Assembly (NCBI RefSeq): GCF_002930645.1
Contig: NZ_PSNW01000001.1
Location: forward strand, 550,600-614,599
Direction: 5' to 3'
Length of the DNA: 64,000 bases
From: Solimonas fluminis
GTDB taxonomy: Bacteria > Pseudomonadota > Gammaproteobacteria > Nevskiales > Nevskiaceae
The translations under genes and the position numbers were made by a program. Below, one piece after another: positions 1 through 64,000 of this stretch (its first letter is position 1; the number at the start of each line of letters is the position of its first letter). The notes under the pieces were generated by a model that saw only the letters and a program-made list of their open reading frames with translations, made no database searches and had not been told where the DNA came from.

Positions 1-337
1 GCTGGCAGGCTACATCGGCTTCTACCTGTCGCGACGCCACCGCGACGACCGCGCCCATGGCTGCCCCATTCCCGCGCTCTGCGCCGAGGCGCCGCACCTC
101 TCCGGTGCCGCGCGCTCCGCCTTCGCGGCGGGCATCGAGGCGGTCTGCGCCCGCATGGCCGCCTTGCTGCAGGGGATCGGCACCCCCGCCCCGCGGCAGG
201 CCGCCGCCTCACTGCTGGCCGAAATGGCGGGGGCACTGGGCATGGCGCGCGCCATGCCCACGGCGGAGCAGTCGGAGTTCCTGCTGGCCACCTCGCGCCG
301 CTCGCTGCTGCTGCGTTTCGGGCTGCCGCCCCCCTAG
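1..337 (+). CDS. TetR-family regulator, C-terminal part (partial)
   Basis: The reading frame is open from base 2 to a TAG at 335-337, so the gene starts outside the window. The visible 111 residues contain a GYIGFYLSRRHRDD segment followed by HGCPIPALCAEAP. This pairing is typical of the C-terminal ligand-binding domain of TetR-type repressors. The DNA-binding helix-turn-helix would be upstream and is not visible. The target is unknown. The next gene is 47 bp downstream on the same strand but is not an obvious functional partner. Confidence 0.7.
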   Translation, partial: LAGYIGFYLSRRHRDDRAHGCPIPALCAEAPHLSGAARSAFAAGIEAVCARMAALLQGIGTPAPRQAAASLLAEMAGALGMARAMPTAEQSEFLLATSRRSLLLRFGLPPP

Positions 338-384
338 GGGCGGCCAGCAAGGTACAGTGGCGCCGGATCCGAGCCCAAGGCGCC

Positions 385-783
385 ATGACCCCGCTGACCT
401 ACTCCACCCCCGGACTGCTGTTCCCGGCCATTTCCCTGCTGATGCTGGCCTACACCAACCGGTTCCTGGGACTGGCGAGCCTGGCGCGCCACCTGATCGC
501 GCGTTACCGGGAGGAGCCGCATCCGCGCCTGCGCCTGCAGGTGGAGAACCTGCGGCTGCGCCTGGCGCTGCTGCGCCATACCCAGGCCCTGGGTGTGATG
601 AGCCTGCTGGCCTGCACGGCCAGCCTGTTCGGAGTCCTGATCGATCACCAGCCCCTGGCGGTCGGCCTGTTCGCTCTGGCACTGCTGCTGATGCTGGCCT
701 CGCTGGCGCTGTCGCTGCGCGAGATCCAGCTGTCGGTGCGCGCCCTGAACGTGGAACTCGACGACCTGGTCGAGCGAAGCTGA
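385..783 (+). CDS. DUF2721-type small membrane protein
   Basis: A 132-residue protein with three hydrophobic segments (about residues 8-25, 70-88 and 93-113). A charged loop rich in Arg and Glu (about 38-60) lies between the first two. Length and layout match the DUF2721 inner-membrane family, which has no assigned function. The C-terminus carries a short amphipathic stretch ending in DDLVERS. The start is the first ATG after the TetR gene. The next gene, narK, has its own sigma-54 promoter, so this gene is probably not part of the nitrate regulon. Confidence 0.6.
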   Translation: MTPLTYSTPGLLFPAISLLMLAYTNRFLGLASLARHLIARYREEPHPRLRLQVENLRLRLALLRHTQALGVMSLLACTASLFGVLIDHQPLAVGLFALALLLMLASLALSLREIQLSVRALNVELDDLVERS

Positions 784-791
784 AACAGCAA

Positions 792-828
792 GGTGCAGGA
801 CGGCACGCAAACGGTGCCCTCCTGCACC
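792..828. repeat. Inverted repeat 3' of the DUF2721 gene
   Basis: The arms 792-806 and 814-828 pair over 15 bp with one mismatch, around a 7-base spacer. No T-run follows, so it is not a clear intrinsic terminator. The inner part of the palindrome coincides with an NtrC-like site, so the symmetry may belong to protein binding rather than RNA folding. Confidence 0.55.
802..818. promoter_or_regulatory. Candidate NtrC site 1 upstream of narK
   Basis: GGCACGCAAACGGTGCC has the 17-bp layout of the enterobacterial NtrC consensus (TGCACC, 5 bases, GGTGCA) and matches 9 of its 12 defined positions. Its centre is about 178 bp before the predicted narK transcription start, a normal enhancer distance. 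Binding is inferred. Confidence 0.5.
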
Positions 829-845
829 GCCATGTCGGTGCGCGG

Positions 846-862
846 CGCACCTGCGCGGTGCG
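846..862. promoter_or_regulatory. Candidate NtrC site 2 upstream of narK
   Basis: CGCACCTGCGCGGTGCG is a palindrome with the core GCACC, five bases, GGTGC, which matches the NtrC consensus at 10 of 12 positions. It is centred 44 bp from site 1, about four helical turns, and about 134 bp before the narK start site. Paired sites upstream of a sigma-54 promoter are the usual layout for NtrC activation. Confidence 0.6.
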
Positions 863-960
863 GCGGCGGAAAGCCACGGAGGCTCCCGCAGACTCAGGGC
901 TGCTTCACAAGCTTCTGTCTTGAAACAGGAAACGCCAACATGGCAGGGACTTTTCCAGAT

Positions 961-976
961 TTGGCATAAGCATTGC
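961..976 (+). promoter_or_regulatory. Sigma-54 promoter of narK
   Basis: TTGGCATAAGCATTGC has the invariant GG at 963-964 and GC at 975-976, exactly 10 bases apart, with the TTGGCA and TTGC context of sigma-54 (RpoN) promoters. The predicted start site is near 988, leaving a leader of about 23 bases before the narK ATG. Confidence 0.8.
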
Positions 977-1010
977 GTCAGGCCGGTGCAAACCTCGCAT
1001 CGAGCCTGCC

Positions 1011-2378
1011 ATGATCGCTTCAGCCAAAGCCACCCGCATCAACCTCTTCAGCTTCGGCTCGCCGCAGATGCGCGCCTTCCATCTGACCTGGATGGCATTC
1101 TTCGTCTGCTTCTTCGCCTGGTTCGCCATCGCGCCGCTGATGCCGGTGATCAAGGGCGAGTTCGGCCTGACCAAGGACCAGATCGCCAACATCAACATCG
1201 CCGCCGTCGCGGTGACGATCATCGTGCGCCTGATCATCGGGCCGCTCTGCGACAAGTTCGGACCGCGCAAGGCCTATACCGGCCTGCTGCTGGTAGGGTC
1301 GATCCCGGTCCTGGGCGTCGCCTTCGCGCAGAACTACGAAACCTTCCTGTTCTTTCGCCTGTGCATCGGTGCGATCGGCGCCAGCTTCGTCATCACCCAG
1401 TACCACACCTCGGTGATGTTCGCGCCGAACGTGGTCGGCACCGCCAACGCGGCGGCTGCCGGCTGGGGCAACTCCGGCGGCGGCGTGACCCAGACGGTAA
1501 TGCCGCTGGTGCTGGCGGCCATCCTCAGCTTCGGCGTGGAAAAGGCCTTCGGCTGGCGCCTGTCGATGCTGGTACCCGGCGTGCTGATGCTGGTCATGGC
1601 CTTCCTCTATTGGCGATACACCCAGGACTGCCCGGAGGGCAACTTCCAGGAACTGCGCGCCCAGGGCATCGAGATCACCGGCGGCAAGGGCGGCGGCTGG
1701 GCCAGCTTCAAGCAGGCCTGCGCCAACTACCGCGTCTGGCTGCTGTTCGTCACCTATGGCGCCTGCTTCGGCGTGGAGATCTTCATCCACAACATGGCGG
1801 CGCTCTACTACGTGGACAAGTTCGAACTGGACCTGAAGACCGCAGGCCTGGCGGCCGGGAGCTTCGGCCTGCTGGCGCTGTTCGCCCGCGCCCTGGGCGG
1901 CATCGTGTCCGACCGCGTGGCCAAGGCCAAGGGCCTGGACGGCCGCACCCTCCTGCTGTTCGCCCTGATCGTGGGCGAGGGCCTGGGCCTGCTGTGGTTC
2001 GCCTCGATGGACAGCGTGGGGATGGCGATCGTCGCGATGATCACCTTCGGCCTGTTCACCCACATGGCCTGCGGCGCCACCTATGCCCTGGTGCCCTTCA
2101 TCGACCGCAAGGCCCTGGGCGGTGTCGCCGGCATCATCGGCGCGGGCGGCAACGTCGGCGCGGTGGCGGCGGGCTTCCTGATGAAGGGGACCGGCGACGC
2201 CCAGCAGACCCTGCACATCCTGGGCATCTGCGTGACGATCTCGGCGGTCTGCGCCATCGCGGTGCGCTTCAGCAGCGAACACAAGTCGCGCGAGGAAAAG
2301 CTCTACCAGGAAGCGCTCGCCGCCCGTGCGGCCGCCCAGGCGGCCGCGCCGGCCAGCGCGGAACCCCAGGCGGCCTGA
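1011..2378 (+). CDS. narK: NarK/NasA-type nitrate/nitrite transporter (MFS)
   Basis: A 455-residue major facilitator protein with about 12 membrane segments. The nitrate signature AGWGNSGGG lies near residues 149-157 in TM5, where this family binds nitrate. The motif GPLCDKFGPRKAY after the second segment is the usual MFS loop 2-3 motif. It imports nitrate or exchanges nitrate and nitrite across the inner membrane. The C-terminal tail is cytoplasmic and Ala-rich. It has its own sigma-54 promoter at 961-976, two NtrC-like sites and a terminator at 2395-2440. It heads a cluster with an assimilatory nitrate reductase, so a NasA-like uptake role is more likely than respiration. Nitrate versus nitrite preference cannot be read from the sequence. 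Confidence 0.85.
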   Translation: MIASAKATRINLFSFGSPQMRAFHLTWMAFFVCFFAWFAIAPLMPVIKGEFGLTKDQIANINIAAVAVTIIVRLIIGPLCDKFGPRKAYTGLLLVGSIPVLGVAFAQNYETFLFFRLCIGAIGASFVITQYHTSVMFAPNVVGTANAAAAGWGNSGGGVTQTVMPLVLAAILSFGVEKAFGWRLSMLVPGVLMLVMAFLYWRYTQDCPEGNFQELRAQGIEITGGKGGGWASFKQACANYRVWLLFVTYGACFGVEIFIHNMAALYYVDKFELDLKTAGLAAGSFGLLALFARALGGIVSDRVAKAKGLDGRTLLLFALIVGEGLGLLWFASMDSVGMAIVAMITFGLFTHMACGATYALVPFIDRKALGGVAGIIGAGGNVGAVAAGFLMKGTGDAQQTLHILGICVTISAVCAIAVRFSSEHKSREEKLYQEALAARAAAQAAAPASAEPQAA

Positions 2379-2394
2379 TCCCAAGCGGTACCGA

Positions 2395-2440
2395 GGCGCA
2401 TGGCGCTGTTCTTGCGAGCAGCGATTCATGCGCCCTTTTT
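2395..2440 (+). terminator. Intrinsic terminator of narK
   Basis: An 8-bp outer stem (2395-2402 with 2427-2434) and a 5-bp inner stem (2404-2408 with 2419-2423) enclose a 10-base loop. They are followed by CTTTTT. It begins 17 bases after the narK stop. nasT, 90 bp further on, is therefore probably transcribed mainly from its own promoter. Confidence 0.75.
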
Positions 2441-2530
2441 CGTGGGCGTAGACAGGTAGCAGTTACCGGACCGCGCAATGGCGCGCGGCCCAGCGGGAAG
2501 GAACAGGAACGCGCAACGTCGCGCTGACCC

Positions 2531-3091
2531 ATGAGAGTACTGGTTGTGGATACGCGCCCCGAGCAGGCGGAGGCGCTGGAGAAGGTCCTGGTCGAGGGCG
2601 GCTTCGAAGTGCTTGGATTCGTGGCCGGAACCTCCGACATTTACAAGCACACGCGCGAGCTGCAGCCGGACGCCGTCATCATCGCCGCGGATTCGCCGGC
2701 GCGCGACAGCCTGGAGCACCTTGCACTGATTGCGCGCAACACGCCCAAGCCGATGGTCATGTTCGCCACCAGCGCGGACCACGACATGATCCGCGAGGCC
2801 GCCCTGGCCGGCGTCAGCTTCTACGTGGTGCCCCAGCTCTCGCCGATCGCGGCGCGCTCACTGGTGGAAACCGCGGTGGCGCACTTCAATGGCACACGCC
2901 AGCTGCAGCGCGACCTCGAAACGGCGCGCCAGCGCATGGAGGAGCGGCGCACGATCGACCTGGCCAAGTGCCGCCTGATGGAGCGCGAAAAGCTCGGCGA
3001 AGCCGGGGCTTACAAGCGCATGCAGCGCATGGCGATGGACTCCGGCATGAAGCTGGTCGAGGTCGCCCGCGACATTCTCGGAAAGGCCTAG
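2531..3091 (+). CDS. nasT: NasT-like ANTAR antitermination regulator
   Basis: A 186-residue protein with a receiver-like domain (residues 1-120) and a C-terminal ANTAR RNA-binding domain (about 128-184, core ERRTIDLAKCRLMEREKLG). NasT proteins bind twin hairpins in leader RNAs and prevent termination of nitrate assimilation operons. In known systems NasT is held by the nitrate sensor NasS and released by nitrate or nitrite. The segment PDAVIIAADSP has Ala where response regulators carry the phosphorylated Asp, so phosphorylation is unlikely. The probable target is directly downstream: the leader at 3125-3245. No NasS-like gene is in the window. The ribosome-binding site is weak, but the start MRVLVVD fits a receiver N-terminus. 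Confidence 0.82.
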   Translation: MRVLVVDTRPEQAEALEKVLVEGGFEVLGFVAGTSDIYKHTRELQPDAVIIAADSPARDSLEHLALIARNTPKPMVMFATSADHDMIREAALAGVSFYVVPQLSPIAARSLVETAVAHFNGTRQLQRDLETARQRMEERRTIDLAKCRLMEREKLGEAGAYKRMQRMAMDSGMKLVEVARDILGKA

Positions 3092-3097
3092 CCAAGG

Positions 3098-3114
3098 TTG
3101 GCACGCCGCTTGCT
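3098..3114 (+). promoter_or_regulatory. Sigma-54 promoter of the porin-nrtABC transcript
   Basis: TTGGCACGCCGCTTGCT matches the RpoN consensus almost perfectly, with GG at 3100-3101, GC at 3112-3113 and 10 bases between. It starts 7 bases after the nasT stop. The predicted start site is near 3125, leaving a leader of about 160 bases before the porin gene. No convincing NtrC palindrome was found upstream. Confidence 0.85.
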
Positions 3115-3124
3115 CATCTGATTC

Positions 3125-3204
3125 CACTGTCGAGGCGGTGCCGCGAGGCGCCATCCCAAGGGCGGGCGAACCTCAGACATCAACAGCTATGCAGTTCGGG
3201 CAAT
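3125..3204 (+). promoter_or_regulatory. Leader RNA, probable NasT (ANTAR) target
   Basis: The untranslated leader between the sigma-54 start site and the terminator at 3205. The segment 3141-3152 is complementary, with a small bulge, to the 5' arm of the terminator (3205-3217), so pairing the two would break the terminator. ANTAR proteins normally bind two small stems with six-base loops. I could not assign those stems with confidence. The function is inferred from position and the adjacent nasT. Confidence 0.55.
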
Positions 3205-3245
3205 GGCGCCTGTGCGGGAGACCGCGCAGGCGCCTTTTTTATTTT
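3205..3245 (+). terminator. Leader terminator (attenuator) before the nitrate uptake operon
   Basis: A 13-bp stem (3205-3217 with 3222-3234, one G-T pair) closed by a GAGA tetraloop and followed by six T and then ATTTT. It sits between the promoter and the first gene it serves, which is the layout of an attenuator. Without antitermination few transcripts should reach nrtABC. Confidence 0.85.
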
Positions 3246-3287
3246 CCGGTCAACGCCGACCGGGCCAAGTCACTGGGGACTTAAAAA

Positions 3288-4598
3288 ATGCAGCGTTGCA
3301 GCAGCAGGGAGTCGTTTGTCCGCAAAACCTTGATGGCCCTGGCCATCGCCCACCTCGGCCTGTCGGCGGCGGCCGCGGCGGATCCTCTGGAAAACCTGCC
3401 GTACGCCATATCCGGCGGCACACCGAATCTCGACATGCGACTGCGCTACGAGAATGTGGACCAGACCAACCCGGCGACCAAGACCGAGGACGCCAAGTCG
3501 CTGACCCTGCGCAGCCGCCTGGGCTATACCACGGGCAAGTGGAACGGGCTCGATGCCCAGCTGGAATTCGAGAACCTCAGCGCTCTCGGCGAAAAGGACT
3601 ACGACGACACCAGCAACTCGGCCGGCAAGCCGGAGTACCCGGTCGTCGCCGATCCCGAGGGCAACGAGGTCAACCAGGCCTGGCTCCGCTACGCCGGCCC
3701 GCTGAAGACCACCGTCAAGTACGGCCGCCAGCGCATCGTCTTCGACAACGCGCGCTTCATCGGCAATGTCGGCTGGCGCCAGCGCGAGCAGACCTACGAC
3801 GGCGTGCTGCTGACCAACACCTTCCTGCCCAAGACGACCTTCGACTACGCCTGGGTCTCGAACGTCAATTCCTTCCGGTCCTGGAACTCGGCCACCGCGC
3901 CGGACGTGGACAACAACCGCGACGTCAAGGCGCAGTTCATCCACTTCAACTACACGCACTCCAAGGCCCTTTCTGCCAGCGCCTACGGCTACCTGCTCGA
4001 TTTCGAGCCGCCGCTGGCGCCGGAAGCCAGCGCCACCGCGGACTCGCGCACCATCGGCCTGCGTGTCAGCGGCACCGTCCCGGTGCAGGACTACGGCGTC
4101 AGCTATGCCTTCGAACTGGCCCGGCAGTCCGAGTACGCCGATTCCACCGATCTGGTGGACGCCAGCTACCGCCTGGCGGAACTGGGGCTGGCCTACAAGC
4201 AGGTGGCCGGGGTGAAGCTCGGCTATGAACTGCTGGGCAGCAACGGCGGCGCCTACGCCTTCCAGACCCCGCTGGCGACGCTGCATGCCTTCCAGGGCTG
4301 GGCCGACCTCTTCCTGGTCACGCCGGCCGCCGGCATCAAGGAGTTCTACGTGATGCTGACCGGCACCGTGGAGAAGGTCGCCCTGACCGCACGCTGGAGC
4401 AAGTACGACGCCGACGAGGGCAGCAACGACTACGGCGACGAGATCAACCTGCAGGCCACCCGCCCCTTCAACGACCAGATCGGCATTGGCCTGAAGTATG
4501 CGAAGTACAGCGGGGAGGACGACGCACCGGTGGCGGCGGCCTCAGCCATCCGCGGCGACGTGACCAAGTACTGGGCCTGGGTCGAATACAAGTTCTGA
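3288..4598 (+). CDS. Outer-membrane porin of the alginate-export/OprD-like type, nitrate operon
   Basis: A 436-residue protein with a signal peptide (about 1-31, ending SAAAAA before DPLENL). Many alternating beta-strand-like segments follow, and the last residues, VEYKF, end in Phe, the standard signal for outer-membrane barrel insertion. It resembles the alginate-export-type barrels often found next to nitrate and other ABC importers. The likely role is diffusion of nitrate or another small anion across the outer membrane. It is the first gene after the sigma-54 promoter and attenuator, 30 bp before nrtA. The start at 3288 has a GGGGA upstream. A second Met at residue 16 would also leave a usable signal peptide. 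Confidence 0.7.
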   Translation: MQRCSSRESFVRKTLMALAIAHLGLSAAAAADPLENLPYAISGGTPNLDMRLRYENVDQTNPATKTEDAKSLTLRSRLGYTTGKWNGLDAQLEFENLSALGEKDYDDTSNSAGKPEYPVVADPEGNEVNQAWLRYAGPLKTTVKYGRQRIVFDNARFIGNVGWRQREQTYDGVLLTNTFLPKTTFDYAWVSNVNSFRSWNSATAPDVDNNRDVKAQFIHFNYTHSKALSASAYGYLLDFEPPLAPEASATADSRTIGLRVSGTVPVQDYGVSYAFELARQSEYADSTDLVDASYRLAELGLAYKQVAGVKLGYELLGSNGGAYAFQTPLATLHAFQGWADLFLVTPAAGIKEFYVMLTGTVEKVALTARWSKYDADEGSNDYGDEINLQATRPFNDQIGIGLKYAKYSGEDDAPVAAASAIRGDVTKYWAWVEYKF

Positions 4599-4628
4599 CC
4601 GCAGCCGAATCCCCAAGGAGACAAAGAC

Positions 4629-5903
4629 GTGAACCTTATCGAACGATCCGCGGCGGGCATGAACAACGCCGAGCTGTCGCGCCGCGATTTCCTCAAGCAC
4701 ACCCTGATGGCCGCCGCCGGCATCGCCGCCGGCGGGTCGATGGCCGTGCCGTCCCGGGCGATGGCGGCCGACATCGGCCCCATCGAGAAGCCGGACCTGA
4801 CCATCGGCTTCATCCCACTGACCGACTGCGCCAGCGTGGTGATGGCTTCCGAACTGGGCCTGTTCAAGAAGTACGGCCTCAACGTCACCGTATCCAAGGA
4901 AGCGAGCTGGGCGGCGGTACGCGACAAGCTGGTGCTGGGCCAGCTCGATGCCGCCCATGTGCTCTATGGCCTGGTCTACGGCGTGCAGCTGGGCATCGGC
5001 GGCCCGAAGAAGGACATGGCGGTGCTGATGGGCCTGAACCACAACGGCCAGGCCATCACCCTGTCCAACAAGGTGAAGGAGGAAGGCGCCGTCAACGGCG
5101 AGCAGCTGAAGAAGCTGGTGGCGCAGAAGAAGCGCGAGTACACCTTCGCCCAGACCTTCCCCACCGGCACGCACGCCATGTGGCTGTACTACTGGCTGGC
5201 GGCCAATGGCGTCGATCCGATGAAGGACGTCAAGACCATCGTCATCCCGCCGCCGCAGATGGTGGCGAACATGCGCGTCGGCAACATGGACGGCTACTGC
5301 GTGGGCGAACCCTGGAACGCGCGCGCCATCTTCGACAAGATCGGCTTCACCGCCACCACCACCCAGGGCATCTGGAAGAACCATCCGGAGAAGGTGCTGG
5401 GCACGACCAAGGAGTTCGTGACCAAGTACCCGAACACCGCCAAGGCCATGATCTGCGCGGTGCTGGAAGCGTCCCGGCATATCGACGCGATGGCCAATCG
5501 CGCCAAGGTCTCGGAGATCATCGGCGGCAAGTCCTACGTCAATGCGCCCCCGCCGGTCATCCTGGGCCGCATGCAGGGCAAGTACGAGGACGGCCTGGGC
5601 AAATCCTGGCAGGACCCCGACTACATGAAGTTCTACAACGACGGCGAGGTGAACTTCCCCTACCTGTCGCATGGCATGTGGTTCCTGACCCAGCATCGCC
5701 GCTGGGGCCTGCTCAAGCAGGACGTGGATTACCTGGCCGTGGCCAAGCAGATCAACCAGGTCGATCTCTACACCGCCGCGGCCAAGAGCATCGGCGTGCC
5801 GGTGCCCGCCAACCCGCTGAAGACCGAAACCCTGTTCGACGGCACCGTCTTCGATCCCGCGAAGGCGGCGGCCTATGCGACCGGGTTCGCGATCAAGGCC
5901 TGA
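4629..5903 (+). CDS. nrtA: Nitrate ABC transporter substrate-binding protein
   Basis: A 424-residue NrtA/NasF-type protein with a twin-arginine signal (SRRDFLK, Arg at 18-19) and a hydrophobic stretch ending SRAMAAD near residue 51. Tat export implies folding before export to the periplasm. The mature part follows the NrtA pattern, opening with a TIGFIPLTDCASVVMA-like segment. It captures nitrate (or nitrite, or possibly cyanate) for NrtB and NrtC. The start is GTG, preceded by AAGGAG at 8 bases. The homologue NasS has no signal peptide, so this protein is a transporter receptor and not the missing NasT partner. Confidence 0.88.
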   Translation: MNLIERSAAGMNNAELSRRDFLKHTLMAAAGIAAGGSMAVPSRAMAADIGPIEKPDLTIGFIPLTDCASVVMASELGLFKKYGLNVTVSKEASWAAVRDKLVLGQLDAAHVLYGLVYGVQLGIGGPKKDMAVLMGLNHNGQAITLSNKVKEEGAVNGEQLKKLVAQKKREYTFAQTFPTGTHAMWLYYWLAANGVDPMKDVKTIVIPPPQMVANMRVGNMDGYCVGEPWNARAIFDKIGFTATTTQGIWKNHPEKVLGTTKEFVTKYPNTAKAMICAVLEASRHIDAMANRAKVSEIIGGKSYVNAPPPVILGRMQGKYEDGLGKSWQDPDYMKFYNDGEVNFPYLSHGMWFLTQHRRWGLLKQDVDYLAVAKQINQVDLYTAAAKSIGVPVPANPLKTETLFDGTVFDPAKAAAYATGFAIKA

Positions 5904-5915
5904 GCCGGAGAGACC

Positions 5916-6809
5916 ATGAGCGCCGTCATCCGCCTGCAAGCCGTGGAGCCCGACACCGTGACCACCGCCCCCGCCGCCGCCAACACCCCGCCGCCGCCAG
6001 AATCCGGCCCGAGCCGCGCCTCCCGCATCGCGGGAGGCCTGGCCGCGGCCGGCAAGGCCGTGCTGCCGCCGATCATGGGCCTGGCCGTGCTGGTGGGCGT
6101 CTGGGCCCTGGTGTCCACGTTTTCCGACTATCTCCCGGGACCGCGTGCCACCTTCCTTGCCGCCGTCGAGCTGTTTTCGGATCCGTTCTACGTCGCGGGA
6201 CCGAACGACATGGGCATCGGCTGGAACGTGCTGAAGTCGCTGGGCCGCGTGGCGCTGGGCTTCGGCCTGGCCGCCCTGGTCGGAATCCCGCTGGGCTTCC
6301 TGCTGGGCCGCTTCTCGCTGCTGTCCAAGGCCTTCAACCCGGTCATCAGCCTGCTGCGGCCGGTATCGCCGCTGGCCTGGCTGCCGATCGGCCTGGCGGT
6401 GTTCAAGGCGGCGGACCCGGCGGCGATCTTCGTGATCTTCATCTGCAGCATCTGGCCGATGATCCTCAACACCGCGATGGGCGTGGCCGCGCTGCCGCAG
6501 GACTACATGAACGTGGCGCGCGTGCTGCAGCTCTCCGAGTGGAAGATCTTCACCAAGATCCTGCTGCCGGCCACCGTGCCCTACGTGCTGACCGGGGCCA
6601 AGCTGGCGCTCGGCATCGCCTGGCTGGTGATCGTGGCCAGCGAGATGCTCACCGGCGGCGTCGGCATCGGCTTCTGGGTCTGGGACGAGTGGAACAACCT
6701 CAACATGAGCCACATCATCGTCGCCATCGTCGTCATCGGCTCGGTGGGCCTCGCGCTCGAAGCCGGCATGGCGAAGCTGGCCCAGCGCTTCGATTACCGC
6801 CATCAATGA
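5916..6809 (+). CDS. nrtB: Nitrate ABC transporter permease
   Basis: A 297-residue inner-membrane permease with a Pro/Ala-rich cytoplasmic N-terminus (1-40) and about six membrane segments. The EAA-type loop that contacts the ATPase lies around residues 190-215 (ARVLQLSEWKIFTKILLPAT). It forms the nitrate channel with NrtA and NrtC. It starts 12 bp after nrtA behind GGAGAG. Only one permease gene is present, so it should act as a homodimer. Confidence 0.88.
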   Translation: MSAVIRLQAVEPDTVTTAPAAANTPPPPESGPSRASRIAGGLAAAGKAVLPPIMGLAVLVGVWALVSTFSDYLPGPRATFLAAVELFSDPFYVAGPNDMGIGWNVLKSLGRVALGFGLAALVGIPLGFLLGRFSLLSKAFNPVISLLRPVSPLAWLPIGLAVFKAADPAAIFVIFICSIWPMILNTAMGVAALPQDYMNVARVLQLSEWKIFTKILLPATVPYVLTGAKLALGIAWLVIVASEMLTGGVGIGFWVWDEWNNLNMSHIIVAIVVIGSVGLALEAGMAKLAQRFDYRHQ

Positions 6810-6816
6810 AAAGCCC

Positions 6817-6875
6817 GGCGGAAGCCGGCTCCGCCGGCGATCCCCTCTCCTTTCACCGGAGAGCCGGCTTCCGCC
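6817..6875 (+). repeat. Intercistronic inverted repeat between nrtB and nrtC
   Basis: The arms 6817-6831 and 6861-6875 are perfectly complementary over 15 bp and enclose 29 bases. A shorter alternative stem (6845-6850 with 6858-6863) would exclude the inner part. No T-run follows, so termination is unlikely. A role in mRNA stability or in lowering nrtC expression is possible. Confidence 0.65.
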
Positions 6876-6903
6876 CAGGCCTCGAACCCAACGGAGTTCA
6901 CCC

Positions 6904-7725
6904 ATGACCCCTTATCTGCAGGTCGACCACGCCTCGGTCGAGTTTCGTACCCCGCGCGGCCTGTTCCGCGCCCTGGACAACGTCAACTTCAAGGTCAGCG
7001 AGGGCGAGTTCGTGTCGCTGATCGGCCACTCGGGCTGCGGCAAGTCCACCGTCCTCAACCTGATCGCCGGCCTGGTGGAACCCACCGCCGGCGGCGTGGT
7101 GCTCAATGGCCGCGAGGTGGCTGGCCCGGGTCCGGAGCGCGCCGTCGTGTTCCAGAACCATTCGCTGCTGCCCTGGCTGACCGCCTACGGCAACATCCAC
7201 CTGGCGGTGGAGAAGGTCTTCGGGGCCCAGGAGACCGCCGCCCAGCTGAAGGCGCGCACCGAGGCCGCGCTGGAACTGGTGGGCCTGGCCAAGGCCCGCG
7301 ACAAGCGTCCGCACGAGCTCTCCGGTGGCATGAAGCAGCGCGTCGGCATCGCCCGCGCCCTGGCGATGGAGCCGAAGGTGCTGCTGATGGACGAGCCCTT
7401 CGGCGCGCTCGACGCCCTGACCCGCGCCAACCTGCAGGACTCCCTGATGGAAATCCAGGCCAAGCTGAAGTGCACCGTGGTGATGGTCACCCACGATGTC
7501 GACGAGGCCGTGCTGCTGTCGGACCGCGTGGTGATGATGACCAACGGCCCGGCCGCCACCATCGGCGAGATCCTCGACGTGAAACTGCCGCGCCCCCGGC
7601 AGCGCCTGAAGCTCGCCGAGGACGGCGAATACCACCGCGCCTGCGCGGCGATCCTGCGCTTCCTGCACCAGGGCGGCGCAGAGCGCGGGCATGCCGGTGC
7701 AGCGCTTGCACTGGCAGTGGGCTGA
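6904..7725 (+). CDS. nrtC: Nitrate ABC transporter ATP-binding protein
   Basis: A 273-residue ATPase with Walker A GHSGCGKST (about 41-49), signature LSGGMKQR (about 139-146) and Walker B VLLMDEPFGALDA (about 159-171). It is the size of NrtD/NasD and lacks the C-terminal NrtA-like regulatory domain of cyanobacterial NrtC. It should form a homodimer that powers NrtB. It is 94 bp after nrtB, separated by an inverted repeat. The 3' end of the coding sequence overlaps the NtrC-like site for nirB at 7664-7680. Confidence 0.88.
   Translation: MTPYLQVDHASVEFRTPRGLFRALDNVNFKVSEGEFVSLIGHSGCGKSTVLNLIAGLVEPTAGGVVLNGREVAGPGPERAVVFQNHSLLPWLTAYGNIHLAVEKVFGAQETAAQLKARTEAALELVGLAKARDKRPHELSGGMKQRVGIARALAMEPKVLLMDEPFGALDALTRANLQDSLMEIQAKLKCTVVMVTHDVDEAVLLSDRVVMMTNGPAATIGEILDVKLPRPRQRLKLAEDGEYHRACAAILRFLHQGGAERGHAGAALALAVG
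7664..7680. promoter_or_regulatory. Candidate NtrC site upstream of nirB
   Basis: TGCACCAGGGCGGCGCA matches the NtrC consensus (TGCACC, 5 bases, GGTGCA) at 11 of 12 defined positions. It lies inside the end of nrtC, with its centre about 184 bp before the predicted nirB start site. Coding constraint could explain part of the match, but the sites upstream of narK and amtB support it. Confidence 0.5.
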
Positions 7726-7828
7726 TCAATGCCCTCCGCCAGGGCCCCGACGCCCCAGGCCGGCGCAGGCTTCCGCACCAGCTTGACACATCGCATCCAC
7801 TTAACAACAAAAAATCAGCCACTTATAA

Positions 7829-7845
7829 GTGGCATGTTGTTTGCT
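7829..7845 (+). promoter_or_regulatory. Sigma-54 promoter of nirB
   Basis: GTGGCATGTTGTTTGCT has GG at 7831-7832 and GC at 7843-7844, 10 bases apart, in an RpoN context. The predicted start site is near 7856. This rules out the in-frame GTG at 7829 as the nirB start codon and favours the ATG at 7880. Confidence 0.8.
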
Positions 7846-7879
7846 TATTTTTAGTTACCCAAAAGAAGGACGAGGCAAG

Positions 7880-10429
7880 ATGGTGCAGAAGCAGAAAATC
7901 GTGGTGATCGGCCATGGCATGGTCGGCCACAAGTTCCTGGAGTCGCTGGCCGAAGCCGGGCTGCCGAACCTGGAAGTGACGGTGCTCTGCGAGGAGCCGC
8001 GCCCCGCCTACGATCGCGTGCATCTGTCCGAGTTCTTCGCCGGCAAGTCCGCCGAGGATCTGTCGCTGGTGGCGCCGGACTTCTTCGGCCGCGATGGCCT
8101 GCTGCTCAAGCTCAACGCCCGCGCCAGCGCGATCGACCGCGCCATGAAGACCATCACGGTCTCCACCGGCGAGACCCTGCACTACGACAAGCTGGTGCTG
8201 GCCACCGGCTCCTATCCCTTCGTGCCGCCGGTGCCGGGCAAGGACCGCAAGGACATCTTCGTCTACCGCACCATCGAAGACCTCGAGGGCATGAAGGAAT
8301 GCGGCGCCCGCTCCAGGACCGGCGTGGTCATCGGCGGCGGCCTGCTGGGCCTGGAATGCGCCAAGGCGCTGCGCGACATGGGCCTTCAGACCCATGTCGT
8401 CGAATTCGCTCCGCGCCTGATGGCGGTGCAGGTCGACGACGGTGGCGGCCGCACCCTGCGCCGCAAGATCGAGGAACTGGGCGTCACCGTCCACACCCAG
8501 AAGAACACCGTCGAGATCGTCGATGGGGAGGCCGGCACCCACCGCATGAAGTTCGCGGACGGCAGCCATCTGGACACCGACATGATCGTGTTCTCCGCCG
8601 GCATCCGCCCGCGCGACGAACTGGCCAGGGCCTGCCAGCTGGGCGTCGGCGAACGCGGCGGCATCGTGATCGACAACTTCTGCCGCACCCTGGACCCGGA
8701 CGTCTACGCCATCGGCGAATGCGCCCTGTGGTCGGGCCGCATCTTCGGCCTGGTGGCCCCGGGCTACGACATGGCCCGCGTCGCCGCCAAACACCTGCTG
8801 GGCCAGGTCGCCGAGTTCACCGGCGCCGACATGAGCACCAAGCTCAAGCTGATGGGCGTGGACGTGGCCAGCATCGGCGACGCCATGGGCAACACCCCGG
8901 GCAGCCGCGTCTACCAGTTCAACGACGAGCGCAAGCAGGTCTACAAGAAGCTGGTGGTGTCCGAGGACGGCAAGTACCTGCTCGGCGGCGTGCTGGTGGG
9001 CGATGCCGAGGAATACGGCACCCTGCTGCAGATGATGCTCAACAAGATGGAGCTGCCGGAATCGCCGGAGTTCCTGATCCTGCCGGACTCCGGCGGCAGG
9101 AAACCGGCGCTGGGCGTGGACAAGCTGCCCGACTCCGCCCAGATCTGTTCCTGCAACAACGTTTCCAAGGGCCAGATCTGCGCGGCGGTCTGCGAGGGCG
9201 CCACGTCCATCGGCGCCATCAAGAGCGCGACCCGTGCCGGCACTTCCTGCGGCGGCTGCGTGCCGCTGGCCACCCAGGTCATGAAGGCCGAGATGAAGAA
9301 GCAGGGCATGGCGGTCAACAACCATGTCTGCGAGCACTTCCCCTATTCGCGCCAGGAAATCTACCACCTGGTGCGGGTTGGCCAGATCAAGACCTTCGAA
9401 ACCCTGCTGGAGAAGCACGGCAAGGGCCTGGGCTGCGACATCTGCAAGCCGGTGGCCGCCAGCGTCTTCGCTTCCTGCTGGAACGACTTCGTGCTCAAGA
9501 AGGAGCACGCGGCGCTGCAGGATTCCAATGACTATTTCCTGGGCAACATCCAGAAGGACGGCACCTACTCCGTGGTGCCGCGCATGCCCGGCGGCGAAGT
9601 CACCGCCGACGGCCTGATCGCGGTGGGCCAGGTCGCCAAGAAGTACGGCCTCTACACCAAGATCACCGGCGGCCAGCGCGTGGACCTGTTCGGCGCCCGA
9701 CTGGAGCAGTTGCCGCTGATCTGGGACGAGCTGATCGCCGCCGGCTTCGAGACCGGCCATGCCTATGCCAAGTCCCTGCGCACGGTGAAGTCCTGCGTCG
9801 GCAGCACCTGGTGCCGCTATGGCGTCGACGATTCGGTGGGCCTGGCGATCGAGATCGAGAACCGCTACAAGGGCCTGCGCGCGCCGCACAAGCTCAAGTT
9901 CGCCGTGTCGGGCTGCACCCGCGAATGCGCCGAGGCGCAGGGCAAGGACGTCGGCATCATCGCCACCGAGAAGGGCTGGAACCTCTACGTCTGCGGCAAC
10001 GGCGGCATGAAGCCGCGTCACGCCGAGCTGATCGCCAGCGACCTCGACAAGGCCACCCTGGTCCGGTACATCGACCGCTTCCTGATGTTCTACGTGCGCA
10101 CCGCCGACAGGCTGCAGCGCACCAGCACCTGGCGCGAGAACCTCGAGGGCGGCCTGGACTACCTCAAGGGCGTCATCATCGACGACAAGCTCGGCATCGC
10201 CGCGGAACTGGAAGCCGAGATGCAGCACGTCGTCGATACCTACGAGTGCGAGTGGAAGAAGGCGGTCACCGATCCCGAGTCCCGTAAGCGCTTCCGCACC
10301 TTCGTCAACAGCGACAAGGCCGACAGCAACGTCGTCTTCATCGAGGAGCGCGGCCAGATCCGGCCGGCGACGCCCGAGGAGAAGAAGTCGAAGCTGGAAA
10401 GCATCCCCGTCGTGGTGAAGGCGGCATAG
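7880..10429 (+). CDS. nirB: Assimilatory NAD(P)H nitrite reductase, large subunit
   Basis: An 849-residue protein that reduces nitrite to ammonium in the cytoplasm. The domains in order are: FAD/NAD(P)-binding oxidoreductase (1-410, second Rossmann motif VVIGGGLLGLE near 150), a BFD-like [2Fe-2S] domain (CSCNN near 421 and CGGC near 456), a second Cys-rich segment (GCDICKP), and a ferredoxin-type nitrite reductase half. In that half CVGSTWC (about 638-644) and CTREC (about 678-682) hold the siroheme and [4Fe-4S] cluster. Length matches NirB. The ATG at 7880 follows GAGG at 5 bases and lies after the sigma-54 start site. The TAG stop ends on the first base of a MITE-like element. Confidence 0.93.
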   Translation: MVQKQKIVVIGHGMVGHKFLESLAEAGLPNLEVTVLCEEPRPAYDRVHLSEFFAGKSAEDLSLVAPDFFGRDGLLLKLNARASAIDRAMKTITVSTGETLHYDKLVLATGSYPFVPPVPGKDRKDIFVYRTIEDLEGMKECGARSRTGVVIGGGLLGLECAKALRDMGLQTHVVEFAPRLMAVQVDDGGGRTLRRKIEELGVTVHTQKNTVEIVDGEAGTHRMKFADGSHLDTDMIVFSAGIRPRDELARACQLGVGERGGIVIDNFCRTLDPDVYAIGECALWSGRIFGLVAPGYDMARVAAKHLLGQVAEFTGADMSTKLKLMGVDVASIGDAMGNTPGSRVYQFNDERKQVYKKLVVSEDGKYLLGGVLVGDAEEYGTLLQMMLNKMELPESPEFLILPDSGGRKPALGVDKLPDSAQICSCNNVSKGQICAAVCEGATSIGAIKSATRAGTSCGGCVPLATQVMKAEMKKQGMAVNNHVCEHFPYSRQEIYHLVRVGQIKTFETLLEKHGKGLGCDICKPVAASVFASCWNDFVLKKEHAALQDSNDYFLGNIQKDGTYSVVPRMPGGEVTADGLIAVGQVAKKYGLYTKITGGQRVDLFGARLEQLPLIWDELIAAGFETGHAYAKSLRTVKSCVGSTWCRYGVDDSVGLAIEIENRYKGLRAPHKLKFAVSGCTRECAEAQGKDVGIIATEKGWNLYVCGNGGMKPRHAELIASDLDKATLVRYIDRFLMFYVRTADRLQRTSTWRENLEGGLDYLKGVIIDDKLGIAAELEAEMQHVVDTYECEWKKAVTDPESRKRFRTFVNSDKADSNVVFIEERGQIRPATPEEKKSKLESIPVVVKAA

Positions 10430-10695
10430 AGCCTATTCATGAGTCAGACGCACACGCGTTGCCGCCAGAAATCGCGCCAGGCAAGTCGGCCGATGCGAGG
10501 TTTGGTGGTTCCAGACAAGCAGCGGTCGACGCCCCATGGCGCGATTTCCGGCGCAACCCGGAGGGACGGGGCCATTTTCGCGCCCCGCGTTCCCTATCGC
10601 CGCTTATGCACTTCGAGTACACCGCGCGTCGATAGGGGCAGCGGGACACAAAAGTGGCACGCCGTCGCGTGCGCATCTGAATCATGAATAGGCTC
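10429..10695. mobile_element. MITE-like element between nirB and nirD
   Basis: A 267-bp non-coding element with 30-bp terminal inverted repeats (10429-10458 and 10666-10695) that match at 27 of 30 positions and begin GAGCCTATTCATGA. TA flanks both ends (10427-10428 and 10696-10697), which fits a 2-bp TA target duplication as in IS630-type and some IS5-type elements. Inside are two further inverted repeats (GAAATCGCGCCA with its complement, and CCCTATCG with its complement). There is no transposase, so it would be mobilised in trans. It pushes nirD 281 bp away from nirB. Confidence 0.8.
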
Positions 10696-10710
10696 TATAG
10701 GAACATGAAC

Positions 10711-11058
10711 ATGGATGGCGACCGCAACGTGAGCACCTGGGTCCCGGTCTGCGCCGTTGAAGATATCGTGCCGAACACCGGCGTCTGCGCCCTGGTCGGC
10801 GAGGAGGCCGTGGCGGTGTTCCGCGTCGGAACGGGTGAGGGAATCTTCGCGATTTCCAACTATGATCCGAACTCGGAGGCCTCGGTCCTGTCCCGCGGCC
10901 TGATCGGCAGCCTGGGCGATCGCGTCGTCGTCGCCTCTCCGATCTACAAGCACCACTTCGATCTGAAAACCGGCGAATGCCTGGAAGCACCCGAGCACTC
11001 CGTGCGAGCCTACCCCGCGCGCATCGAGAACGGGCAAATCCTCGTCGCCGCACACTGA
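10711..11058 (+). CDS. nirD: Nitrite reductase small subunit
   Basis: A 115-residue Rieske-fold protein of the NirD type. It carries the family stretch DPNSEASVLSRGLIGSLG followed by VVVASPIYKHHFDLKTGEC. It lacks the CxH and CxxH ligands of true Rieske proteins, as NirD normally does, so it has no iron-sulfur cluster and works as a partner of NirB. Three in-frame ATGs are possible. That at 10684 lies inside the element's terminal repeat, and 10705 is too close to AGGA at 10699-10702. The ATG at 10711 has the best spacing (8 bases). Confidence 0.87.
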   Translation: MDGDRNVSTWVPVCAVEDIVPNTGVCALVGEEAVAVFRVGTGEGIFAISNYDPNSEASVLSRGLIGSLGDRVVVASPIYKHHFDLKTGECLEAPEHSVRAYPARIENGQILVAAH

Positions 11059-11154
11059 GCACCCAAGCGGGAGGTCGTCCCGCCGCGCGGACCGTTATCA
11101 AAGGGCCGGTATCGTGCGACGGACGATTCTCCCGCCGGGGGGCAACAGGAACCC

Positions 11155-12381
11155 ATGAGCACTTCGAAGCCAAAGCTTGCGGTGGTCGGCAACGGCATGG
11201 CGGGCATGCGCACCGTCGAGGAGCTGCTGAAGCTCGCTCCCGATCTCTACGACATCACCGTGTTCGGTGCCGAGCCGCACGGCAACTACAACCGCATCCT
11301 GCTGTCCCCCGTCCTCGCCGGTGAAAAGACCGTCGACGACATCATGCTGAACACGCGCGAGTGGTACGCCAAGAACGGCATCACCCTGCATGCCGGCGAC
11401 CCGGTGGTGAAGATCGACCGCCCGCGCCGCACCCTGTACTCGAAGTCGGGCGTGGAACTGCCGTACGATCGCCTGCTGCTGGCCACCGGCTCCAAGCCCT
11501 TCATCATTCCGGTGCCGGGCCACCAGCTGCCGGGCGTGATTGCGTTCCGCGACATCCAGGACGTGGAAACCATGCTGGAAGCGGCCCGCAACCACCGGCA
11601 TGCGGTGGTGATCGGCGGCGGCCTGCTGGGCCTGGAGGCCGCCAACGGCCTGCTGCGCCAGGGCATGGACGTGACCGTGGTTCACGTCATGGACAGCCTG
11701 ATGGAGCGCCAGCTCGACAAGCCGGCCGCGGCCCTGCTGAAGACCTCGCTGGAGCGCAAGGGCCTGCGCATCATGCTCAATGCCAATACCGCGGAGATCG
11801 TCGGCCCCGACCGCGTCACCGCGCTGCGCTTCAAGGACGGCAGCGAGATTCCGGCCGACCTGGTGGTGATGACCGCCGGCGTGCGCCCCAACATCGATCT
11901 CGCCAGGAGCGCCGGCCTGCAGTGCGACCGCGCGATCATGGTGGATGACACCCTCCAGACCTTCGACCCGCGCATCTACGCCGTGGGCGAATGCGTACAG
12001 CATCGCAAGGCCCTGTTCGGCCTGGTGGCACCGATCTGGGACCAGGCGCGCGTCTGCGCCACCCACCTCGCCGGCTTCGGCCACTCGCGCTACGTGCAGC
12101 AGGCCACCGCCACCAAGCTCAAGGTCACCGGCGTGGACCTCTACTCGGCCGGCGATTTCATCGGCAACGCCGACAGCGAGGACTTGGTGATGCGCGATCC
12201 GCGCCGCGGGGTCTACAAGCGCCTCGTGCTGAAGGACAACCGCGTGATCGGCGCCGTGCTGTACGGCGACGTCAAGGACGGCCCCTGGTACTTCGAGCTG
12301 ATCCAGAACAAGACCGACATCGCCAGCCTGCGCAGCCGCCTGCTCTTCGGACAGGCCTACTGCGAACCGCGCGCCGCCTAG
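11155..12381 (+). CDS. nasB: NirB-like FAD oxidoreductase, electron donor to nitrate reductase
   Basis: A 408-residue pyridine nucleotide-disulfide oxidoreductase with an FAD motif VVGNGMAGMRT (about 10-20) and an NAD(P) motif VVIGGGLLGLE (about 150). It aligns with the N-terminal half of NirB but ends before any [2Fe-2S] domain. It sits 13 bp before nasA, and NasA here carries its own C-terminal BFD-like domain. The most likely role is to pass electrons from NAD(P)H to NasA. The symbol follows that role and is inferred from context. Confidence 0.75.
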   Translation: MSTSKPKLAVVGNGMAGMRTVEELLKLAPDLYDITVFGAEPHGNYNRILLSPVLAGEKTVDDIMLNTREWYAKNGITLHAGDPVVKIDRPRRTLYSKSGVELPYDRLLLATGSKPFIIPVPGHQLPGVIAFRDIQDVETMLEAARNHRHAVVIGGGLLGLEAANGLLRQGMDVTVVHVMDSLMERQLDKPAAALLKTSLERKGLRIMLNANTAEIVGPDRVTALRFKDGSEIPADLVVMTAGVRPNIDLARSAGLQCDRAIMVDDTLQTFDPRIYAVGECVQHRKALFGLVAPIWDQARVCATHLAGFGHSRYVQQATATKLKVTGVDLYSAGDFIGNADSEDLVMRDPRRGVYKRLVLKDNRVIGAVLYGDVKDGPWYFELIQNKTDIASLRSRLLFGQAYCEPRAA

Positions 12382-12394
12382 AACGACCCAAGAC

Positions 12395-15082
12395 GTGACC
12401 TTGCCCGCCCCCCTTTCCGCCGCCGCCACCACCTTCACCACCTGCCCGTACTGCGGCGTGGGCTGCGGGGTGAAGGCCAGCACCCGCCCGGACGGCCAAC
12501 TCGACGTCGCCGGCGACGAGGGCCATGGCTCCAACTACGGCAAGCTCTGCGTGAAGGGCTCGGCGCTCGGGGAGACGGTGGACCTGCACGGCCGCCTGCT
12601 CTACCCGAAGGTGGACGGGCAGCGCGTCAGCTGGGATGCCGCGCTGGATCGCGTGGCCGGCGGCCTGCGGCGCATCATCGACCAGCATGGCCCCGACGCG
12701 GTGGCGCTGTACGTCTCCGGGCAGTTGCTGACCGAGGACTACTACGTCGCCAACAAGCTGATGAAGGGCTATGTCGGCACCGCCAACATCGACACCAACT
12801 CCCGCCTGTGCATGTCCTCCGCCGTGGCCGGGCACAAGCGTGCCTTCGGCGAGGACCTGGTGCCGGTCTGCTACGAGGACCTGGAGCAGTCCGACCTCGT
12901 CGTGCTGGTGGGCTCCAACACCGCCTGGTGCCATCCGATCATCTTCCAGCGCATCGCCAAGGCCAAGGAAGCACGGCCGGAGATGAAGCTGGTGGTGATC
13001 GACCCGCGCCGCACCGCCACCTGCGAGCTGGCCGACCTGCACCTGCCGGTCAAGGCCGGCACCGATGTCTGGCTGTTCAACGGCCTGCTGTCCTTCCTGC
13101 ACCAGCATGGGGTGATGGACACCGGCTTCGTCGAGCGGCATACCGCCGACCTGGCGCGCACCATGGCCATCGCCGACAACACCGCCGGCGACGTGCGCTC
13201 CGTGGCGCGCGCCTGCAGGATCGGGGAGGCCGACCTGCTGGAGTTCTACCGGCTGTTCGCCCGAACCGAGAAGGTCATCACCGCGTTCTCGCAGGGCGTC
13301 AACCAGTCCTCCGCGGGTACCGACAAGGTCAACAGCATCATCAACTGCCACCTGCTGACCGGCCGCATCGGCCGGCCCGGCATGGGCCCCTTCTCGATCA
13401 CCGGCCAGCCCAATGCCATGGGCGGCCGAGAGGTCGGCGGCCTGGCCAACATGCTGGCCGCGCACATGGAGCTGGGCAACGCCCGGCACCGCGACATCGT
13501 CCAGGAGTTCTGGGACTCGCCTCGCATCGCCGACAAGCCGGGCCTCAAGGCGGTGGACCTGTTCAAGGCGATCGAGGAAGGCAAGGTCAAGGCCGTGTGG
13601 ATCATGGCGACCAATCCGGTGGTCAGCCTGCCGGACGCCGACCAGGTCAAGCGCGCGCTGGAGAAGTGCGAGTTGGTGATCAGTTCCGACATCATCGAAA
13701 AGACCGACACCAACGGCTTCGCCCATGTGCTGCTGCCGGCGCTGGGCTGGGGCGAGAAGGACGGCACCGTCACCAATTCCGAACGCCGCATCTCGCGCCA
13801 GCGCCGGTTCCTGGCCGCGCCCGGCGAAGCCCGCGCGGACTGGGACATCATCTGCGACGTGGCCCGGCGCATGGGCTACTCCGGTTTCGGCTTCGAGGAT
13901 GTCCATGCCGTGTTCGACGAGCATGCCCGCCTGTCCGCGTACCGCAACGAGGGCAGCCGCTGCTTCGACCTCGGCGGGCTCGTCGGGCTGGGCGCCGCGG
14001 GATTCGACGCGCTGGCACCGGTGCAATGGCCGGTGACCGCCTCCGGCGGCACCGCCCGGCTGTTCGAGGACGGGCGCTACTTCCATGCCGACGGCAAGGC
14101 CCGTTTCGTGCCGACTCCGGTGCGCGCGCCGGCCCATGCGCCGGACGAGCAGTATCCGCTGATCCTCAACACCGGCCGCGTGCGCGACCAGTGGCACACC
14201 ATGACCCGCACCGGCAAGTCGCCGAAGCTGGCCGACCACATCCCGGAACCCTTCGTGGACATGCACCCGCAGGACGCGCTGCTGTCCGGCGTCCGTGCCG
14301 GGGAGCTGGCCCGCGTCGCCACCCGCTGGGGCTCGCTGGTGGCGCGCGTGCAGCACGGCGGCGGCATCCCGCGCGGCAACGTCTTCGTGCCGATCCACTG
14401 GAACGGCCAGTTCGCCTCCGATGCCCGCGTCGGCAGCCTGGTGAACCCGATCGTGGACCCCATCTCCGGCGAGCCGGAGTTCAAGCACACGCCGGTGCGC
14501 GTGGAGGAATTCCGCGTGCTCTGGCACGGCTTCGTGCTATCGCGCCACGAACTGGCGATGGAGAACACCACCTGGTGGACGCGCATCCAGGGACGCCAGT
14601 TCCTGCGCTACGAAATCGCCGGCCGCGACAAGTCGCTGGACCGCAGCCCCTGGGCGCGCAGCCTGTTCGGTGCCGAGGGCCCGGAAGCGGACTGGATCGA
14701 GTACGAGGACCGCAGCGCCGGCGTCTACCGCGCCGCACTGGTGGTGGAGGACCGCATCGAATGCTGCGTATTCATTTCGCCGCGCCCCGACCTGCCCTCG
14801 CGCGCCTGGCTGGCCAGCCTGTTCGTGAAGGAGCAGCTGGAGGAGATCGACCGCGTCGGCCTGCTGGTGGGCGAGCCGCTGGAAAAGGGCGCGGATACCG
14901 GCCCCACCGTCTGCTCCTGCTTCGGCGTGGGCCGCAACACGATCTGCGCGGCGATCCGCGACAAGAACCTCAAGACCCCTGCCGAGATCACCGGCTGCCT
15001 CAAGGCCGGCGGCAACTGCGGCTCCTGCGTGCCGGAGCTCAAGAAACTGCTGGCGGAAGTCCGCGCGACAGAAGCGGCTTGA
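12395..15082 (+). CDS. nasA: Assimilatory nitrate reductase, catalytic subunit, with C-terminal BFD-like domain
   Basis: An 895-residue molybdopterin oxidoreductase that reduces nitrate to nitrite in the cytoplasm. The N-terminal [4Fe-4S] ligands are Cys17, Cys20, Cys24 and Cys52 (CPYCGVGC and KLCVKG). The bis-MGD binding and catalytic regions follow, including the molydopterin-binding C-terminal barrel (INTGRVRDQWHTMTRTGK). The last about 55 residues form a BFD-like [2Fe-2S] domain (CSCFGVGRNTICAAI and CGSCVPELK). There is no Tat signal, which fits an assimilatory enzyme. The start is GTG, 13 bp after nasB. No ATG is available near the N-terminus. Confidence 0.92.
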   Translation: MTLPAPLSAAATTFTTCPYCGVGCGVKASTRPDGQLDVAGDEGHGSNYGKLCVKGSALGETVDLHGRLLYPKVDGQRVSWDAALDRVAGGLRRIIDQHGPDAVALYVSGQLLTEDYYVANKLMKGYVGTANIDTNSRLCMSSAVAGHKRAFGEDLVPVCYEDLEQSDLVVLVGSNTAWCHPIIFQRIAKAKEARPEMKLVVIDPRRTATCELADLHLPVKAGTDVWLFNGLLSFLHQHGVMDTGFVERHTADLARTMAIADNTAGDVRSVARACRIGEADLLEFYRLFARTEKVITAFSQGVNQSSAGTDKVNSIINCHLLTGRIGRPGMGPFSITGQPNAMGGREVGGLANMLAAHMELGNARHRDIVQEFWDSPRIADKPGLKAVDLFKAIEEGKVKAVWIMATNPVVSLPDADQVKRALEKCELVISSDIIEKTDTNGFAHVLLPALGWGEKDGTVTNSERRISRQRRFLAAPGEARADWDIICDVARRMGYSGFGFEDVHAVFDEHARLSAYRNEGSRCFDLGGLVGLGAAGFDALAPVQWPVTASGGTARLFEDGRYFHADGKARFVPTPVRAPAHAPDEQYPLILNTGRVRDQWHTMTRTGKSPKLADHIPEPFVDMHPQDALLSGVRAGELARVATRWGSLVARVQHGGGIPRGNVFVPIHWNGQFASDARVGSLVNPIVDPISGEPEFKHTPVRVEEFRVLWHGFVLSRHELAMENTTWWTRIQGRQFLRYEIAGRDKSLDRSPWARSLFGAEGPEADWIEYEDRSAGVYRAALVVEDRIECCVFISPRPDLPSRAWLASLFVKEQLEEIDRVGLLVGEPLEKGADTGPTVCSCFGVGRNTICAAIRDKNLKTPAEITGCLKAGGNCGSCVPELKKLLAEVRATEAA

Positions 15083-15094
15083 GACCTGGCGGGA

Positions 15095-15145
15095 GCGGCC
15101 CTGGCCGCGATTCGACGGTGCGGAAAAGATCGCGGCCGAGGCCGC
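15095..15145. repeat. Inverted repeat between convergent nasA and hemD-like genes
   Basis: The arms 15095-15111 and 15129-15145 are complementary at 15 of 17 positions, with the core GCGGCC/GGCCGC. The GGGAGCGGCC...GGCCGCGCCCA pattern resembles dispersed palindromes common in GC-rich gammaproteobacteria. There is no T-run, but it could act as a transcription barrier for either gene. Confidence 0.5.
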
Positions 15146-15162
15146 GCCCACGACCTATGCGC

Positions 15163-15987
15163 CTATCGCCCCAATTTCTCGACCAATGCCTGCGTCAGCG
15201 GCTTCATGTAGAAGCTGTCGGCCGGTATCACCTGGCTGTCGATGCCGCGGGCCGCCAGCAGGTCCGCTACCACCGGCCCCACCGAGGCCACCACCACCCG
15301 GCGCAGGCCGCGCAGCAGCGCGTCGTGCCGGCCCGAGCCGTCGGCCACGCGGAACAGCCGCTCCACCTGCTGCATGCTGGTGAAGGCGATCGCATCCAGT
15401 TCACCCAGGTCCAGGCGATCGATCAGCGCCAGCACCTCCGCATCGGCCGCGGCATCGGCGTAGACGTAGGGAGCCACCGGCAGCACTGTCGCCTCCGCCA
15501 CCCGCAGGTGCTCCATCAGCGGCAGGTTGGGCTCGGCACCGTAGAGCTGCACGCCGACGCGGCGCCCCTCCAGATGCAGTCCGCGCAGCAGGTCGATCAC
15601 GCCGGCCGTGGTGGCCGGCTCGGCCATCAGTTCCGGCCGCAGGCCCAGTTCCCGCAGCACCCGCGCCGGCTTGGGCCCGCGCGAAATCTTGCGCACCTGC
15701 CCCAGGCGGGCGACGAAGGGCTCGCGCAGGGCCGGCTCGTGGCGCTCGATGGCCCCCAGCAGCCGCCGCAGGCCCTCCCCGGTGAACAGGATCAGGTCGT
15801 CGCAGGAGCCGGCATTGAAGGCGCGGATCCAGGCCAGGACCGGCGCCGGGTCCGGGGCATCGAGGATGTCGATCAGCGGGCAGCGCAGGACCTGGGCGCC
15901 GCGGCGCTCCAGCAGGCCGGCGAAAACGTCCAGCTCGCGCGATTCGGGCACCGCGATCCGGCGGCCTTGGAGATTGACTTCATTCAT
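15163..15987 (-). CDS. hemD: Uroporphyrinogen-III synthase-like protein
   Basis: A 274-residue protein with the two-lobed HemD pattern. It opens LQGRRIAVPESRELD and has the central VDLLR/GRRVGVQLYG linker and a C-terminal ASVGPVVADLLAARG segment, close to the HemD signature for active-site residues. HemD closes the ring of uroporphyrinogen III, the precursor of the siroheme in NirB. Position next to nasA suggests a dedicated copy for nitrite reductase. Another hemD could exist elsewhere. The ATG at 15987 was chosen. The longer open frame upstream runs across the divergent mobA start. Confidence 0.75.
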   Translation of the reverse strand: MNEVNLQGRRIAVPESRELDVFAGLLERRGAQVLRCPLIDILDAPDPAPVLAWIRAFNAGSCDDLILFTGEGLRRLLGAIERHEPALREPFVARLGQVRKISRGPKPARVLRELGLRPELMAEPATTAGVIDLLRGLHLEGRRVGVQLYGAEPNLPLMEHLRVAEATVLPVAPYVYADAAADAEVLALIDRLDLGELDAIAFTSMQQVERLFRVADGSGRHDALLRGLRRVVVASVGPVVADLLAARGIDSQVIPADSFYMKPLTQALVEKLGR

Positions 15988-16047
15988 GTTTTTGCTGCTT
16001 GGGTTCGGGTAGTACGGCGACCCGGCCTTCGGATGTAGGATGCGCCG

Positions 16048-16692
16048 GTGAGCCAGCACCTGCACAGTGTAGCGGCCAGCCCGCTGAACGTGACGGCCGC
16101 GATCCTCGCCGGCGGCCGCGGCGAGCGGCTGGGCGGCGCCGACAAGGGCCTGGTCCGCCTCGCCGGCGTCCCGCTCTACCGTCGCGTGCAGGCCGCCTTG
16201 GAGCGGCAGGCGGGTGCTATCCTGATCGTCGCCAACCGCCATCTCGACGAATACGCCGATTCAGGACTCACCGTGGTATCCGATCCCTGGCCCGATTTCC
16301 GCGGTCCCCTCGCCGGCATGTTCGCCGCGCTGGAGGCTTCGCGGACCGACTGGCTGCTGACCGCTCCCTGTGACGCGGCGCGGCTGCCGGGGGACCTGCT
16401 GGCGCGGCTGCGCCGGGCAGTGGACACCGGTGGCGCCCGGGCGGCCTACGCCGTCGCGGACGGCGATGCCCAGTATGTCTGCAGCCTGCTGCGCCGGGAC
16501 CTGGCCGCGGCGTTGCACGAAGCCCTGGACGCCGGCGAGCGAGCCCCCAGGCGCTGGCTGGCCGACATCGGTGCCGTCAGCGCCGACTTCACCGACGCCG
16601 AACCCACGCCGGTCTGGAGCATCAACACTCCCGCCGAACTGGAAGCCGCCGAGCAGTATCTTTCATCGTCCGGGGAATCCTGCCATGGCTGA
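16048..16692 (+). CDS. mobA: Molybdenum cofactor guanylyltransferase
   Basis: A 214-residue nucleotidyltransferase with the GTP-binding loop LAGGRGERLGGADKG (about 20-34) and a central DAARLP segment typical of MobA. It links GMP to molybdopterin to give the MGD form needed by NasA. The GTG start has AGGA 7 bases upstream. It is divergent from the hemD-like gene (60 bp apart) and overlaps moaA by 8 bp, so it heads the Moco operon. Confidence 0.88.
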   Translation: MSQHLHSVAASPLNVTAAILAGGRGERLGGADKGLVRLAGVPLYRRVQAALERQAGAILIVANRHLDEYADSGLTVVSDPWPDFRGPLAGMFAALEASRTDWLLTAPCDAARLPGDLLARLRRAVDTGGARAAYAVADGDAQYVCSLLRRDLAAALHEALDAGERAPRRWLADIGAVSADFTDAEPTPVWSINTPAELEAAEQYLSSSGESCHG

Positions 16693-17674
16693 CGGCGGCC
16701 GCCGCCCCGCACTCGTCGACCAGCATGGCCGCGCCAAGCACAAGCTGCGCCTGTCGCTGACCGACCGCTGCAACTTCCGCTGCCGCTACTGCATGCCGGA
16801 AGAGCCGCGGTGGATTCCCAAGCAGCAGTTCCTGACGCGCCTGGAGCTGCGCAGCCTGGTCGCCGAGTTCGTGCGCCTGGGCATCCGCAACATCCGCCTC
16901 ACCGGTGGCGAGCCCCTGCTGCGCCCGGACCTGGCCGGGATCGTCGCGGACCTCAACGCGCTGCGCCCGCTGGGCCTGGAACGCATCTCCATGACCACCA
17001 ACGGCTCGCGCCTGGCCGAGGCCCTGCCCGAGCTGCGCCGCGCCGGCCTGGACGACCTGAACATCAGCCTCGACAGCGTCGACCCGCAGCGCTTCCGCGA
17101 CATGACCGGCGCCGAGCTGTCGCCCGTGATGGCCGGCATCGACACTGCCTTGGCCCTGGGCATCCCCTTCAAGCTCAACAGCGTGCTGGTGCGCGGCCAC
17201 AACGAGCAGGACATCCTGCCGCTGACCGCCTGGTCCAAGGAGCGCGGCATGCCGCTGCGCTTCATCGAGTACATGCCGCTGGATGCGCCGGGCCGCTGGC
17301 AGGCCGATGCGGTCATCGGCGAACCGGAGCTGCTGGAGACGCTGCGCACCCGCTACCGGGTGGAGCGCCTGCCGCGCAGCGAGGATCCGGCCACGCTCTA
17401 CACGCTGGACGGCGACTACCGGCTGGGCGTGATCTCCACGATCAGCAACCCCTTCTGCTCGAGTTGCGACCGGCTGCGGCTGACCGTGCGCGGCGAGCTC
17501 TACACCTGCCTGTTCGCACGCCAGGGGACGCCGCTGGCGCCCCTGCTGCGCGAGGGCAGCCCGACCGAACTCAGCAGCCGCATCGCCAGCGCCGTCTGGA
17601 ACAAGGAAGCCGGCTATGCCGCCCACCGCGGACCGGTGGAGCGGCCCATCACCATGCATACCCTCGGAGGGTAG
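16685..17674 (+). CDS. moaA: GTP 3',8-cyclase
   Basis: A 329-residue radical SAM enzyme that makes the first intermediate of Moco from GTP. The N-terminal cluster ligands are Cys29, Cys33 and Cys36 (CNFRCRYC). The second cluster is held by the FCSSCDRLRL region and a later Cys (YTCLF). The protein ends in GG, as MoaA does. Its ATG overlaps the mobA stop, so the two are translationally coupled. Confidence 0.93.
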   Translation: MADGGRRPALVDQHGRAKHKLRLSLTDRCNFRCRYCMPEEPRWIPKQQFLTRLELRSLVAEFVRLGIRNIRLTGGEPLLRPDLAGIVADLNALRPLGLERISMTTNGSRLAEALPELRRAGLDDLNISLDSVDPQRFRDMTGAELSPVMAGIDTALALGIPFKLNSVLVRGHNEQDILPLTAWSKERGMPLRFIEYMPLDAPGRWQADAVIGEPELLETLRTRYRVERLPRSEDPATLYTLDGDYRLGVISTISNPFCSSCDRLRLTVRGELYTCLFARQGTPLAPLLREGSPTELSSRIASAVWNKEAGYAAHRGPVERPITMHTLGG

Positions 17675-17676
17675 CT

Positions 17677-17925
17677 TTGCAGATCACCTTCGAATTCTGG
17701 GGCGCCCTGCGGCGCGCCGCCGGCGGCGACGAGCGCACGCTGGCGCTGCCCGCCGGTGCCGGCAGCATCGGCGACGCCCTGGAGGCCCTGGCCGACGCCA
17801 TCCCGGCGTTGGGCGAATACCTGGAAACCACCGCCGTGGCGCAGGGCGACCGGCTGCTGCTGCGGACCGAGGAACTGGAAGACGGCATGCGACTGGCGCT
17901 GCTGCCGCCGGTGGCTGGCGGGTGA
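17677..17925 (+). CDS. moaD: Molybdopterin synthase sulfur carrier subunit
   Basis: An 82-residue ubiquitin-fold protein ending in LLPPVAGG. The terminal Gly-Gly carries the thiocarboxylate used by MoaE. It starts with TTG at 17677, preceded by GGAGG with normal spacing. No ATG fits, and the frame continues to the correct MoaD C-terminus. Only two bases separate it from moaA. Automatic gene finders may miss it because of the rare start codon. Confidence 0.88.
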   Translation: MQITFEFWGALRRAAGGDERTLALPAGAGSIGDALEALADAIPALGEYLETTAVAQGDRLLLRTEELEDGMRLALLPPVAGG

Positions 17926-17935
17926 GGCGGATCAA

Positions 17936-17990
17936 GGCAACAGTCCAGTGGACTGTTGCCCCGCCGAACACCCGGCCATGGATGGCCGGG
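17936..17990 (+). repeat. Two stem-loops between moaD and moaE
   Basis: GGCAACAGTCC (17936-17946) and GGACTGTTGCC (17950-17960) form a perfect 11-bp palindrome. CCCGGCCA (17971-17978) and TGGCCGGG (17983-17990) form a second stem around TGGA. Neither is followed by a T-run. The words ACTGTTGC and CCATGGATGG recur near 54,270, so this may be a dispersed repeat. It breaks the otherwise tight Moco operon. Confidence 0.6.
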
Positions 17991-18052
17991 CCGGGGTGAA
18001 TTCGGGTTCCTGCAGTCGCGCCATGGACGGCAGCCACCAAAGTTAGGAAGCT

Positions 18053-18556
18053 ATGCCCATGTATCTTTTCGACACCCCCCTGCAACTCGACCCCATCCTC
18101 GGCATGGCCGAGCACCGCGACTGCGGCGCGCTGAACGTCTTTGGCGGCACCGTGCGCGACCACAACGAGGGCAAGCGCGTGCTGCGGCTGAAGTACACCG
18201 CCTTCGCGCCGCTGGCCGAGAAGCTGATGCGCGAGATCGAGCAGGAGACGCGCGAGAAGTTCGGCGTGCCGCACTGCCGCGTGATCCACCGCCTGGGCCT
18301 GCTGGAGATCGGCGACATCGCGATCTACTGCGCCGTGCGCGCACCCCATCGCGGCGAGGCCTTCGCGGCCTGCAAGTACGCGGTGGACGCGGTCAAGCAT
18401 CGCGTGCCGATCTGGAAGGAGGAGTTCTTCGAGGACGGCACCAGCGCCTTCAACCAGGGCTGCTGCATCCGCCCCGACCTGCCCCCTGAACACGACAACG
18501 GCCACAGCCATGCCCACGACCATGAGCACGGCGATCACCACCATCATCACGCATGA
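18053..18556 (+). CDS. moaE: Molybdopterin synthase catalytic subunit with His-rich tail
   Basis: A 167-residue MoaE that transfers sulfur from MoaD to cyclic pyranopterin to make molybdopterin. The family core runs from FGGTVRDHN (about 28-36) through the HRLGLLEIGD region to KEEFFEDG. After the normal end near residue 144 comes a tail of about 23 residues with 11 His, including HHHHH, which could bind nickel, zinc or other metals. Such a tail is not usual for MoaE. The ATG at 18053 follows AGGAAG. The 3' end overlaps the next gene by 4 bp. Confidence 0.9.
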   Translation: MPMYLFDTPLQLDPILGMAEHRDCGALNVFGGTVRDHNEGKRVLRLKYTAFAPLAEKLMREIEQETREKFGVPHCRVIHRLGLLEIGDIAIYCAVRAPHRGEAFAACKYAVDAVKHRVPIWKEEFFEDGTSAFNQGCCIRPDLPPEHDNGHSHAHDHEHGDHHHHHA

Positions 18557-19494
18557 AAGACGTTTCCCTGAAGCCGGACTCCCTGCGCACGGCGTCCGCC
18601 ACGGCGACGCTGCGCGCGCCGCAGCACTGCATCGAGCGACTGCGCAGCGGCGATACCGAGAAGGGTGACCCGGTCAAGACCGCGCGCATCGCCGGCATCC
18701 TTGCCGCCAAGCGTACCGACGAACTGATACCGCTGTGCCACCCGCTGCCGATCTACCGCGCCGACCTGCGCTTCGAACTGGGCGAGGGCCAGGTCGAGGT
18801 GATCAGCGAGGTCGAGACCATCGCCCCGACCGGCGTGGAGATGGAGGCGCTCACCGCCGCCAGCATCGCCGTGCTGACGCTCTACGACATGCTCAAGCCC
18901 TACTGCGAGCCGGAAGAGCTGGAGATGACCAACTGCAGGCTGCTGCAGAAGAAGGGCGGCAAGTCGCAGTTCCGCCGCAAGCTGCGCGTGCCGGCCACGG
19001 CCGCGGTGATCGTGCTGTCCGACACCGTGTCGGCGAAGAAGAAGCCCGACACCGCCGGTGCCGGCGTGCGCGACGACCTCGCCGCCGCGGGCTTCGACCC
19101 CATGACCTACGAGATCCTGCCGGACGAGCCGGAGCAGCTGCTGGCCAGCGTCAAGGCCAAGGTGAAGCAGGGCGTGGACCTGATCGTCACCGTCGGCGGC
19201 ACCGGCATGGGCTCGCGCGACATCACCGTGGATACGCTCAAGCCGCTGATCACGCGCGAGCTGCCGGGCATGATGGAGGCCGCCCGCGCCTTCGGCCAGC
19301 GCCGCACGCCCTTCGCGCTGATGTCGCGCGGCGTCGCCGGCTTCATCGGCAACACCCTGCTGATCACCTGTCCCGGCTCGCGCCGCGGCGCGCTGGAAAC
19401 GCTGGCGCCGCTGATGCCGGGCCTGGTGCATATCTTCGAGGTCTGCCGCCACGACAAGCCGCACCCCGGCGGCTACACGATGGACATCCGCTGA
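18553..19494 (+). CDS. moaCB: Fused cyclic pyranopterin synthase and molybdopterin adenylyltransferase (MoaC-MoaB)
   Basis: A 313-residue bifunctional protein. Residues 1 to about 155 are MoaC (ELIPLCHPLP and the METEALTAAS-like stretch VEMEALTAASIA), which forms cyclic pyranopterin monophosphate. Residues about 160-313 are a MoaB/MogA domain (VGGTGMGSRDITVD), which adenylylates molybdopterin. Fusions of these two are known in several bacteria. The ATG overlaps the moaE stop (ATGA), and the stop overlaps the moeA start by one base. Confidence 0.9.
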   Translation: MKDVSLKPDSLRTASATATLRAPQHCIERLRSGDTEKGDPVKTARIAGILAAKRTDELIPLCHPLPIYRADLRFELGEGQVEVISEVETIAPTGVEMEALTAASIAVLTLYDMLKPYCEPEELEMTNCRLLQKKGGKSQFRRKLRVPATAAVIVLSDTVSAKKKPDTAGAGVRDDLAAAGFDPMTYEILPDEPEQLLASVKAKVKQGVDLIVTVGGTGMGSRDITVDTLKPLITRELPGMMEAARAFGQRRTPFALMSRGVAGFIGNTLLITCPGSRRGALETLAPLMPGLVHIFEVCRHDKPHPGGYTMDIR

Positions 19495-20726
19495 TGGCGC
19501 ACGATTGCGGCGACGTCGCGCACGGCGGCAAGTCGCCGCTGCTGCCGCTGGAAGCGGCACTGGCGGTCTACGGCGAACGCATCCGGCCGCTGGCTGCGCA
19601 GCGCGGGCCGGTGCACGAGGCCCTGGGCCGCGTGCTGGCAGAACCGGCCGCCTCCGCCGTGGACCTGCCGCTGTTCACCCAGAGCGCCGTCGACGGCTAT
19701 GCCCTGCGCAGCGCCGATGCCGCCGGGACGCTGCGCGTCACCGGCGAGATCGCGGCCGGCGATGCGGCGAAGCTGTCCGTCGGCCCCGGCGAGGCCCTGC
19801 GCATCTTCACCGGCGGCGCCGTTCCCGCCGGCGCCGATACGGTTGCACGCCAGGAGATCGTCAAGCGCGAGGGCGACCGCATCACGCTGACCGAGCCGCT
19901 GGCCGCCAACGTGGACATCCGCCACCGCGGCGAGGAAGTCCGCGCCGGCGATCCCATCTCCCCCCCAGGCCGGCGGCTGCACTCCGGCCTGCTCGCCGCG
20001 CTGGCCATGGCCGGCGTGCAGCAGGTGGCCACCCGCCCACGCCCGCGCGTGGCCGTGCTGGTCACCGGCAACGAGGTGGCCCGCCCCGGCGAGGCCCTGG
20101 CCCCCGGCCAGATCCACGACGCCAACGGGCCGCTCTGCGCCGGCTGGCTGGCCGAGCGCGGCTACCCTCTGGCCATGCTGCGCTATGTGCCGGACAGCCT
20201 GGATGCGGTCACCGCCGCGCTGCAGGACGCCGCAGCCGGCGCCGACCTGGTGATCACCTCCGGCGGCGTGTCGGTGGGCGACCACGACCACCTGCCCGCC
20301 GCCGCCAAGGCCGCCGGTTTCGAACGCGTGTTCTGGAAGGTGGCCCAGAAACCCGGCAAGCCGATCTGGTACGGCATGCGCGGCAACCAGCCGCTGCTGG
20401 CCCTGCCCGGCAACCCCGGTGCGGTGCTGATCGGCCTGCACGTGCATGTCATCCGCGCGCTGCAGCTGCTGGAGGGACTCGACCAGCCCGCGCCGCTATG
20501 GCGCGAAGGCGCGCTGGCCGCGGACTTCAGGGCCGACCGCGTGCGCGACAGCCTGCTGCGCGTGACCGTGGGCCAGGACCCATCCGGCCGCGTGACGCTG
20601 GGCCGTCTGGCGAAGCAGGATTCGCACATGCTGAGCAACCTGGCGCGAGCCGATGCGCTGGCCTGGCTGCCGGCCAGCGAGACGCCGCTGGCCGCGGGCA
20701 CGCCGGTGCGCTGGATCGCGCTCTAG
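19494..20726 (+). CDS. moeA: Molybdopterin molybdenumtransferase
   Basis: A 410-residue MoeA that inserts molybdate into adenylylated molybdopterin. Visible motifs are the QSAVDGYALR segment (about 62-71), TGGAVPAGADTV (about 105-116), TGNEV, SGGVSVGDHD and ALPGNPGAV. The start ATG overlaps the previous stop in TGATG, so it is the last gene of the coupled Moco operon. The window has no ABC-type molybdate transporter. Confidence 0.92.
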   Translation: MAHDCGDVAHGGKSPLLPLEAALAVYGERIRPLAAQRGPVHEALGRVLAEPAASAVDLPLFTQSAVDGYALRSADAAGTLRVTGEIAAGDAAKLSVGPGEALRIFTGGAVPAGADTVARQEIVKREGDRITLTEPLAANVDIRHRGEEVRAGDPISPPGRRLHSGLLAALAMAGVQQVATRPRPRVAVLVTGNEVARPGEALAPGQIHDANGPLCAGWLAERGYPLAMLRYVPDSLDAVTAALQDAAAGADLVITSGGVSVGDHDHLPAAAKAAGFERVFWKVAQKPGKPIWYGMRGNQPLLALPGNPGAVLIGLHVHVIRALQLLEGLDQPAPLWREGALAADFRADRVRDSLLRVTVGQDPSGRVTLGRLAKQDSHMLSNLARADALAWLPASETPLAAGTPVRWIAL

Positions 20727-20731
20727 CCGCT

Positions 20732-21298
20732 TCAGGCGGCGTGTGTTGCGGTCTTGCGCGCGTACGACGCCAGGAATTCCATCTGGTCGGCCAGGATGCG
20801 GCGGTTCTGCAGGATCAGGTACTCCGCCAGGTTCGGCGTGTAGGGCACCGCCAGCAGCTTCATGCCGGCTTCCTCGGGGGTGCGGTCGTCCTTGCGCTGG
20901 TTGCAGTGGCGGCAGGCGGTCACGCAGTTCTCCCAGGCCGAGGCGCCGCCGCGCGAGGCCGGCATGACATGGTCCCGGGTCAGATGGGAAGCCGCGAACT
21001 GCAAGCCGCAGTACAGGCAGAGGTTGCGGTCGCGCTGGAACAGGGTGCGGTTGGTCAGCAGCGGCACGCCCTTCTCGAAGCGGCGCGATTTGTCGGCGAC
21101 GGCGATGATCGAGCCGATCTCCATGCGGGAGCGGAGGCCGGTAGCGGCGCAGATGCCGCCGTGGATCGTGAAGCGCTCTTCTCCGGCCTCCCAGCGCACG
21201 CGGTCGCGTGCGTAGAGGGTGACGGCGGTCTGCCAGCGGACCCATGAAACCGGGAGCCCGCCGACATCCAGCTTGAGGATGGCGGGGATCGTCTCCAT
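20732..21298 (-). CDS. HNH endonuclease family protein
   Basis: A 188-residue protein with a C-terminal HNH nuclease fold. CLYCG and CRHCN supply four Cys for a structural zinc, and RDHVMPASRGG with WENCVTAC forms the catalytic core (the His of DH is the likely general base). The N-terminal 90 residues are of unknown function. Such stand-alone HNH proteins are common and usually uncharacterised. It is convergent with moeA, and I see no restriction-modification or phage partner. Confidence 0.75.
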   Translation of the reverse strand: METIPAILKLDVGGLPVSWVRWQTAVTLYARDRVRWEAGEERFTIHGGICAATGLRSRMEIGSIIAVADKSRRFEKGVPLLTNRTLFQRDRNLCLYCGLQFAASHLTRDHVMPASRGGASAWENCVTACRHCNQRKDDRTPEEAGMKLLAVPYTPNLAEYLILQNRRILADQMEFLASYARKTATHAA

Positions 21299-21448
21299 GA
21301 AAAACCTTGCTCGGGCGATCTTCCGTTCACGCGAAAGACCGTCTTGGAATTCAGCGCATTGGATACCAGCAATGTTAAAGCTATTTGAACAGTATCCCCT
21401 ATGCCGCCCCTACGCAAGCCAGTACGGCCGGAACGGCGCGCAATTTGC

Positions 21449-21477
21449 TTGACGTGCGGGGCCTTAACCACGAATGT
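21449..21477 (+). promoter_or_regulatory. Possible sigma-70 promoter of the polyamine operon
   Basis: TTGACG at 21449-21454 is a good -35 hexamer. At 17 bases the -10 would be GAATGT (21472-21477), a weak match. It lies about 60 bp before the first gene. The rest of the 236-bp intergenic stretch shows no clear structure. Confidence 0.3.
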
Positions 21478-21534
21478 AGCGCGCATCTGCGGCGCCGCAG
21501 GGTGCCCGGTTCCAAACTTTCCAGGAGTCGCTTC

Positions 21535-22683
21535 ATGAAATCGCAAAGCGCCGCGGTTGCCCTTTCCCTATGCGCCCTGCTGGCCGCCTGCGGCAAGAAG
21601 GAGCAAGCCGCTCCGCCCGCCGCCCCGGGTGCCGCGCCCACCGCCGCCGCGCCGGCTTCCAAGGACCTCAACGTCTACAACTACTCGGACTACATCGCCG
21701 AGGACGTGATCCCGGGCTTCGAGGCCAAGACCGGCGTCAAGGTGACCTATGACGTCTACGACAGCGACGAGGTGGTGGAGGCCAAGCTGCTGGCCGGCTC
21801 CACCGGCTACGACATCGTGGTGCCCACGCTGAACTTCTTCGGCCGCCAGATCCAGGCCGGAGTCTTCCTCAAGCTGGACAAGGCCAGGATTCCCAACCTG
21901 GCCAACCTCGACCCGGCGATCATGCAGCGCATCGCCCAGCAGGACCCGGGCAACCAGTACGGCGTGCCCTACATGAGCGGCACTACCGGCATCGGCTACA
22001 ACGTCGACAAGGTCAAGAAGGCCTTCGGCACGCTGGACGTGGTCAACAGCTGGGACCTGGTGTTCAAGCCGGAGAACATCTCCAAGCTGAAGTCCTGCGG
22101 CGTGACGCTGCTGGACACGCCCTCCGACCTGATCCCCATTGCCCTGCACTACCTGGGCGAAAATCCCAACAGCACCGACCCGAAGGTCATCGACAAGGCC
22201 GCGGCGCTGCTCAAGAGCATCCGTCCCTACATCCAGAACTTCCATTCCTCGCAGCTGGTGGGCGCGCTGGCCAACGGCAACACCTGCCTGGTGGTGGCCT
22301 GGTCCGGCGACGTGATCCAGGCCCGCGACCGCGCCGAGGAGGCCAAGAACGGCGTCAACATCGGCTATTCCATCCCCAAGGAAGGTGCGCCGCAGTGGTT
22401 CGACATGCTGGCGATCCCCAAGGATGCCAAGAACGTGGACAACGCCTACGCCTTCATCAACCACCTGCTGGACCCGAAGGTGGCCGCCTCCAACACCAAC
22501 TACATCCATTACGCCAACCCGGTGCCGTCCTCGCTGCCGGATATCGAGGAAGACATCCGCAACGACGCCACGATCTACCCGCCGGCCGAGGTCGCCGCCA
22601 AGCTGTTCACCTATGCGGTGGTGCCGCCGGAAGTGGATCGCCAGTACACCCGCATCTGGACCGAGCTGAAGACCGGCAAGTAA
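21535..22683 (+). CDS. potF: Polyamine-binding lipoprotein of an ABC transporter (PotF/SpuD family)
   Basis: A 382-residue PotD/PotF-type receptor. The mature part follows the family closely (VYNYSDYIAEDVIPGFE near 44-60). It binds putrescine or spermidine for the PotG-PotH-PotI importer. Unlike the soluble enterobacterial PotF, it has a lipobox LLAAC with the acylated Cys at residue 19. A Pro/Ala-rich linker of about 20 residues follows, so it should be membrane-anchored. The ATG at 21535 has AGGAG 8 bases upstream. A longer frame upstream lacks a signal peptide at its start. Ligand preference is not visible. Confidence 0.87.
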   Translation: MKSQSAAVALSLCALLAACGKKEQAAPPAAPGAAPTAAAPASKDLNVYNYSDYIAEDVIPGFEAKTGVKVTYDVYDSDEVVEAKLLAGSTGYDIVVPTLNFFGRQIQAGVFLKLDKARIPNLANLDPAIMQRIAQQDPGNQYGVPYMSGTTGIGYNVDKVKKAFGTLDVVNSWDLVFKPENISKLKSCGVTLLDTPSDLIPIALHYLGENPNSTDPKVIDKAAALLKSIRPYIQNFHSSQLVGALANGNTCLVVAWSGDVIQARDRAEEAKNGVNIGYSIPKEGAPQWFDMLAIPKDAKNVDNAYAFINHLLDPKVAASNTNYIHYANPVPSSLPDIEEDIRNDATIYPPAEVAAKLFTYAVVPPEVDRQYTRIWTELKTGK

Positions 22684-22693
22684 GGGGGCCGTC

Positions 22694-23818
22694 ATGGGTG
22701 CTCCCGCGCCGGACAAGGACGCTGCCGACAAGGCCGGCTACCTGCGCATCCAGGAGGTGCGCAAGGAATTCGACGGCTTCGTCGCGCTGGAGGACGTCAG
22801 CCTGAGCATCAACCGGGGCGAGATCTTCGCCCTGCTGGGCGGCTCCGGCAGCGGCAAGTCCACGCTGCTGCGCTGCCTGGCCGGATTCGAGACGCCCACC
22901 GCGGGGCACATCCTGCTGGACGGCCAGGCCCTGGGCGACACCCCGCCCTACGAGCGGCCGATCAACATGATGTTCCAGTCCTATGCGCTGTTCCCGCACA
23001 TGACGGTGGAGCAGAACATCGCCTTCGGCCTGAAGCAGGACAAGCTGCCCAAGGAACGGATTCGCCAGCGCGTCGCCGAGATGCTGGAGCTGGTCAAGCT
23101 CGAGAAGCTGGCCAAGCGCAAGCCGCACCAGCTTTCCGGCGGCCAGCAGCAGCGCGTGGCGCTGGCGCGCTCGCTGGCCAAGGGGCCGAAACTCCTCTTG
23201 CTCGACGAGCCCATGGGCGCCCTGGACAAGCAGCTGCGCACGCAGATGCAGCTGGAACTGGTGGAGATCATCGAGACCTCCGGCGTCACCTGCGTGATGG
23301 TGACCCACGACCAGGAAGAGGCCATGACCATGGCCACGCGCATCGCGCTGATGGAACACGGCCGCATCCGCCAGGTAGGCACGCCCGACGAGATCTACGA
23401 GCAGCCCACCAGCCGCTTCTCGGCCAGCTTCATCGGCTCGGTCAACCTGATCGAGGGCGTGGTGAAGGACGACGAGAAGGACTTCGTCACCATCGGCACG
23501 CCGGCCTTCCCGGACCTGATCTACGTCGGCCACGGCATCTCCGGCTTCGAGGGCCAGGAAGTGGCCTTTGCCCTGCGCCCGGAGAAGCTGCGCATCGGCA
23601 AGAAGGAACCGGAGCAGCGCCACAACAAGGCCAAGGGCGTGATCCAGGACATCGCCTACTTCGGCAGCCATTCGGTCTACCACGTGCACCTGCCGGGCGG
23701 CTACAAGTTCATGGCCAACTTCACCAACCGCCACCGCTGGGACAGCGACAACCTCACCTGGTACGACGAGGTCTGGGTGTCCTGGGGGGAGGAAGACGGC
23801 GTGGTGCTGAGCTCGTGA
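22694..23818 (+). CDS. potG: Polyamine ABC transporter ATP-binding protein
   Basis: A 374-residue ATPase with Walker A GGSGSGKST (about 49-57), signature LSGGQQQRVAL (about 147-157), Walker B LLLLDEPMGALD (about 170-181) and a C-terminal TOBE-like regulatory domain (about 290-370). It powers the PotH-PotI permease. It starts 10 bp after potF behind AAGGGG and overlaps potH by 4 bp. Confidence 0.9.
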   Translation: MGAPAPDKDAADKAGYLRIQEVRKEFDGFVALEDVSLSINRGEIFALLGGSGSGKSTLLRCLAGFETPTAGHILLDGQALGDTPPYERPINMMFQSYALFPHMTVEQNIAFGLKQDKLPKERIRQRVAEMLELVKLEKLAKRKPHQLSGGQQQRVALARSLAKGPKLLLLDEPMGALDKQLRTQMQLELVEIIETSGVTCVMVTHDQEEAMTMATRIALMEHGRIRQVGTPDEIYEQPTSRFSASFIGSVNLIEGVVKDDEKDFVTIGTPAFPDLIYVGHGISGFEGQEVAFALRPEKLRIGKKEPEQRHNKAKGVIQDIAYFGSHSVYHVHLPGGYKFMANFTNRHRWDSDNLTWYDEVWVSWGEEDGVVLSS

Positions 23819-24729
23819 ACGAGGACCTGCGCGCCGCGCTGCGCCGCTGGCTGCCGCAGCCCCGCTGGGGCGTGATCGCCGCGCCCTACCTCTGGCTGAT
23901 CCTGTTCTTCGCGATCCCCTTCCTGATCGTGCTGAAGATTTCGTTCACGCGCATGGCCATCGCCATGCCGCCGTACACGCCGGTGCTGGAGTACATCGAC
24001 GACGCACTGACGCTGCGCCTGAACCTGGCCAACTACCTCAAGCTGTTCAGCGACTCGCAGTACGTGGTCGCCTACCTCAGTTCGATCAAGATCGCGGCCA
24101 TCTCCACCCTGCTGTGCCTGCTGATCGGCTACCCGATGGCCTACGCCATCGCCCGCATGGGCCCCACCGCGCGCAACATCGCCCTGATGCTGGTGGTGCT
24201 TCCGTCCTGGACCTCCTTCCTGATCCGCGTCTATGCCTGGATCGGCATCCTCGACGGCAACGGCATCCTCAACCGCCTGCTGATGTCCGCCGGGCTGATC
24301 TCGGAGCCGCTGCAGATCCTCTACACGCCGGCGGCGGCCTACATCGGCATCGTCTACTGCTACCTGCCGTTCATGATCCTGCCGCTGTACGCCACCCTGG
24401 TGAAACTGGACCAGCGCCTGCTGGAGGCCGCCTACGACCTCGGTGCCCGGCCCTGGTCGGCGTTCTGGCGCATCACCTGGCCGCTGTCGCGGTCCGGCGT
24501 GATCGCCGGCTGCATGCTGGTGATGATCCCGGCCATCGGCGAGTTCGTGATCCCCGAAATGCTCGGCGGGCCGGACACCCTGATGATCGGCCGCGTGCTT
24601 TGGAGCGAGTTCTTCAACAACCGCGACTGGCCGGCCGCCTCGGCCGTGGCCACCGTGCTGCTGCTCCTGCTGCTGGTTCCCATCGTGATCTTCAACCGCC
24701 AGCAGCAGCGGCAGCTGGAGGCCCGATGA
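23815..24729 (+). CDS. potH: Polyamine ABC transporter permease PotH
   Basis: A 304-residue inner-membrane permease with six predicted membrane segments and an EAA loop (EAAYDLGARPWSAFWRITWP, about 203-222) that docks on PotG. The GTG start at 23815 overlaps the potG stop. It forms the channel with PotI. Confidence 0.9.
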   Translation: MNEDLRAALRRWLPQPRWGVIAAPYLWLILFFAIPFLIVLKISFTRMAIAMPPYTPVLEYIDDALTLRLNLANYLKLFSDSQYVVAYLSSIKIAAISTLLCLLIGYPMAYAIARMGPTARNIALMLVVLPSWTSFLIRVYAWIGILDGNGILNRLLMSAGLISEPLQILYTPAAAYIGIVYCYLPFMILPLYATLVKLDQRLLEAAYDLGARPWSAFWRITWPLSRSGVIAGCMLVMIPAIGEFVIPEMLGGPDTLMIGRVLWSEFFNNRDWPAASAVATVLLLLLLVPIVIFNRQQQRQLEAR

Positions 24730-25544
24730 AGGCCACTGCCGGACAGCGCTGGGCGGGCCGCTCGGTCCTGCTGCTGGGCTTCGCCTTCCTGTACCTGCCG
24801 ATCGTGCTGCTGATGGTGTACTCGTTCAACGAGTCGCGCCTGGCCACGGTCTGGTCCGGCTTCTCCACCAAGTGGTACGGCGAGCTGTTCCGCGACCGCC
24901 AGATCCTGGCCGCCGCCTGGGTCAGCCTGAAGATCGCGTTCTGGACCGCCAGCGCCGCCACCGTGCTCGGCACCATGGCCGCGCTGGTGATGACACGCTT
25001 CCACCGCTTTCCCGGCAAGACCGCCTTCGGCGCCCTGATCACCGCCCCGCTGGTGATGCCCGAGGTGATCCTGGGCCTGTCGATCCTGCTGATGCTGGTC
25101 TCGGCTGGCGCCCTGCTGGGCATCCCCTCCAAGGGCGTGATCGCGATCTGGATCGCCCACGTCACCCTGACGCTGTCCTTCGTCACCGTGGTGGTGTCCT
25201 CGCGCCTGCAGGAGATGGACCGCTCGCTGGAGGAAGCGGCGATGGACCTGGGCGCCAACCGCCTCAAGGTGTTCTTCCTGATCACCCTGCCGATCATCGC
25301 ACCGTCCCTGGTATCCGGCTGGCTGCTGGCCTTCACCCTGTCCCTGGACGACGTGGTGATCGCCAGCTTCCTCGCCGGCCCGGATTCCACCACCCTGCCG
25401 ATCAAGGTCTTCTCCTCCGTGCGCCTGGGCCTGAGCCCCAAGATCAACGCACTGGCGACGCTGATGATCCTGATCGTGTCGCTGGGCGTGGTGGTGGGCT
25501 GGTGGCTGACGACGAGAAGGGAGCGGGACGGAAAGGCGGCTTAG
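24726..25544 (+). CDS. potI: Polyamine ABC transporter permease PotI
   Basis: A 272-residue permease with six membrane segments and the EAA loop EEAAMDLGANRLKVFFLITL (about 168-187). Its ATG overlaps the potH stop by 4 bp. It is the last gene of the four-gene operon. Confidence 0.9.
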   Translation: MKATAGQRWAGRSVLLLGFAFLYLPIVLLMVYSFNESRLATVWSGFSTKWYGELFRDRQILAAAWVSLKIAFWTASAATVLGTMAALVMTRFHRFPGKTAFGALITAPLVMPEVILGLSILLMLVSAGALLGIPSKGVIAIWIAHVTLTLSFVTVVVSSRLQEMDRSLEEAAMDLGANRLKVFFLITLPIIAPSLVSGWLLAFTLSLDDVVIASFLAGPDSTTLPIKVFSSVRLGLSPKINALATLMILIVSLGVVVGWWLTTRRERDGKAA

Positions 25545-25587
25545 CTTCCAGTCCACTAGCGCCAGCAGGGTATTGCCTATCTTGCCG

Positions 25588-25803
25588 TTACTGCCAGCTC
25601 AAGTCCGGCTTGCGATCATTCGCTACGCAATCCCTCAGATATAAGTTGATCAGGCTCTGATACGGAATTCCCGTTTCCTCGGCCATGCTCTTGAAGTAGC
25701 CGATGACGTCATCACCCATGCGGATCGTCACCTGCCGCTTCAGCTTGGATGCATAGGGGTTCTTGCGCGACTTCATCACTGAAAAGTCGTACTCCTTCTT
25801 CAT
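25588..25803 (-). CDS. brnA: BrnA-type antitoxin
   Basis: A 71-residue protein with a central ribbon-helix-helix-like segment (KRQVTIRMGDDVIGYFKSMA) and the continuation ETGIPYQSLINLYLRDC, as in BrnA/CopG-type antitoxins. It should neutralise the upstream BrnT and repress the pair. The ATG at 25803 overlaps the toxin stop by 4 bp, the usual toxin-first BrnTA order. A longer open frame to 25899 lies inside the toxin and is not likely. Confidence 0.78.
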   Translation of the reverse strand: MKKEYDFSVMKSRKNPYASKLKRQVTIRMGDDVIGYFKSMAEETGIPYQSLINLYLRDCVANDRKPDLSWQ

Positions 25804-26087
25804 GGCGTGGGTCCCTCGTAGTGCTGTCGCTCGCTGGCCGTGGCCTTTCGAGCCGAAATGATCCGGATCGCCTTCCCCCGCTGCCGTTCGCAGTGACAAA
25901 CCACGAGGATGCGGGAACGATGGCTGACGCCCAGCATGATGAAGCGCTCTTCTTCGCCGGAATGGCCTTCATCGAAGAACTGCCGCGCGTACTCATCGAA
26001 GAAAACCGACTTGGCCTCCTCGAAGGACACACCATGCTTCGCGAGATTCGCGCGTGCCTTGGCCGGATCCCATTGGAAGTCAATCAT
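25800..26087 (-). CDS. brnT: BrnT-type ribonuclease toxin
   Basis: A 95-residue protein that opens [25 protein letters not shown], where the [12 protein letters not shown] and later [11 protein letters not shown] motifs are those of BrnT (DUF4258-like) RNA-cleaving toxins. The likely His, Arg and Glu catalytic residues are present, so it may be active. The start at 26087 fits the family N-terminus. Two upstream in-frame codons (26102 and 26108) would run through the operator-like repeats. Base composition is lower in GC than the neighbours. Confidence 0.78.
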
Positions 26088-26104
26088 ACATACAGTGTAC
26101 ATAC
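26087..26104. promoter_or_regulatory. Candidate BrnA operator
   Basis: The word TACATAC occurs at 26087-26093 and 26098-26104, 11 bp apart, at the 5' end of brnT. Direct repeats one helical turn apart suit ribbon-helix-helix repressors such as BrnA. This is an inference from position and spacing. Confidence 0.4.
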
Positions 26105-26167
26105 GCAATGAGGGGCGTCAACGGGTGCACGAAGCCTTGGGCTCGCCCGGAGAAAGGGTACCGCCCC

Positions 26168-26195
26168 CTTGAACCCCACCCTGTCGCCACCAGAT
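26168..26195 (+). promoter_or_regulatory. Possible heat-shock (sigma-32) promoter of clpB
   Basis: CTTGAA at 26168-26173, preceded by CCCCC, matches the -35 box of RpoH. After 13 bases comes CCACCAGAT, a partial match to the CCCCAT-type -10 box. clpB is a classic RpoH target. The match is moderate. Confidence 0.4.
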
Positions 26196-26231
26196 TCAGG
26201 CCAGTACCATTCAACCGAGTAACCCCTTGCC

Positions 26232-28829
<2,598 letters not shown>

Positions 28830-28840
28830 GGGCCACGCAT

Positions 28841-28880
28841 GAACCCCGCTTCGGCCTTGCCGGGGCGGGGTTCTGCTTTT
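28841..28880 (+). terminator. Intrinsic terminator of clpB
   Basis: GAACCCCGC (28841-28849) pairs perfectly with GCGGGGTTC (28865-28873), and TGCTTTT follows. It starts 11 bases after the clpB stop. Confidence 0.75.
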
Positions 28881-28916
28881 CCACCCCGGTTCGCACCCCC
28901 GGGGCAGGCGGGCTAC

Positions 28917-28935
28917 AATGCAAATCATTCTTATC
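28917..28935. promoter_or_regulatory. Fur box-like site upstream of feoA
   Basis: AATGCAAATCATTCTTATC resembles Fur-binding sequences of gammaproteobacteria and overlaps a good -10 box, TACAAT (28914-28919). Ferrous iron uptake genes are commonly Fur-repressed, which supports the call. Confidence 0.6.
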
Positions 28936-28952
28936 TAGCTGCCGCCAGCCCC

Positions 28953-29201
28953 ATGACCCTGTCCGAGCTGCCCCGCAACACCCCCGCCGTCGTGGTCGGG
29001 GTCCAGGATGTCTCCGCCGGCGACCCCATCGCCGTGCGCCTGCGGGAGCTGGGCTTCGTCGCCGGGGAGCCGGTACGCGTCACCGCCCATGGCCCGGCCG
29101 GGCGCGAGCCGCTGCTGGTGCAGATCGGCTATACCCGCTTTGCCCTGCGCCGTGCCGAGGCCGCGCGCGTGTCCGTGAAACTGGCGGAGGCCCGGGCATG
29201 A
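28953..29201 (+). CDS. feoA: Ferrous iron transport protein A
   Basis: An 82-residue cytoplasmic SH3-like protein. It contains the family stretch RLRELGFVAGEPVRV and ends in a strand that includes IGYTRFALRRAEA. FeoA helps FeoB import Fe(II). The ATG at 28953 was chosen because the longer frame runs through the Fur-box-like promoter. It overlaps feoB by 4 bp. Confidence 0.88.
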   Translation: MTLSELPRNTPAVVVGVQDVSAGDPIAVRLRELGFVAGEPVRVTAHGPAGREPLLVQIGYTRFALRRAEAARVSVKLAEARA

Positions 29202-31036
29202 CCGCCCAGTCCCTGCGCATCGCCCTGGTCGGCAACCCCAACTGCGGCAAGACCGCGCTGTTCAACCGCCTGACCGGCAGCCGCCAGAAGGTGGCGAACT
29301 ACGCCGGCGTGACCGTGGAGCGCAAGGAAGGCCGTTTCGCCGCGCCTTCCGGCCGCCATATCCAGGTGCTGGACCTGCCCGGCGCCTACAGCCTGGCCGC
29401 CACCAGCCCCGACGAGGCCGTGACCCGCGACGTCTGCCTGGGCCGCTTCGAGGGCGAGGCGCGCCCGGACCTGCTGGTCTGCGTGGTGGACGCCACCAAC
29501 CTGCGCCTGCATCTGCGCTTCGTGCTGGAACTGCAGCGCCTGGGGCTGCCGATGGTGCTGGCCCTGAACATGTGCGACGCCGCCGAGCGCCGCGGCATCC
29601 GGATCGACGTGGCGAAGCTGCAGGCCGGCCTGGGCCTGCCGGTGGTGCAGACCGTGGCCGTACGCCGCGGCGGCGCCGAGGCCCTGGTGAAGCAGCTCGA
29701 TGGCCAGTTGCCGCCGCTGCCGGCACCGCTGCCGGAAGGCTCGGACCTGCACGCCGAGGTCAGCCGCCTGCTGTCCGCGGCGGTCAGCGTGCCGGAGCGC
29801 ACCGCGCGCATCGACGACGCCATCGACCGCGTGGTGCTGCATCCGGTGTTCGGCCTGGCCCTGCTGGCGGTGCTGATGTTCACGATCTTCCAGGCGGTGT
29901 TCTCCTGGGCCGCGCCGCTGATGGACAGCATCGATGCCGGTGCCGCCTGGCTGGGCGCTGCGGCGGGCGAGGCCATGCCCGAGGGCCTGCTCAAGAGCCT
30001 GCTCGTGGACGGCATCATCGCGGGCCTGGGCGGCGTGATCATCTTCCTGCCGCAGATCCTGATCCTGTTCCTGTTCATCCTGCTGCTGGAGGAGTCCGGC
30101 TACCTGCCGCGCGCCGCCTTCCTGCTGGACCGCATGATGGTCGGCGCCGGCCTCACCGGCCGCAGCTTCATCCCGCTGCTGTCCAGCTTCGCCTGCGCGA
30201 TCCCCGGCATCATGGCCGCACGCACCATCCAGGACCCGCGCGATCGCCTCGCCACGATCCTGGTGGCGCCGCTGATGACCTGTTCGGCGCGCCTGCCGGT
30301 CTATGCCTTGCTGATCGCCGCCTTCATCCCGCAGCAGGACGTGGGCATCTTCAACCTCCAGGGCCTGGTGCTGTTCGCACTCTATGCCGCCGGCATCCTC
30401 AGCGCGCTGGTGGTGGCCTACGTGATGAAGTGGACGCGCCGCGACCACAGCGAACACTCCCTGCTGCTGGAACTGCCGAGCTACCGCCTGCCCAATCCGG
30501 CCGACATCGCCATCGGCCTCTGGGAACGCGCCGGCATCTTCCTCAAGCGCGTCGGCACCATCATCCTGGCGCTGACGATCCTGCTGTGGTTCCTGTCCAC
30601 TTTCCCGGCGCCGCCGCCGGGAGCGACCGGCGCCGCCATCGACTACAGCCTGGCCGGCACCATCGGCAAGTGGATGCAGCCGCTGTTCGATCCCATCGGC
30701 TTCAACTGGCAGATCTGCATTGCGCTGATCCCGGGCCTGGCGGCGCGCGAGGTGGCCGTGGGCGCGCTCGCCACGGTCTACGCCCTGTCCGCCACCGGGG
30801 AGGACCCCTCCGGCTCGCTGATCCCGATCATCGCCGACCAGTGGACCCTGGCCACGGCGCTGTCGCTGCTGGCCTGGTACGTCTACGCCCCGCAGTGCCT
30901 GGCCACGCTGGCCACGATCCGCCGCGAGGGCGGCGGCTGGCGTACCGTCGGCATCGCCGCCGGCTACCTCTTCGGCCTGGCCTACCTGGCCTCGCTGGTC
31001 ACCTACCAGGTCACCCTGGCACTGACGGGTGGATGA
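29198..31036 (+). CDS. feoB: Ferrous iron transporter FeoB
   Basis: A 612-residue Fe(II) transporter with a cytoplasmic G domain: G1 GNPNCGKT (about 11-18), G3 DLPG (about 59-62) and G4 NMCD (about 123-126). About eight membrane segments follow, including the Gate-type core with SFACAIPG. It is shorter than E. coli FeoB (about 770 residues) but is a normal length for the compact FeoB group. It is co-transcribed with feoA and the following Cys-rich gene. Confidence 0.93.
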   Translation: MTAQSLRIALVGNPNCGKTALFNRLTGSRQKVANYAGVTVERKEGRFAAPSGRHIQVLDLPGAYSLAATSPDEAVTRDVCLGRFEGEARPDLLVCVVDATNLRLHLRFVLELQRLGLPMVLALNMCDAAERRGIRIDVAKLQAGLGLPVVQTVAVRRGGAEALVKQLDGQLPPLPAPLPEGSDLHAEVSRLLSAAVSVPERTARIDDAIDRVVLHPVFGLALLAVLMFTIFQAVFSWAAPLMDSIDAGAAWLGAAAGEAMPEGLLKSLLVDGIIAGLGGVIIFLPQILILFLFILLLEESGYLPRAAFLLDRMMVGAGLTGRSFIPLLSSFACAIPGIMAARTIQDPRDRLATILVAPLMTCSARLPVYALLIAAFIPQQDVGIFNLQGLVLFALYAAGILSALVVAYVMKWTRRDHSEHSLLLELPSYRLPNPADIAIGLWERAGIFLKRVGTIILALTILLWFLSTFPAPPPGATGAAIDYSLAGTIGKWMQPLFDPIGFNWQICIALIPGLAAREVAVGALATVYALSATGEDPSGSLIPIIADQWTLATALSLLAWYVYAPQCLATLATIRREGGGWRTVGIAAGYLFGLAYLASLVTYQVTLALTGG

Positions 31037-31040
31037 AGCC

Positions 31041-31286
31041 ATGAACACCTATGCCCTGTTCGAGTTCGCGGTGATCGGCGGCGCCCTGCTGCTGAGCTTG
31101 TGGACCGTGCTGGGCAAGCTGGCACCCCACTGGCGGGCCACCCTGGTGGCCCGCCTGCGCGGCCAGCCGGCCCCCAAGGCCGGCTCGACCGGCGGCTGCG
31201 GCAGCTGCAACAGCTGCGGCAGCTGCGACACGCCCAAGCCCGAGCCCCGGAAGGACGCGCCGATACGGTTCCACCGGGGCGCCTAG
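31041..31286 (+). CDS. FeoB-associated Cys-rich membrane protein
   Basis: An 81-residue protein with one membrane segment (about residues 5-25) and a motif GGCGSCNSCGSC near residues 54-65. The position 4 bp after feoB and this layout match the small Cys-rich partners found next to compact FeoB proteins. These may replace the Cys-rich C-terminus of longer FeoB. Iron or redox binding by the five-Cys cluster is inferred. The ATG at 31041 follows GGATGAAG. Confidence 0.7.
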   Translation: MNTYALFEFAVIGGALLLSLWTVLGKLAPHWRATLVARLRGQPAPKAGSTGGCGSCNSCGSCDTPKPEPRKDAPIRFHRGA

Positions 31287-31353
31287 GCGGCGCGGCTGCC
31301 GATGCCGGAGCCCGCGTGAGATAATTGGCGGCTCTGTCTGTCGAACCGCTGCC

Positions 31354-34300
31354 ATGTCCGCCGAATCGTCCCTCCCCGCCCCCCTCTCCGGCGCCGCCCA
31401 GGCGCTCGCAGCCGTGGAGCTGGCGCTGGCGCACGAAGGCCCCGTGGTGGTCCTGGCCGGCAACGAGCAGCAGGCGCACCGGCTGGAGGAGGACCTGCGC
31501 TTCTTCCTGGCCGGCCGGCTGCCGCTGCTGCACCTACCGGATACCGAGGTCCTGCCCTACGACCAGTTCTCGCCGCACCAGGAGATCCTGTCGGACCGCC
31601 TGCGCGCACTGGCCCGGTTGCCGCAGCTGCAGCGCGGCATCCTGCTGGCGACCGCCGATGCCCTGATCCATCGCCTGCCGCCGCGTGACTGGCTGTCCGG
31701 GCGCAGCTTCCAGCTCGGGGTGGGCGACAAGCTGGACCCGCACGCCTTCCGCGAGCGCCTGGTGGCCGCCGGCTACCAGTCCGTGTCCGAGGTGCAGACC
31801 CAGGGCGAGTTCGCCGTGCGCGGCGCGCTGGTGGACCTGTTTCCCATGGGCAGCAGCTCCGCCTTCCGCATCGACCTGTTCGACGACGAGATCGAGACGA
31901 TCCGCAGCTTCGATCCGGAAACCCAGCGCAGCCTCGACAAGGTGGAGGACATCCGCCTGCTGCCGGCGCGCGAATTCCCGACCGACCGCGAGGGAATCGA
32001 GACCTTCCGCCGCCGCTACCGCGAGTACTTCCCGGGCGACCCGGCCCGCTCGCAGATCTATGCCGAGGTCAGCCGCAAGCTGATGCCCGGCGGCATCGAG
32101 TCCTACCTGCCGCTGTTCTTCAACCAGACCCACGGCCTGCTCGATTACCTGCCGCCCAGCGCGATCCTGATGCCGGTGGCGGACCTGGAGCAGGCGCTGC
32201 AGACCGACTGGCAGCAGATCGAGGAGCGCTACGAGCGCTACCGCGGCGACATCGAGCGCCCGCTGATGAAGCCAGCGGACCTGTACCGGGAGCCGGCGCA
32301 GGCGCTGCGCGAGATGGCGCTGTATGAAACCCGGCGCCCCGATCTCGACGCCTCCGCCCCCCCGGCCGGTGTGGAGGACCTGCGTGCCTGGCTCAGGCAG
32401 ACCACCGCGCGCGTGCTGTTCGTGGCCGAATCGCCGGGCCGCCGCGAAGCGGTGCTGGCCTGGCTCAAGCCGCTGGGCCTGCAGACCCGCGAGTACAAGG
32501 ACTGGGCCGAGTTCACCACCGACGGCAAGCGCTACGGCATCGTGCTCGGCCCGCTGCAGGACAGCTTCCGCTATGCCGCCGGCAGCGTGGCCGTGGTGTC
32601 CGAGTCGCAGCTGTTCGGCAACCGAGCACCGACCCAGACCCGCCGAAGCCGCAGCAAGATACGCGACCCCGAGACGATCCTGCGCGATCTCTCGACGCTG
32701 TCCATCGGTTCGCCGGTGGTCCATGTGCAGCACGGCGTGGGACGCTACCGGGGGCTCGAGAAACTCGATGCCGGCGGCATCGTCGCCGAGTACCTGCTGC
32801 TGGAGTACGCCGACGGCAAGCGCTACGTCCCGGTGGGTTCGCTGAACCTGATCCACCGCTATACCGGCAGCGAGGACGACAAGGCCCCGCTTCATGCCCT
32901 GGGTTCGGAACGCTGGGCCAAGGCCCAGGCCAAGGCGCGCGAGAAGGCGGCGGACGTGGCCGCCGAACTGCTGCAGATCCAGGCACGCCGTGCCGCCAAG
33001 CCGGGCCTGGCGCTGGATTTCGACGAGGAAGAGTACGCGCGCTTCTGCGACAGCTTCCCCTTCACGCCGACGCAGGACCAGCAGAAGGCCATCGACGCCG
33101 TGCTGGACGACTTGCGCAGCGAAAAGACCATGGACCGCGTCGTCTGCGGCGACGTCGGCTTCGGCAAGACCGAGGTGGCGCTGCGCGCCTGCTTCGCTGC
33201 TGCACGGGCCGGCCGCCAGGTCTGCATGCTGGCGCCCACCACGCTGCTGGCCGAGCAGCACGCCAAGAACTTCGCCGACCGCTTCGCCGGCTGGCCGATC
33301 CGCGTCGGCAGCCTGTCGCGCATGCGCACCGCCAGGGAGCAGACGGCGATGCTCAAGGAGCTGGAAAGCGGCGCGCTGGATATCGTCATCGGCACCCACC
33401 GCCTGCTGCAGCCCGACGTGAAGTTCAGGAACCTGGGCCTGGTCGTGGTGGACGAGGAACACCGCTTCGGCGTGCGCCACAAGGAGGCGCTGAAGAACCT
33501 GCGCGCCGAGGTGGATCTGCTGACGCTGACCGCGACGCCGATCCCGCGCACGCTCAACATGTCGCTGGCCGGCCTGCGCGACCTGTCCATCATCGCCACG
33601 CCGCCGCCCTCGCGCATCGCCATCAAGACCGCGGTGCACGAGTGGAACAACACCCTGGTCTACGAGGCCTGCCTGCGCGAGCTGCGCCGCGGCGGCCAGA
33701 TCTACATCCTGCACAACGAGGTCAAGGACATCGAGCCGTTCTCGCGCAGCATCCAGGAACTGGTGCCCGAGGGCCGCGTGCGCTATGCCCACGGCCAGAT
33801 GCGTGAGCGCGAGCTGGAGCAGGTGATGCTGGATTTCTACCACCAGCGCTTCAACATCCTGGTGGCGACCACGATCATCGAGTCCGGCATCGACGTGCCC
33901 ACCGCCAATACCATCGTGATTGACCGTGCCGACACTTTGGGCCTGGCGCAGCTGCACCAGCTGCGCGGCCGCGTCGGCCGCTCGCACCACCGCGCCTACG
34001 CCTACCTGATGGTGCCGTCCAAGCGCGCGCTGTCCACCGACGCGCAGAAGCGCCTGGACGCCATCGAGACCCTGGGCGACCTGGGCTCGGGCTTCGCCCT
34101 GGCGACGCACGACCTGGAGATCCGCGGTGCCGGCGAACTGCTGGGCGAGGACCAGACCGGCCAGATCGAGGAAGTGGGCTTCACGATGTACGCCGAGCTG
34201 CTGGCCCGCGCGGTCAAGGCGATCAAATCCGGCAGGATCGACGACAGCCCCTTCGGCCGCTCCGACTGCGAGGTGGACCTGGGCGCCTCGGCCCTGATCC

Positions 34301-34695
34301 CCGACGACTACATCCCCGACGTGCACGCGCGCCTGACGTTGTACAAGCGCATCGCGGAAGCCGGCACCGACGCCGAACTGGACGAGTTGAAGGTGGAGAT
34401 GATCGACCGCTTCGGCCTGCTGCCGCCGGCGGCGGAGCGCCTGTTCGATGCGACGCGCCTGCGCATCGCCGCGCAGGCGCTGGGCCTGTCGAAGCTGCGT
34501 GCCGGGGCGCGCTCCGCGGCCTTCGACTTCGGCCCGCAGACCACGATCGACCCGGTGAAGATGATCCGGCTGATCCAGACCCAGCCCAAGTACTGGAAGC
34601 TGGAAGGACAGAAGCGCCTGCACTGGTACACGAACCTGGAGAAGGTCGAGGAGCGGGCGGAGATGCTGCTGAAGGCGATGGGGAGCCTTCGCTAG
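31354..34695 (+). CDS. mfd: Transcription-repair coupling factor
   Basis: A 1113-residue Mfd. The N-terminal UvrB-like region is followed by the RNA polymerase-interacting domain (about 455-510, with VQHGVGRYRGLEKL). The RecG-like translocase has Walker A GDVGFGKTE (about 599-607) and the DEEH box (about 700). The C-terminal part contains the TRG motif. It removes stalled RNA polymerase and recruits UvrA. A -10-like GAGATAAT lies at 31317-31324. Confidence 0.95.
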   Translation: MSAESSLPAPLSGAAQALAAVELALAHEGPVVVLAGNEQQAHRLEEDLRFFLAGRLPLLHLPDTEVLPYDQFSPHQEILSDRLRALARLPQLQRGILLATADALIHRLPPRDWLSGRSFQLGVGDKLDPHAFRERLVAAGYQSVSEVQTQGEFAVRGALVDLFPMGSSSAFRIDLFDDEIETIRSFDPETQRSLDKVEDIRLLPAREFPTDREGIETFRRRYREYFPGDPARSQIYAEVSRKLMPGGIESYLPLFFNQTHGLLDYLPPSAILMPVADLEQALQTDWQQIEERYERYRGDIERPLMKPADLYREPAQALREMALYETRRPDLDASAPPAGVEDLRAWLRQTTARVLFVAESPGRREAVLAWLKPLGLQTREYKDWAEFTTDGKRYGIVLGPLQDSFRYAAGSVAVVSESQLFGNRAPTQTRRSRSKIRDPETILRDLSTLSIGSPVVHVQHGVGRYRGLEKLDAGGIVAEYLLLEYADGKRYVPVGSLNLIHRYTGSEDDKAPLHALGSERWAKAQAKAREKAADVAAELLQIQARRAAKPGLALDFDEEEYARFCDSFPFTPTQDQQKAIDAVLDDLRSEKTMDRVVCGDVGFGKTEVALRACFAAARAGRQVCMLAPTTLLAEQHAKNFADRFAGWPIRVGSLSRMRTAREQTAMLKELESGALDIVIGTHRLLQPDVKFRNLGLVVVDEEHRFGVRHKEALKNLRAEVDLLTLTATPIPRTLNMSLAGLRDLSIIATPPPSRIAIKTAVHEWNNTLVYEACLRELRRGGQIYILHNEVKDIEPFSRSIQELVPEGRVRYAHGQMRERELEQVMLDFYHQRFNILVATTIIESGIDVPTANTIVIDRADTLGLAQLHQLRGRVGRSHHRAYAYLMVPSKRALSTDAQKRLDAIETLGDLGSGFALATHDLEIRGAGELLGEDQTGQIEEVGFTMYAELLARAVKAIKSGRIDDSPFGRSDCEVDLGASALIPDDYIPDVHARLTLYKRIAEAGTDAELDELKVEMIDRFGLLPPAAERLFDATRLRIAAQALGLSKLRAGARSAAFDFGPQTTIDPVKMIRLIQTQPKYWKLEGQKRLHWYTNLEKVEERAEMLLKAMGSLR

Positions 34696-34704
34696 CGGTT
34701 TTTG

Positions 34705-34732
34705 TCCCCTCTCCCGCGAGCGGGAGAGGGGA
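34705..34732. repeat. Perfect palindrome between mfd and the nitronate monooxygenase gene
   Basis: TCCCCTCTCCCGC (34705-34717) and GCGGGAGAGGGGA (34720-34732) pair over 13 bp with a 2-base centre. The word CCCTCTCCCG...CGGGAGAGGG is a common dispersed palindrome in related GC-rich genomes. It lies between convergent genes and may serve as a terminator for both, although no T-run follows on either strand. Confidence 0.65.
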
Positions 34733-34742
34733 AGATCAGGGC

Positions 34743-35723
34743 TCAGTTCACCGCAAGCCTTTCGCGCGCGCCGCGATACTCCGCCTTCAGCCGATTGACC
34801 AGCGTCTCCACCGTCTCGATCTGCTTCACGGCGCCGATGCCCTGGCCGCAGCCCCAGATGTCCTTCCAGGCCTTCTTGCCGACGTCGCCGATCTCGCCGC
34901 TGGCGGCGGCACCGAAGTCCATGTCGGAGGCACTGCCCTTTTCCAGGGCGTCCGGATTCAGGCCGGCATTGACGATGGAGGGGCGCAGGTAGTTGCCGTG
35001 CACGCCGGTGAAGAGGTTGGAGTAGACGATGTCGTCCGCGCCGCAGTCGACGATCATCTGCTTGTAGCGCGCGTCGGCATTGGCCTCCTGCGTCGCGATC
35101 AGTGCCGAGCCCATGTACGCCAGGTCCGCGCCCATCGCCTGCGCGGCGAGGATGGCGTTGCCGTTGGCGATGGAGCCCGACAGCAGCAGCGGGCCGTCGA
35201 ACCACTCGCGGATCTCCTGGATCAGCGCGAAGGGCGACAGCGTGCCGGCATGGCCGCCGGCACCGGCCGCCACGGCGATCAGGCCGTCCGCACCCTTCTC
35301 GATGGCCTTCTTCGCGAAGAAATTGTTGATGATGTCGTGCAGCACGATGCCGCCGTAGGAATGCACGGCCTGGTTGACCTCGGGCCGGGCACCCAGCGAG
35401 GTGATGACCACCGGCACCTTGTACTTCACGCAGACCTCCAGGTCATGCTCCAGGCGCGCATTGGACTTGTGGACGATCTGGTTGACGGCATAGGGCGCCG
35501 CCGGCGTGTCCGGGTTGGCCTGGTTCCAGGCATCCAGCTCCTCGTTGATGCGCTTGAGCCAGACCTCGAGCTGGTCGGCGGGGCGCGCATTCAGCGCCGG
35601 GAAGGAGCCGATGATGCCGGCCTTGCACTGGGCAATGACCAGGTCCGGATTGGACACGATGAACAGGGGGGCGCCGACGACGGGCAGACGCAGGCGGTTC
35701 TTCAATTGGACAGGCAGGGCCAT
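34743..35723 (-). CDS. Nitronate monooxygenase family flavoprotein
   Basis: A 326-residue FMN-dependent TIM barrel of the 2-nitropropane dioxygenase type. It opens with RLPVVGAPLFIVSNPDLV and contains the AGAGGHAG flavin-binding loop and the DIVYSNLFTGVHGNYLRPS region of the class that includes bacterial NMO and enoyl reductase relatives. It probably oxidises nitronates or a related carbonyl compound. It is divergent from a padR gene with twin operators between them, so it is probably controlled by that regulator. Confidence 0.78.
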   Translation of the reverse strand: MALPVQLKNRLRLPVVGAPLFIVSNPDLVIAQCKAGIIGSFPALNARPADQLEVWLKRINEELDAWNQANPDTPAAPYAVNQIVHKSNARLEHDLEVCVKYKVPVVITSLGARPEVNQAVHSYGGIVLHDIINNFFAKKAIEKGADGLIAVAAGAGGHAGTLSPFALIQEIREWFDGPLLLSGSIANGNAILAAQAMGADLAYMGSALIATQEANADARYKQMIVDCGADDIVYSNLFTGVHGNYLRPSIVNAGLNPDALEKGSASDMDFGAAASGEIGDVGKKAWKDIWGCGQGIGAVKQIETVETLVNRLKAEYRGARERLAVN

Positions 35724-35733
35724 GACTCACTCC

Positions 35734-35753
35734 ATATGCAAGATATTGCATAT
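35734..35753. promoter_or_regulatory. Operator 1 between the NMO gene and padR
   Basis: A 20-bp palindrome with arms ATATGCAA and TTGCATAT around GATA. It is repeated almost identically 39 bp away. It lies 10 bp upstream of the NMO start codon. The PadR-family protein is the likely ligand. Confidence 0.7.
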
Positions 35754-35772
35754 CCTTGCACAGACGAGGATC

Positions 35773-35792
35773 ATATGCAACATATTGCATAT
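35773..35792. promoter_or_regulatory. Operator 2 between the NMO gene and padR
   Basis: The same palindrome as operator 1, with arms ATATGCAA and TTGCATAT around CATA, ending 20 bp before the padR start. Two identical sites about four helical turns apart suggest cooperative binding and autoregulation. Confidence 0.7.
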
Positions 35793-35812
35793 CAGTCCAA
35801 GCGGAGCCCGCC

Positions 35813-36409
35813 ATGTCGCTGAAGAACGCCATCCTCGTGCTGCTCGAGGGCAAGCCCGGCACCGGCTACGATCTTGCCCAGCGCTTCCGCGGCGGCATCG
35901 GCCAGTTCTGGTCCGCCTCCCACCAGCAGATCTACCAGGAGCTGAAAGCCCTGGGCCAGGATGGCCTGGTGGAGTTCGAGTTGCAGGAGCAGGCCTCCCG
36001 GCCCGACCGCAAGCACTACCGCATCACCGCCGAGGGCCGCGCGGCGCTGAAGGCCTGGCTGGAGGGTCCCTGGAAGCCCGAGCGGATCAGCAGTGCGATC
36101 CTCCTGCGGCTGTATGCGGCGAACCTGGCGGACTCCGCCCCCGTGCTGGAGGAACTGGACCGGAATCTGGCGCAGTTCCGCGACAAGCTGGCGGAATACC
36201 TGCAGCAGGAGTCCTCGCACCTTGCCCGCAGCGGCCGCTCCAGCCTGCGGCAGGCACTGGTCTACGTCTCGCTGCGCTTCGGCATCCGCAACCTGCAGAG
36301 CTGGATCATGCTGCTGGCCGAGGTGCGGGCCCTGCTCACGCAGGGGCGGGTACCGGAGCGGCCCGCACTGGACGAGCTGGGGCCCGCCGGCGGCGCGGGC
36401 AGGCCCTAG
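35813..36409 (+). CDS. PadR-family transcriptional regulator
   Basis: A 198-residue protein with an N-terminal winged helix (about 1-80, ILVLLEGKPGTGYDLAQRF, then a recognition helix around SHQQIYQELKAL). A longer C-terminal helical domain (about 90-180) resembles the VirR/AphA-like PadR subtype. It should repress itself and the divergent NMO gene through the two palindromes between them. The inducer is unknown. The ATG at 35813 was preferred because an earlier one lies across operator 2. Confidence 0.82.
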   Translation: MSLKNAILVLLEGKPGTGYDLAQRFRGGIGQFWSASHQQIYQELKALGQDGLVEFELQEQASRPDRKHYRITAEGRAALKAWLEGPWKPERISSAILLRLYAANLADSAPVLEELDRNLAQFRDKLAEYLQQESSHLARSGRSSLRQALVYVSLRFGIRNLQSWIMLLAEVRALLTQGRVPERPALDELGPAGGAGRP

Positions 36410-38520
36410 GACGCAATCAGCTCGTCGAAGGGCCGCGCCACCGAGATCGCATGGCCCTGTACCCAGTCCACGCCGATGCCGCGCAGGGCTTCGACCAGGC
36501 TGTGGTCCTCGACATGCTCGGCAATGGTCTTCAGCCCCATGTCATGACCGATGCGGTTGATGGCTTCGACCATGCCGCGGTCGAGGCGGTTGGCCTGCAT
36601 GGACCGCACGAAGCTGCCGTCGATCTTGATGTAGTGCACCGGCAGGTTGCGCAGGTACGAGAACGACGCCATGCCCGAGCCGAAGTCGTCCAGGGCGAAG
36701 CGGCAGCCCAGCCCGGCCAGGCGCTCGATGAAGGCGCGCGCCTCGCTGAGGTGCGAGATCGCCGCGGTCTCGGTGATCTCGAAGCAGAGTTGCTCGGGCC
36801 TGACGCCCGACTCGTGGATCCGCTCCACGACGTAGTCCAGGAAGCGGCGGTCGCCCAGCGACAGGCCGGAGATATTGATGGCGTAGATGACCTCGTCATG
36901 GCGCCAGGCGATGCCTTCCAGCGCCGCGTTGACCACCCAGCGATCCAGGGCGCTCATCATGTAGTAGCGCTCGGCGGCGGCGATGAACTCCGCCGGCGGC
37001 TGAATCTCGCCGCGGTCGCCGCGAATGCGCAGCAGCAGTTCGCGGTATACCACCTCGCCCAGGGCATCGCTGCGCACCACGTCCTCGTAGTAGAGGCTGA
37101 ACTGGTTGTGGTCCAGGGCGCGGTTGATGCGCGCCACCATGCTCATCTGGTTGTAGCGCCGCGCGGCCTCGTCGTTGTCTTCCGCCAGGCGCACGCGGTT
37201 GCGGCCGTCCTCCTTGGCGGCGTGGCAGGCGGCATCGGCCAGCGACAACGCACGGGAGCTGTCGGGCGTGCGCGCATTGATCGTCACGGCGCCCATGCTG
37301 GCCGTGGTGACGAAGCTCTGGCCTTCCCAGACGAAGCGGTTGTTGCGGGCGGCCTCGAGCAGCCCCTCCAGCAGCGGCATGCCCTCGGACACCCTGATGT
37401 CTTCCAGCAGCACGCCGAACTCGTCGCCACCCAGGCGCGCCAGCGCATCCTCGGGGCGCAGCGAGGCGCGGAATACCCCGGCGATCTGCCGCAGCATCTC
37501 ATCGCCGGCAAAATGGCCATGCACGTCGTTGACCACCTTGAACTGGTCCAGGTCGATGTAGCACAGCAGGTGTTCGTCGCCGCCGTTGCGTGAGCGCGCC
37601 AGCGCCAGGTTGACGCGGCGCTCGAACTCGTCGCGGTTCAGCAGGCCGGTAATGGGATCGTGCGTGCTGCGGTAAGCCAACTCCTCCGACAGCAGGCTCA
37701 TGCGCGTGTAGTCCTCGAACACCACGACCGCGCCGCTGATGCCGCCATCGGCGCGCAGCAGGGCCCCTGCCGAACAGCGCAGGTTGAGGCGGCGCCCGTC
37801 GCGGGTCAGCGATTGGTGCTCCGAGGAGATTCGCGCGGCACCGCCCTGCAGGCAGAGGCGCACGGGATTGCGCGAGGGGGCGTCGGGCGGGGACAGCAGC
37901 CGGAGCACACGCTCGTGCGACTGCCCCAGCGCACGCGCGCGAGGCCAGCCGGTGAGCTCTTCCGCCCGCTCGTTCATCCCGACGACCAGGCCATGCTCGT
38001 CGGTCTCGATCACGCCTTCGCGCATCAGGGCCAGTCCGATGGCACTGTAGCCGGCTTGTCCGCCGCCCGTCGCGGCCAGGGTCGACTCGCCGCGCCGCTC
38101 GTGCAGTTCCGCCACGATGCAGCCGGCATCGGGCGCCGGCCGCGTCAGGACCAGCCGGTGCGGCCGCGTCAGGGATCCCAGTTGCAGGCGCACGTCCAGT
38201 TCGCTGCGGCTGTCCACCTGCAGCGTGGAGGCCGCCAGGATCGGGTCGCGGTCGCTGAAGTCGAACAACTCCTCCAGCTTGCGCCCCTGTGGCGGCAGTT
38301 CAGGCACGCCCAGCAGGGCCGACATGGCATCGTTGACGCAAAGAATGCGGCGATCGGTATCCAGCAGGGCGGCCGGCAGGGCCGACAGGCGAAAGGCCGA
38401 CAGGAAGAAGGAACCCAGGCGCTCGGAGTAGCTGCCTGCGCCGCCCGCCAGCCGCAGTTCCCCCCGGTCACCGGCAGCGGCGGCCCGGACGAAGGCAGGG
38501 TTTCGGCTATGGGGCGGCAT
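36406..38520 (-). CDS. PAS-GGDEF-EAL cyclic-di-GMP signalling protein
   Basis: A 704-residue protein without clear membrane segments. Two PAS-like regions (about 40-110 and 165-290) precede a GGDEF domain (about 300-455) with an intact LGGDEFG motif, so diguanylate cyclase activity is possible. The EAL domain (about 460-704) reads ELLLRI in place of EALLR but keeps the key residues of ITETAAI, DDFGSG, KIDGSFV and AEHVE, so phosphodiesterase activity cannot be excluded. Either activity, or both, may be used. A GTG start ten codons upstream (38550) is possible, and no start has a strong ribosome-binding site. The stop overlaps the padR 3' end by 4 bp on the opposite strand. Confidence 0.82.
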   Translation of the reverse strand: MPPHSRNPAFVRAAAAGDRGELRLAGGAGSYSERLGSFFLSAFRLSALPAALLDTDRRILCVNDAMSALLGVPELPPQGRKLEELFDFSDRDPILAASTLQVDSRSELDVRLQLGSLTRPHRLVLTRPAPDAGCIVAELHERRGESTLAATGGGQAGYSAIGLALMREGVIETDEHGLVVGMNERAEELTGWPRARALGQSHERVLRLLSPPDAPSRNPVRLCLQGGAARISSEHQSLTRDGRRLNLRCSAGALLRADGGISGAVVVFEDYTRMSLLSEELAYRSTHDPITGLLNRDEFERRVNLALARSRNGGDEHLLCYIDLDQFKVVNDVHGHFAGDEMLRQIAGVFRASLRPEDALARLGGDEFGVLLEDIRVSEGMPLLEGLLEAARNNRFVWEGQSFVTTASMGAVTINARTPDSSRALSLADAACHAAKEDGRNRVRLAEDNDEAARRYNQMSMVARINRALDHNQFSLYYEDVVRSDALGEVVYRELLLRIRGDRGEIQPPAEFIAAAERYYMMSALDRWVVNAALEGIAWRHDEVIYAINISGLSLGDRRFLDYVVERIHESGVRPEQLCFEITETAAISHLSEARAFIERLAGLGCRFALDDFGSGMASFSYLRNLPVHYIKIDGSFVRSMQANRLDRGMVEAINRIGHDMGLKTIAEHVEDHSLVEALRGIGVDWVQGHAISVARPFDELIAS

Positions 38521-38601
38521 GGAACGGGGCGCGGGACTCCTGCAGGTCACAGGAGGATAGCTCAGTACGACGATGGACGGGCGCCCGAACCGGGGCCGCC
38601 G

Positions 38602-39345
38602 TCACAACCGCGGCAGAGATTCGGCCAGGACCGCGCGCACCCGGCCCATGCCGGTCTCGATGGACTGGTGGATTTCCGCGTGGATGTCCCCCAAACCCAT
38701 GACGCCGGCGGCCCAGTTGACCGATACCGCCAGGCAGGCGTAGTCCAGCTTCAGTTCGCGCGCCAGCGCCGCCTCGGGCATGCCGGTCATGCCGACCATG
38801 TCGCAGCCGTCACGCTGCATGCGGCGGATCTCCGCGGAGGACTCCAGCCGCGGCCCCTGGGTGACGCCATGGATGCCGGCGCCCATCGCGACGCCGGCCC
38901 GGCCGGCGGCCTCGATGAGGGCTTGGCGCAGGCGCTCCGAGTAGGGCTCCGTGAATTCGACATGCTCCAGGCCCGAACCCTCGCGCCCGTCGGAGTAGGT
39001 GTGCTCGCGGCCCCAGGTGTAGTCGACGATGTCCTGCGGCACCGCCACGGCGCCCGGCTCGAACCAGGGCGCGATGGCGCCCACCGCCGCGATGGCGACG
39101 ATGCTCTGCACCCCGGCCTCGCGCAGGGCCCAGAGGTTGGCGCGGTAGTTGATGGCATGCGGCGGCAGCTTGTGGCCCTCGCCATGGCGCGCCAGGAAGA
39201 TCGCGCGGGTACCGTAGACCCGGCCCTCCAGCAGCGGCGCGCTGGGCGCGCCGTAGGGCGTGGTCAGCTCGATGCGGCGCTCGATTTCCAGGCCCGGCCA
39301 CTGGTTCATGCCGGTACCGCCGATCACGGCGATCTTCGTCGTCAT
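38602..39345 (-). CDS. mtiP: S-methyl-5'-thioinosine phosphorylase / MTA phosphorylase family
   Basis: A 247-residue trimeric-type purine nucleoside phosphorylase. It begins KIAVIGGTGMNQ and carries LARHGEGHKLPPH (phosphate and ribose binding), a QGPRLESSAEIRRM segment and a GMTGMPEAALARE segment. It splits methylthio-nucleosides arising from polyamine synthesis. In Pseudomonas the homologue next to nagZ prefers methylthioinosine, and the same neighbourhood is seen here. It starts directly after the hpt stop. Confidence 0.8.
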   Translation of the reverse strand: MTTKIAVIGGTGMNQWPGLEIERRIELTTPYGAPSAPLLEGRVYGTRAIFLARHGEGHKLPPHAINYRANLWALREAGVQSIVAIAAVGAIAPWFEPGAVAVPQDIVDYTWGREHTYSDGREGSGLEHVEFTEPYSERLRQALIEAAGRAGVAMGAGIHGVTQGPRLESSAEIRRMQRDGCDMVGMTGMPEAALARELKLDYACLAVSVNWAAGVMGLGDIHAEIHQSIETGMGRVRAVLAESLPRL

Positions 39346-39903
39346 TTACATGCCTCGCACAGCATAGATGGCGGGCAGCTGCCGCCAGTATTCCTTGTAG
39401 TCCATGCCGCAGCCGAAGACATAGCGGTCCACCAGCTGCAGGCCGATGAACTCGGCGTGCGCTTCGGGCGCGCGCCGATCATGGATCTTCTCCGCCAGCA
39501 CCGCCACCTTGAGGCTGGCCGGCCGGAACTCCGCCAGCGCCTTGCGGATGGCGACCAGCGTGTGGCCTTCGTCGAGGATGTCGTCGATCACCAGCACGTG
39601 GCGGCCCTTGAGCTCGCGGTCCGGCTGGCGCTTCCACAGCAGCCCCCCGCCGGCGGTGGCGCCGCGGTAGCGGGTGGCATGGAGGTAGTCGATCTCGAAG
39701 GCGAAATCGAGACGCTGGGTGATCTCCGAGGTGGCGTGCAGGCCGCCGATCATCACGCACAGGATCAGCGGATTCCTGCCGATGTACTCCTCGCGGATGC
39801 GCTCGGCCAGACGGTCATAGGCCAGGCGAACGGCTGCCGCGTCGTGCAGGCAGTCGGCCTCGGCGAGGACCTGGTTGGCGTGCTCGGCAGCGGCGTCGCT
39901 CAC
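39346..39903 (-). CDS. hpt: Hypoxanthine-guanine phosphoribosyltransferase
   Basis: A 185-residue type I phosphoribosyltransferase with the PRPP-binding motif VLVIDDILDEGHTL (about 100-113). It uses hypoxanthine or guanine, and hypoxanthine is released by the neighbouring methylthioinosine phosphorylase, so the two form a salvage pair. Its start overlaps the nagZ stop by 4 bp. Confidence 0.87.
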   Translation of the reverse strand: MSDAAAEHANQVLAEADCLHDAAAVRLAYDRLAERIREEYIGRNPLILCVMIGGLHATSEITQRLDFAFEIDYLHATRYRGATAGGGLLWKRQPDRELKGRHVLVIDDILDEGHTLVAIRKALAEFRPASLKVAVLAEKIHDRRAPEAHAEFIGLQLVDRYVFGCGMDYKEYWRQLPAIYAVRGM

Positions 39904-40883
39904 TTCGGCTCCTTGCGGTAGAGCTTCTTCAGGCGGTCGCTGCCGGCCTTGGAGGGCTTCACGTCCTTCAGGGCATCCAGCAGGGCAACGGCGGCGGCGC
40001 GGTCATTGCAGACCGGCAGCATGTCGCAGCCGGCCGCCAGCGCCAGGCGCGCGCGTTCCTCCATGCTGCCGACGGCGGCGGCTCCGTTCATCGACAGGTC
40101 GTCGCAGAACAGGGCGCCATCGAAGCCCAGTTCCTTGCGCAGGATGGTTTCGATCCACTTGACCGACAGCGAGGCCGGCGTCTGGTCGACGGCCGGGTAG
40201 CGGATGTGCGCCATCATCAGCGACTCCACACCCTCGTCGATGAGGCGCCTGAAGGGCACCAGGTCGGTCGCGCGGATTTCCTCCTCGCTGCGGCGGTCCA
40301 CCGGCAGCTCCAGGTGCGAATCCGCCGCGACGGCGCCATGGCCGGGAAAGTGCTTGCCGGTGGCCGCCAGGCCCAGCTCGTTCAGGCCGCTGCGGAAGGC
40401 ACTGGCCAGGCGCACGATGGTCTCGGTGTCCTGCGAGAAGGCGCGGTCGCCGATGATCGTGCTGACCCCGCAATCACGGTCCAGCACCGGGGCGAAGCAC
40501 AGGTCGATGCCATAAGCCGAGAGCTCGCGGGCAATCGTCAACCCCTGCTCGCGCGCGTCCACGCAGGCGCGCTCGGCATCTTCGGTGAACAGCTTGCCGA
40601 GCGAACCCATCGCCGGGATGCGCGAGAAGCCCACGCGGAAACGCTGCACGCGCCCGCCTTCATGGTCCACTGCCAGCAGCAGGCGCGGCGACTTCTTGAT
40701 GGCGAGGATGTCGTCGCAGAGCGCCTTGAGCTGCTCCGGATCCCGGTAGTTGCGCGTGAACAGGATGACGCCGCCAACCAGCGGGTGCGACAGCACCTCG
40801 CGGTCTTCGGCAGTCAGTTCCTGGCCGGGCACGTCGAGCATCAGCGGGCCGATGAGGGCGGATTTCTTACTCGTGGATTTCAA
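39900..40883 (-). CDS. nagZ: Beta-N-acetylhexosaminidase NagZ
   Basis: A glycoside hydrolase family 3 enzyme of about 327 residues. The signature KHFPGHGAVAADSH holds the catalytic His, and the nucleophile Asp lies in FCDDLSMNGA. NagZ removes GlcNAc from anhydro-muropeptides in the cytoplasm during cell-wall recycling. The start is uncertain. TTG at 40883 gives an N-terminus close to the family, while ATG at 40931 would overlap the previous gene by 65 bp. Confidence 0.9.
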   Translation of the reverse strand: MKSTSKKSALIGPLMLDVPGQELTAEDREVLSHPLVGGVILFTRNYRDPEQLKALCDDILAIKKSPRLLLAVDHEGGRVQRFRVGFSRIPAMGSLGKLFTEDAERACVDAREQGLTIARELSAYGIDLCFAPVLDRDCGVSTIIGDRAFSQDTETIVRLASAFRSGLNELGLAATGKHFPGHGAVAADSHLELPVDRRSEEEIRATDLVPFRRLIDEGVESLMMAHIRYPAVDQTPASLSVKWIETILRKELGFDGALFCDDLSMNGAAAVGSMEERARLALAAGCDMLPVCNDRAAAVALLDALKDVKPSKAGSDRLKKLYRKEPK

Positions 40884-41343
40884 CTTCGGTACCTGCGGGA
40901 ACAAGATCGAACAGTTCGATGACGTCTTCATTGCGCATGCGCACGCAACCGTGCGAGCCGGGCTTGCCCAGCTCGGTCACCGGCGGCGTGCCATGCAGGT
41001 AGATGTAGCGGCGGAAGGTGTCGACGCAGCCCAGCCGGTTGCGGCCAGGCTCGCGGCCGCTGAGCCAGAGGATGCGGGTCAGCATCCAGTCGCGCTTGGG
41101 CTGGCGCTGGTGGCCTTCCGGGGTCCAGAACTCCCCGGTATGGCGGCGGGCCACGAAGACGGCATTGGCCGGCTTGCCGGCACCGATCTTGGCGCGCACG
41201 ACGTGACGGCCGCGCGGGGTGCAGCCGCTGCCCTGGATCTCGCCGGGACCGTTGGCGCCGGTGGAGACGGCGTATTCCTTCAGCAAGCGTCCGCCGTCGA
41301 GCAGCCGCAGGCGCTGGCGCGTCAGGTCAATGTCGATCTTCAT
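40867..41343 (-). CDS. YkuD-fold L,D-transpeptidase-like enzyme without signal peptide (ElsL/LdtK-like)
   Basis: A 158-residue YkuD domain with the catalytic motif HGTPPVTELGKPGSHGCVRM, whose last Cys is the nucleophile. It begins MKIDIDLTRQRLRLLDGG and has no signal peptide or lipobox, unlike periplasmic L,D-transpeptidases. Its start overlaps the CYTH stop by 17 bp and its end overlaps the nagZ start. The cytoplasmic YkuD protein ElsL of Acinetobacter acts as an L,D-carboxypeptidase that trims recycled muropeptides. The lack of export and the nagZ neighbour make that role likely here. This is inference. Confidence 0.75.
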   Translation of the reverse strand: MKIDIDLTRQRLRLLDGGRLLKEYAVSTGANGPGEIQGSGCTPRGRHVVRAKIGAGKPANAVFVARRHTGEFWTPEGHQRQPKRDWMLTRILWLSGREPGRNRLGCVDTFRRYIYLHGTPPVTELGKPGSHGCVRMRNEDVIELFDLVPAGTEVEIHE

Positions 41344-41812
41344 CGGGCCAGGTCCGCCAGGGATGCAGGGCAAGATGATGATTGTAGTAGCGCCGGTCCT
41401 CGGTCAACTCGCGGCCCAGCCAGGCGGGCCGCTCGAAGGGCTGGTCGATGCTGTCGAGTTCGATCTCCGCCACCACCAGGCCGGCGTTGTCGTTGATGAA
41501 CTCGTCGACCTCCCAGGTCAGGCCGTCGATCTCGATGTAGTGGCGCGTCTTCTCCAGGCGCCCGATGCAAAGGTTGTCCAGCATCTCGCGCGCCTGCGCG
41601 GCGGGGATATCGTATTCGTACTCGGCGCGGGCGGCACCCACCACGGCGGCCTTGATGTTGAGCTTGGCGTCCTCGCCTTCCAGGCGCACGCGCACCGAGG
41701 CCTTGCCGCCCTCGCCCGCCAGGTAGCCCTGGCGCATGGCCAGCGAGCGATTCACCTGGGCGCGCCAGGCATCGCTTACCACACGGAACTTGCGCTCGAT
41801 CTCCATCGCCAT
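41327..41812 (-). CDS. CYTH-domain triphosphatase
   Basis: A 161-residue CYTH/TTM-fold protein with the metal-binding ExExK motif near the start (MEIERKFRV). Later charged strands carry RVRLEG, KAAV and VDEF, the pattern of single-domain triphosphate tunnel enzymes. Small bacterial members hydrolyse inorganic triphosphate, and adenylate cyclase activity is less likely. The start is ATG 41812 or 41806, one base or seven bases after the rlmD stop. Confidence 0.78.
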   Translation of the reverse strand: MAMEIERKFRVVSDAWRAQVNRSLAMRQGYLAGEGGKASVRVRLEGEDAKLNIKAAVVGAARAEYEYDIPAAQAREMLDNLCIGRLEKTRHYIEIDGLTWEVDEFINDNAGLVVAEIELDSIDQPFERPAWLGRELTEDRRYYNHHLALHPWRTWPDEDRH

Positions 41813-41813
41813 T

Positions 41814-43133
41814 TCAGAGCTCGAAGAGGGCCATGCTCTCGACATGGCTGGTATGCGGGAACATGTCCATCACGCCGGCCCGGGTCAGGCGGTAGCCGTA
41901 CTCGTGCACCAGGGTGCCGGCATCGCGCGCGAGCGTGCCCGGGTGGCAGGATACGTAGACGATGCGCGAGGGCTTGCGGCCGGCCACCGCCGGCAGGATT
42001 TCCTTGGCGCCGGCACGCGGCGGATCCAGCAGCACCTTGTCGAAGGGCTGCTGCAGCCAGTCGACGCTCGCCTCGGTCCTGAACAGGTCGGCCTTCTCGA
42101 AGCGGATGCCGGTGATGCCGTTGCGCTCCGCGTTCTCGCGGGCGCGCTGCACCAGCTTGGCCTCGCCCTCGGCGGCGATCACGCGGGCACCGGCACGGGC
42201 CAGCGGCAGCGAGAAGTTGCCCAGGCCGCAGAACAGCTCCAGCACGCGCTCGCCCGGCTGGATCTCCAGCCAGTCGACGGCCTGGCGCACGGCCTGCTGG
42301 CTGATGCCGCCGTTGACCTGGATGAAGTCGGAGGGCTCGAAGCGCAGGCGCAGGTCGGACCCGTCGGGGGAGTACTCCAGCGGCGGCGCTGTGGGGTCCA
42401 GCGGCGTGATGGTGTCGGGGCCGCCGGACTGCAGGTAGACCTCGAAACCCTCGGCCTTGCCGAAGGCGGCGAGCTTCGCGCGGTCCTGTTCGGTCGGCGG
42501 CTGCAGCACGCGGAACACCAGGGCCACGTGCTCGCCGCAGGCCAGCTCGATCTGCGGCAGCTTGTCGGCGATGGAGAGCGTATCCATCACGCGGCCGATG
42601 TCGCGCAGCTTCAGGCCCACGCGCGGCTCCAGCACGGCGCAGGATTCCAGCATCGACATGAAATTGCTGTTGCGCTCCCGGAAGCCCACGCGCACGCCCC
42701 CCTTGGTCGGAAGGCGCTTGGCGCCCAGCCGTGCGCGGCGGCGATAACCCCAGACCGGCCCGCGGACCGGCGGCATCACCGCCTCCGGCATGACCTTGCC
42801 GATGCGCTGCAGCCCGTCGAGCATCTGCTTCTGCTTGAACTCGATCTGGCGGTCGGCGGCGAGATGCTGCATGGAACAGCCGCCGCAGGTGCCGAAGTGG
42901 GCGCAGCCCGGATCGACGCGGTCCGGCGAAGCGCGGTCCACGCGCGTCACCTGTCCCTCGTCGGCGTCGCGGGAGACCGCGGTGTAGCGGAACTGCACCA
43001 GCTCGCCCGGCAGGGCATCGGCGATGAAGGTGGCCTTGCCGTTGACGCGCGCGAAGCCGCGGCCTTCGTGGTCCAGGTCGATGATCTCGGCGGCGTGATC
43101 GCCGGCGGGGAGTTGCTTCTTGCGGTGTGCCAT
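41814..43133 (-). CDS. rlmD: 23S rRNA (uracil-C5)-methyltransferase RlmD
   Basis: A 439-residue SAM-dependent enzyme that makes m5U1939 in 23S rRNA. It has an N-terminal TRAM domain (about 8-65), a [4Fe-4S] site (CAHFGTCGGC plus a later ESC), the SAM motif LELFCGLGNFSLPLA (about 285-299) and the catalytic Cys in YVSCHPGTLARD. The start ATG at 43133 lies 5 bp after the exonuclease stop. Confidence 0.92.
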   Translation of the reverse strand: MAHRKKQLPAGDHAAEIIDLDHEGRGFARVNGKATFIADALPGELVQFRYTAVSRDADEGQVTRVDRASPDRVDPGCAHFGTCGGCSMQHLAADRQIEFKQKQMLDGLQRIGKVMPEAVMPPVRGPVWGYRRRARLGAKRLPTKGGVRVGFRERNSNFMSMLESCAVLEPRVGLKLRDIGRVMDTLSIADKLPQIELACGEHVALVFRVLQPPTEQDRAKLAAFGKAEGFEVYLQSGGPDTITPLDPTAPPLEYSPDGSDLRLRFEPSDFIQVNGGISQQAVRQAVDWLEIQPGERVLELFCGLGNFSLPLARAGARVIAAEGEAKLVQRARENAERNGITGIRFEKADLFRTEASVDWLQQPFDKVLLDPPRAGAKEILPAVAGRKPSRIVYVSCHPGTLARDAGTLVHEYGYRLTRAGVMDMFPHTSHVESMALFEL

Positions 43134-43138
43134 CAGAC

Positions 43139-43918
43139 TCAGCCCGGGCTCCAGGCTTCCAGGAATTCTTTCCAGTGTGCCGCGGGACTGGCGCGCAGGA
43201 ACTCGCGGACCTTCTCGATCTCCTGCGTCAGCCCCGGCTTGTCCAGCAGCCCGCGCATGAACTGGAAGCGCAGGTAGACCAGCCAGGTGTTGAGCACGTC
43301 GGTTTCGCAGTAGGCGCGGATGTCCGGCAGCTTGCCGGCACGGAAGGCGCCGAAGACCATCGACCCGTCCATGCCCAGCTTGCCGGGCAGGCCCAGCAGC
43401 AGGGCGATCTCGTGCAGCGGCGCATTCTGGCGGCCGGTGTACATCGCCAGCACGTCCATCAGGTCGGTATGGCGGAACTGATAGCGGCCGATGTAGTTGT
43501 CCCACTTCGCCTCGCGGTCGAAGTGCCCGGTATCCCAGTAGCGCGGCGCCTGCACGCCGTGGACCAGGGCCCGGTAGTGCAGCACCGGCAGGTCGAAGCC
43601 GCCGCCGTTCCAGGACACGATCACCGGCCGGTACTTTTCGATGCCGTCGAAGAAGCGCCGCACCAGTTCGGCCTCGTCGCTGGACTCCTCTCCCAGCGAC
43701 CAGCAGCGGAAACCCTCGCCCTGGCGCAGCGCCACCGAGATGGCGACGATGCGCTGCAGGTGCGCCGGCTGGAAGTCCGTGCCCTTGGCGGCCAGGCGCA
43801 GCGTACTCATGGCCGCGGCCACCTCGCCGTCGTTCATGCCCTCCAGGCCATGGATGCGGCGGCCGCCCTCGAGGTCAGGGACGGTTTCGATGTCGAAGAC
43901 CAGGACCGGGGGGGTCAT
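43139..43918 (-). CDS. Predicted 3'-5' exonuclease (PolB-type DnaQ fold)
   Basis: A 259-residue protein with the exonuclease motifs FDIETVPDLEGG (ExoI, Asp and Glu), SWNGGGFDLPVL (ExoII) and YCETDVLNTW (ExoIII, Asp). This matches the PF10108-type family annotated as predicted 3'-5' exonucleases related to the proofreading domain of family B polymerases. Its substrate (DNA or RNA) is unknown. It lies between cysM and rlmD, with small gaps on both sides. Confidence 0.78.
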   Translation of the reverse strand: MTPPVLVFDIETVPDLEGGRRIHGLEGMNDGEVAAAMSTLRLAAKGTDFQPAHLQRIVAISVALRQGEGFRCWSLGEESSDEAELVRRFFDGIEKYRPVIVSWNGGGFDLPVLHYRALVHGVQAPRYWDTGHFDREAKWDNYIGRYQFRHTDLMDVLAMYTGRQNAPLHEIALLLGLPGKLGMDGSMVFGAFRAGKLPDIRAYCETDVLNTWLVYLRFQFMRGLLDKPGLTQEIEKVREFLRASPAAHWKEFLEAWSPG

Positions 43919-43934
43919 GGGGACACCCGCGCGG

Positions 43935-44825
43935 TCAAGACGGAAACACGCCGGTGGAGATGTAGCGGTCGCCTCGGTCGCAGACGATGCTGACGACCAC
44001 GGCATTCTCGACCTCGCGGCAGATCTGCAGGGCGGCCCACAGGGCGCCGCCGCTGCTGGGGCCGCAGAACAGTCCTTCGAGGCGCCCCATGTCGCGCATG
44101 GTGTCCTCCGCATTGGCCGCGCTGACCTCGATCACCCGGTCCACGCGGCTGCGGTCGAAGATCGTCGGCAGGTAGGCCTCGGGCCACTTGCGGATGCCGG
44201 GGATGGAACTCTCGCCGTCGGGCTGCACCCCGATCACCTGGATCGCCGGGTTCTTCTCCTTGAAGAAGCGCGAGCAGCCCATGATGGTGCCGGTGGTGCC
44301 CATCGACGAAACGAAGTGCGTGATGCGCCCGCCGGTGGCCTGCCAGATTTCCGGTGCCGTGCCCTCGTAGTGCGCGCGCGGGTTGTCCGGGTTGCCGAAC
44401 TGGTCCAGCACCTTGCCCTTGCCGGCCGCCTGCATCTCCAGCGCCAGGTCGCGGGCGCCTTCCATGCCCTGCTGCTGGGTCACCAGGATCAGCTCGGCCC
44501 CGAAGGCCTTCATGACGGCCCGGCGCTCCACCGACAGGTGCTCCGGCATGATCAGCACCATGCGGTAGCCCTTCACCGCCGCCGCCATCGCCAGGGCGAT
44601 GCCGGTATTGCCGGAGGTGGCCTCGATCAGGGTGTCGCCGGGCTTGATCTCGCCGCGCTCCTCGGCGCGCCGGATCATCGAATACGCCGGGCGGTCCTTG
44701 ACCGAGCCGGCCGGGTTGTTGCCCTCCAGCTTCACCAGCAAGGTATTGTTGCCGGTACCGGGCATGCGCCGGAGCTGGGCAAGCGGGGTATTGCCGATAA
44801 AATCGGCGAGCGAGGGGAAGTTCAT
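43935..44825 (-). CDS. cysM: Cysteine synthase B
   Basis: A 296-residue PLP enzyme. The lysine that binds PLP lies in NPAGSVKDRPA, the substrate loop is EATSGNTGIALA, and the Ser of CGPSSGGA binds the PLP ring nitrogen. It joins O-acetylserine with sulfide or thiosulfate. It is divergent from the GacS/BarA-type kinase (31 bp between start codons), as in Pseudomonas-like genomes. Confidence 0.92.
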   Translation of the reverse strand: MNFPSLADFIGNTPLAQLRRMPGTGNNTLLVKLEGNNPAGSVKDRPAYSMIRRAEERGEIKPGDTLIEATSGNTGIALAMAAAVKGYRMVLIMPEHLSVERRAVMKAFGAELILVTQQQGMEGARDLALEMQAAGKGKVLDQFGNPDNPRAHYEGTAPEIWQATGGRITHFVSSMGTTGTIMGCSRFFKEKNPAIQVIGVQPDGESSIPGIRKWPEAYLPTIFDRSRVDRVIEVSAANAEDTMRDMGRLEGLFCGPSSGGALWAALQICREVENAVVVSIVCDRGDRYISTGVFPS

Positions 44826-44855
44826 GGCGTCTATTCTAACCGCTGGGTCGACTGG

Positions 44856-47120
44856 ATGAGGCTGCAGGCCCTGTGGCAGCAGCGTGTGGCCGGCTGGCCC
44901 TGGCTCCTGGCCCCGGGCGGGCTGGTCTGGGGCGCGGGATTCCTGCTGATCCGGGAGTCCCCGGTGGCGATAGCCCTCTGGCTGGGCCTGGGCGTCATCG
45001 GCCTGGCCCTGGCCCTGATCGCCAACCGCCGGCTGGGCCAGGCCCAGCGGGGCCAGCTGGACGTGCTGAAGCAGCTGGCCGCCGGCCGGGTGGAAACCCG
45101 CGCCGCCGCCGACCTGCCCGGCCTGTCGGGCGAACTGAGCCTGCAGATCAACCAGACCGGCCGCCTGCTGGCCCAGTACCGCGACCAGCTCGACCAGCAG
45201 GTCGGCCAGGCCACTACCCGCCTGCGCCAGGACCTGCAGCGGGTCCACGAGAAAAGCGAACTGCTGCGCCGCTCGCTGGCCGACAGCCAGGACTCCGCCC
45301 GGGCCCAGTCGGAGCTGTTCTCCAACCTGTCGCACGAGCTGCGCACCCCGCTGACCGCGATCCTGGGCTATGCCGACCTGCTGCGCCGCTCTGGCCTCAA
45401 CGAGGAGCAGCGCCAGCAGCTCAACACCCTGGACAAGTCGGCGCGCGCGCTGCTGTCCATGATCAACGACCTGCTGGACTGGAGCCGCATCGAGGCCGGC
45501 CACCTGCGCCTGAACGAGGAGAACTTCGACCTTCAGGACACGGTGGAGGACACCACCGCCCTGCTGGCGCCGCTGGCCTACGAGAAGGTGCTGGAGCTGG
45601 TGCAGATCGTCTACCACGACGTGCCACAGAAGCTCGTGGGCGACGGCCCGCGCCTGCGTCAGATCCTGACCAACCTGATCTCCAACGCCATCAAGTTCAC
45701 CGAGAACGGCGAGGTGGTGCTGCGCGTGATGCGCGAGAAGGAGGAAGGCGAGCGGCTATGGCTGCGCTTTGCGATCTCCGACACCGGCGTGGGCATCGCT
45801 CCCGAGCAGCAGCGGCGCCTGTTCCAGCCCTTCCACCAAGTGGGCCGCAGCACGCGCGGCGGCAGCGGCCTGGGCCTGTCGATCACGCGCCGCCTGGCCG
45901 AACTGATGGGTGGCCGCGTGGAGCTGGAAAGCACCCCGGGCAAGGGCTCCATCTTCAGCGCCGTGCTGCCCTTCCGCGGCACCGCCGAGAAGCCGGCGCC
46001 GCAGCCCCTGCAGGAGAAATCCGCCTGGCTGCACGAGGCCCACCCCATCGCCCGCCTGGCACTGACGCACTGGCTGGAGTTCTGGGGCATGCAGGTGCGC
46101 GCCTTCGACTCCGTGGAACGACTCAACGAGGCCCTGCTGCATTCCACGCGCCTGCCCGACGTCGCCATCGCCGGTCTCAAGGAGATCGAGGCCGACGAGC
46201 AATCGGTGATGGAGCTTTGCGGCCTCTGCCGGCAGCACCGCCCGCCGTTGCTGATCCTGGTGGCCTCCGCCTCGCTGGACGTGCACCAGACCGTGCGCGA
46301 TGCCGGTGCCGCTGCCTGCCACGCCAAGTCGATCGGCCGGCGCCTGCTGCAGACCGAGCTGCTGCGCCTGATCTCGCCGCCGGAGGACAAGCAGGAACGG
46401 CCCTTGTCCGACAAGCTTGCCCTGGTAGCCGACAACAATCCGGTCAACCGCCGCTACATCGCCGCGCTCTGCACCGGCCTGGGCCTGGAGGTGGTGGAAG
46501 CCAACGACGGCCGCGAGGCGCTGACGCTGTGGCGCCGCAGCCCGGGAGACTACCTGCTGCTGGATGCGCACATGCCGGAGATGGACGGCCCGGCCTGCGC
46601 GCGCGAGGTGCGCAAGCTGGAAGCGGAGGGCAAGGCCGCCACGCGCAGCCGCATCCTGGCGATCAGCGCCTACCTGGAGCCGCACGAGCGCCGCGACTTC
46701 CTGGAAGCCGGTGCCGACGAGATCCTGCTCAAGCCCTTCGACGAGCGCCAGCTGCTGCGCGCCCTGGTCCCGGCCACGACCGCCGCCAGCGCGCCGGTCT
46801 CGACGATGCTGACCGAGGACCCGGACCTGCTGGCCCTGCTGCGCGAGGAACTGCCGCACCAGTTCGCCGCCCTGGAAACCGCCTGCGCCGTCAACGACCT
46901 GGACCTGGCGCGGGAGTCCGCCCACACGGTGCACGGCACCGCCGCCTTCTACCACCTCACCAGCCTGCGCCAGAGCACCGCCGCCCTGGAGCATAGCCTC
47001 AAGCGCGTCCAGGCCATCGCCGGCGATGCGCAAATCGCGGAGCAGCTGCATGCCGTGCGCACAGCGGTGGCGGAGACGCTGACGGCGATCGCGCGAAAGA
47101 GCGTGGCGACGAGGACGTGA
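44856..47120 (+). CDS. barA: Hybrid sensor histidine kinase of the GacS/BarA type
   Basis: A 754-residue tripartite kinase. Two membrane segments (about 14-32 and 36-56) leave only about four residues outside, so the periplasmic sensing domain of GacS is missing. A HAMP-like linker is followed by the H-box SNLSHELRTPL (His160), the ATPase with N, G1 and G2 boxes to about 385, a degenerate receiver (about 388-505), a true receiver (about 520-640, Asp570 in LLLDAHMPEMDG) and an HPt domain with AHTVHGTA (His690). It should phosphorylate a GacA/UvrY regulator located elsewhere. Assignment rests on domain order and the cysM-rlmD neighbourhood. Confidence 0.83.
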   Translation: MRLQALWQQRVAGWPWLLAPGGLVWGAGFLLIRESPVAIALWLGLGVIGLALALIANRRLGQAQRGQLDVLKQLAAGRVETRAAADLPGLSGELSLQINQTGRLLAQYRDQLDQQVGQATTRLRQDLQRVHEKSELLRRSLADSQDSARAQSELFSNLSHELRTPLTAILGYADLLRRSGLNEEQRQQLNTLDKSARALLSMINDLLDWSRIEAGHLRLNEENFDLQDTVEDTTALLAPLAYEKVLELVQIVYHDVPQKLVGDGPRLRQILTNLISNAIKFTENGEVVLRVMREKEEGERLWLRFAISDTGVGIAPEQQRRLFQPFHQVGRSTRGGSGLGLSITRRLAELMGGRVELESTPGKGSIFSAVLPFRGTAEKPAPQPLQEKSAWLHEAHPIARLALTHWLEFWGMQVRAFDSVERLNEALLHSTRLPDVAIAGLKEIEADEQSVMELCGLCRQHRPPLLILVASASLDVHQTVRDAGAAACHAKSIGRRLLQTELLRLISPPEDKQERPLSDKLALVADNNPVNRRYIAALCTGLGLEVVEANDGREALTLWRRSPGDYLLLDAHMPEMDGPACAREVRKLEAEGKAATRSRILAISAYLEPHERRDFLEAGADEILLKPFDERQLLRALVPATTAASAPVSTMLTEDPDLLALLREELPHQFAALETACAVNDLDLARESAHTVHGTAAFYHLTSLRQSTAALEHSLKRVQAIAGDAQIAEQLHAVRTAVAETLTAIARKSVATRT

Positions 47121-47125
47121 AAAGA

Positions 47126-47158
47126 CAGTGCTGAGTGCTGAGGACTGAGTGCCGAGTA
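47126..47158. repeat. Degenerate inverted copies of the heptamer
   Basis: Four imperfect copies of CTGAGTG, the reverse complement of the unit in the array at 47233-47799, begin six bases after the barA stop. They read CTGAGTG, CTGAGGA, CTGAGTG and CCGAGTA. With the array they could form a long cruciform or RNA hairpin around the palindrome between them. Confidence 0.75.
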
Positions 47159-47185
47159 ACAGCAGGCGCCCTGGGGTCTTCGGCA

Positions 47186-47234
47186 TGTAGGAGCCCGCTT
47201 GCTGGCGACCGTCGCCAGCAAGCGGGCTCCTACA
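47186..47234. repeat. REP-like perfect palindrome
   Basis: Arms of 24 bp (47186-47209 and 47211-47234) are perfectly complementary around a single C. The sequence GTAGGAGCCCGCTTGCTGGC is very close to REP elements of pseudomonads (GTAGGAGC...GCTTGC). It lies between degenerate heptamers and the perfect array. It could stop both convergent transcripts. Confidence 0.75.
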
Positions 47235-47799
47235 CTCAGCACTCAGCACTCAGCACTCAGCACTCAGCACTCAGCACTCAGCACTCAGCACTCAGCACTC
47301 AGCACTCAGCACTCAGCACTCAGCACTCAGCACTCAGCACTCAGCACTCAGCACTCAGCACTCAGCACTCAGCACTCAGCACTCAGCACTCAGCACTCAG
47401 CACTCAGCACTCAGCACTCAGCACTCAGCACTCAGCACTCAGCACTCAGCACTCAGCACTCAGCACTCAGCACTCAGCACTCAGCACTCAGCACTCAGCA
47501 CTCAGCACTCAGCACTCAGCACTCAGCACTCAGCACTCAGCACTCAGCACTCAGCACTCAGCACTCAGCACTCAGCACTCAGCACTCAGCACTCAGCACT
47601 CAGCACTCAGCACTCAGCACTCAGCACTCAGCACTCAGCACTCAGCACTCAGCACTCAGCACTCAGCACTCAGCACTCAGCACTCAGCACTCAGCACTCA
47701 GCACTCAGCACTCAGCACTCAGCACTCAGCACTCAGCACTCAGCACTCAGCACTCAGCACTCAGCACTCAGCACTCAGCACTCAGCACTCAGCACTCAG
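47233..47799. repeat. Heptanucleotide tandem array, 81 copies of CACTCAG
   Basis: 567 bp made of exactly 81 perfect 7-bp units with no visible substitution or indel. Read rightward it has no stop codon in any frame and would encode the same heptapeptide repeat (LSTQHSA) in all three. Read leftward it has TGA in all three frames. It lies between the convergent barA and pdxJ genes and ends two bases before the pdxJ stop codon. I regard it as non-coding. The perfect identity implies recent expansion by slippage or strong homogenisation. Confidence 0.95.
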
Positions 47800-47801
47800 C
47801 A

Positions 47802-48548
47802 CTAGCGAAGCGTCCGCGCTTCCGTCATCGCCCGCTTCATCTCGGCGACCGCCGCCGGGAAACCCACGAACACCGATCGCGACACGATGCTGTGTCCGAT
47901 GTTCAGCTCCTCGATCTCCGGGATGCGTGCGATGGCGCCGACGTTCTGCACCGTCAGCCCGTGTCCGGCATGCACCTCCAGCCCGGCCTTCTTCGCACTG
48001 CGTGCAAACTTCATGATGCGCTCCAGTTCCGCCGCCTGCTTGCTGCCGCGCGTATCGGCATAGCCGCCGGTGTGGATCTCGATCTGCGGCGCGCCGGCGG
48101 CCCGGGTCGCCTTCAGCTGCGCCGGGTCGGCGTCGATGAACAGGGCCACGACGATGCCTGCCTTCTCCAGCCGGCGGCAGGCATCCTTCACCGCCTCCAG
48201 CTGGCCGGCGACGTCCAGGCCGCCCTCGGTGGTCAGCTCCGCCCGCTTCTCCGGCACCAGGCAGACGTACTTCGGCCGCATCTGGCAGGCGAAGTCGATC
48301 ATGAAGGGCGTGATCGCCATTTCCAGGTTCAGCGGCACCGGGCTGACACGCAGCAGGCGCTCGATGTCATGGTCCTGGATGTGCCGGCGATCCTCGCGCA
48401 GGTGCATGGTGATGCTGTCGGCGCCCGCGCTGGCGGCGACCAGGCTGGCTTCCACCGGGTCCGGGTAGGGCGTGCCCCGGGCCTGGCGCAGCGTGGCGAC
48501 ATGATCGACGTTGACGCCGAGACGGATGGCGGAAAGCTTGGAGGGCAT
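47802..48548 (-). CDS. pdxJ: Pyridoxine 5'-phosphate synthase
   Basis: A 248-residue TIM barrel. It starts with LGVNVDHVATLRQARGT (catalytic Glu-His region), contains DSITMHLREDRRHIQDHD and the GHGLTVQN active-site loop. It makes pyridoxine phosphate, the last step of de novo vitamin B6 synthesis. It is the last gene of the rpoE-lepA-rnc block. Its TAG stop lies in CACTAG, a decayed last unit of the heptamer array, and TGA codons follow in all frames. Confidence 0.93.
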   Translation of the reverse strand: MPSKLSAIRLGVNVDHVATLRQARGTPYPDPVEASLVAASAGADSITMHLREDRRHIQDHDIERLLRVSPVPLNLEMAITPFMIDFACQMRPKYVCLVPEKRAELTTEGGLDVAGQLEAVKDACRRLEKAGIVVALFIDADPAQLKATRAAGAPQIEIHTGGYADTRGSKQAAELERIMKFARSAKKAGLEVHAGHGLTVQNVGAIARIPEIEELNIGHSIVSRSVFVGFPAAVAEMKRAMTEARTLR

Positions 48549-48577
48549 GGTGGCAGCCGGCTGCAAGGAGGGCCGCA

Positions 48578-49267
48578 TCATACCCTTGCGCGGAGCTGCC
48601 GCAGCAGCTTGGCAGTCTCCAGTTCGCGGCCGCCCAGCTGGCGACGCACCCGCTCGCGCATCAGGCGGCGCAGCTCCGTGCGCCATTCCCCCTCACCCGC
48701 GGGCTCCCCGTCGCGCAGGGCGATCAGGGCGCGGCCGGAGCAGTGCCCACGCGCGGAGGGCTGGAATCCTTCCTGTTCGCTGTAGAGATAGCGCAGAGCG
48801 GGGTCGATGTCCTCCGGGATATCCAGGCCGTAGCCGATGTCGGCCAGCAGGGCCTTCTCGAACAGGCGCAGCGCAAACTCGGCCTCCGCCCCCGGCAGGG
48901 CTGCCAGGGCCTCGCCGTAGGCGCGGTAGGCATCCGGATGCGGATCCTGGCGATGCAGCAGGCGCAGCAGCAGCTCGTTGAGATACCAGCCGTAGAACAG
49001 GCGCTCGCCCGCCAGTCCCGGAGGCGGGCCGTTGGCCTCGACTCCGGTCAGGGCTGCCAGTTCGCCGCGCTGGGTCCAGCTCAGGAGCAGGGGACGCAGG
49101 GGCTGCAGCAGGGCGCGATGGCGGGACTTCGCCCCCCGTGCGCCCTTGGCGACCAGGCCGATGCGGCCGTGCCGTTCGCTGAAGGCTTCGACCAGGAGGC
49201 TGGTTTCGCTGTAGGGCCTGGCGCTAAGCAGCCAGCAGGGTTCCAGCTGGACGCGCCCATGGTCCAT
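48578..49267 (-). CDS. recO: DNA repair protein RecO
   Basis: A 229-residue RecO with the N-terminal OB-fold (PCWLLSARPYSETSLLVEAF) and the C-terminal helical part that in this family often holds a zinc site. With RecR it loads RecA onto SSB-coated gaps. It lies between era and pdxJ in the normal order. Confidence 0.88.
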   Translation of the reverse strand: MDHGRVQLEPCWLLSARPYSETSLLVEAFSERHGRIGLVAKGARGAKSRHRALLQPLRPLLLSWTQRGELAALTGVEANGPPPGLAGERLFYGWYLNELLLRLLHRQDPHPDAYRAYGEALAALPGAEAEFALRLFEKALLADIGYGLDIPEDIDPALRYLYSEQEGFQPSARGHCSGRALIALRDGEPAGEGEWRTELRRLMRERVRRQLGGRELETAKLLRQLRARV

Positions 49268-49283
49268 GACGGCGCTGCCGGCC

Positions 49284-50168
49284 CTAGTCGGGCGTCAGTC
49301 CGAAGCGCTTGAGCATCTTCGGGTCGTCGCTCCAGTTCTCGCGGATCTTGCACCAGAGCTTCAGGAAGATCTTGCGCCCCAGCATGCGCTCCAGGTCGCG
49401 TCGCGCGGAACTGCCGATGGCCTTCAGCGTTTCGCCGGCTTCGCCGATCACGATCTTCTTCTGGCCTTCGCGCTCCACCCAGATCACGGCATGGATGCGA
49501 TCGAGATTGCCCTCTCGCTTGTAGTCCTCGATCTCCACGGTGGTGGAGTACGGCAGCTCCTGGTGCAGCGTACGGATCAGCTTCTCGCGCACCACCTCGG
49601 CCACGGTGAAGCCCAGGTCGTTGCCGGTGACCATGTCCTCCGGGTAGAGGGGGTCGCCCTCGGGCAGGCGGCTGAACAACTCGTCGACCAGTCCCTTGAG
49701 GTTGGACTTCTTCAGGGCGGACAGGGGCACGATGAAGGCGAAGTCGCGCCGGGCTGCAAGCTTCTGCAGTTCCGGCAGCAGCTTTTCCTTGTCGTCGATG
49801 CGGTCGATCTTGTTGACCACCAGGCCCACCGGCACGGGCAGGCCCTCGAGGCGCTGCAGGACCGCCGCGTCCTCCTCGGTCCAGCGCCCCAGTTCCACCA
49901 CGAACAGCACCAGGTCCATGTCGTGGATGGCACCGGCGGCCGCCTGGTTCATCACGCGGTTGAGCGCGCGGGTCTCCTTGCGGTGCAGGCCCGGGGTATC
50001 GACGAAGACAACCTGGCCGCGCTCGTCGTGCAGCACGCCCTGGATGCGGTGCCGCGTGGTCTGCGGCTTGTGGGAGACGATGCTCACCTTCTGGCCCACG
50101 AGGGCGTTCACGAGGGAGGATTTCCCCACGTTGGGACGCCCGATAACCGAAACCATTCCGCTACGCAT
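49284..50168 (-). CDS. era: GTPase Era
   Basis: A 294-residue GTPase with G1 GRPNVGKSS, G3 DTPG, G4 NKID and a C-terminal KH domain (about 215-290) that binds the 3' end of 16S rRNA. It takes part in 30S ribosome maturation. The ATG at 50168 overlaps the rnc stop by 8 bp. Confidence 0.93.
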   Translation of the reverse strand: MRSGMVSVIGRPNVGKSSLVNALVGQKVSIVSHKPQTTRHRIQGVLHDERGQVVFVDTPGLHRKETRALNRVMNQAAAGAIHDMDLVLFVVELGRWTEEDAAVLQRLEGLPVPVGLVVNKIDRIDDKEKLLPELQKLAARRDFAFIVPLSALKKSNLKGLVDELFSRLPEGDPLYPEDMVTGNDLGFTVAEVVREKLIRTLHQELPYSTTVEIEDYKREGNLDRIHAVIWVEREGQKKIVIGEAGETLKAIGSSARRDLERMLGRKIFLKLWCKIRENWSDDPKMLKRFGLTPD

Positions 50169-50823
50169 GGATCTTGGCAATCATCAGTTCGGCCGCGCGC
50201 TGCTCGGCGCTGCGGCGGGAAGCCCCTTCGGACTCGGTGAAGGATTCGTTGTCGGGCAACAGGCAGCGCACGGCAAAGCGGCGCGCGTGCGGCGGACCGG
50301 ATTCCGACAGGATCTCGTATCGCGGCAGGGGACGGCCATCGGCCTGCAGGGCCTCCTGCAGGCGGGTCTTGGGATCCTTGAGGGATTCGGCGTCCGGCAG
50401 GTCGGCCAGCAGGGGCGCATACAGGCGCTCGCAGACGGCACGCGCCGCCTCGAAGCCGCCATCGAGATAGACGGCGCCGATCACGGCCTCCACCGCATCG
50501 GCCAGGATCGAGTCGCGCCGGTAGCCGCCGGACTTCAGCTCGCTCTCGCCCAGCCGCAGCAGCTCGCCGAGCTGCAGGTCGCGCCCCAGCCGCGCCAGGG
50601 TTTCCTCGCGGACCAGGCTGGCACGCAGGCGCGACAGCGCTCCTTCCTCCGCCTTCGGCTGCAGCGAATACAGCCGCTCGCCGATCACGAAGTTCAGCAG
50701 GCCGTCGCCGAGGAACTCGAGCCGCTCGTTGTTGCCGTGCGCGTAGCTGCGGTGCGTCAGCGCCTGCTGCAGCAGAGCCGAATCTCGGAAGTTGTATCCA
50801 AGGCGTCGAGACAGTTCCATCAA
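50161..50823 (-). CDS. rnc: Ribonuclease III
   Basis: A 220-residue enzyme with the nuclease signature ERLEFLGDGLLNFVI (about 36-50) and a C-terminal double-strand RNA-binding domain (about 150-218). It processes rRNA precursors and double-stranded RNA. It is coupled to era by overlap. Confidence 0.93.
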   Translation of the reverse strand: MMELSRRLGYNFRDSALLQQALTHRSYAHGNNERLEFLGDGLLNFVIGERLYSLQPKAEEGALSRLRASLVREETLARLGRDLQLGELLRLGESELKSGGYRRDSILADAVEAVIGAVYLDGGFEAARAVCERLYAPLLADLPDAESLKDPKTRLQEALQADGRPLPRYEILSESGPPHARRFAVRCLLPDNESFTESEGASRRSAEQRAAELMIAKIHA

Positions 50824-50837
50824 GGGCTTATGTGAGG

Positions 50838-51221
50838 CTAGCCCGCAGAACTCGACATCTTCACCTCACCCTCGAAATGAATGACGATATAGATGTTGTA
50901 GAACAGCTTCTCACGTGCCTCATAATCGTAGACCAGAAAGCGACCGCCCTCACTGCGTTTGAGCTTGATGTCCTTTGGGTCTATGCGCGTGATGTCATCA
51001 ATCGACCAATATCGCTCCAGGCCACGACGCATCGAATAGCCATTGTCATCTTTGCTGACATCGCCTTCAGTGGCGAACTTGTTCAATGCGCTAACAAGCT
51101 TGAACTGATTCATATAGATCGGGAAACACTTCGCGCCGACAATGGCTACAAAAGCGATGACCCCGAAAATGAACAGCAGGCCGAACCAGCCGATACCCTT
51201 CTGACGATGACGAGACTGCAT
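50838..51221 (-). CDS. DUF4845 family protein
   Basis: A 127-residue protein with one N-terminal membrane segment (GIGWFGLLFIFGVIAFVAIV) and a periplasmic remainder, as in DUF4845 proteins placed between lepB and rnc in many gammaproteobacteria. The function is unknown. The gene is clearly AT-richer than its neighbours and uses codons such as AAA, AAT and TTT that they avoid. This points to a different recent history or weak selection. Confidence 0.75.
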   Translation of the reverse strand: MQSRHRQKGIGWFGLLFIFGVIAFVAIVGAKCFPIYMNQFKLVSALNKFATEGDVSKDDNGYSMRRGLERYWSIDDITRIDPKDIKLKRSEGGRFLVYDYEAREKLFYNIYIVIHFEGEVKMSSSAG

Positions 51222-51250
51222 GGGTTCCCTCCCCTTACCCGTGGATACCG

Positions 51251-52027
51251 CTATTTAATCACGGTTCCGATACGCGAGAAATCGACCCGCGTCCGGACGC
51301 TGTCCCAGCTCATCCAGATGAAAAACGCCTTGCCGACCAGGTTCTTCTCCGGCACGGTGCCCCAGACGCGGCTGTCCGAACTGCCGTCGCGGTTGTCACC
51401 CATGGCGAAGTACTGCCCCTCCGGCACGGTGAACTCGAAGTCATCCGAGGGACGGTCCGGGTCGACCAGGACATGGTGCCGGACGCCGGCTAGGTCTTCC
51501 GACAGGCGGTAGACCACCCCGGAGGCATGCGGCCCCTGCACCGGGAAGGCGCCGTCGGCCTCCTGGGACATCTCCTGGCCGTTCACCGTCAGGCGCTTTT
51601 CCTTGTAGGCGATATGGTCGCCCGGCAGTCCGATGATGCGCTTGATGTAGTCCTGGCGCGGATCCAGGGGATAGCGGAACACCACGATGTCGCCGCGCTG
51701 CGGCTCACCGTTGGCCAGGAACTTGGTATGGAAGGCCGGGTCCCGCAGGCCGTAGGCGAACTTGTTCACCAGGATGAAATCGCCCACCAGCAGGGTGGGA
51801 ATCATCGACCCGGAGGGTATCCGGAAGGGCTCGGCGACGAAGGACCGCAACAGCAGCACGGCGGCGATCACCGGGAAGAAGGACTGGCAGAAGTCGACGA
51901 TGGCATTGGGCGGCACGCCCTCGCCGCGGCGCGGCGCCAGCACCCACTTGTTCAGCGCCCAGCCGATGCCGGTCAGCAGGGTCGCCGCCGTCAGCAGCAC
52001 CGCGAAATCGACGTGGAAATCCTGCAT
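51251..52027 (-). CDS. lepB: Signal peptidase I
   Basis: A 258-residue enzyme with two N-terminal membrane segments (about 9-27 and 48-64). The catalytic Ser lies in PSGSMIPTL, the catalytic Lys in DYIKRIIGLPGD, and the conserved box is GDNRDGSSDSR. It cleaves signal peptides on the periplasmic face. It follows lepA as in E. coli. Confidence 0.93.
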   Translation of the reverse strand: MQDFHVDFAVLLTAATLLTGIGWALNKWVLAPRRGEGVPPNAIVDFCQSFFPVIAAVLLLRSFVAEPFRIPSGSMIPTLLVGDFILVNKFAYGLRDPAFHTKFLANGEPQRGDIVVFRYPLDPRQDYIKRIIGLPGDHIAYKEKRLTVNGQEMSQEADGAFPVQGPHASGVVYRLSEDLAGVRHHVLVDPDRPSDDFEFTVPEGQYFAMGDNRDGSSDSRVWGTVPEKNLVGKAFFIWMSWDSVRTRVDFSRIGTVIK

Positions 52028-52047
52028 CGGCTTCTATCCTCGGGAGC

Positions 52048-53850
52048 TTACTTCTTCTTGTCCACGCCCAGCACGGCGAGGAAGGCTTCCTGCGGGATTT
52101 CCACGGAGCCCACCTGCTTCATGCGCTTCTTGCCTTCCTTCTGCTTTTCCAGGAGCTTGCGCTTGCGCGAGGCGTCGCCGCCGTAGCACTTGGCGGTCAC
52201 GTCCTTGCGCAGCGCCTTGACCGTGCTGCGGGCGATGATCTTGGATCCTATCGCCGCCTGGATCGCGATATCGAACATCTGGCGATGGATGACGTCCTGC
52301 ATCTTCTCGCAGAGATCGCGGCCGCGGTTGTAGGCGTTGTCCCGGTGCACGATGGTGGCCAGCGCGTCGACCTTGTCGCCGTTGACCAGCACGTCCAGGC
52401 GCACCAGGTCCGCGGCGCGGAACTCCAGGAAGTCGTACTCGAAGGACGCATAGCCGCGCGACACGCTCTTCAGCCGGTCGAAGAAGTCGAGCACGACCTC
52501 GGCCATCGGCATCTCCACCTCCAGCTGCACCTGGGAGCCGAGATAGCGCAGGTTGCGCTGCACGCCGCGCTTCTCCATGCAAAGCTGCATCACCGAGCCG
52601 ACGTAGTCGGGCGGCATCAGCACGCGGGCGACGATGATCGGCTCGCGGATTTCGTCGATGTTGCCCGGCTCCGGCAGCTCGGCCGGGTTGTCGACCTTCT
52701 TCACCTCGCCCTGGGTGGTCAGCACCTCGTAGACCACCGAAGGCGCCGTGGTGATCAGGTTCAGGTTGTACTCGCGCTCCAGGCGCTCCTGCACGATCTC
52801 CATGTGCAGCATGCCCAGGAAGCCGATGCGGAAACCGAAACCCAGGGCCGTGGAGTTCTCGGGTTCGAACTGCAGCGCGGAATCGTTGAGGCGCAGCTTC
52901 TGCAGCGACTCGCGGAAGTCCTCGAAATCCTCGGCGTCGATCGGGAACATGCCGGCGAACACGCGCGGCTGCACCTGGCGGAAACCCGGCAGCTGTTCTC
53001 CGCAGGGCGCGCTGGCACGGGTCAGGGTATCGCCCACCGGGGCGCCGAAGATGTCCTTGATGCCGGCGATGATGAAGCCCACCTCGCCGGTTTCCAGCTT
53101 TTCCTTGAACACGCGCTTGGGCGTATGGACGCCCATCATCGTGATCTCGTAGTCCTTGCCGGTCGACATCACGCGGATCTTCTCGCCCTTGGCGATGGAA
53201 CCGTTGACGATGCGCACCAGCGACACCACCCCCAGGTAGTTGTCGAACCAGGAATCGACGATCAGCGCCTGCAGGCGGCCATCCGGGTCGCCCTTGGGCG
53301 CCGGCAGCTGCGCCACCACCGCCTCCAGCACGGCCGGGACGTTGAGGCCGGTCTTGGCCGAGATGCGCAGGGCATCCACCGCGCTGATGCCGATGACCTG
53401 CTCGATCTCGTCGGCCACGCGGTCGGGTTCGGCGTTCTGCAGGTCCACCTTGTTCAGCACCGGCAGCACTTCCAGGTGCTGCTCCAGCGCGGTGTAGCAG
53501 TTGGCCACCGACTGCGCCTCGACGCCCTGCGAGGCATCCACCACCAGCAGCGCGCCCTCGCAGGCGAACAGCGAGCGCGACACCTCGTAGGAGAAGTCGA
53601 CGTGACCCGGGGTGTCGATGATGTTGAACTGGTAGATCTCGCCGCTGGCGGCGCGATAGTGCAGCTGCACCGCCTGGGCCTTGATGGTGATGCCGCGCTC
53701 GCGCTCGATCGGGTTGTTGTCGAGGATCTGCTCCGTCATCTCGCGCAGTTCGAGACCACCGGTCAGCTGGATGAAGCGGTCGGCCAGCGTGGACTTGCCG
53801 TGGTCGATGTGCGCGATGATGCAGAAATTGCGGATGTTTTCTTGTTTCAT
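52048..53850 (-). CDS. lepA: Elongation factor 4
   Basis: A 600-residue translational GTPase: G1 AHIDHGKST (about 12-20), G3 DTPGH and G4 NKVD, domains related to EF-G and a unique C-terminal domain (about 485-600) rich in Lys. It acts on stalled or misplaced ribosomes. It lies directly before lepB. Confidence 0.95.
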
Positions 53851-53905
53851 GGGAATCTGCGGCCGGGGGCCGCCAGCGAGGCCGCGCAGTATATAGCGAG
53901 CGGGC

Positions 53906-54187
53906 CTAGAGGGCTTCGGCCACCCGCTCGGGGTCCAGGCGCCCCTCGCTCAGGACCCGGCCCGAGGCATCCAGCAGGACCGGGATGCGGAGGCCGTATT
54001 CCTGCCGCCATTCCGGGCGGGAGTCGACGTCGGCCCGCTCCAGCGCAAAGCGGCCGGGGCCGAACTCGGCCAGGAGGTCCTCCTCCAGTTCGTCGCAGAG
54101 ACAGCAGCCGGGCCGCGACAGCAGCAGCAGAGGCAGGCCTTGGCGATGACTAGATGTCATCGCCTGCGCCGCCGATGGCCCGGCCAT
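53906..54187 (-). CDS. Glutaredoxin/thioredoxin-like DUF836 protein
   Basis: A 93-residue thioredoxin-fold protein with a redox motif [11 protein letters not shown] near residues 24-34 and the cis-Pro segment [13 protein letters not shown]. Such proteins are common between degP and lepA. Its partner is unknown. ATG codons at 54187 and 54160 are both possible, and the shorter start fits the family better. Confidence 0.72.
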
Positions 54188-54205
54188 GGAGCATCTGGCA
54201 CAGGC

Positions 54206-54298
54206 GGGAAGCGACTCGATGTCGCCTCCCGTTCAGCCCAAATGCCGGGCAGTGGGTAGATGGGCGAGCAACAGTCCCCCCATGGATGGCGCCCCTGC
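54206..54298. repeat. Stem-loop and repeat words between degP and the DUF836 gene
   Basis: GCGAC (54211-54215) and GTCGC (54221-54225), with flanking GGGAA and CTCCC, form a 10-bp stem with one mismatch. At 54259-54278 the words CAACAGTCC and CCATGGATGG occur close together, as they do at 17,936-17,990 between moaD and moaE. This suggests a dispersed repeat family. It partly overlaps the longer start option of the DUF836 gene. Confidence 0.45.
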
Positions 54299-55792
54299 TC
54301 ATGGCTTCTTCGACGGCGCAACCGCGGCTTCCGGCACGTCCATGGCCAGGAACAGCGGCGCGCCGCGGCGCTGCACCAGGACCGGCACGGTCTGCCCCGG
54401 GGTCAGGCGGCCGGCCACCTCGCGGTAGCGCGCCGGGCTGCCGATCTCCTGGCCGCTGATCTGCAGCAGCACGTCCCCGGCGCGCACGCCGGCGCGGGCC
54501 GCCGGGCCGTCGCGGGCCTCGGCCACCATCACGCCGCTGGCAGGGCCGCCCAACTGGGCATCCCGGCGCTCGGCATCGGTCAGGGGGCGCACCGTCAGGC
54601 CCAGGGCGTCGGTCGGTACCGGCGCCGCCGGAGGCGAGGGCTCGGGGGCATGCTTGCCCAGGCTGGGTTCGGCATCCGGCTGCAATACGCCGACGGCGAC
54701 CTTGAGGCTCATCTGCTTGCCCTCGCGCAGCAGCTTCACCTCGGCGCTCTCGCCCGGGTCGGTGATGCCGACCATGGGCGGCAGGGCCGTCGAGCTGGCC
54801 AGTTCGACGCCGTTGTAGCTCAGGATGATGTCGCCGGCGCGCAGGCCGGCCTTCTCGGCCGGGCTGCCCGGCATCACGCGGGCCACCAGGGCGCCTTCGG
54901 GCTTGTCCATCTTCATGGAGATGGCCAGGTCGCGATCGACCTCCTGCACCACCACGCCGAGCCAGCCGCGCTTGACCCGGCCATGCTCCTTGAGCTGGCC
55001 GGCCACCTTGGCGGCCACGTCGATGGGGATCGAGAACGACAGGCCCTGGTACCCGCCCGACTGGGAATAGATCTGCGAGTTGACGCCCACCACCTCGCCC
55101 TTGAGGTTGAACAGGGGGCCGCCCGAATTGCCGGGATTGATGGCGACGTCGGTCTGGATGAAGGGCACGTACTGCTCGGTGATCAGGCTGCGGCCCTTGG
55201 CCGAAACGATCCCGGCGGTCACCGAATAATCGAAGCCGAATGGCGAGCCGATCGCCAGCACCCACTGGCCCGGGCGCAGCTTGCTGGCGTCGCCCAGCTT
55301 GACCGCCGGCAGATCCTTGGCCTCGATGCGCAGCAGCGCCAGGTCGCTGGCCTCGTCGCTGCCGACCACCTGGGCGGTGAACTGGCGCCGGTCCAGCAGG
55401 CGCACGATCACTTCCTTGGCGTCGCGCACCACGTGGTAGTTGGTGACGACATAGCCATCCTTCCACAGGATGAACCCGGAACCCAGCGACTGCGGCGTAT
55501 TCTCCAGGGAGGGCTCGTCCTCGCTTTCCCCCTGGTGCTCCTCGAGGAAGCGCTTGAACCAGTCGGGCGCACCTTCGAGATTGTCCGGCTCGGCTTCGCC
55601 GTTGGGCAGCGCCGGGGCATCGGCGGGCAGTTCGGCCACCACGGTGCTGATGTTCACCACCGAGGGCGACACCTGCTCCACCAGGTCCGCGAAATCCGGC
55701 GCGCCAACGACCTCCGGCCCGCGCTGGCAGGCGGACAGCAGCACAACGACCGCAAGCGCGGTCAGCCGCAGGGAGGGGGCGGCAATACGCAT
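54299..55792 (-). CDS. degP: DegP/MucD-type periplasmic serine protease, predicted lipoprotein
   Basis: A 497-residue HtrA-family protease with the triad His (TNYHVV), Asp (EASDLALL) and Ser (GNSGGPLF), and two PDZ domains (about 280-370 and 400-490). It degrades misfolded envelope proteins in the RpoE response. The N-terminus has a lipobox LLSACQRG, so the mature protein probably starts with an acylated Cys. Soluble DegP and MucD lack this. The ATG at 55792 has GGAG 6 bases upstream, better than the upstream ATG at 55843. Confidence 0.88.
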   Translation of the reverse strand: MRIAAPSLRLTALAVVVLLSACQRGPEVVGAPDFADLVEQVSPSVVNISTVVAELPADAPALPNGEAEPDNLEGAPDWFKRFLEEHQGESEDEPSLENTPQSLGSGFILWKDGYVVTNYHVVRDAKEVIVRLLDRRQFTAQVVGSDEASDLALLRIEAKDLPAVKLGDASKLRPGQWVLAIGSPFGFDYSVTAGIVSAKGRSLITEQYVPFIQTDVAINPGNSGGPLFNLKGEVVGVNSQIYSQSGGYQGLSFSIPIDVAAKVAGQLKEHGRVKRGWLGVVVQEVDRDLAISMKMDKPEGALVARVMPGSPAEKAGLRAGDIILSYNGVELASSTALPPMVGITDPGESAEVKLLREGKQMSLKVAVGVLQPDAEPSLGKHAPEPSPPAAPVPTDALGLTVRPLTDAERRDAQLGGPASGVMVAEARDGPAARAGVRAGDVLLQISGQEIGSPARYREVAGRLTPGQTVPVLVQRRGAPLFLAMDVPEAAVAPSKKP

Positions 55793-55912
55793 CGAGGACT
55801 CCGGGCCGGACAGCCCAAAAAAGCGGGGCAACGCGAATTTCAAAGGAAAACCAGAGGAAATTCAAACTCCCGGCCCTGCGTCGTGCACGCCGGGGCGGGA
55901 TGGCCGCAGCGA

Positions 55913-56923
55913 TCAGGGCGCCGCGGCGGCGGCCTCGACCCGGGCGGCCGGCTTGGCCCCGTCGCCGATCATGCGGACGGTTTCCTGCGGCGCCTCGCCC
56001 ACCACGGTCACGTGGAATCCCCCGACCATGCGGCGATAGGCATGGACCGTACCCATCTGGGACACGCTCTGGGCCTGTACGTTGCCCGGCGGCGCCGCCT
56101 TCATCGCACTGAACACCGAGATGGCCGACAGTCCGTCGGACAGCACCACGTGCTCCACCTGGCCCTGCCCGCCCGGCAGCGGACGCAGCTCCCGGAAGGC
56201 AACCCGGTAACCCGGCGGCAGGCGGTCCAGCCGCAGGCCTGCGTTGCCAGCAGCGGCCAGCCCCGTCTGCTGCGGCAGCGGCGGGTTCTCGATCATCTGC
56301 ACCACCTGGCGGGTCTCGCCCGGCGGCAGCTGCGGACGGAAGGCGCTGTCGGGGATGCTGGACGGGAACTCGATCTCGGTGAACATCATCTGTTCCAGCA
56401 CCGAGCCGTTGCGGCCGATCAGGCTGACCTTGAGCGGCACCGAACTCTGCTGGTCGGCCCAGATCTCATAGCCGTAGCGGAACTGGTCGCGCGGGGCGAT
56501 GGCCAGGCCCTGGCAGTTGCGGCCGGCGACCCGGGCGGTGCCCAGGTCCTTGAACTCATAGACCTGCGAAATCTGCTGCAGGCGCTCGGCGCTCAGGGCC
56601 GGAAACAGCGCCTTGGGCGTCGGCAGGTTCATCGTGAGCTTGCGATCCTTGGGCAACAGGCAGATGACCTTGTTGTTTTCCTTCAGGATTTCACGGGGAT
56701 CCCCGTTGAGGGACTGGACCCGCTCGTGCTCGGTGCCTTCCTTGAAGCGATGCGTCACGCGCATCGTCTCGAGCATGTCGTCACCCTGGTAGATGATCAC
56801 GCCCTGGTAGTTGCTGTTGCGCGCCGCCTCCCCGATCCGCACCAGGAAGTCCGCCGGATCCGCCGCGAAGGCCGTGGGAGCCGCCGCCAGTGCCAGGGCC
56901 CCGAGGAAGGCGCGACCGCGCAT
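55913..56923 (-). CDS. rseB: RseB/MucB, periplasmic regulator of sigma-E
   Basis: A 336-residue protein with a signal peptide (ending PTAFAAD, about residue 20) and the two-domain MucB/RseB pattern (NYQGVIIYQ near 38-46 and a C-terminal LSDGLSAISVF). It binds RseA in the periplasm, shields it from DegS and senses lipoproteins or LPS. Its ATG overlaps the rseA stop by one base. Confidence 0.9.
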   Translation of the reverse strand: MRGRAFLGALALAAAPTAFAADPADFLVRIGEAARNSNYQGVIIYQGDDMLETMRVTHRFKEGTEHERVQSLNGDPREILKENNKVICLLPKDRKLTMNLPTPKALFPALSAERLQQISQVYEFKDLGTARVAGRNCQGLAIAPRDQFRYGYEIWADQQSSVPLKVSLIGRNGSVLEQMMFTEIEFPSSIPDSAFRPQLPPGETRQVVQMIENPPLPQQTGLAAAGNAGLRLDRLPPGYRVAFRELRPLPGGQGQVEHVVLSDGLSAISVFSAMKAAPPGNVQAQSVSQMGTVHAYRRMVGGFHVTVVGEAPQETVRMIGDGAKPAARVEAAAAAP

Positions 56924-57555
56924 CAGCGCTGCCCCTCCGCCTGCGGGCGGTAGACCGCGTTGTGCGCGGCGAAGCGGGCGTAGGACAAGGTGCCGCCCAT
57001 GCCGCGGCTGGCCGCGGTATTGCTGTGCTCGATCAGGTAGTTGGACAGGTCGTCTTCCTGCAGCTGCTGGATCTCCGCGGCGCTGGCCGAAACCGCGCGC
57101 AGGCCCTGCGGGCGGGCCGTCGGCAGCGGCAGGGACACCGGAGCGGTCACGGCGGCCGGGGCAAACCCCGGGGCGGCCTCGCCACGCTCGGCGACCAGGG
57201 CCGCCTGCGGCATGGTCACCAATACCGCCACGGCACCGAAGGACGCCGCGGCGGCAAAGCCCGCCAAGGGCTTCCAGCGCGCCAGCACGGCACGGCGGCC
57301 GGAGCGGCGGCTGTCCAGGTCCACCAGCTTGTCGCTGGCCGGCAGGGGCGCCTCGTCCAGGCCGGCCATCACGCCGGCACAGATGCAGGGCTGTTCCTTG
57401 GCGACGCGGGTTCCCTCCCGGGCCTCCCGGGACAGGCACAGGCGGCTGTAGGCCTGCTTCATTCCGGGGTCACGATCCAGCTGGTCCAGCAGCCGGTCCA
57501 GCTCCTCCGGCGAGCACTCGCCGTCGAGCAGGGCGGAAAGGGTTTCTTCAGACAT
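56923..57555 (-). CDS. rseA: Anti-sigma-E factor RseA/MucA
   Basis: A 210-residue single-pass membrane protein. The cytoplasmic N-terminal anti-sigma domain (about 1-90, SEETLSALLDGECSPEELDR) is followed by a membrane segment (PLAGFAAAASFGAVAVLVTM, about 95-114) and a periplasmic region that would bind RseB. It holds RpoE inactive until cut by DegS and RseP. It lies 99 bp after rpoE. Confidence 0.88.
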   Translation of the reverse strand: MSEETLSALLDGECSPEELDRLLDQLDRDPGMKQAYSRLCLSREAREGTRVAKEQPCICAGVMAGLDEAPLPASDKLVDLDSRRSGRRAVLARWKPLAGFAAAASFGAVAVLVTMPQAALVAERGEAAPGFAPAAVTAPVSLPLPTARPQGLRAVSASAAEIQQLQEDDLSNYLIEHSNTAASRGMGGTLSYARFAAHNAVYRPQAEGQR

Positions 57556-57654
57556 GGGCCAAGTACCTTGCTACCTGAATATAAGCTTAACCGCAGCCGC
57601 GGCAAAAAGTTCCGCGGAGCCCGACTAGAGATTTTGTTGCAGTGCGCATGGGGG

Positions 57655-58227
57655 CTACTCGATCAGCGGCTTGATGACCGCGTCGATCGCCTCGCGGGCG
57701 CGGAAGATGCGCGAACGGACCGTACCGATGGGGCAGTCCATGATCTCGGCGATTTCCTCGTAGGACAGCCCGTCCAGCTCGCGCAGGGTGATGGCCTTGC
57801 GCAGGTCCGGCGGCAGACCGGAGATCACCTCGGCGACCTTGTGCTTGATTTCCTCGGTCAGCAGCACGGCCTCGGGGGTATCGACATCGCTTAGATGCTC
57901 GGTATGCCCGTACAGTTCCGCGTCGGCGATGTCGATGTCGCTGCCCGCCGGCCGGCGCCCGCGGGATACCAGGTGGTTCTTGGCGGTATTGATGCCGATG
58001 CGATACAGCCAGGTGTAGAAGGCGCTGTTGCCCTTGAAGCCGTTGAGCGCCCGGAAGGCCTTGATGAAGGTTTCCTGGGCCACGTCGGGCGCGTCGGCGT
58101 CTCCGACCAGGCGGCTGACCAGCTGGATGATCTTGTACTGGTACTTGCGGACCAGCAGCTCGAAGGCGCGCTTGTCCCCCTTCTGCGCGCGAGCGACCAG
58201 CTGTTCGTCAAGTTGTTCTTCGCTCAT
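57655..58227 (-). CDS. rpoE: RNA polymerase sigma-E factor (RpoE/AlgU)
   Basis: A 190-residue ECF sigma factor. Region 2 is about 20-90 (with DVAQETFIKAFRAL) and region 4 about 130-185 (LRELDGLSYEEIAEIMDCPIG). It directs the envelope stress response and is controlled by the adjacent rseA and rseB. It is divergent from nadB, as in E. coli. Confidence 0.95.
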   Translation of the reverse strand: MSEEQLDEQLVARAQKGDKRAFELLVRKYQYKIIQLVSRLVGDADAPDVAQETFIKAFRALNGFKGNSAFYTWLYRIGINTAKNHLVSRGRRPAGSDIDIADAELYGHTEHLSDVDTPEAVLLTEEIKHKVAEVISGLPPDLRKAITLRELDGLSYEEIAEIMDCPIGTVRSRIFRAREAIDAVIKPLIE

Positions 58228-58367
58228 TGCACATCAGGCTGCCGCGCCCGGCCTTTCGACAAGGGTGGCGCGAACGGCTAAGTTAGACCCCAAAATCAAT
58301 GGCCGCCTGCCCGTTACGGCAAACACGGCGGTTTTCGACACGAATTCGCGATTCTAGCATCCCCCAC

Positions 58368-59969
58368 ATGTCCGATACGGAAGTCCTCATCCTCGGCAGC
58401 GGAGCCGCCGGCCTGTCGCTGGCCCTGCGCCTGGCCCAGGCCGGCCGCAAGGTCTGCGTCGTCTCCAAGAGCCAGCTCAGCTCCGGGTCCACCCTCTGGG
58501 CCCAGGGCGGCATCTCGGCCGTGCTGGACGCCGCCGACTCCCTGGAAAACCATGTCTCGGACACCCTGGTGGCCGGCGCCGGCCTCTGCGACGAAGCCGC
58601 CGTGCGCTTTACCGTGGAACGCGGCCCCGGCTGCATCCACTGGCTGCTCGAACAGGGCGTGCAGTTCACCCGCGACGAGGATGATCCCACGGGCCGCGGC
58701 CTGCACCTGACCCGAGAGGGCGGCCACTCGCACCGGCGCATCGTCCACGCCGCCGACGCCACCGGCCGGGCGGTGGAAACCACCCTCGCCTCCCTGGCGG
58801 CGGCCCATCCCAACATCACGGTGCGCGAGCGCAGCGTCGGCGTGGACCTGATCGTGGCCCCCGCCGAGAAGCGGGTGCTGGGCGCCTACCTGTTCGACCG
58901 CGACAGCGGCCGGGTCGAGGCGGTGGCCGCCAAGGCGGTGGCTCTGTGCACCGGCGGCGCCAACCAGGTCTACCTCTATTCCAGCAATCCCTTCGGCGCC
59001 TCCGGCGACGGCATCGCCATGGCCTGGCGCGCCGGCTGCCGCGTGTCGAACATGGAATTCATGCAGTTCCACCCGACCTGCCTGTACCACGAGGACTCGC
59101 GCAACTTCCTGATCAGCGAGGCCCTGCGCGGCGAAGGTGCCCTGCTGCGCCTGCCCAATGCGGACGGCAGCGCCGGCGAGCGCTTCATGCCGCGCTTCGA
59201 CAGCCGCGGGGAACTGGCGCCGCGCGACATCGTCGCCCGCGCCATCGACCACGAAATGAAGCGCCTGGGCCTGCGCCATGTGCTGCTGGACATCACCCAC
59301 AAGCCGCCCGAATTCATCAAGAGCCACTTCCCGAGCATCTACGCGCACTGCCTGGAACTGGGCCTGAACATCACCCGGGAGCCGATTCCGGTGGTGCCCT
59401 CGGCGCATTTCACCTGCGGCGGCGTCCTGACGGACCTGCGTGCGCGCACCGACGTCGACGGGCTCTACGCCATGGGCGAGGTCGCCTGCACCGGCCTGCA
59501 CGGCGCCAACCGCCTGGCCTCCAACTCGATCCTGGAGTGCCTGGCCTTCGCCGCCGCGGCGGCGGACGACCTGCTGGCGACGCTGGACCAGCGCGCCATG
59601 CCGCAGGGACTCAAGGCCTGGGACGAAAGCCGCGTCACCGACTCCGACGAGGACGTGGTGGTTTCGCACAACTGGCTGGAACTGCGCACCTTCATGTGGG
59701 ACTACGTCGGCATCGTGCGCACCACCAAGCGCCTGGAGCGCGCGCAGCACCGCATCGAGCTGCTGGCGCGGGAGATCCAGGAGTACTACGGCAACTACCG
59801 CATCAGCGCACACCTGCTGGAGCTGCGCAACCTGGTGGTCTGTGCCGACCTGATCGTACGCTCGGCGCTGTCGCGCAAGGAATCGCGCGGGCTGCACTAC
59901 ACGCTGGATTACCCGCATACGCTGGCGCGGGCGATGCCGACCATCCTGGACGGACGCAAGGCCGCCTGA
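58368..59969 (+). CDS. nadB: L-aspartate oxidase
   Basis: A 533-residue flavoprotein of the fumarate reductase family. It has the dinucleotide-binding motif [14 protein letters not shown] (about 6-19), FAD-binding [11 protein letters not shown]-like segment and a C-terminal helical domain with the active-site Arg/His. It oxidises aspartate to iminoaspartate for NAD synthesis. The ATG at 58368 matches the family start. An upstream GTG/ATG at 58299 would add an unlikely N-terminus. Confidence 0.93.
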
Positions 59970-60017
59970 GCATCGGCGGCAACGGCAGAGGCGCCCTGCC
60001 CGGCGCTTGTCCTGGCG

Positions 60018-60320
60018 CTAGCGCAGGGAACCAGTGTACTTGCCGAACGCCGGCGGATTCGCCGGCGCCTCGCCGCCCTCGGTTTTCGGGGGCGTGGCCG
60101 ATGCCGCCACCATCGCGCGCGGACGCCCCATGATCACCTCTTCAAAACGGTCGGCCAGGCGCATCAGCTCGTCGTCGCCGCCCATGCGCGCCATGCGCAC
60201 GATCTCGCGGGCGTACTCCATGTTCTGCGTCATCCACATCGCATCGGTAATGCGTCCGGTGCAATGCCGCAGCCGCACGTACAGACGTGTCGCCAGGGCC
60301 AGCTTGTCACCGTCGGTCAT
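60018..60320 (-). CDS. Small protein of unknown function downstream of amtB
   Basis: I do not recognise the family. The frame encodes 100 residues from an ATG at 60320 preceded by AGGAGGG at 7 bases. The N-terminal 70 residues look like a helical bundle (LALATRLYVRLRHCTGRI, then EYAREIVRMARM), and the tail is Pro/Ala-rich and probably disordered. It is 92 bp downstream of amtB on the same strand, so it may be in the ammonium operon. The strong ribosome-binding site argues that it is expressed. Confidence 0.6.
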   Translation of the reverse strand: MTDGDKLALATRLYVRLRHCTGRITDAMWMTQNMEYAREIVRMARMGGDDELMRLADRFEEVIMGRPRAMVAASATPPKTEGGEAPANPPAFGKYTGSLR

Positions 60321-60412
60321 CGAAAACCCTCCTGTTCCAGGTGCGGCCGGCCTCATCCCGACCGGCGCACCCTCCCACAGACCTCCCTCCGCTCCCATGC
60401 CAGTCCCTGGCT

Positions 60413-61732
60413 TCAGACAATGCGTTCGCCGTGCAGCGCCAGGTCGAGGCCGGCCTGTTCCTCATCACCGTTCACGCGCAGCCCGAAGGTGAAGCGCAGC
60501 AGCAGCAGGATCGCGATGGTCATGCCGGCGCTGTAGAACAGCGTGGCGAAGGCACCTACCGCCTGGACCATCATGCTGGCCTCGGCACCGGAGATCGCCT
60601 TGCTGGAGAACACACCGGTGAGCAGGGCGCCGACCAGGCCGCCAACGCCATGGATGCCGAACACATCCAGCGAATCGTCGGCACCCAGCAGGCGCTTGAG
60701 GCCGGTGGCACCCCAGTAGCAGAGCAGGCCGGAGGCCGCGCCGATGGCCAGAGCGCCCGGGATTTCGACAAAGCCGGAGGCCGGGGTGATCGCCACCAGG
60801 CCGGCGACCGCGCCGGAGCAGGCACCGAGCAGCGAGGCGCGCTTGCGGATGATCCATTCCACCGCCATCCAGGTCAGTACGGCGGTGGCGGTGGCGACCT
60901 GGGTCACCAGCATCGCCATGCCGGCACGGCCGTCCGCGGCTACGGCGGAACCGGCGTTGAAGCCGAACCAGCCCACCCACAGCAGCGAGGCACCGATCAG
61001 GGTGAAGGCCAGGTTGTAGGGAATGAAGGGCTCGGTGCCATAGCCATTGCGGCGCCCCAGCATATAGGCGCAGGCCAGGCCTGCGGCGCCGGCGTTGATG
61101 TGCACCACGGTGCCGCCCGCGAAGTCCTGCGCGCCGAGCTTGGCCAGCCAGCCGTCCGGCGACCACACCCAATGGGCCACCGGTGCATACACCAGCAGCG
61201 ACCAGGCGGCGACGAACAGCAGCATGGACCCGAACTTCATGCGCTCGGCGAAGGCGCCGGTGATCAGCGCCGGCGTGATGATCGCAAAGGTCAGCTGGTA
61301 CATGATGAAGACCGACTCCGGGATCGTCGGCGCGATCGGGCTGACGCTCAGCTGTCCGGCTTCCTTCAGGTACTTCAGCCCGCCCAGGAACATCTGGTCG
61401 AAACCGCCGATGAAGGGCGACCCCGGCGAGAAGGCCAGGCTGTAGCCGGCCACGATCCAGATCACCGTGACCAGGGCCGTCACGGCGAAGCTCTGCAGCG
61501 TGGTGGCCAGGACGTTCTTCTTGCGCACCATGCCGGCATAGAACAGGGCCAGCCCGGGAATCGTCATCAGCAGCACCAGGGCGGTCGAGGCCAGCATCCA
61601 GGCCGTATCGCCGGCGCTGATCTGGTCGAAGGCCACCATGGTCGGTGCCGCCGCCGCGCTGCCGGCAAAGGCCAGCCCCGCCACCAGAACGAGGATCAAC
61701 CCCATCCGGTCCCACCTGGAATTCAGAATCAC
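60413..61732 (-). CDS. amtB: Ammonium transporter AmtB
   Basis: A 439-residue Amt protein with a signal peptide (cleavage near SAAAAP) and about 11 membrane segments. The twin His of the channel lie in GGTVVHINAGAAGL and DVFGIHGVGGLVG. It takes up ammonium, the end product of the nitrate pathway. The GTG at 61732 has GGGAG 6 bases upstream. ATG at 61705 is an alternative. There is a sigma-54 promoter and an NtrC-like site upstream. The PII gene glnK that usually accompanies amtB is absent here. Confidence 0.92.
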   Translation of the reverse strand: MILNSRWDRMGLILVLVAGLAFAGSAAAAPTMVAFDQISAGDTAWMLASTALVLLMTIPGLALFYAGMVRKKNVLATTLQSFAVTALVTVIWIVAGYSLAFSPGSPFIGGFDQMFLGGLKYLKEAGQLSVSPIAPTIPESVFIMYQLTFAIITPALITGAFAERMKFGSMLLFVAAWSLLVYAPVAHWVWSPDGWLAKLGAQDFAGGTVVHINAGAAGLACAYMLGRRNGYGTEPFIPYNLAFTLIGASLLWVGWFGFNAGSAVAADGRAGMAMLVTQVATATAVLTWMAVEWIIRKRASLLGACSGAVAGLVAITPASGFVEIPGALAIGAASGLLCYWGATGLKRLLGADDSLDVFGIHGVGGLVGALLTGVFSSKAISGAEASMMVQAVGAFATLFYSAGMTIAILLLLRFTFGLRVNGDEEQAGLDLALHGERIV

Positions 61733-61789
61733 GATTCGCTCCCTTTCCTGCCCGTACCCTCGACCGGTCCGGACCTCTGGGATTCGGCA

Positions 61790-61806
61790 TGCACAGGGGA
61801 TGCCAA
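61790..61806 (-). promoter_or_regulatory. Sigma-54 promoter of amtB
   Basis: Read on the minus strand it is TTGGCATCCCCTGTGCA: GG (61803-61804) and GC (61791-61792) are 10 bases apart and only the T before GC deviates. The predicted start site is near 61780, 48 bases before the GTG. Confidence 0.7.
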
Positions 61807-61854
61807 CTCGGGAAGGGCCATCTGCCGTCATCTCCGGCGAACGGCGCAAGCGAC

Positions 61855-61875
61855 AAGGCCCGCGGAGCGGGCCTT
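61855..61875. terminator. Hairpin downstream of ygfX
   Basis: AAGGCCCGC (61855-61863) pairs perfectly with GCGGGCCTT (61867-61875) around GGA. It lies between the ygfX stop and the amtB promoter. On the minus strand it is followed by only GTCG, not a T-run, so termination would be Rho-like or weak. Confidence 0.5.
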
Positions 61876-61908
61876 GATTCACCTCGGGGAAACCGCGGAG
61901 CTGCCGGA

Positions 61909-62361
61909 TCAGGCGCCCGCGGCGCAGGCAAAGGACATCAGGCGGGCGCGCAGGCGGCGCAGGGGATCGGCACCCAGCTCGTCGCCGAGCACCACTCGGG
62001 TGCGGCGACCGCCGGACTTGAGCCGGAAGTTCAGCACCATCAGCCGCGAGTGGACGCAGCTGTTGCCGAGCAGTTCGGCCTCGTCCTTGCGGCCGGCGCT
62101 GTCCACCACCAGCCACTGGCCGTCGGCCTGCCAGACCAGGCGCACCAGGGCACGGCGGCCGAAGCCGAAGGCGGCATGGCGGCGCAGCCAGATCCAGGAC
62201 GCCCCGAAGGCGGCAATCAGCAGCAGCATCGGCCAGCCCGGCGACATCGCGGCCAGCAGCAGGCACAGCCCCAGCAGGTGCAGGACGAACAGGTAGCGGT
62301 GCGCCCGATAGGACGGCCGCAAGTTCAGGTCAGTGGTGGCGGCGAAGCTGTTCGACGACAT
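61909..62361 (-). CDS. ygfX: YgfX/CptA family membrane protein
   Basis: A 150-residue protein with two membrane segments (about 18-35 and 38-55) and a beta-rich cytoplasmic tail, as in YgfX/CptA, encoded after sdhE in many gammaproteobacteria. The role is not firmly settled: it has been proposed as a toxin acting on the cytoskeleton. The ATG at 62361 overlaps sdhE by 32 bp. An NtrC-like site for amtB lies within this gene at 61988-62004. Confidence 0.72.
   Translation of the reverse strand: MSSNSFAATTDLNLRPSYRAHRYLFVLHLLGLCLLLAAMSPGWPMLLLIAAFGASWIWLRRHAAFGFGRRALVRLVWQADGQWLVVDSAGRKDEAELLGNSCVHSRLMVLNFRLKSGGRRTRVVLGDELGADPLRRLRARLMSFACAAGA
61988..62004. promoter_or_regulatory. Candidate NtrC site upstream of amtB
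   Basis: AGCACCACTCGGGTGCG has the exact core GCACC, five bases, GGTGC (10 of 12 consensus positions). It lies within ygfX, with its centre about 216 bp upstream of the predicted amtB start site. Confidence 0.5.
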
Positions 62362-62566
62362 CGGCGTAGATCTCGGGAGGCTGCTCGTAGCCCATCGACC
62401 AGGACCAGAGGTCCGGATCTTCGGTGGTCTGCAGCATCTGGATGAAAAGGGCACGCTCGGCCTCCGTGGCCGAGGGCCAGCGTTGCGCGTAATAGCGCTC
62501 CGTCAGGACGTCCAGTTCCTTCATGCCGCGGCGCAGCAGCCAGCGGAGCTTGCCTTCTTCCATCAT
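62330..62566 (-). CDS. sdhE: Succinate dehydrogenase assembly factor SdhE
   Basis: A 78-residue SdhE with the motif RRGMKELD (about 12-19), the family's conserved RGMxE surface needed for covalent flavinylation of SdhA. It lies 27 bp after sdhB, in the operon of its target. Confidence 0.9.
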   Translation of the reverse strand: MMEEGKLRWLLRRGMKELDVLTERYYAQRWPSATEAERALFIQMLQTTEDPDLWSWSMGYEQPPEIYADVVEQLRRHH

Positions 62567-62593
62567 CGGTCTGCCGTGGGACGGCCGGGTCGC

Positions 62594-63379
62594 TTAGACC
62601 CGGCGCTCCACCAGCATCTTCTTGGTTTCGGCGATCGCCTTGGCCGGGTTCAGACCCTTGGGGCAGGTCTTGGCGCAGTTCATGATCGTGTGGCAGCGGT
62701 ACAGCTTGAACGGGTCTTCCAGCTCGTCCAGGCGCTGGCCGGTGGCCTCGTCGCGGCTGTCGGCCAGCCAGCGGTAGGCCTGCAGCAGGATCGCCGGGCC
62801 AAGGTAGCGGTCACCGTTCCACCAGTAGCTGGGGCAGCTGGTGGTGCAGCAGGCGCAGAGGATGCACTCGTAGAGGCCGTCGAGCTTGGCGCGGTCCTCT
62901 TCCGACTGCAGGCGCTCACGCGTCGGTGCCGGGGAGTCGGTCTTGAGCCAGGGCTCGATCGAGGCCAGCTGGGCGTAGAAGTGCGTCAGGTCCGGCACCA
63001 GGTCCTTCACCACCGGCATGTGCGGCAGCGGGTAGATGACGACCTCGCCCTTCACTTCCTCGCAGGTCTTGGTGCAGGCCAGCGTGTTGGTGCCGTCGAT
63101 GTTCATCGCGCAGCTGCCGCAGATGCCCTCGCGGCAGGAACGGCGGAAGGTCAGCGTGGCGTCGGTCTCGTTCTTGATCTTGATCAGCGCGTCCAGAATC
63201 ATCGGGCCGCAGCTGGCCATGTCCACCTCGTAGGTGTCCATGCGCGGGTTGGCGCCGCTATCCGGGTCGTAGCGGTAGATCTTGAAGTTGCGGACCTTCT
63301 TCGAGCCTTCCGGAGCCTTGTGGTGCTTGCCGGCGGACTTGTCGAGCTTGGAATTCTGCGGGAGCGTGAACTGTGCCAT
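62594..63379 (-). CDS. sdhB: Succinate dehydrogenase iron-sulfur subunit
   Basis: A 261-residue protein with the [2Fe-2S] site (CREGICGSC and a later C), the [4Fe-4S] site ([11 protein letters not shown]) and the [3Fe-4S] site ([11 protein letters not shown]). It passes electrons from SdhA to ubiquinone in the membrane complex. The start is 18 bp after the sdhA stop. Confidence 0.95.
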
Positions 63380-63397
63380 GACGTGGAATCCTTGCGA

Positions 63398-64000
63398 TCA
63401 GTACTTGCGGGCAACGGGCGGGATGTGTTCCACGTCGTTGTCCAGCGGCTGCATGTGCACGGGGCGGTAGTCGATCTTCACCTGCTTGTCGGAGGTGCGC
63501 CAGGCGACCGTGTGCTTCATCCAGTTGCCGTCGTCGCGGTCCTTGATGTCGTCGCGGGCGTGGGCGCCGCGCGACTCCTTGCGGTTCTCGGCGCCGACGA
63601 TGGTCAGCAGCGCCTGGCCCAGCAGGTTGTCCAGTTCCAGGGTCTCGCAGAGGTCCGAGTTCCAGATCATGGAGCGGTCGGAAACCTTCACGTCCTGCGT
63701 GAAGTTGTCGATCACGCCGTTGAGCTTGGTGATGCCTTCCTGCATCAGCGGGCCGTCGCGGAACACCGCGCAGTGCTTCTGCATGGTCTTCTGCATGTCC
63801 AGGCGGATCTTGGCGGTGGGCGTACCGCCCTTGGCGTTGCGGAAGCCGTCGAGGCGGGCCAGGGCCTTTTCCTCGGAGGCGCCGCTGATCTTGCGGTGCG
63901 GGGTGCCCGGCTTGACCAGCTTGGCGGCCTGGATGGCGGCGGCGCGGCCGAACACCACCAGGTCGAGCAGCGAGTTGGAGCCCAGGCGGTTGGCGCCGTG
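63398..64000 (-). CDS. sdhA: Succinate dehydrogenase flavoprotein subunit, C-terminal part (partial)
   Basis: The frame is open from the window edge to its stop at 63398-63400. The 200 visible residues start HGANRLGSNSLLDLVVFGRAAA, the SdhA segment near the flavin, and continue through the C-terminal helical domain (ARDDIKDRDDGNWMKHT). The FAD-binding His is outside the window. Confidence 0.95.
   Translation of the reverse strand, partial: HGANRLGSNSLLDLVVFGRAAAIQAAKLVKPGTPHRKISGASEEKALARLDGFRNAKGGTPTAKIRLDMQKTMQKHCAVFRDGPLMQEGITKLNGVIDNFTQDVKVSDRSMIWNSDLCETLELDNLLGQALLTIVGAENRKESRGAHARDDIKDRDDGNWMKHTVAWRTSDKQVKIDYRPVHMQPLDNDVEHIPPVARKY

Follow-up and report, generated by a model that had tools for sequence, protein, structure and literature searches.

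The class of ElsL proteins was defined by Dai et al. 2021 (PMC8649774), who counted 788 predicted cytoplasmic orthologs, 624 of them in Gammaproteobacteria. These predicted cytoplasmic orthologs are reported there as widespread in Gamma- and Betaproteobacteria, with ElsL orthologs occurring in 16 of the 21 gammaproteobacterial orders and missing from the other 5. In vitro, ElsL of A. baumannii is reported to cut tetrapeptides and to leave pentapeptides uncut, in a reaction that requires its cysteine (PMC8649774), and its tetrapeptide preference, activity and localisation were confirmed in a separate report (PMC9239154). Simpson et al. 2021 (PMC8630537) describe ElsL as cytoplasmic, and report that many organisms with ElsL homologs are without LdcA and LdcV. 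According to the same paper, ElsL and E. coli LdcA are interchangeable, and LdcA standing in for ElsL is also described in PMC8649774. In the species studied, tetrapeptides that are fed into precursors by AmpG and Mpl, when no L,D-carboxypeptidase is at hand, are reported to be harmful (PMC8649774, PMC8630537, PMC9790009). As the ElsL class has already been described (PMC8649774, PMC8630537, PMC9239154), the Solimonas gene discussed here would be a further member of it. The gene itself offers little that is new; moderate interest attaches to the numbers on exclusion across the class and to the transporter genes found near elsL in other genomes. Among open-licence PMC papers, no report was found of an elsL-nagZ operon, of recycling in Solimonas or of an elsL-linked ABC importer, and the words neighbor, synteny, transporter, gene cluster and NagZ are absent from the main text of PMC8649774.

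The YkuD protein and its gene neighbourhood

The window, a stretch of 64,000 nucleotides from a contig of Solimonas fluminis, carries a YkuD gene (Table 1) whose product matches a sole Pfam family at E values up to 0.001, YkuD (PF03734), with 95.5 bits against a cut-off of 23.4. The expected active site is present as His117 and Ser130-His131-Gly132-Cys133, and the original prediction was thus right in describing the catalytic motif as intact. An alignment of 27 sequences has H117, S130, G132 and C133 in every one of them, with position 131 variable, and the same four residues are invariant in the elsL loci of 80 of 80 families. The open reading frame starts with ATG, and an alternative TTG at 41373 would add 10 residues, yielding a 168-residue form. 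The frame upstream of Met1 reads '*PRTGATTIIILPCIPGGPGP', its stop codon lying 20 codons before Met1. From none of the possible starts could a leader or signal peptide be recognised by eye, and the open frame, read in the same way, holds no long hydrophobic core that would speak for a signal peptide or transmembrane helix. An overlooked signal peptide is rejected on the closure of the frame, and the claim that the enzyme has no export signal stands; the protein lacks the signal peptide or membrane anchor of an exported L,D-transpeptidase. Its nearest relatives are the proteins of the Solimonas loci L006 (97% identity) and L007 (96%), followed by those of other genera, which we take to be Nevskiales.

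Among the NCBIfam models, the best match of the protein is the ElsL model NF040925 (176.8 bits, E = 2.8 × 10−52), aligned over residues 12–166 of the 168-residue form, and the runner-up model, at E = 1.6 × 10−7, is some 45 orders of magnitude worse. NF040925 is a model of type “exception”, and the 176.8 bits do not reach its curated cut-off of 270; membership is therefore claimed in the wider ElsL class and not under the curated name. This cut-off is narrower than the class, since not one of 276 gammaproteobacterial genomes has a match above it. Judged by the definition of Dai et al. 2021, the protein has a YkuD domain with the catalytic histidine and the S-x-G-C cysteine, a length between 105 and 200 residues with one Pfam family and no peptidoglycan-binding domain, and a clear sequence relationship to ElsL, here in the form of the NF040925 profile match. 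With YkuD as its sole Pfam family, it does not have the S66 domain that characterizes LdcA. The AlphaFold2 model of the protein has a mean pLDDT of 87.4, with poorly predicted blocks at residues 31–40 (mean 59) and 101–110 (mean 51). B. subtilis YkuD (1y7m) matches this model with Z = 16.6 over 109 residues at an rmsd of 1.6, the Foldseek whole-chain TM-score to 1y7m being just 0.56, and on the model the protein has the YkuD fold. None of the six distinct PDB sequences matched at E values up to 0.001 is named ElsL.

Table 1. Genes of the same-strand run around the elsL-type gene in the window.
Feature	Coordinates	Strand	Basis or predicted role
rlmD, 23S rRNA (uracil-1939-C5)-methyltransferase	41814..43133	minus	NF009639 539.5 bits, cut-off 458
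CYTH-domain protein, 172 aa	41327..41845	minus	PF01928, 62.2 bits
elsL-type YkuD gene, 158 aa	40867..41343	minus	predicted cytoplasmic L,D-carboxypeptidase; catalytic Cys133, His117
nagZ, beta-N-acetylhexosaminidase	39900..40841	minus	NF003740 424.7 bits, cut-off 207
hpt, hypoxanthine-guanine phosphoribosyltransferase	39346..39903	minus	NF006605 240.4 bits, cut-off 181
mtiP, S-methyl-5'-thioinosine phosphorylase	38602..39345	minus	NF006599 334.1 bits, cut-off 223

The genes follow one another in the order rlmD, CYTH, elsL, nagZ, hpt, mtiP, with rlmD as the upstream end of the run. The end of the CYTH gene (41327) lies inside the start of elsL, and this overlap of 17 bp is firmer than the overlap with nagZ. 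The latter depends on which nagZ start is chosen: the longer open reading frame from the ATG at 40931 overlaps elsL by 65 bp and the TTG at 40883 by 17 bp, while the conservative ATG at 40841, the M of a GPLMLDV stretch, leaves a 25-bp gap. The originally predicted overlap of the two genes thus holds for the first two starts and fails for the third. Calling the run a peptidoglycan recycling operon was too strong; of the genes in the run, just elsL and nagZ are recycling genes, the others being rlmD, the CYTH gene, hpt and mtiP. A promoter scan returned one sigma-70-like match upstream of elsL (41407–41378, minus strand, 9 of 12 bases), and there is no Rfam match at gathering scores to a structured RNA in 36000–46000. 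Just beyond mtiP, a large open reading frame (36406–38550, minus strand) resembles, by eye, a PAS-GGDEF-EAL regulator.

The order CYTH-elsL-nagZ, as judged by matched genes, is found in 19 of 19 loci (L006–L024). In Pseudomonas, Stutzerimonas and Azotobacter loci, a nagZ match comes after elsL and the CYTH gene is missing, and four betaproteobacterial loci (L034, L039, L042 and L080) have no nagZ match in the stretches examined, which for L039 and L080 reach less than 1 kb beyond elsL. A wider panel consisted of 80 elsL loci, one genome per family, hand-picked from the strongest ElsL matches listed; it omits families with only weak or unlisted ElsL and some loci near contig starts, and several of its stretches end early at contig ends. 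In 48 loci of this panel, elsL has nagZ at a distance of up to about 4.5 kb, and 47 of these 48 have it downstream on the strand of elsL; 23 of the 80 have it on that strand within 300 bp. The chance of finding a given gene in a 9.4-kb stretch of a 3-Mb genome is estimated at well under 1%. In 29 of the 80 family loci, a stand-alone CYTH gene precedes elsL on the same strand, either directly or with a substrate-binding protein (SBP) gene in between, a recurrent association of a CYTH protein with wall recycling genes.

The trimming step in Solimonas and across Gammaproteobacteria

The Solimonas genome that was searched is a 4.67-Mb draft in 34 contigs, 100% complete. It contains AmpG (525.2 bits, cut-off 350), Mpl (655.7 bits, cut-off 388.7) and an Amidase_2 protein (117.8 bits), a match that does not single out AmpD proper. 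There are no matches in this genome to S66 (LdcA) or to VanY, and a hidden LdcA or VanY-type enzyme is rejected on this basis. The original prediction of a replacement for LdcA called for a genome without ldcA, and S66 is missing not only here but also from the 36 other genomes of the family; as 0 of 37 genomes have it (4 of the 37 are less than 90% complete), an assembly gap is argued against. In the rest of the order, S66 is present in 7 of the 24 other genomes searched, all of one genus. The Solimonas genome has four other YkuD matches, in open frames of 336–558 codons, one of which was recovered by a motif scan.

In the proposed pathway, anhydro-muropeptides would enter through AmpG, NagZ would remove GlcNAc, and an AmpD-type amidase would free the peptide. 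The ElsL-type enzyme, using Cys133 aided by His117, would release the terminal D-Ala of tetrapeptides from meso-DAP, and the resulting tripeptides would be ligated back to UDP-MurNAc by Mpl. Without this enzyme, Mpl would make UDP-MurNAc-tetrapeptide, which D,D-transpeptidases would be unable to use as a donor. Since AmpG and Mpl without another L,D-carboxypeptidase would put tetrapeptides into the precursors, the ElsL-type protein would fill this gap. That the product of the gene is a cytoplasmic L,D-carboxypeptidase of the ElsL type, which serves peptidoglycan recycling in place of LdcA, is given a probability of roughly 0.88, and the activity, substrate and localisation ascribed to the protein are carried over from A. 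baumannii ElsL. The original prediction of an ElsL/LdtK-like function replacing LdcA in another bacterial group is, as a prediction from sequence, well supported by the NF040925 match, the lack of S66 and VanY matches and the presence of AmpG and Mpl; neither of the findings named as refuting it, a missed leader or a genuine LdcA, was made. If it is right, the trimming step of wall recycling would be closed, for Solimonas and its family, by a known and recently described class of enzyme.

The relationship between ElsL and the other L,D-carboxypeptidases was followed in 276 genomes drawn evenly from the class Gammaproteobacteria, each at least 90% complete. Strong ElsL was taken as E < 10−30, S66 and VanY were counted over their cut-offs, and VanY (PF02557) served in the search for V. 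cholerae LdcV, presumably a member of that family. The ElsL model matches at E values up to 0.001 in 238 genomes, of which 206 are strong, 1 is intermediate (G230) and 31 are weak. For S66, 27 genomes have a match over the cut-off and 29 a match at E up to 0.001; for VanY, the corresponding numbers are 42 and 51. Strong ElsL is found in 2 of the 27 genomes with S66 as opposed to 204 of the 249 without (Fisher p = 7 × 10−15, in counts that ignore ancestry), leaving 25 genomes with S66 and no strong ElsL and 45 with neither. For VanY, the respective numbers are 18 of 42 and 188 of 234 (p = 1.6 × 10−6, again ignoring ancestry). Counted by family, strong ElsL occurs in 3 of 18 families with S66 and in 121 of 140 without (p = 2.8 × 10−9). 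Within single families the two may also differ: in f3, G153 has both ElsL and S66 and G247 has S66 only, and in f49, G170 has ElsL only and G047 and G259 have S66 only. The coexistence of ElsL and S66 in two genomes, G043 and G153, and the strong ElsL in 18 of the 42 VanY genomes indicate that the exclusivity is not absolute. What is new here are the class-wide numbers for the ElsL/LdcA swap.

None of strong ElsL, S66 and VanY is present in 27 of the 276 genomes. Three of these, G016, G150 and G245, of 0.3–0.4 Mb, are the ones without any Mpl match, and Mpl is kept in others of 1.7–2.4 Mb (e.g., G014, G063 and G204). As there are genomes without ElsL, S66 and VanY that keep Mpl, a further class of L,D-carboxypeptidase may exist.

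The wide distribution of ElsL-type genes (206 of 276 genomes) would also suit a YkuD enzyme of the cytoplasm that acts chiefly on another substrate, such as one that trims or swaps D-amino acids on UDP-MurNAc-peptides, serving precursor quality control and not recycling as such. Against this, the nagZ linkage in 48 of 80 loci and the near-exclusion with S66 point to recycling, and blocking muropeptide recycling is reported to bypass the toxicity of elsL loss in A. baumannii (PMC8649774); such a function as the main one is very unlikely. The fold and the catalytic motif are those of L,D-transpeptidases, and the protein could on these grounds be a periplasmic L,D-transpeptidase, exported by an unrecognised route, that forms 3-3 crosslinks or attaches protein to the wall, a notion reminiscent of the early proposal that A. 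baumannii LdtK links outer-membrane protein to peptidoglycan (reported in PMC8630537). Its open frame has no leader, however, the four other YkuD proteins could do the periplasmic work, and the ElsL model is a far closer fit than those of transpeptidases, giving periplasmic action a slimmer chance still. That the gene is a dispensable hitch-hiker or a redundant paralogue, the recycling step being carried out by an unrelated L,D-carboxypeptidase of a class invisible to sequence search, as the 27 genomes with none of the three classes might suggest, is scarcely credible given the active-site residues kept in 80 of 80 loci, the place between CYTH and nagZ kept in 19 of 19 and the lack of S66 in 37 of 37 family genomes.

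Transporter genes around elsL

In addition to nagZ, same-strand transporter genes, coding for an SBP and/or permeases, flank elsL in 32 of the 80 loci, with both kinds present in 22; an SBP gene was counted when centred up to 2.5 kb upstream of elsL, and permease genes up to 4 kb downstream. The full cluster has the order SBP-elsL-permease-permease-nagZ. One SBP and one permease were scanned and have SBP_bac_5 and BPD_transp_1 domains; their nearest NCBIfam models belong to the dipeptide/oligopeptide/nickel transporter group, those of the SBP being DppA, Opp4A and GsiB, all under cut-off. Among 12 loci viewed more widely, the order rlmD-CYTH-SBP-elsL-permease-permease-nagZ-hpt-mtiP is found in 5 (L193, L195, L199, L202 and L203), with other genes interspersed in places, and the Solimonas window has the same order minus the three transporter genes. 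A motif scan of same-strand frames in these 12 loci (about 19 kb each) recognised an ABC-ATPase-like frame in 2, at a distance of 8–9 kb. With none of these frames within 8 kb of elsL, the ATPases of the transporter would have to be encoded elsewhere. No report of an SBP-elsL-permease cluster was found among open-licence PMC papers.

The transporter genes tend to occur where AmpG is missing, “no AmpG match” meaning here that a panel genome is absent among the AmpG matches listed. This is the case for 17 of the 32 genomes with an SBP or permease gene by elsL, as compared with 4 of the 48 others (p = 1.4 × 10−5, kinship ignored); an AmpG match is nevertheless present in the remaining 15 of the 32. 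When both SBP and permease are demanded, the numbers are 12 of 22 and 9 of 58 (p = 0.0011, kinship ignored), and when AmpG matches weaker than E = 10−100 are counted as absent, they are 20 of 32 and 10 of 48 (p = 3 × 10−4, kinship ignored). The presence of nagZ near elsL shows no association with missing AmpG (p = 1.0, 80 loci). Where both transporter parts are present and no AmpG match is listed, strong Mpl (E of about 7 × 10−159 or better) is kept in all 12 genomes, and nagZ lies in the elsL stretch of 11 of them; thus, these genomes still appear to recycle. In one locus (L189, G200:C112), the ElsL match (11508–11963) is followed on the same strand, after about 0.4 kb, by an AmpG match (12391–13860), which is another link of elsL to recycling.

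Control for shared ancestry was limited by the trees. A tree of 81 ElsL proteins has 1 starred branch among its 78 inner branches and offers 1 usable pair. A first Mpl tree, covering 56 of the 80 genomes, was discarded for the very long branches of L138, L152 and L182, which were ascribed to Mpl read in the wrong frame; it had 3 usable pairs, with means of 1.9 for and 0.2 against (p = 0.5). The tree was repeated for 56 of the 80 genomes after picking the Mpl strand by score and combining Mpl with ElsL, and it gives 1 pair on starred branches. Greedy pairing over all branches of the best tree, most of them without strong support, results in 3 pairs for, 0 against and 5 ties (p = 0.25), or, with AmpG scored by its cut-off, in 4 for, 1 against and 3 ties (p = 0.375). 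For SBP and permease together, the outcome is 1 for, 0 against and 9 ties, or 2 for, 1 against and 7 ties. With so few pairs and p values of 0.25 and 0.375, the raw association (p = 1.4 × 10−5) may still be a product of shared ancestry.

A tentative reading, to which we give somewhat less than an even chance, is that elsL is, in much of Gammaproteobacteria, part of an import-and-trim cluster in which elsL and nagZ are joined by genes for a family 5 SBP and two permeases of the Opp/Dpp type. Muropeptides or murein peptides would be taken up by the transporter, in many cases in place of AmpG, and processed by ElsL and NagZ as they come in; Solimonas would have a reduced, AmpG-reliant form. Alternatively, the transporter could be a general peptide importer that merely shares the locus with elsL, or it could import free murein peptides and not whole muropeptides. 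If the import-and-trim reading is true, the cluster would answer the question of how AmpG-less Gammaproteobacteria that have NagZ and Mpl retrieve their wall fragments.

Comparison with known systems

Like the Solimonas protein, A. baumannii ElsL (LdtK) consists of one YkuD domain, some 160 residues long, with a catalytic cysteine and no leader, and Acinetobacter, like Solimonas, is reported to have a genome without LdcA and with AmpG and Mpl (PMC8649774, PMC8630537). The differences are that Solimonas belongs to a different group, that its protein scores below the NF040925 cut-off, and that, on the Solimonas side, elsL lies between a CYTH gene and nagZ. E. coli LdcA (Peptidase_S66) has the same predicted reaction and the same place in the pathway, but is a serine peptidase of another family. 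V. cholerae LdcV likewise shares the predicted reaction, but is described as a zinc metalloenzyme of the LAS type, from another superfamily (PMC8649774). B. subtilis YkuD and the exported L,D-transpeptidases have the fold and the H-G...S-x-G-C active site in common with the Solimonas protein, which, unlike the exported enzymes, has neither a leader nor a second Pfam domain, such as a wall-binding part. For the elsL-linked SBP and permeases, found in other Gammaproteobacteria, a comparable system is YejBEF-YepA of Agrobacterium (PMC9790009), where, as a precedent, a peptide ABC transporter does the work of AmpG. YepA is reported in that paper as exclusive to Alphaproteobacteria, and the elsL-linked SBP that was scanned, closest to the DppA, Opp4A and GsiB models, comes from outside the window.
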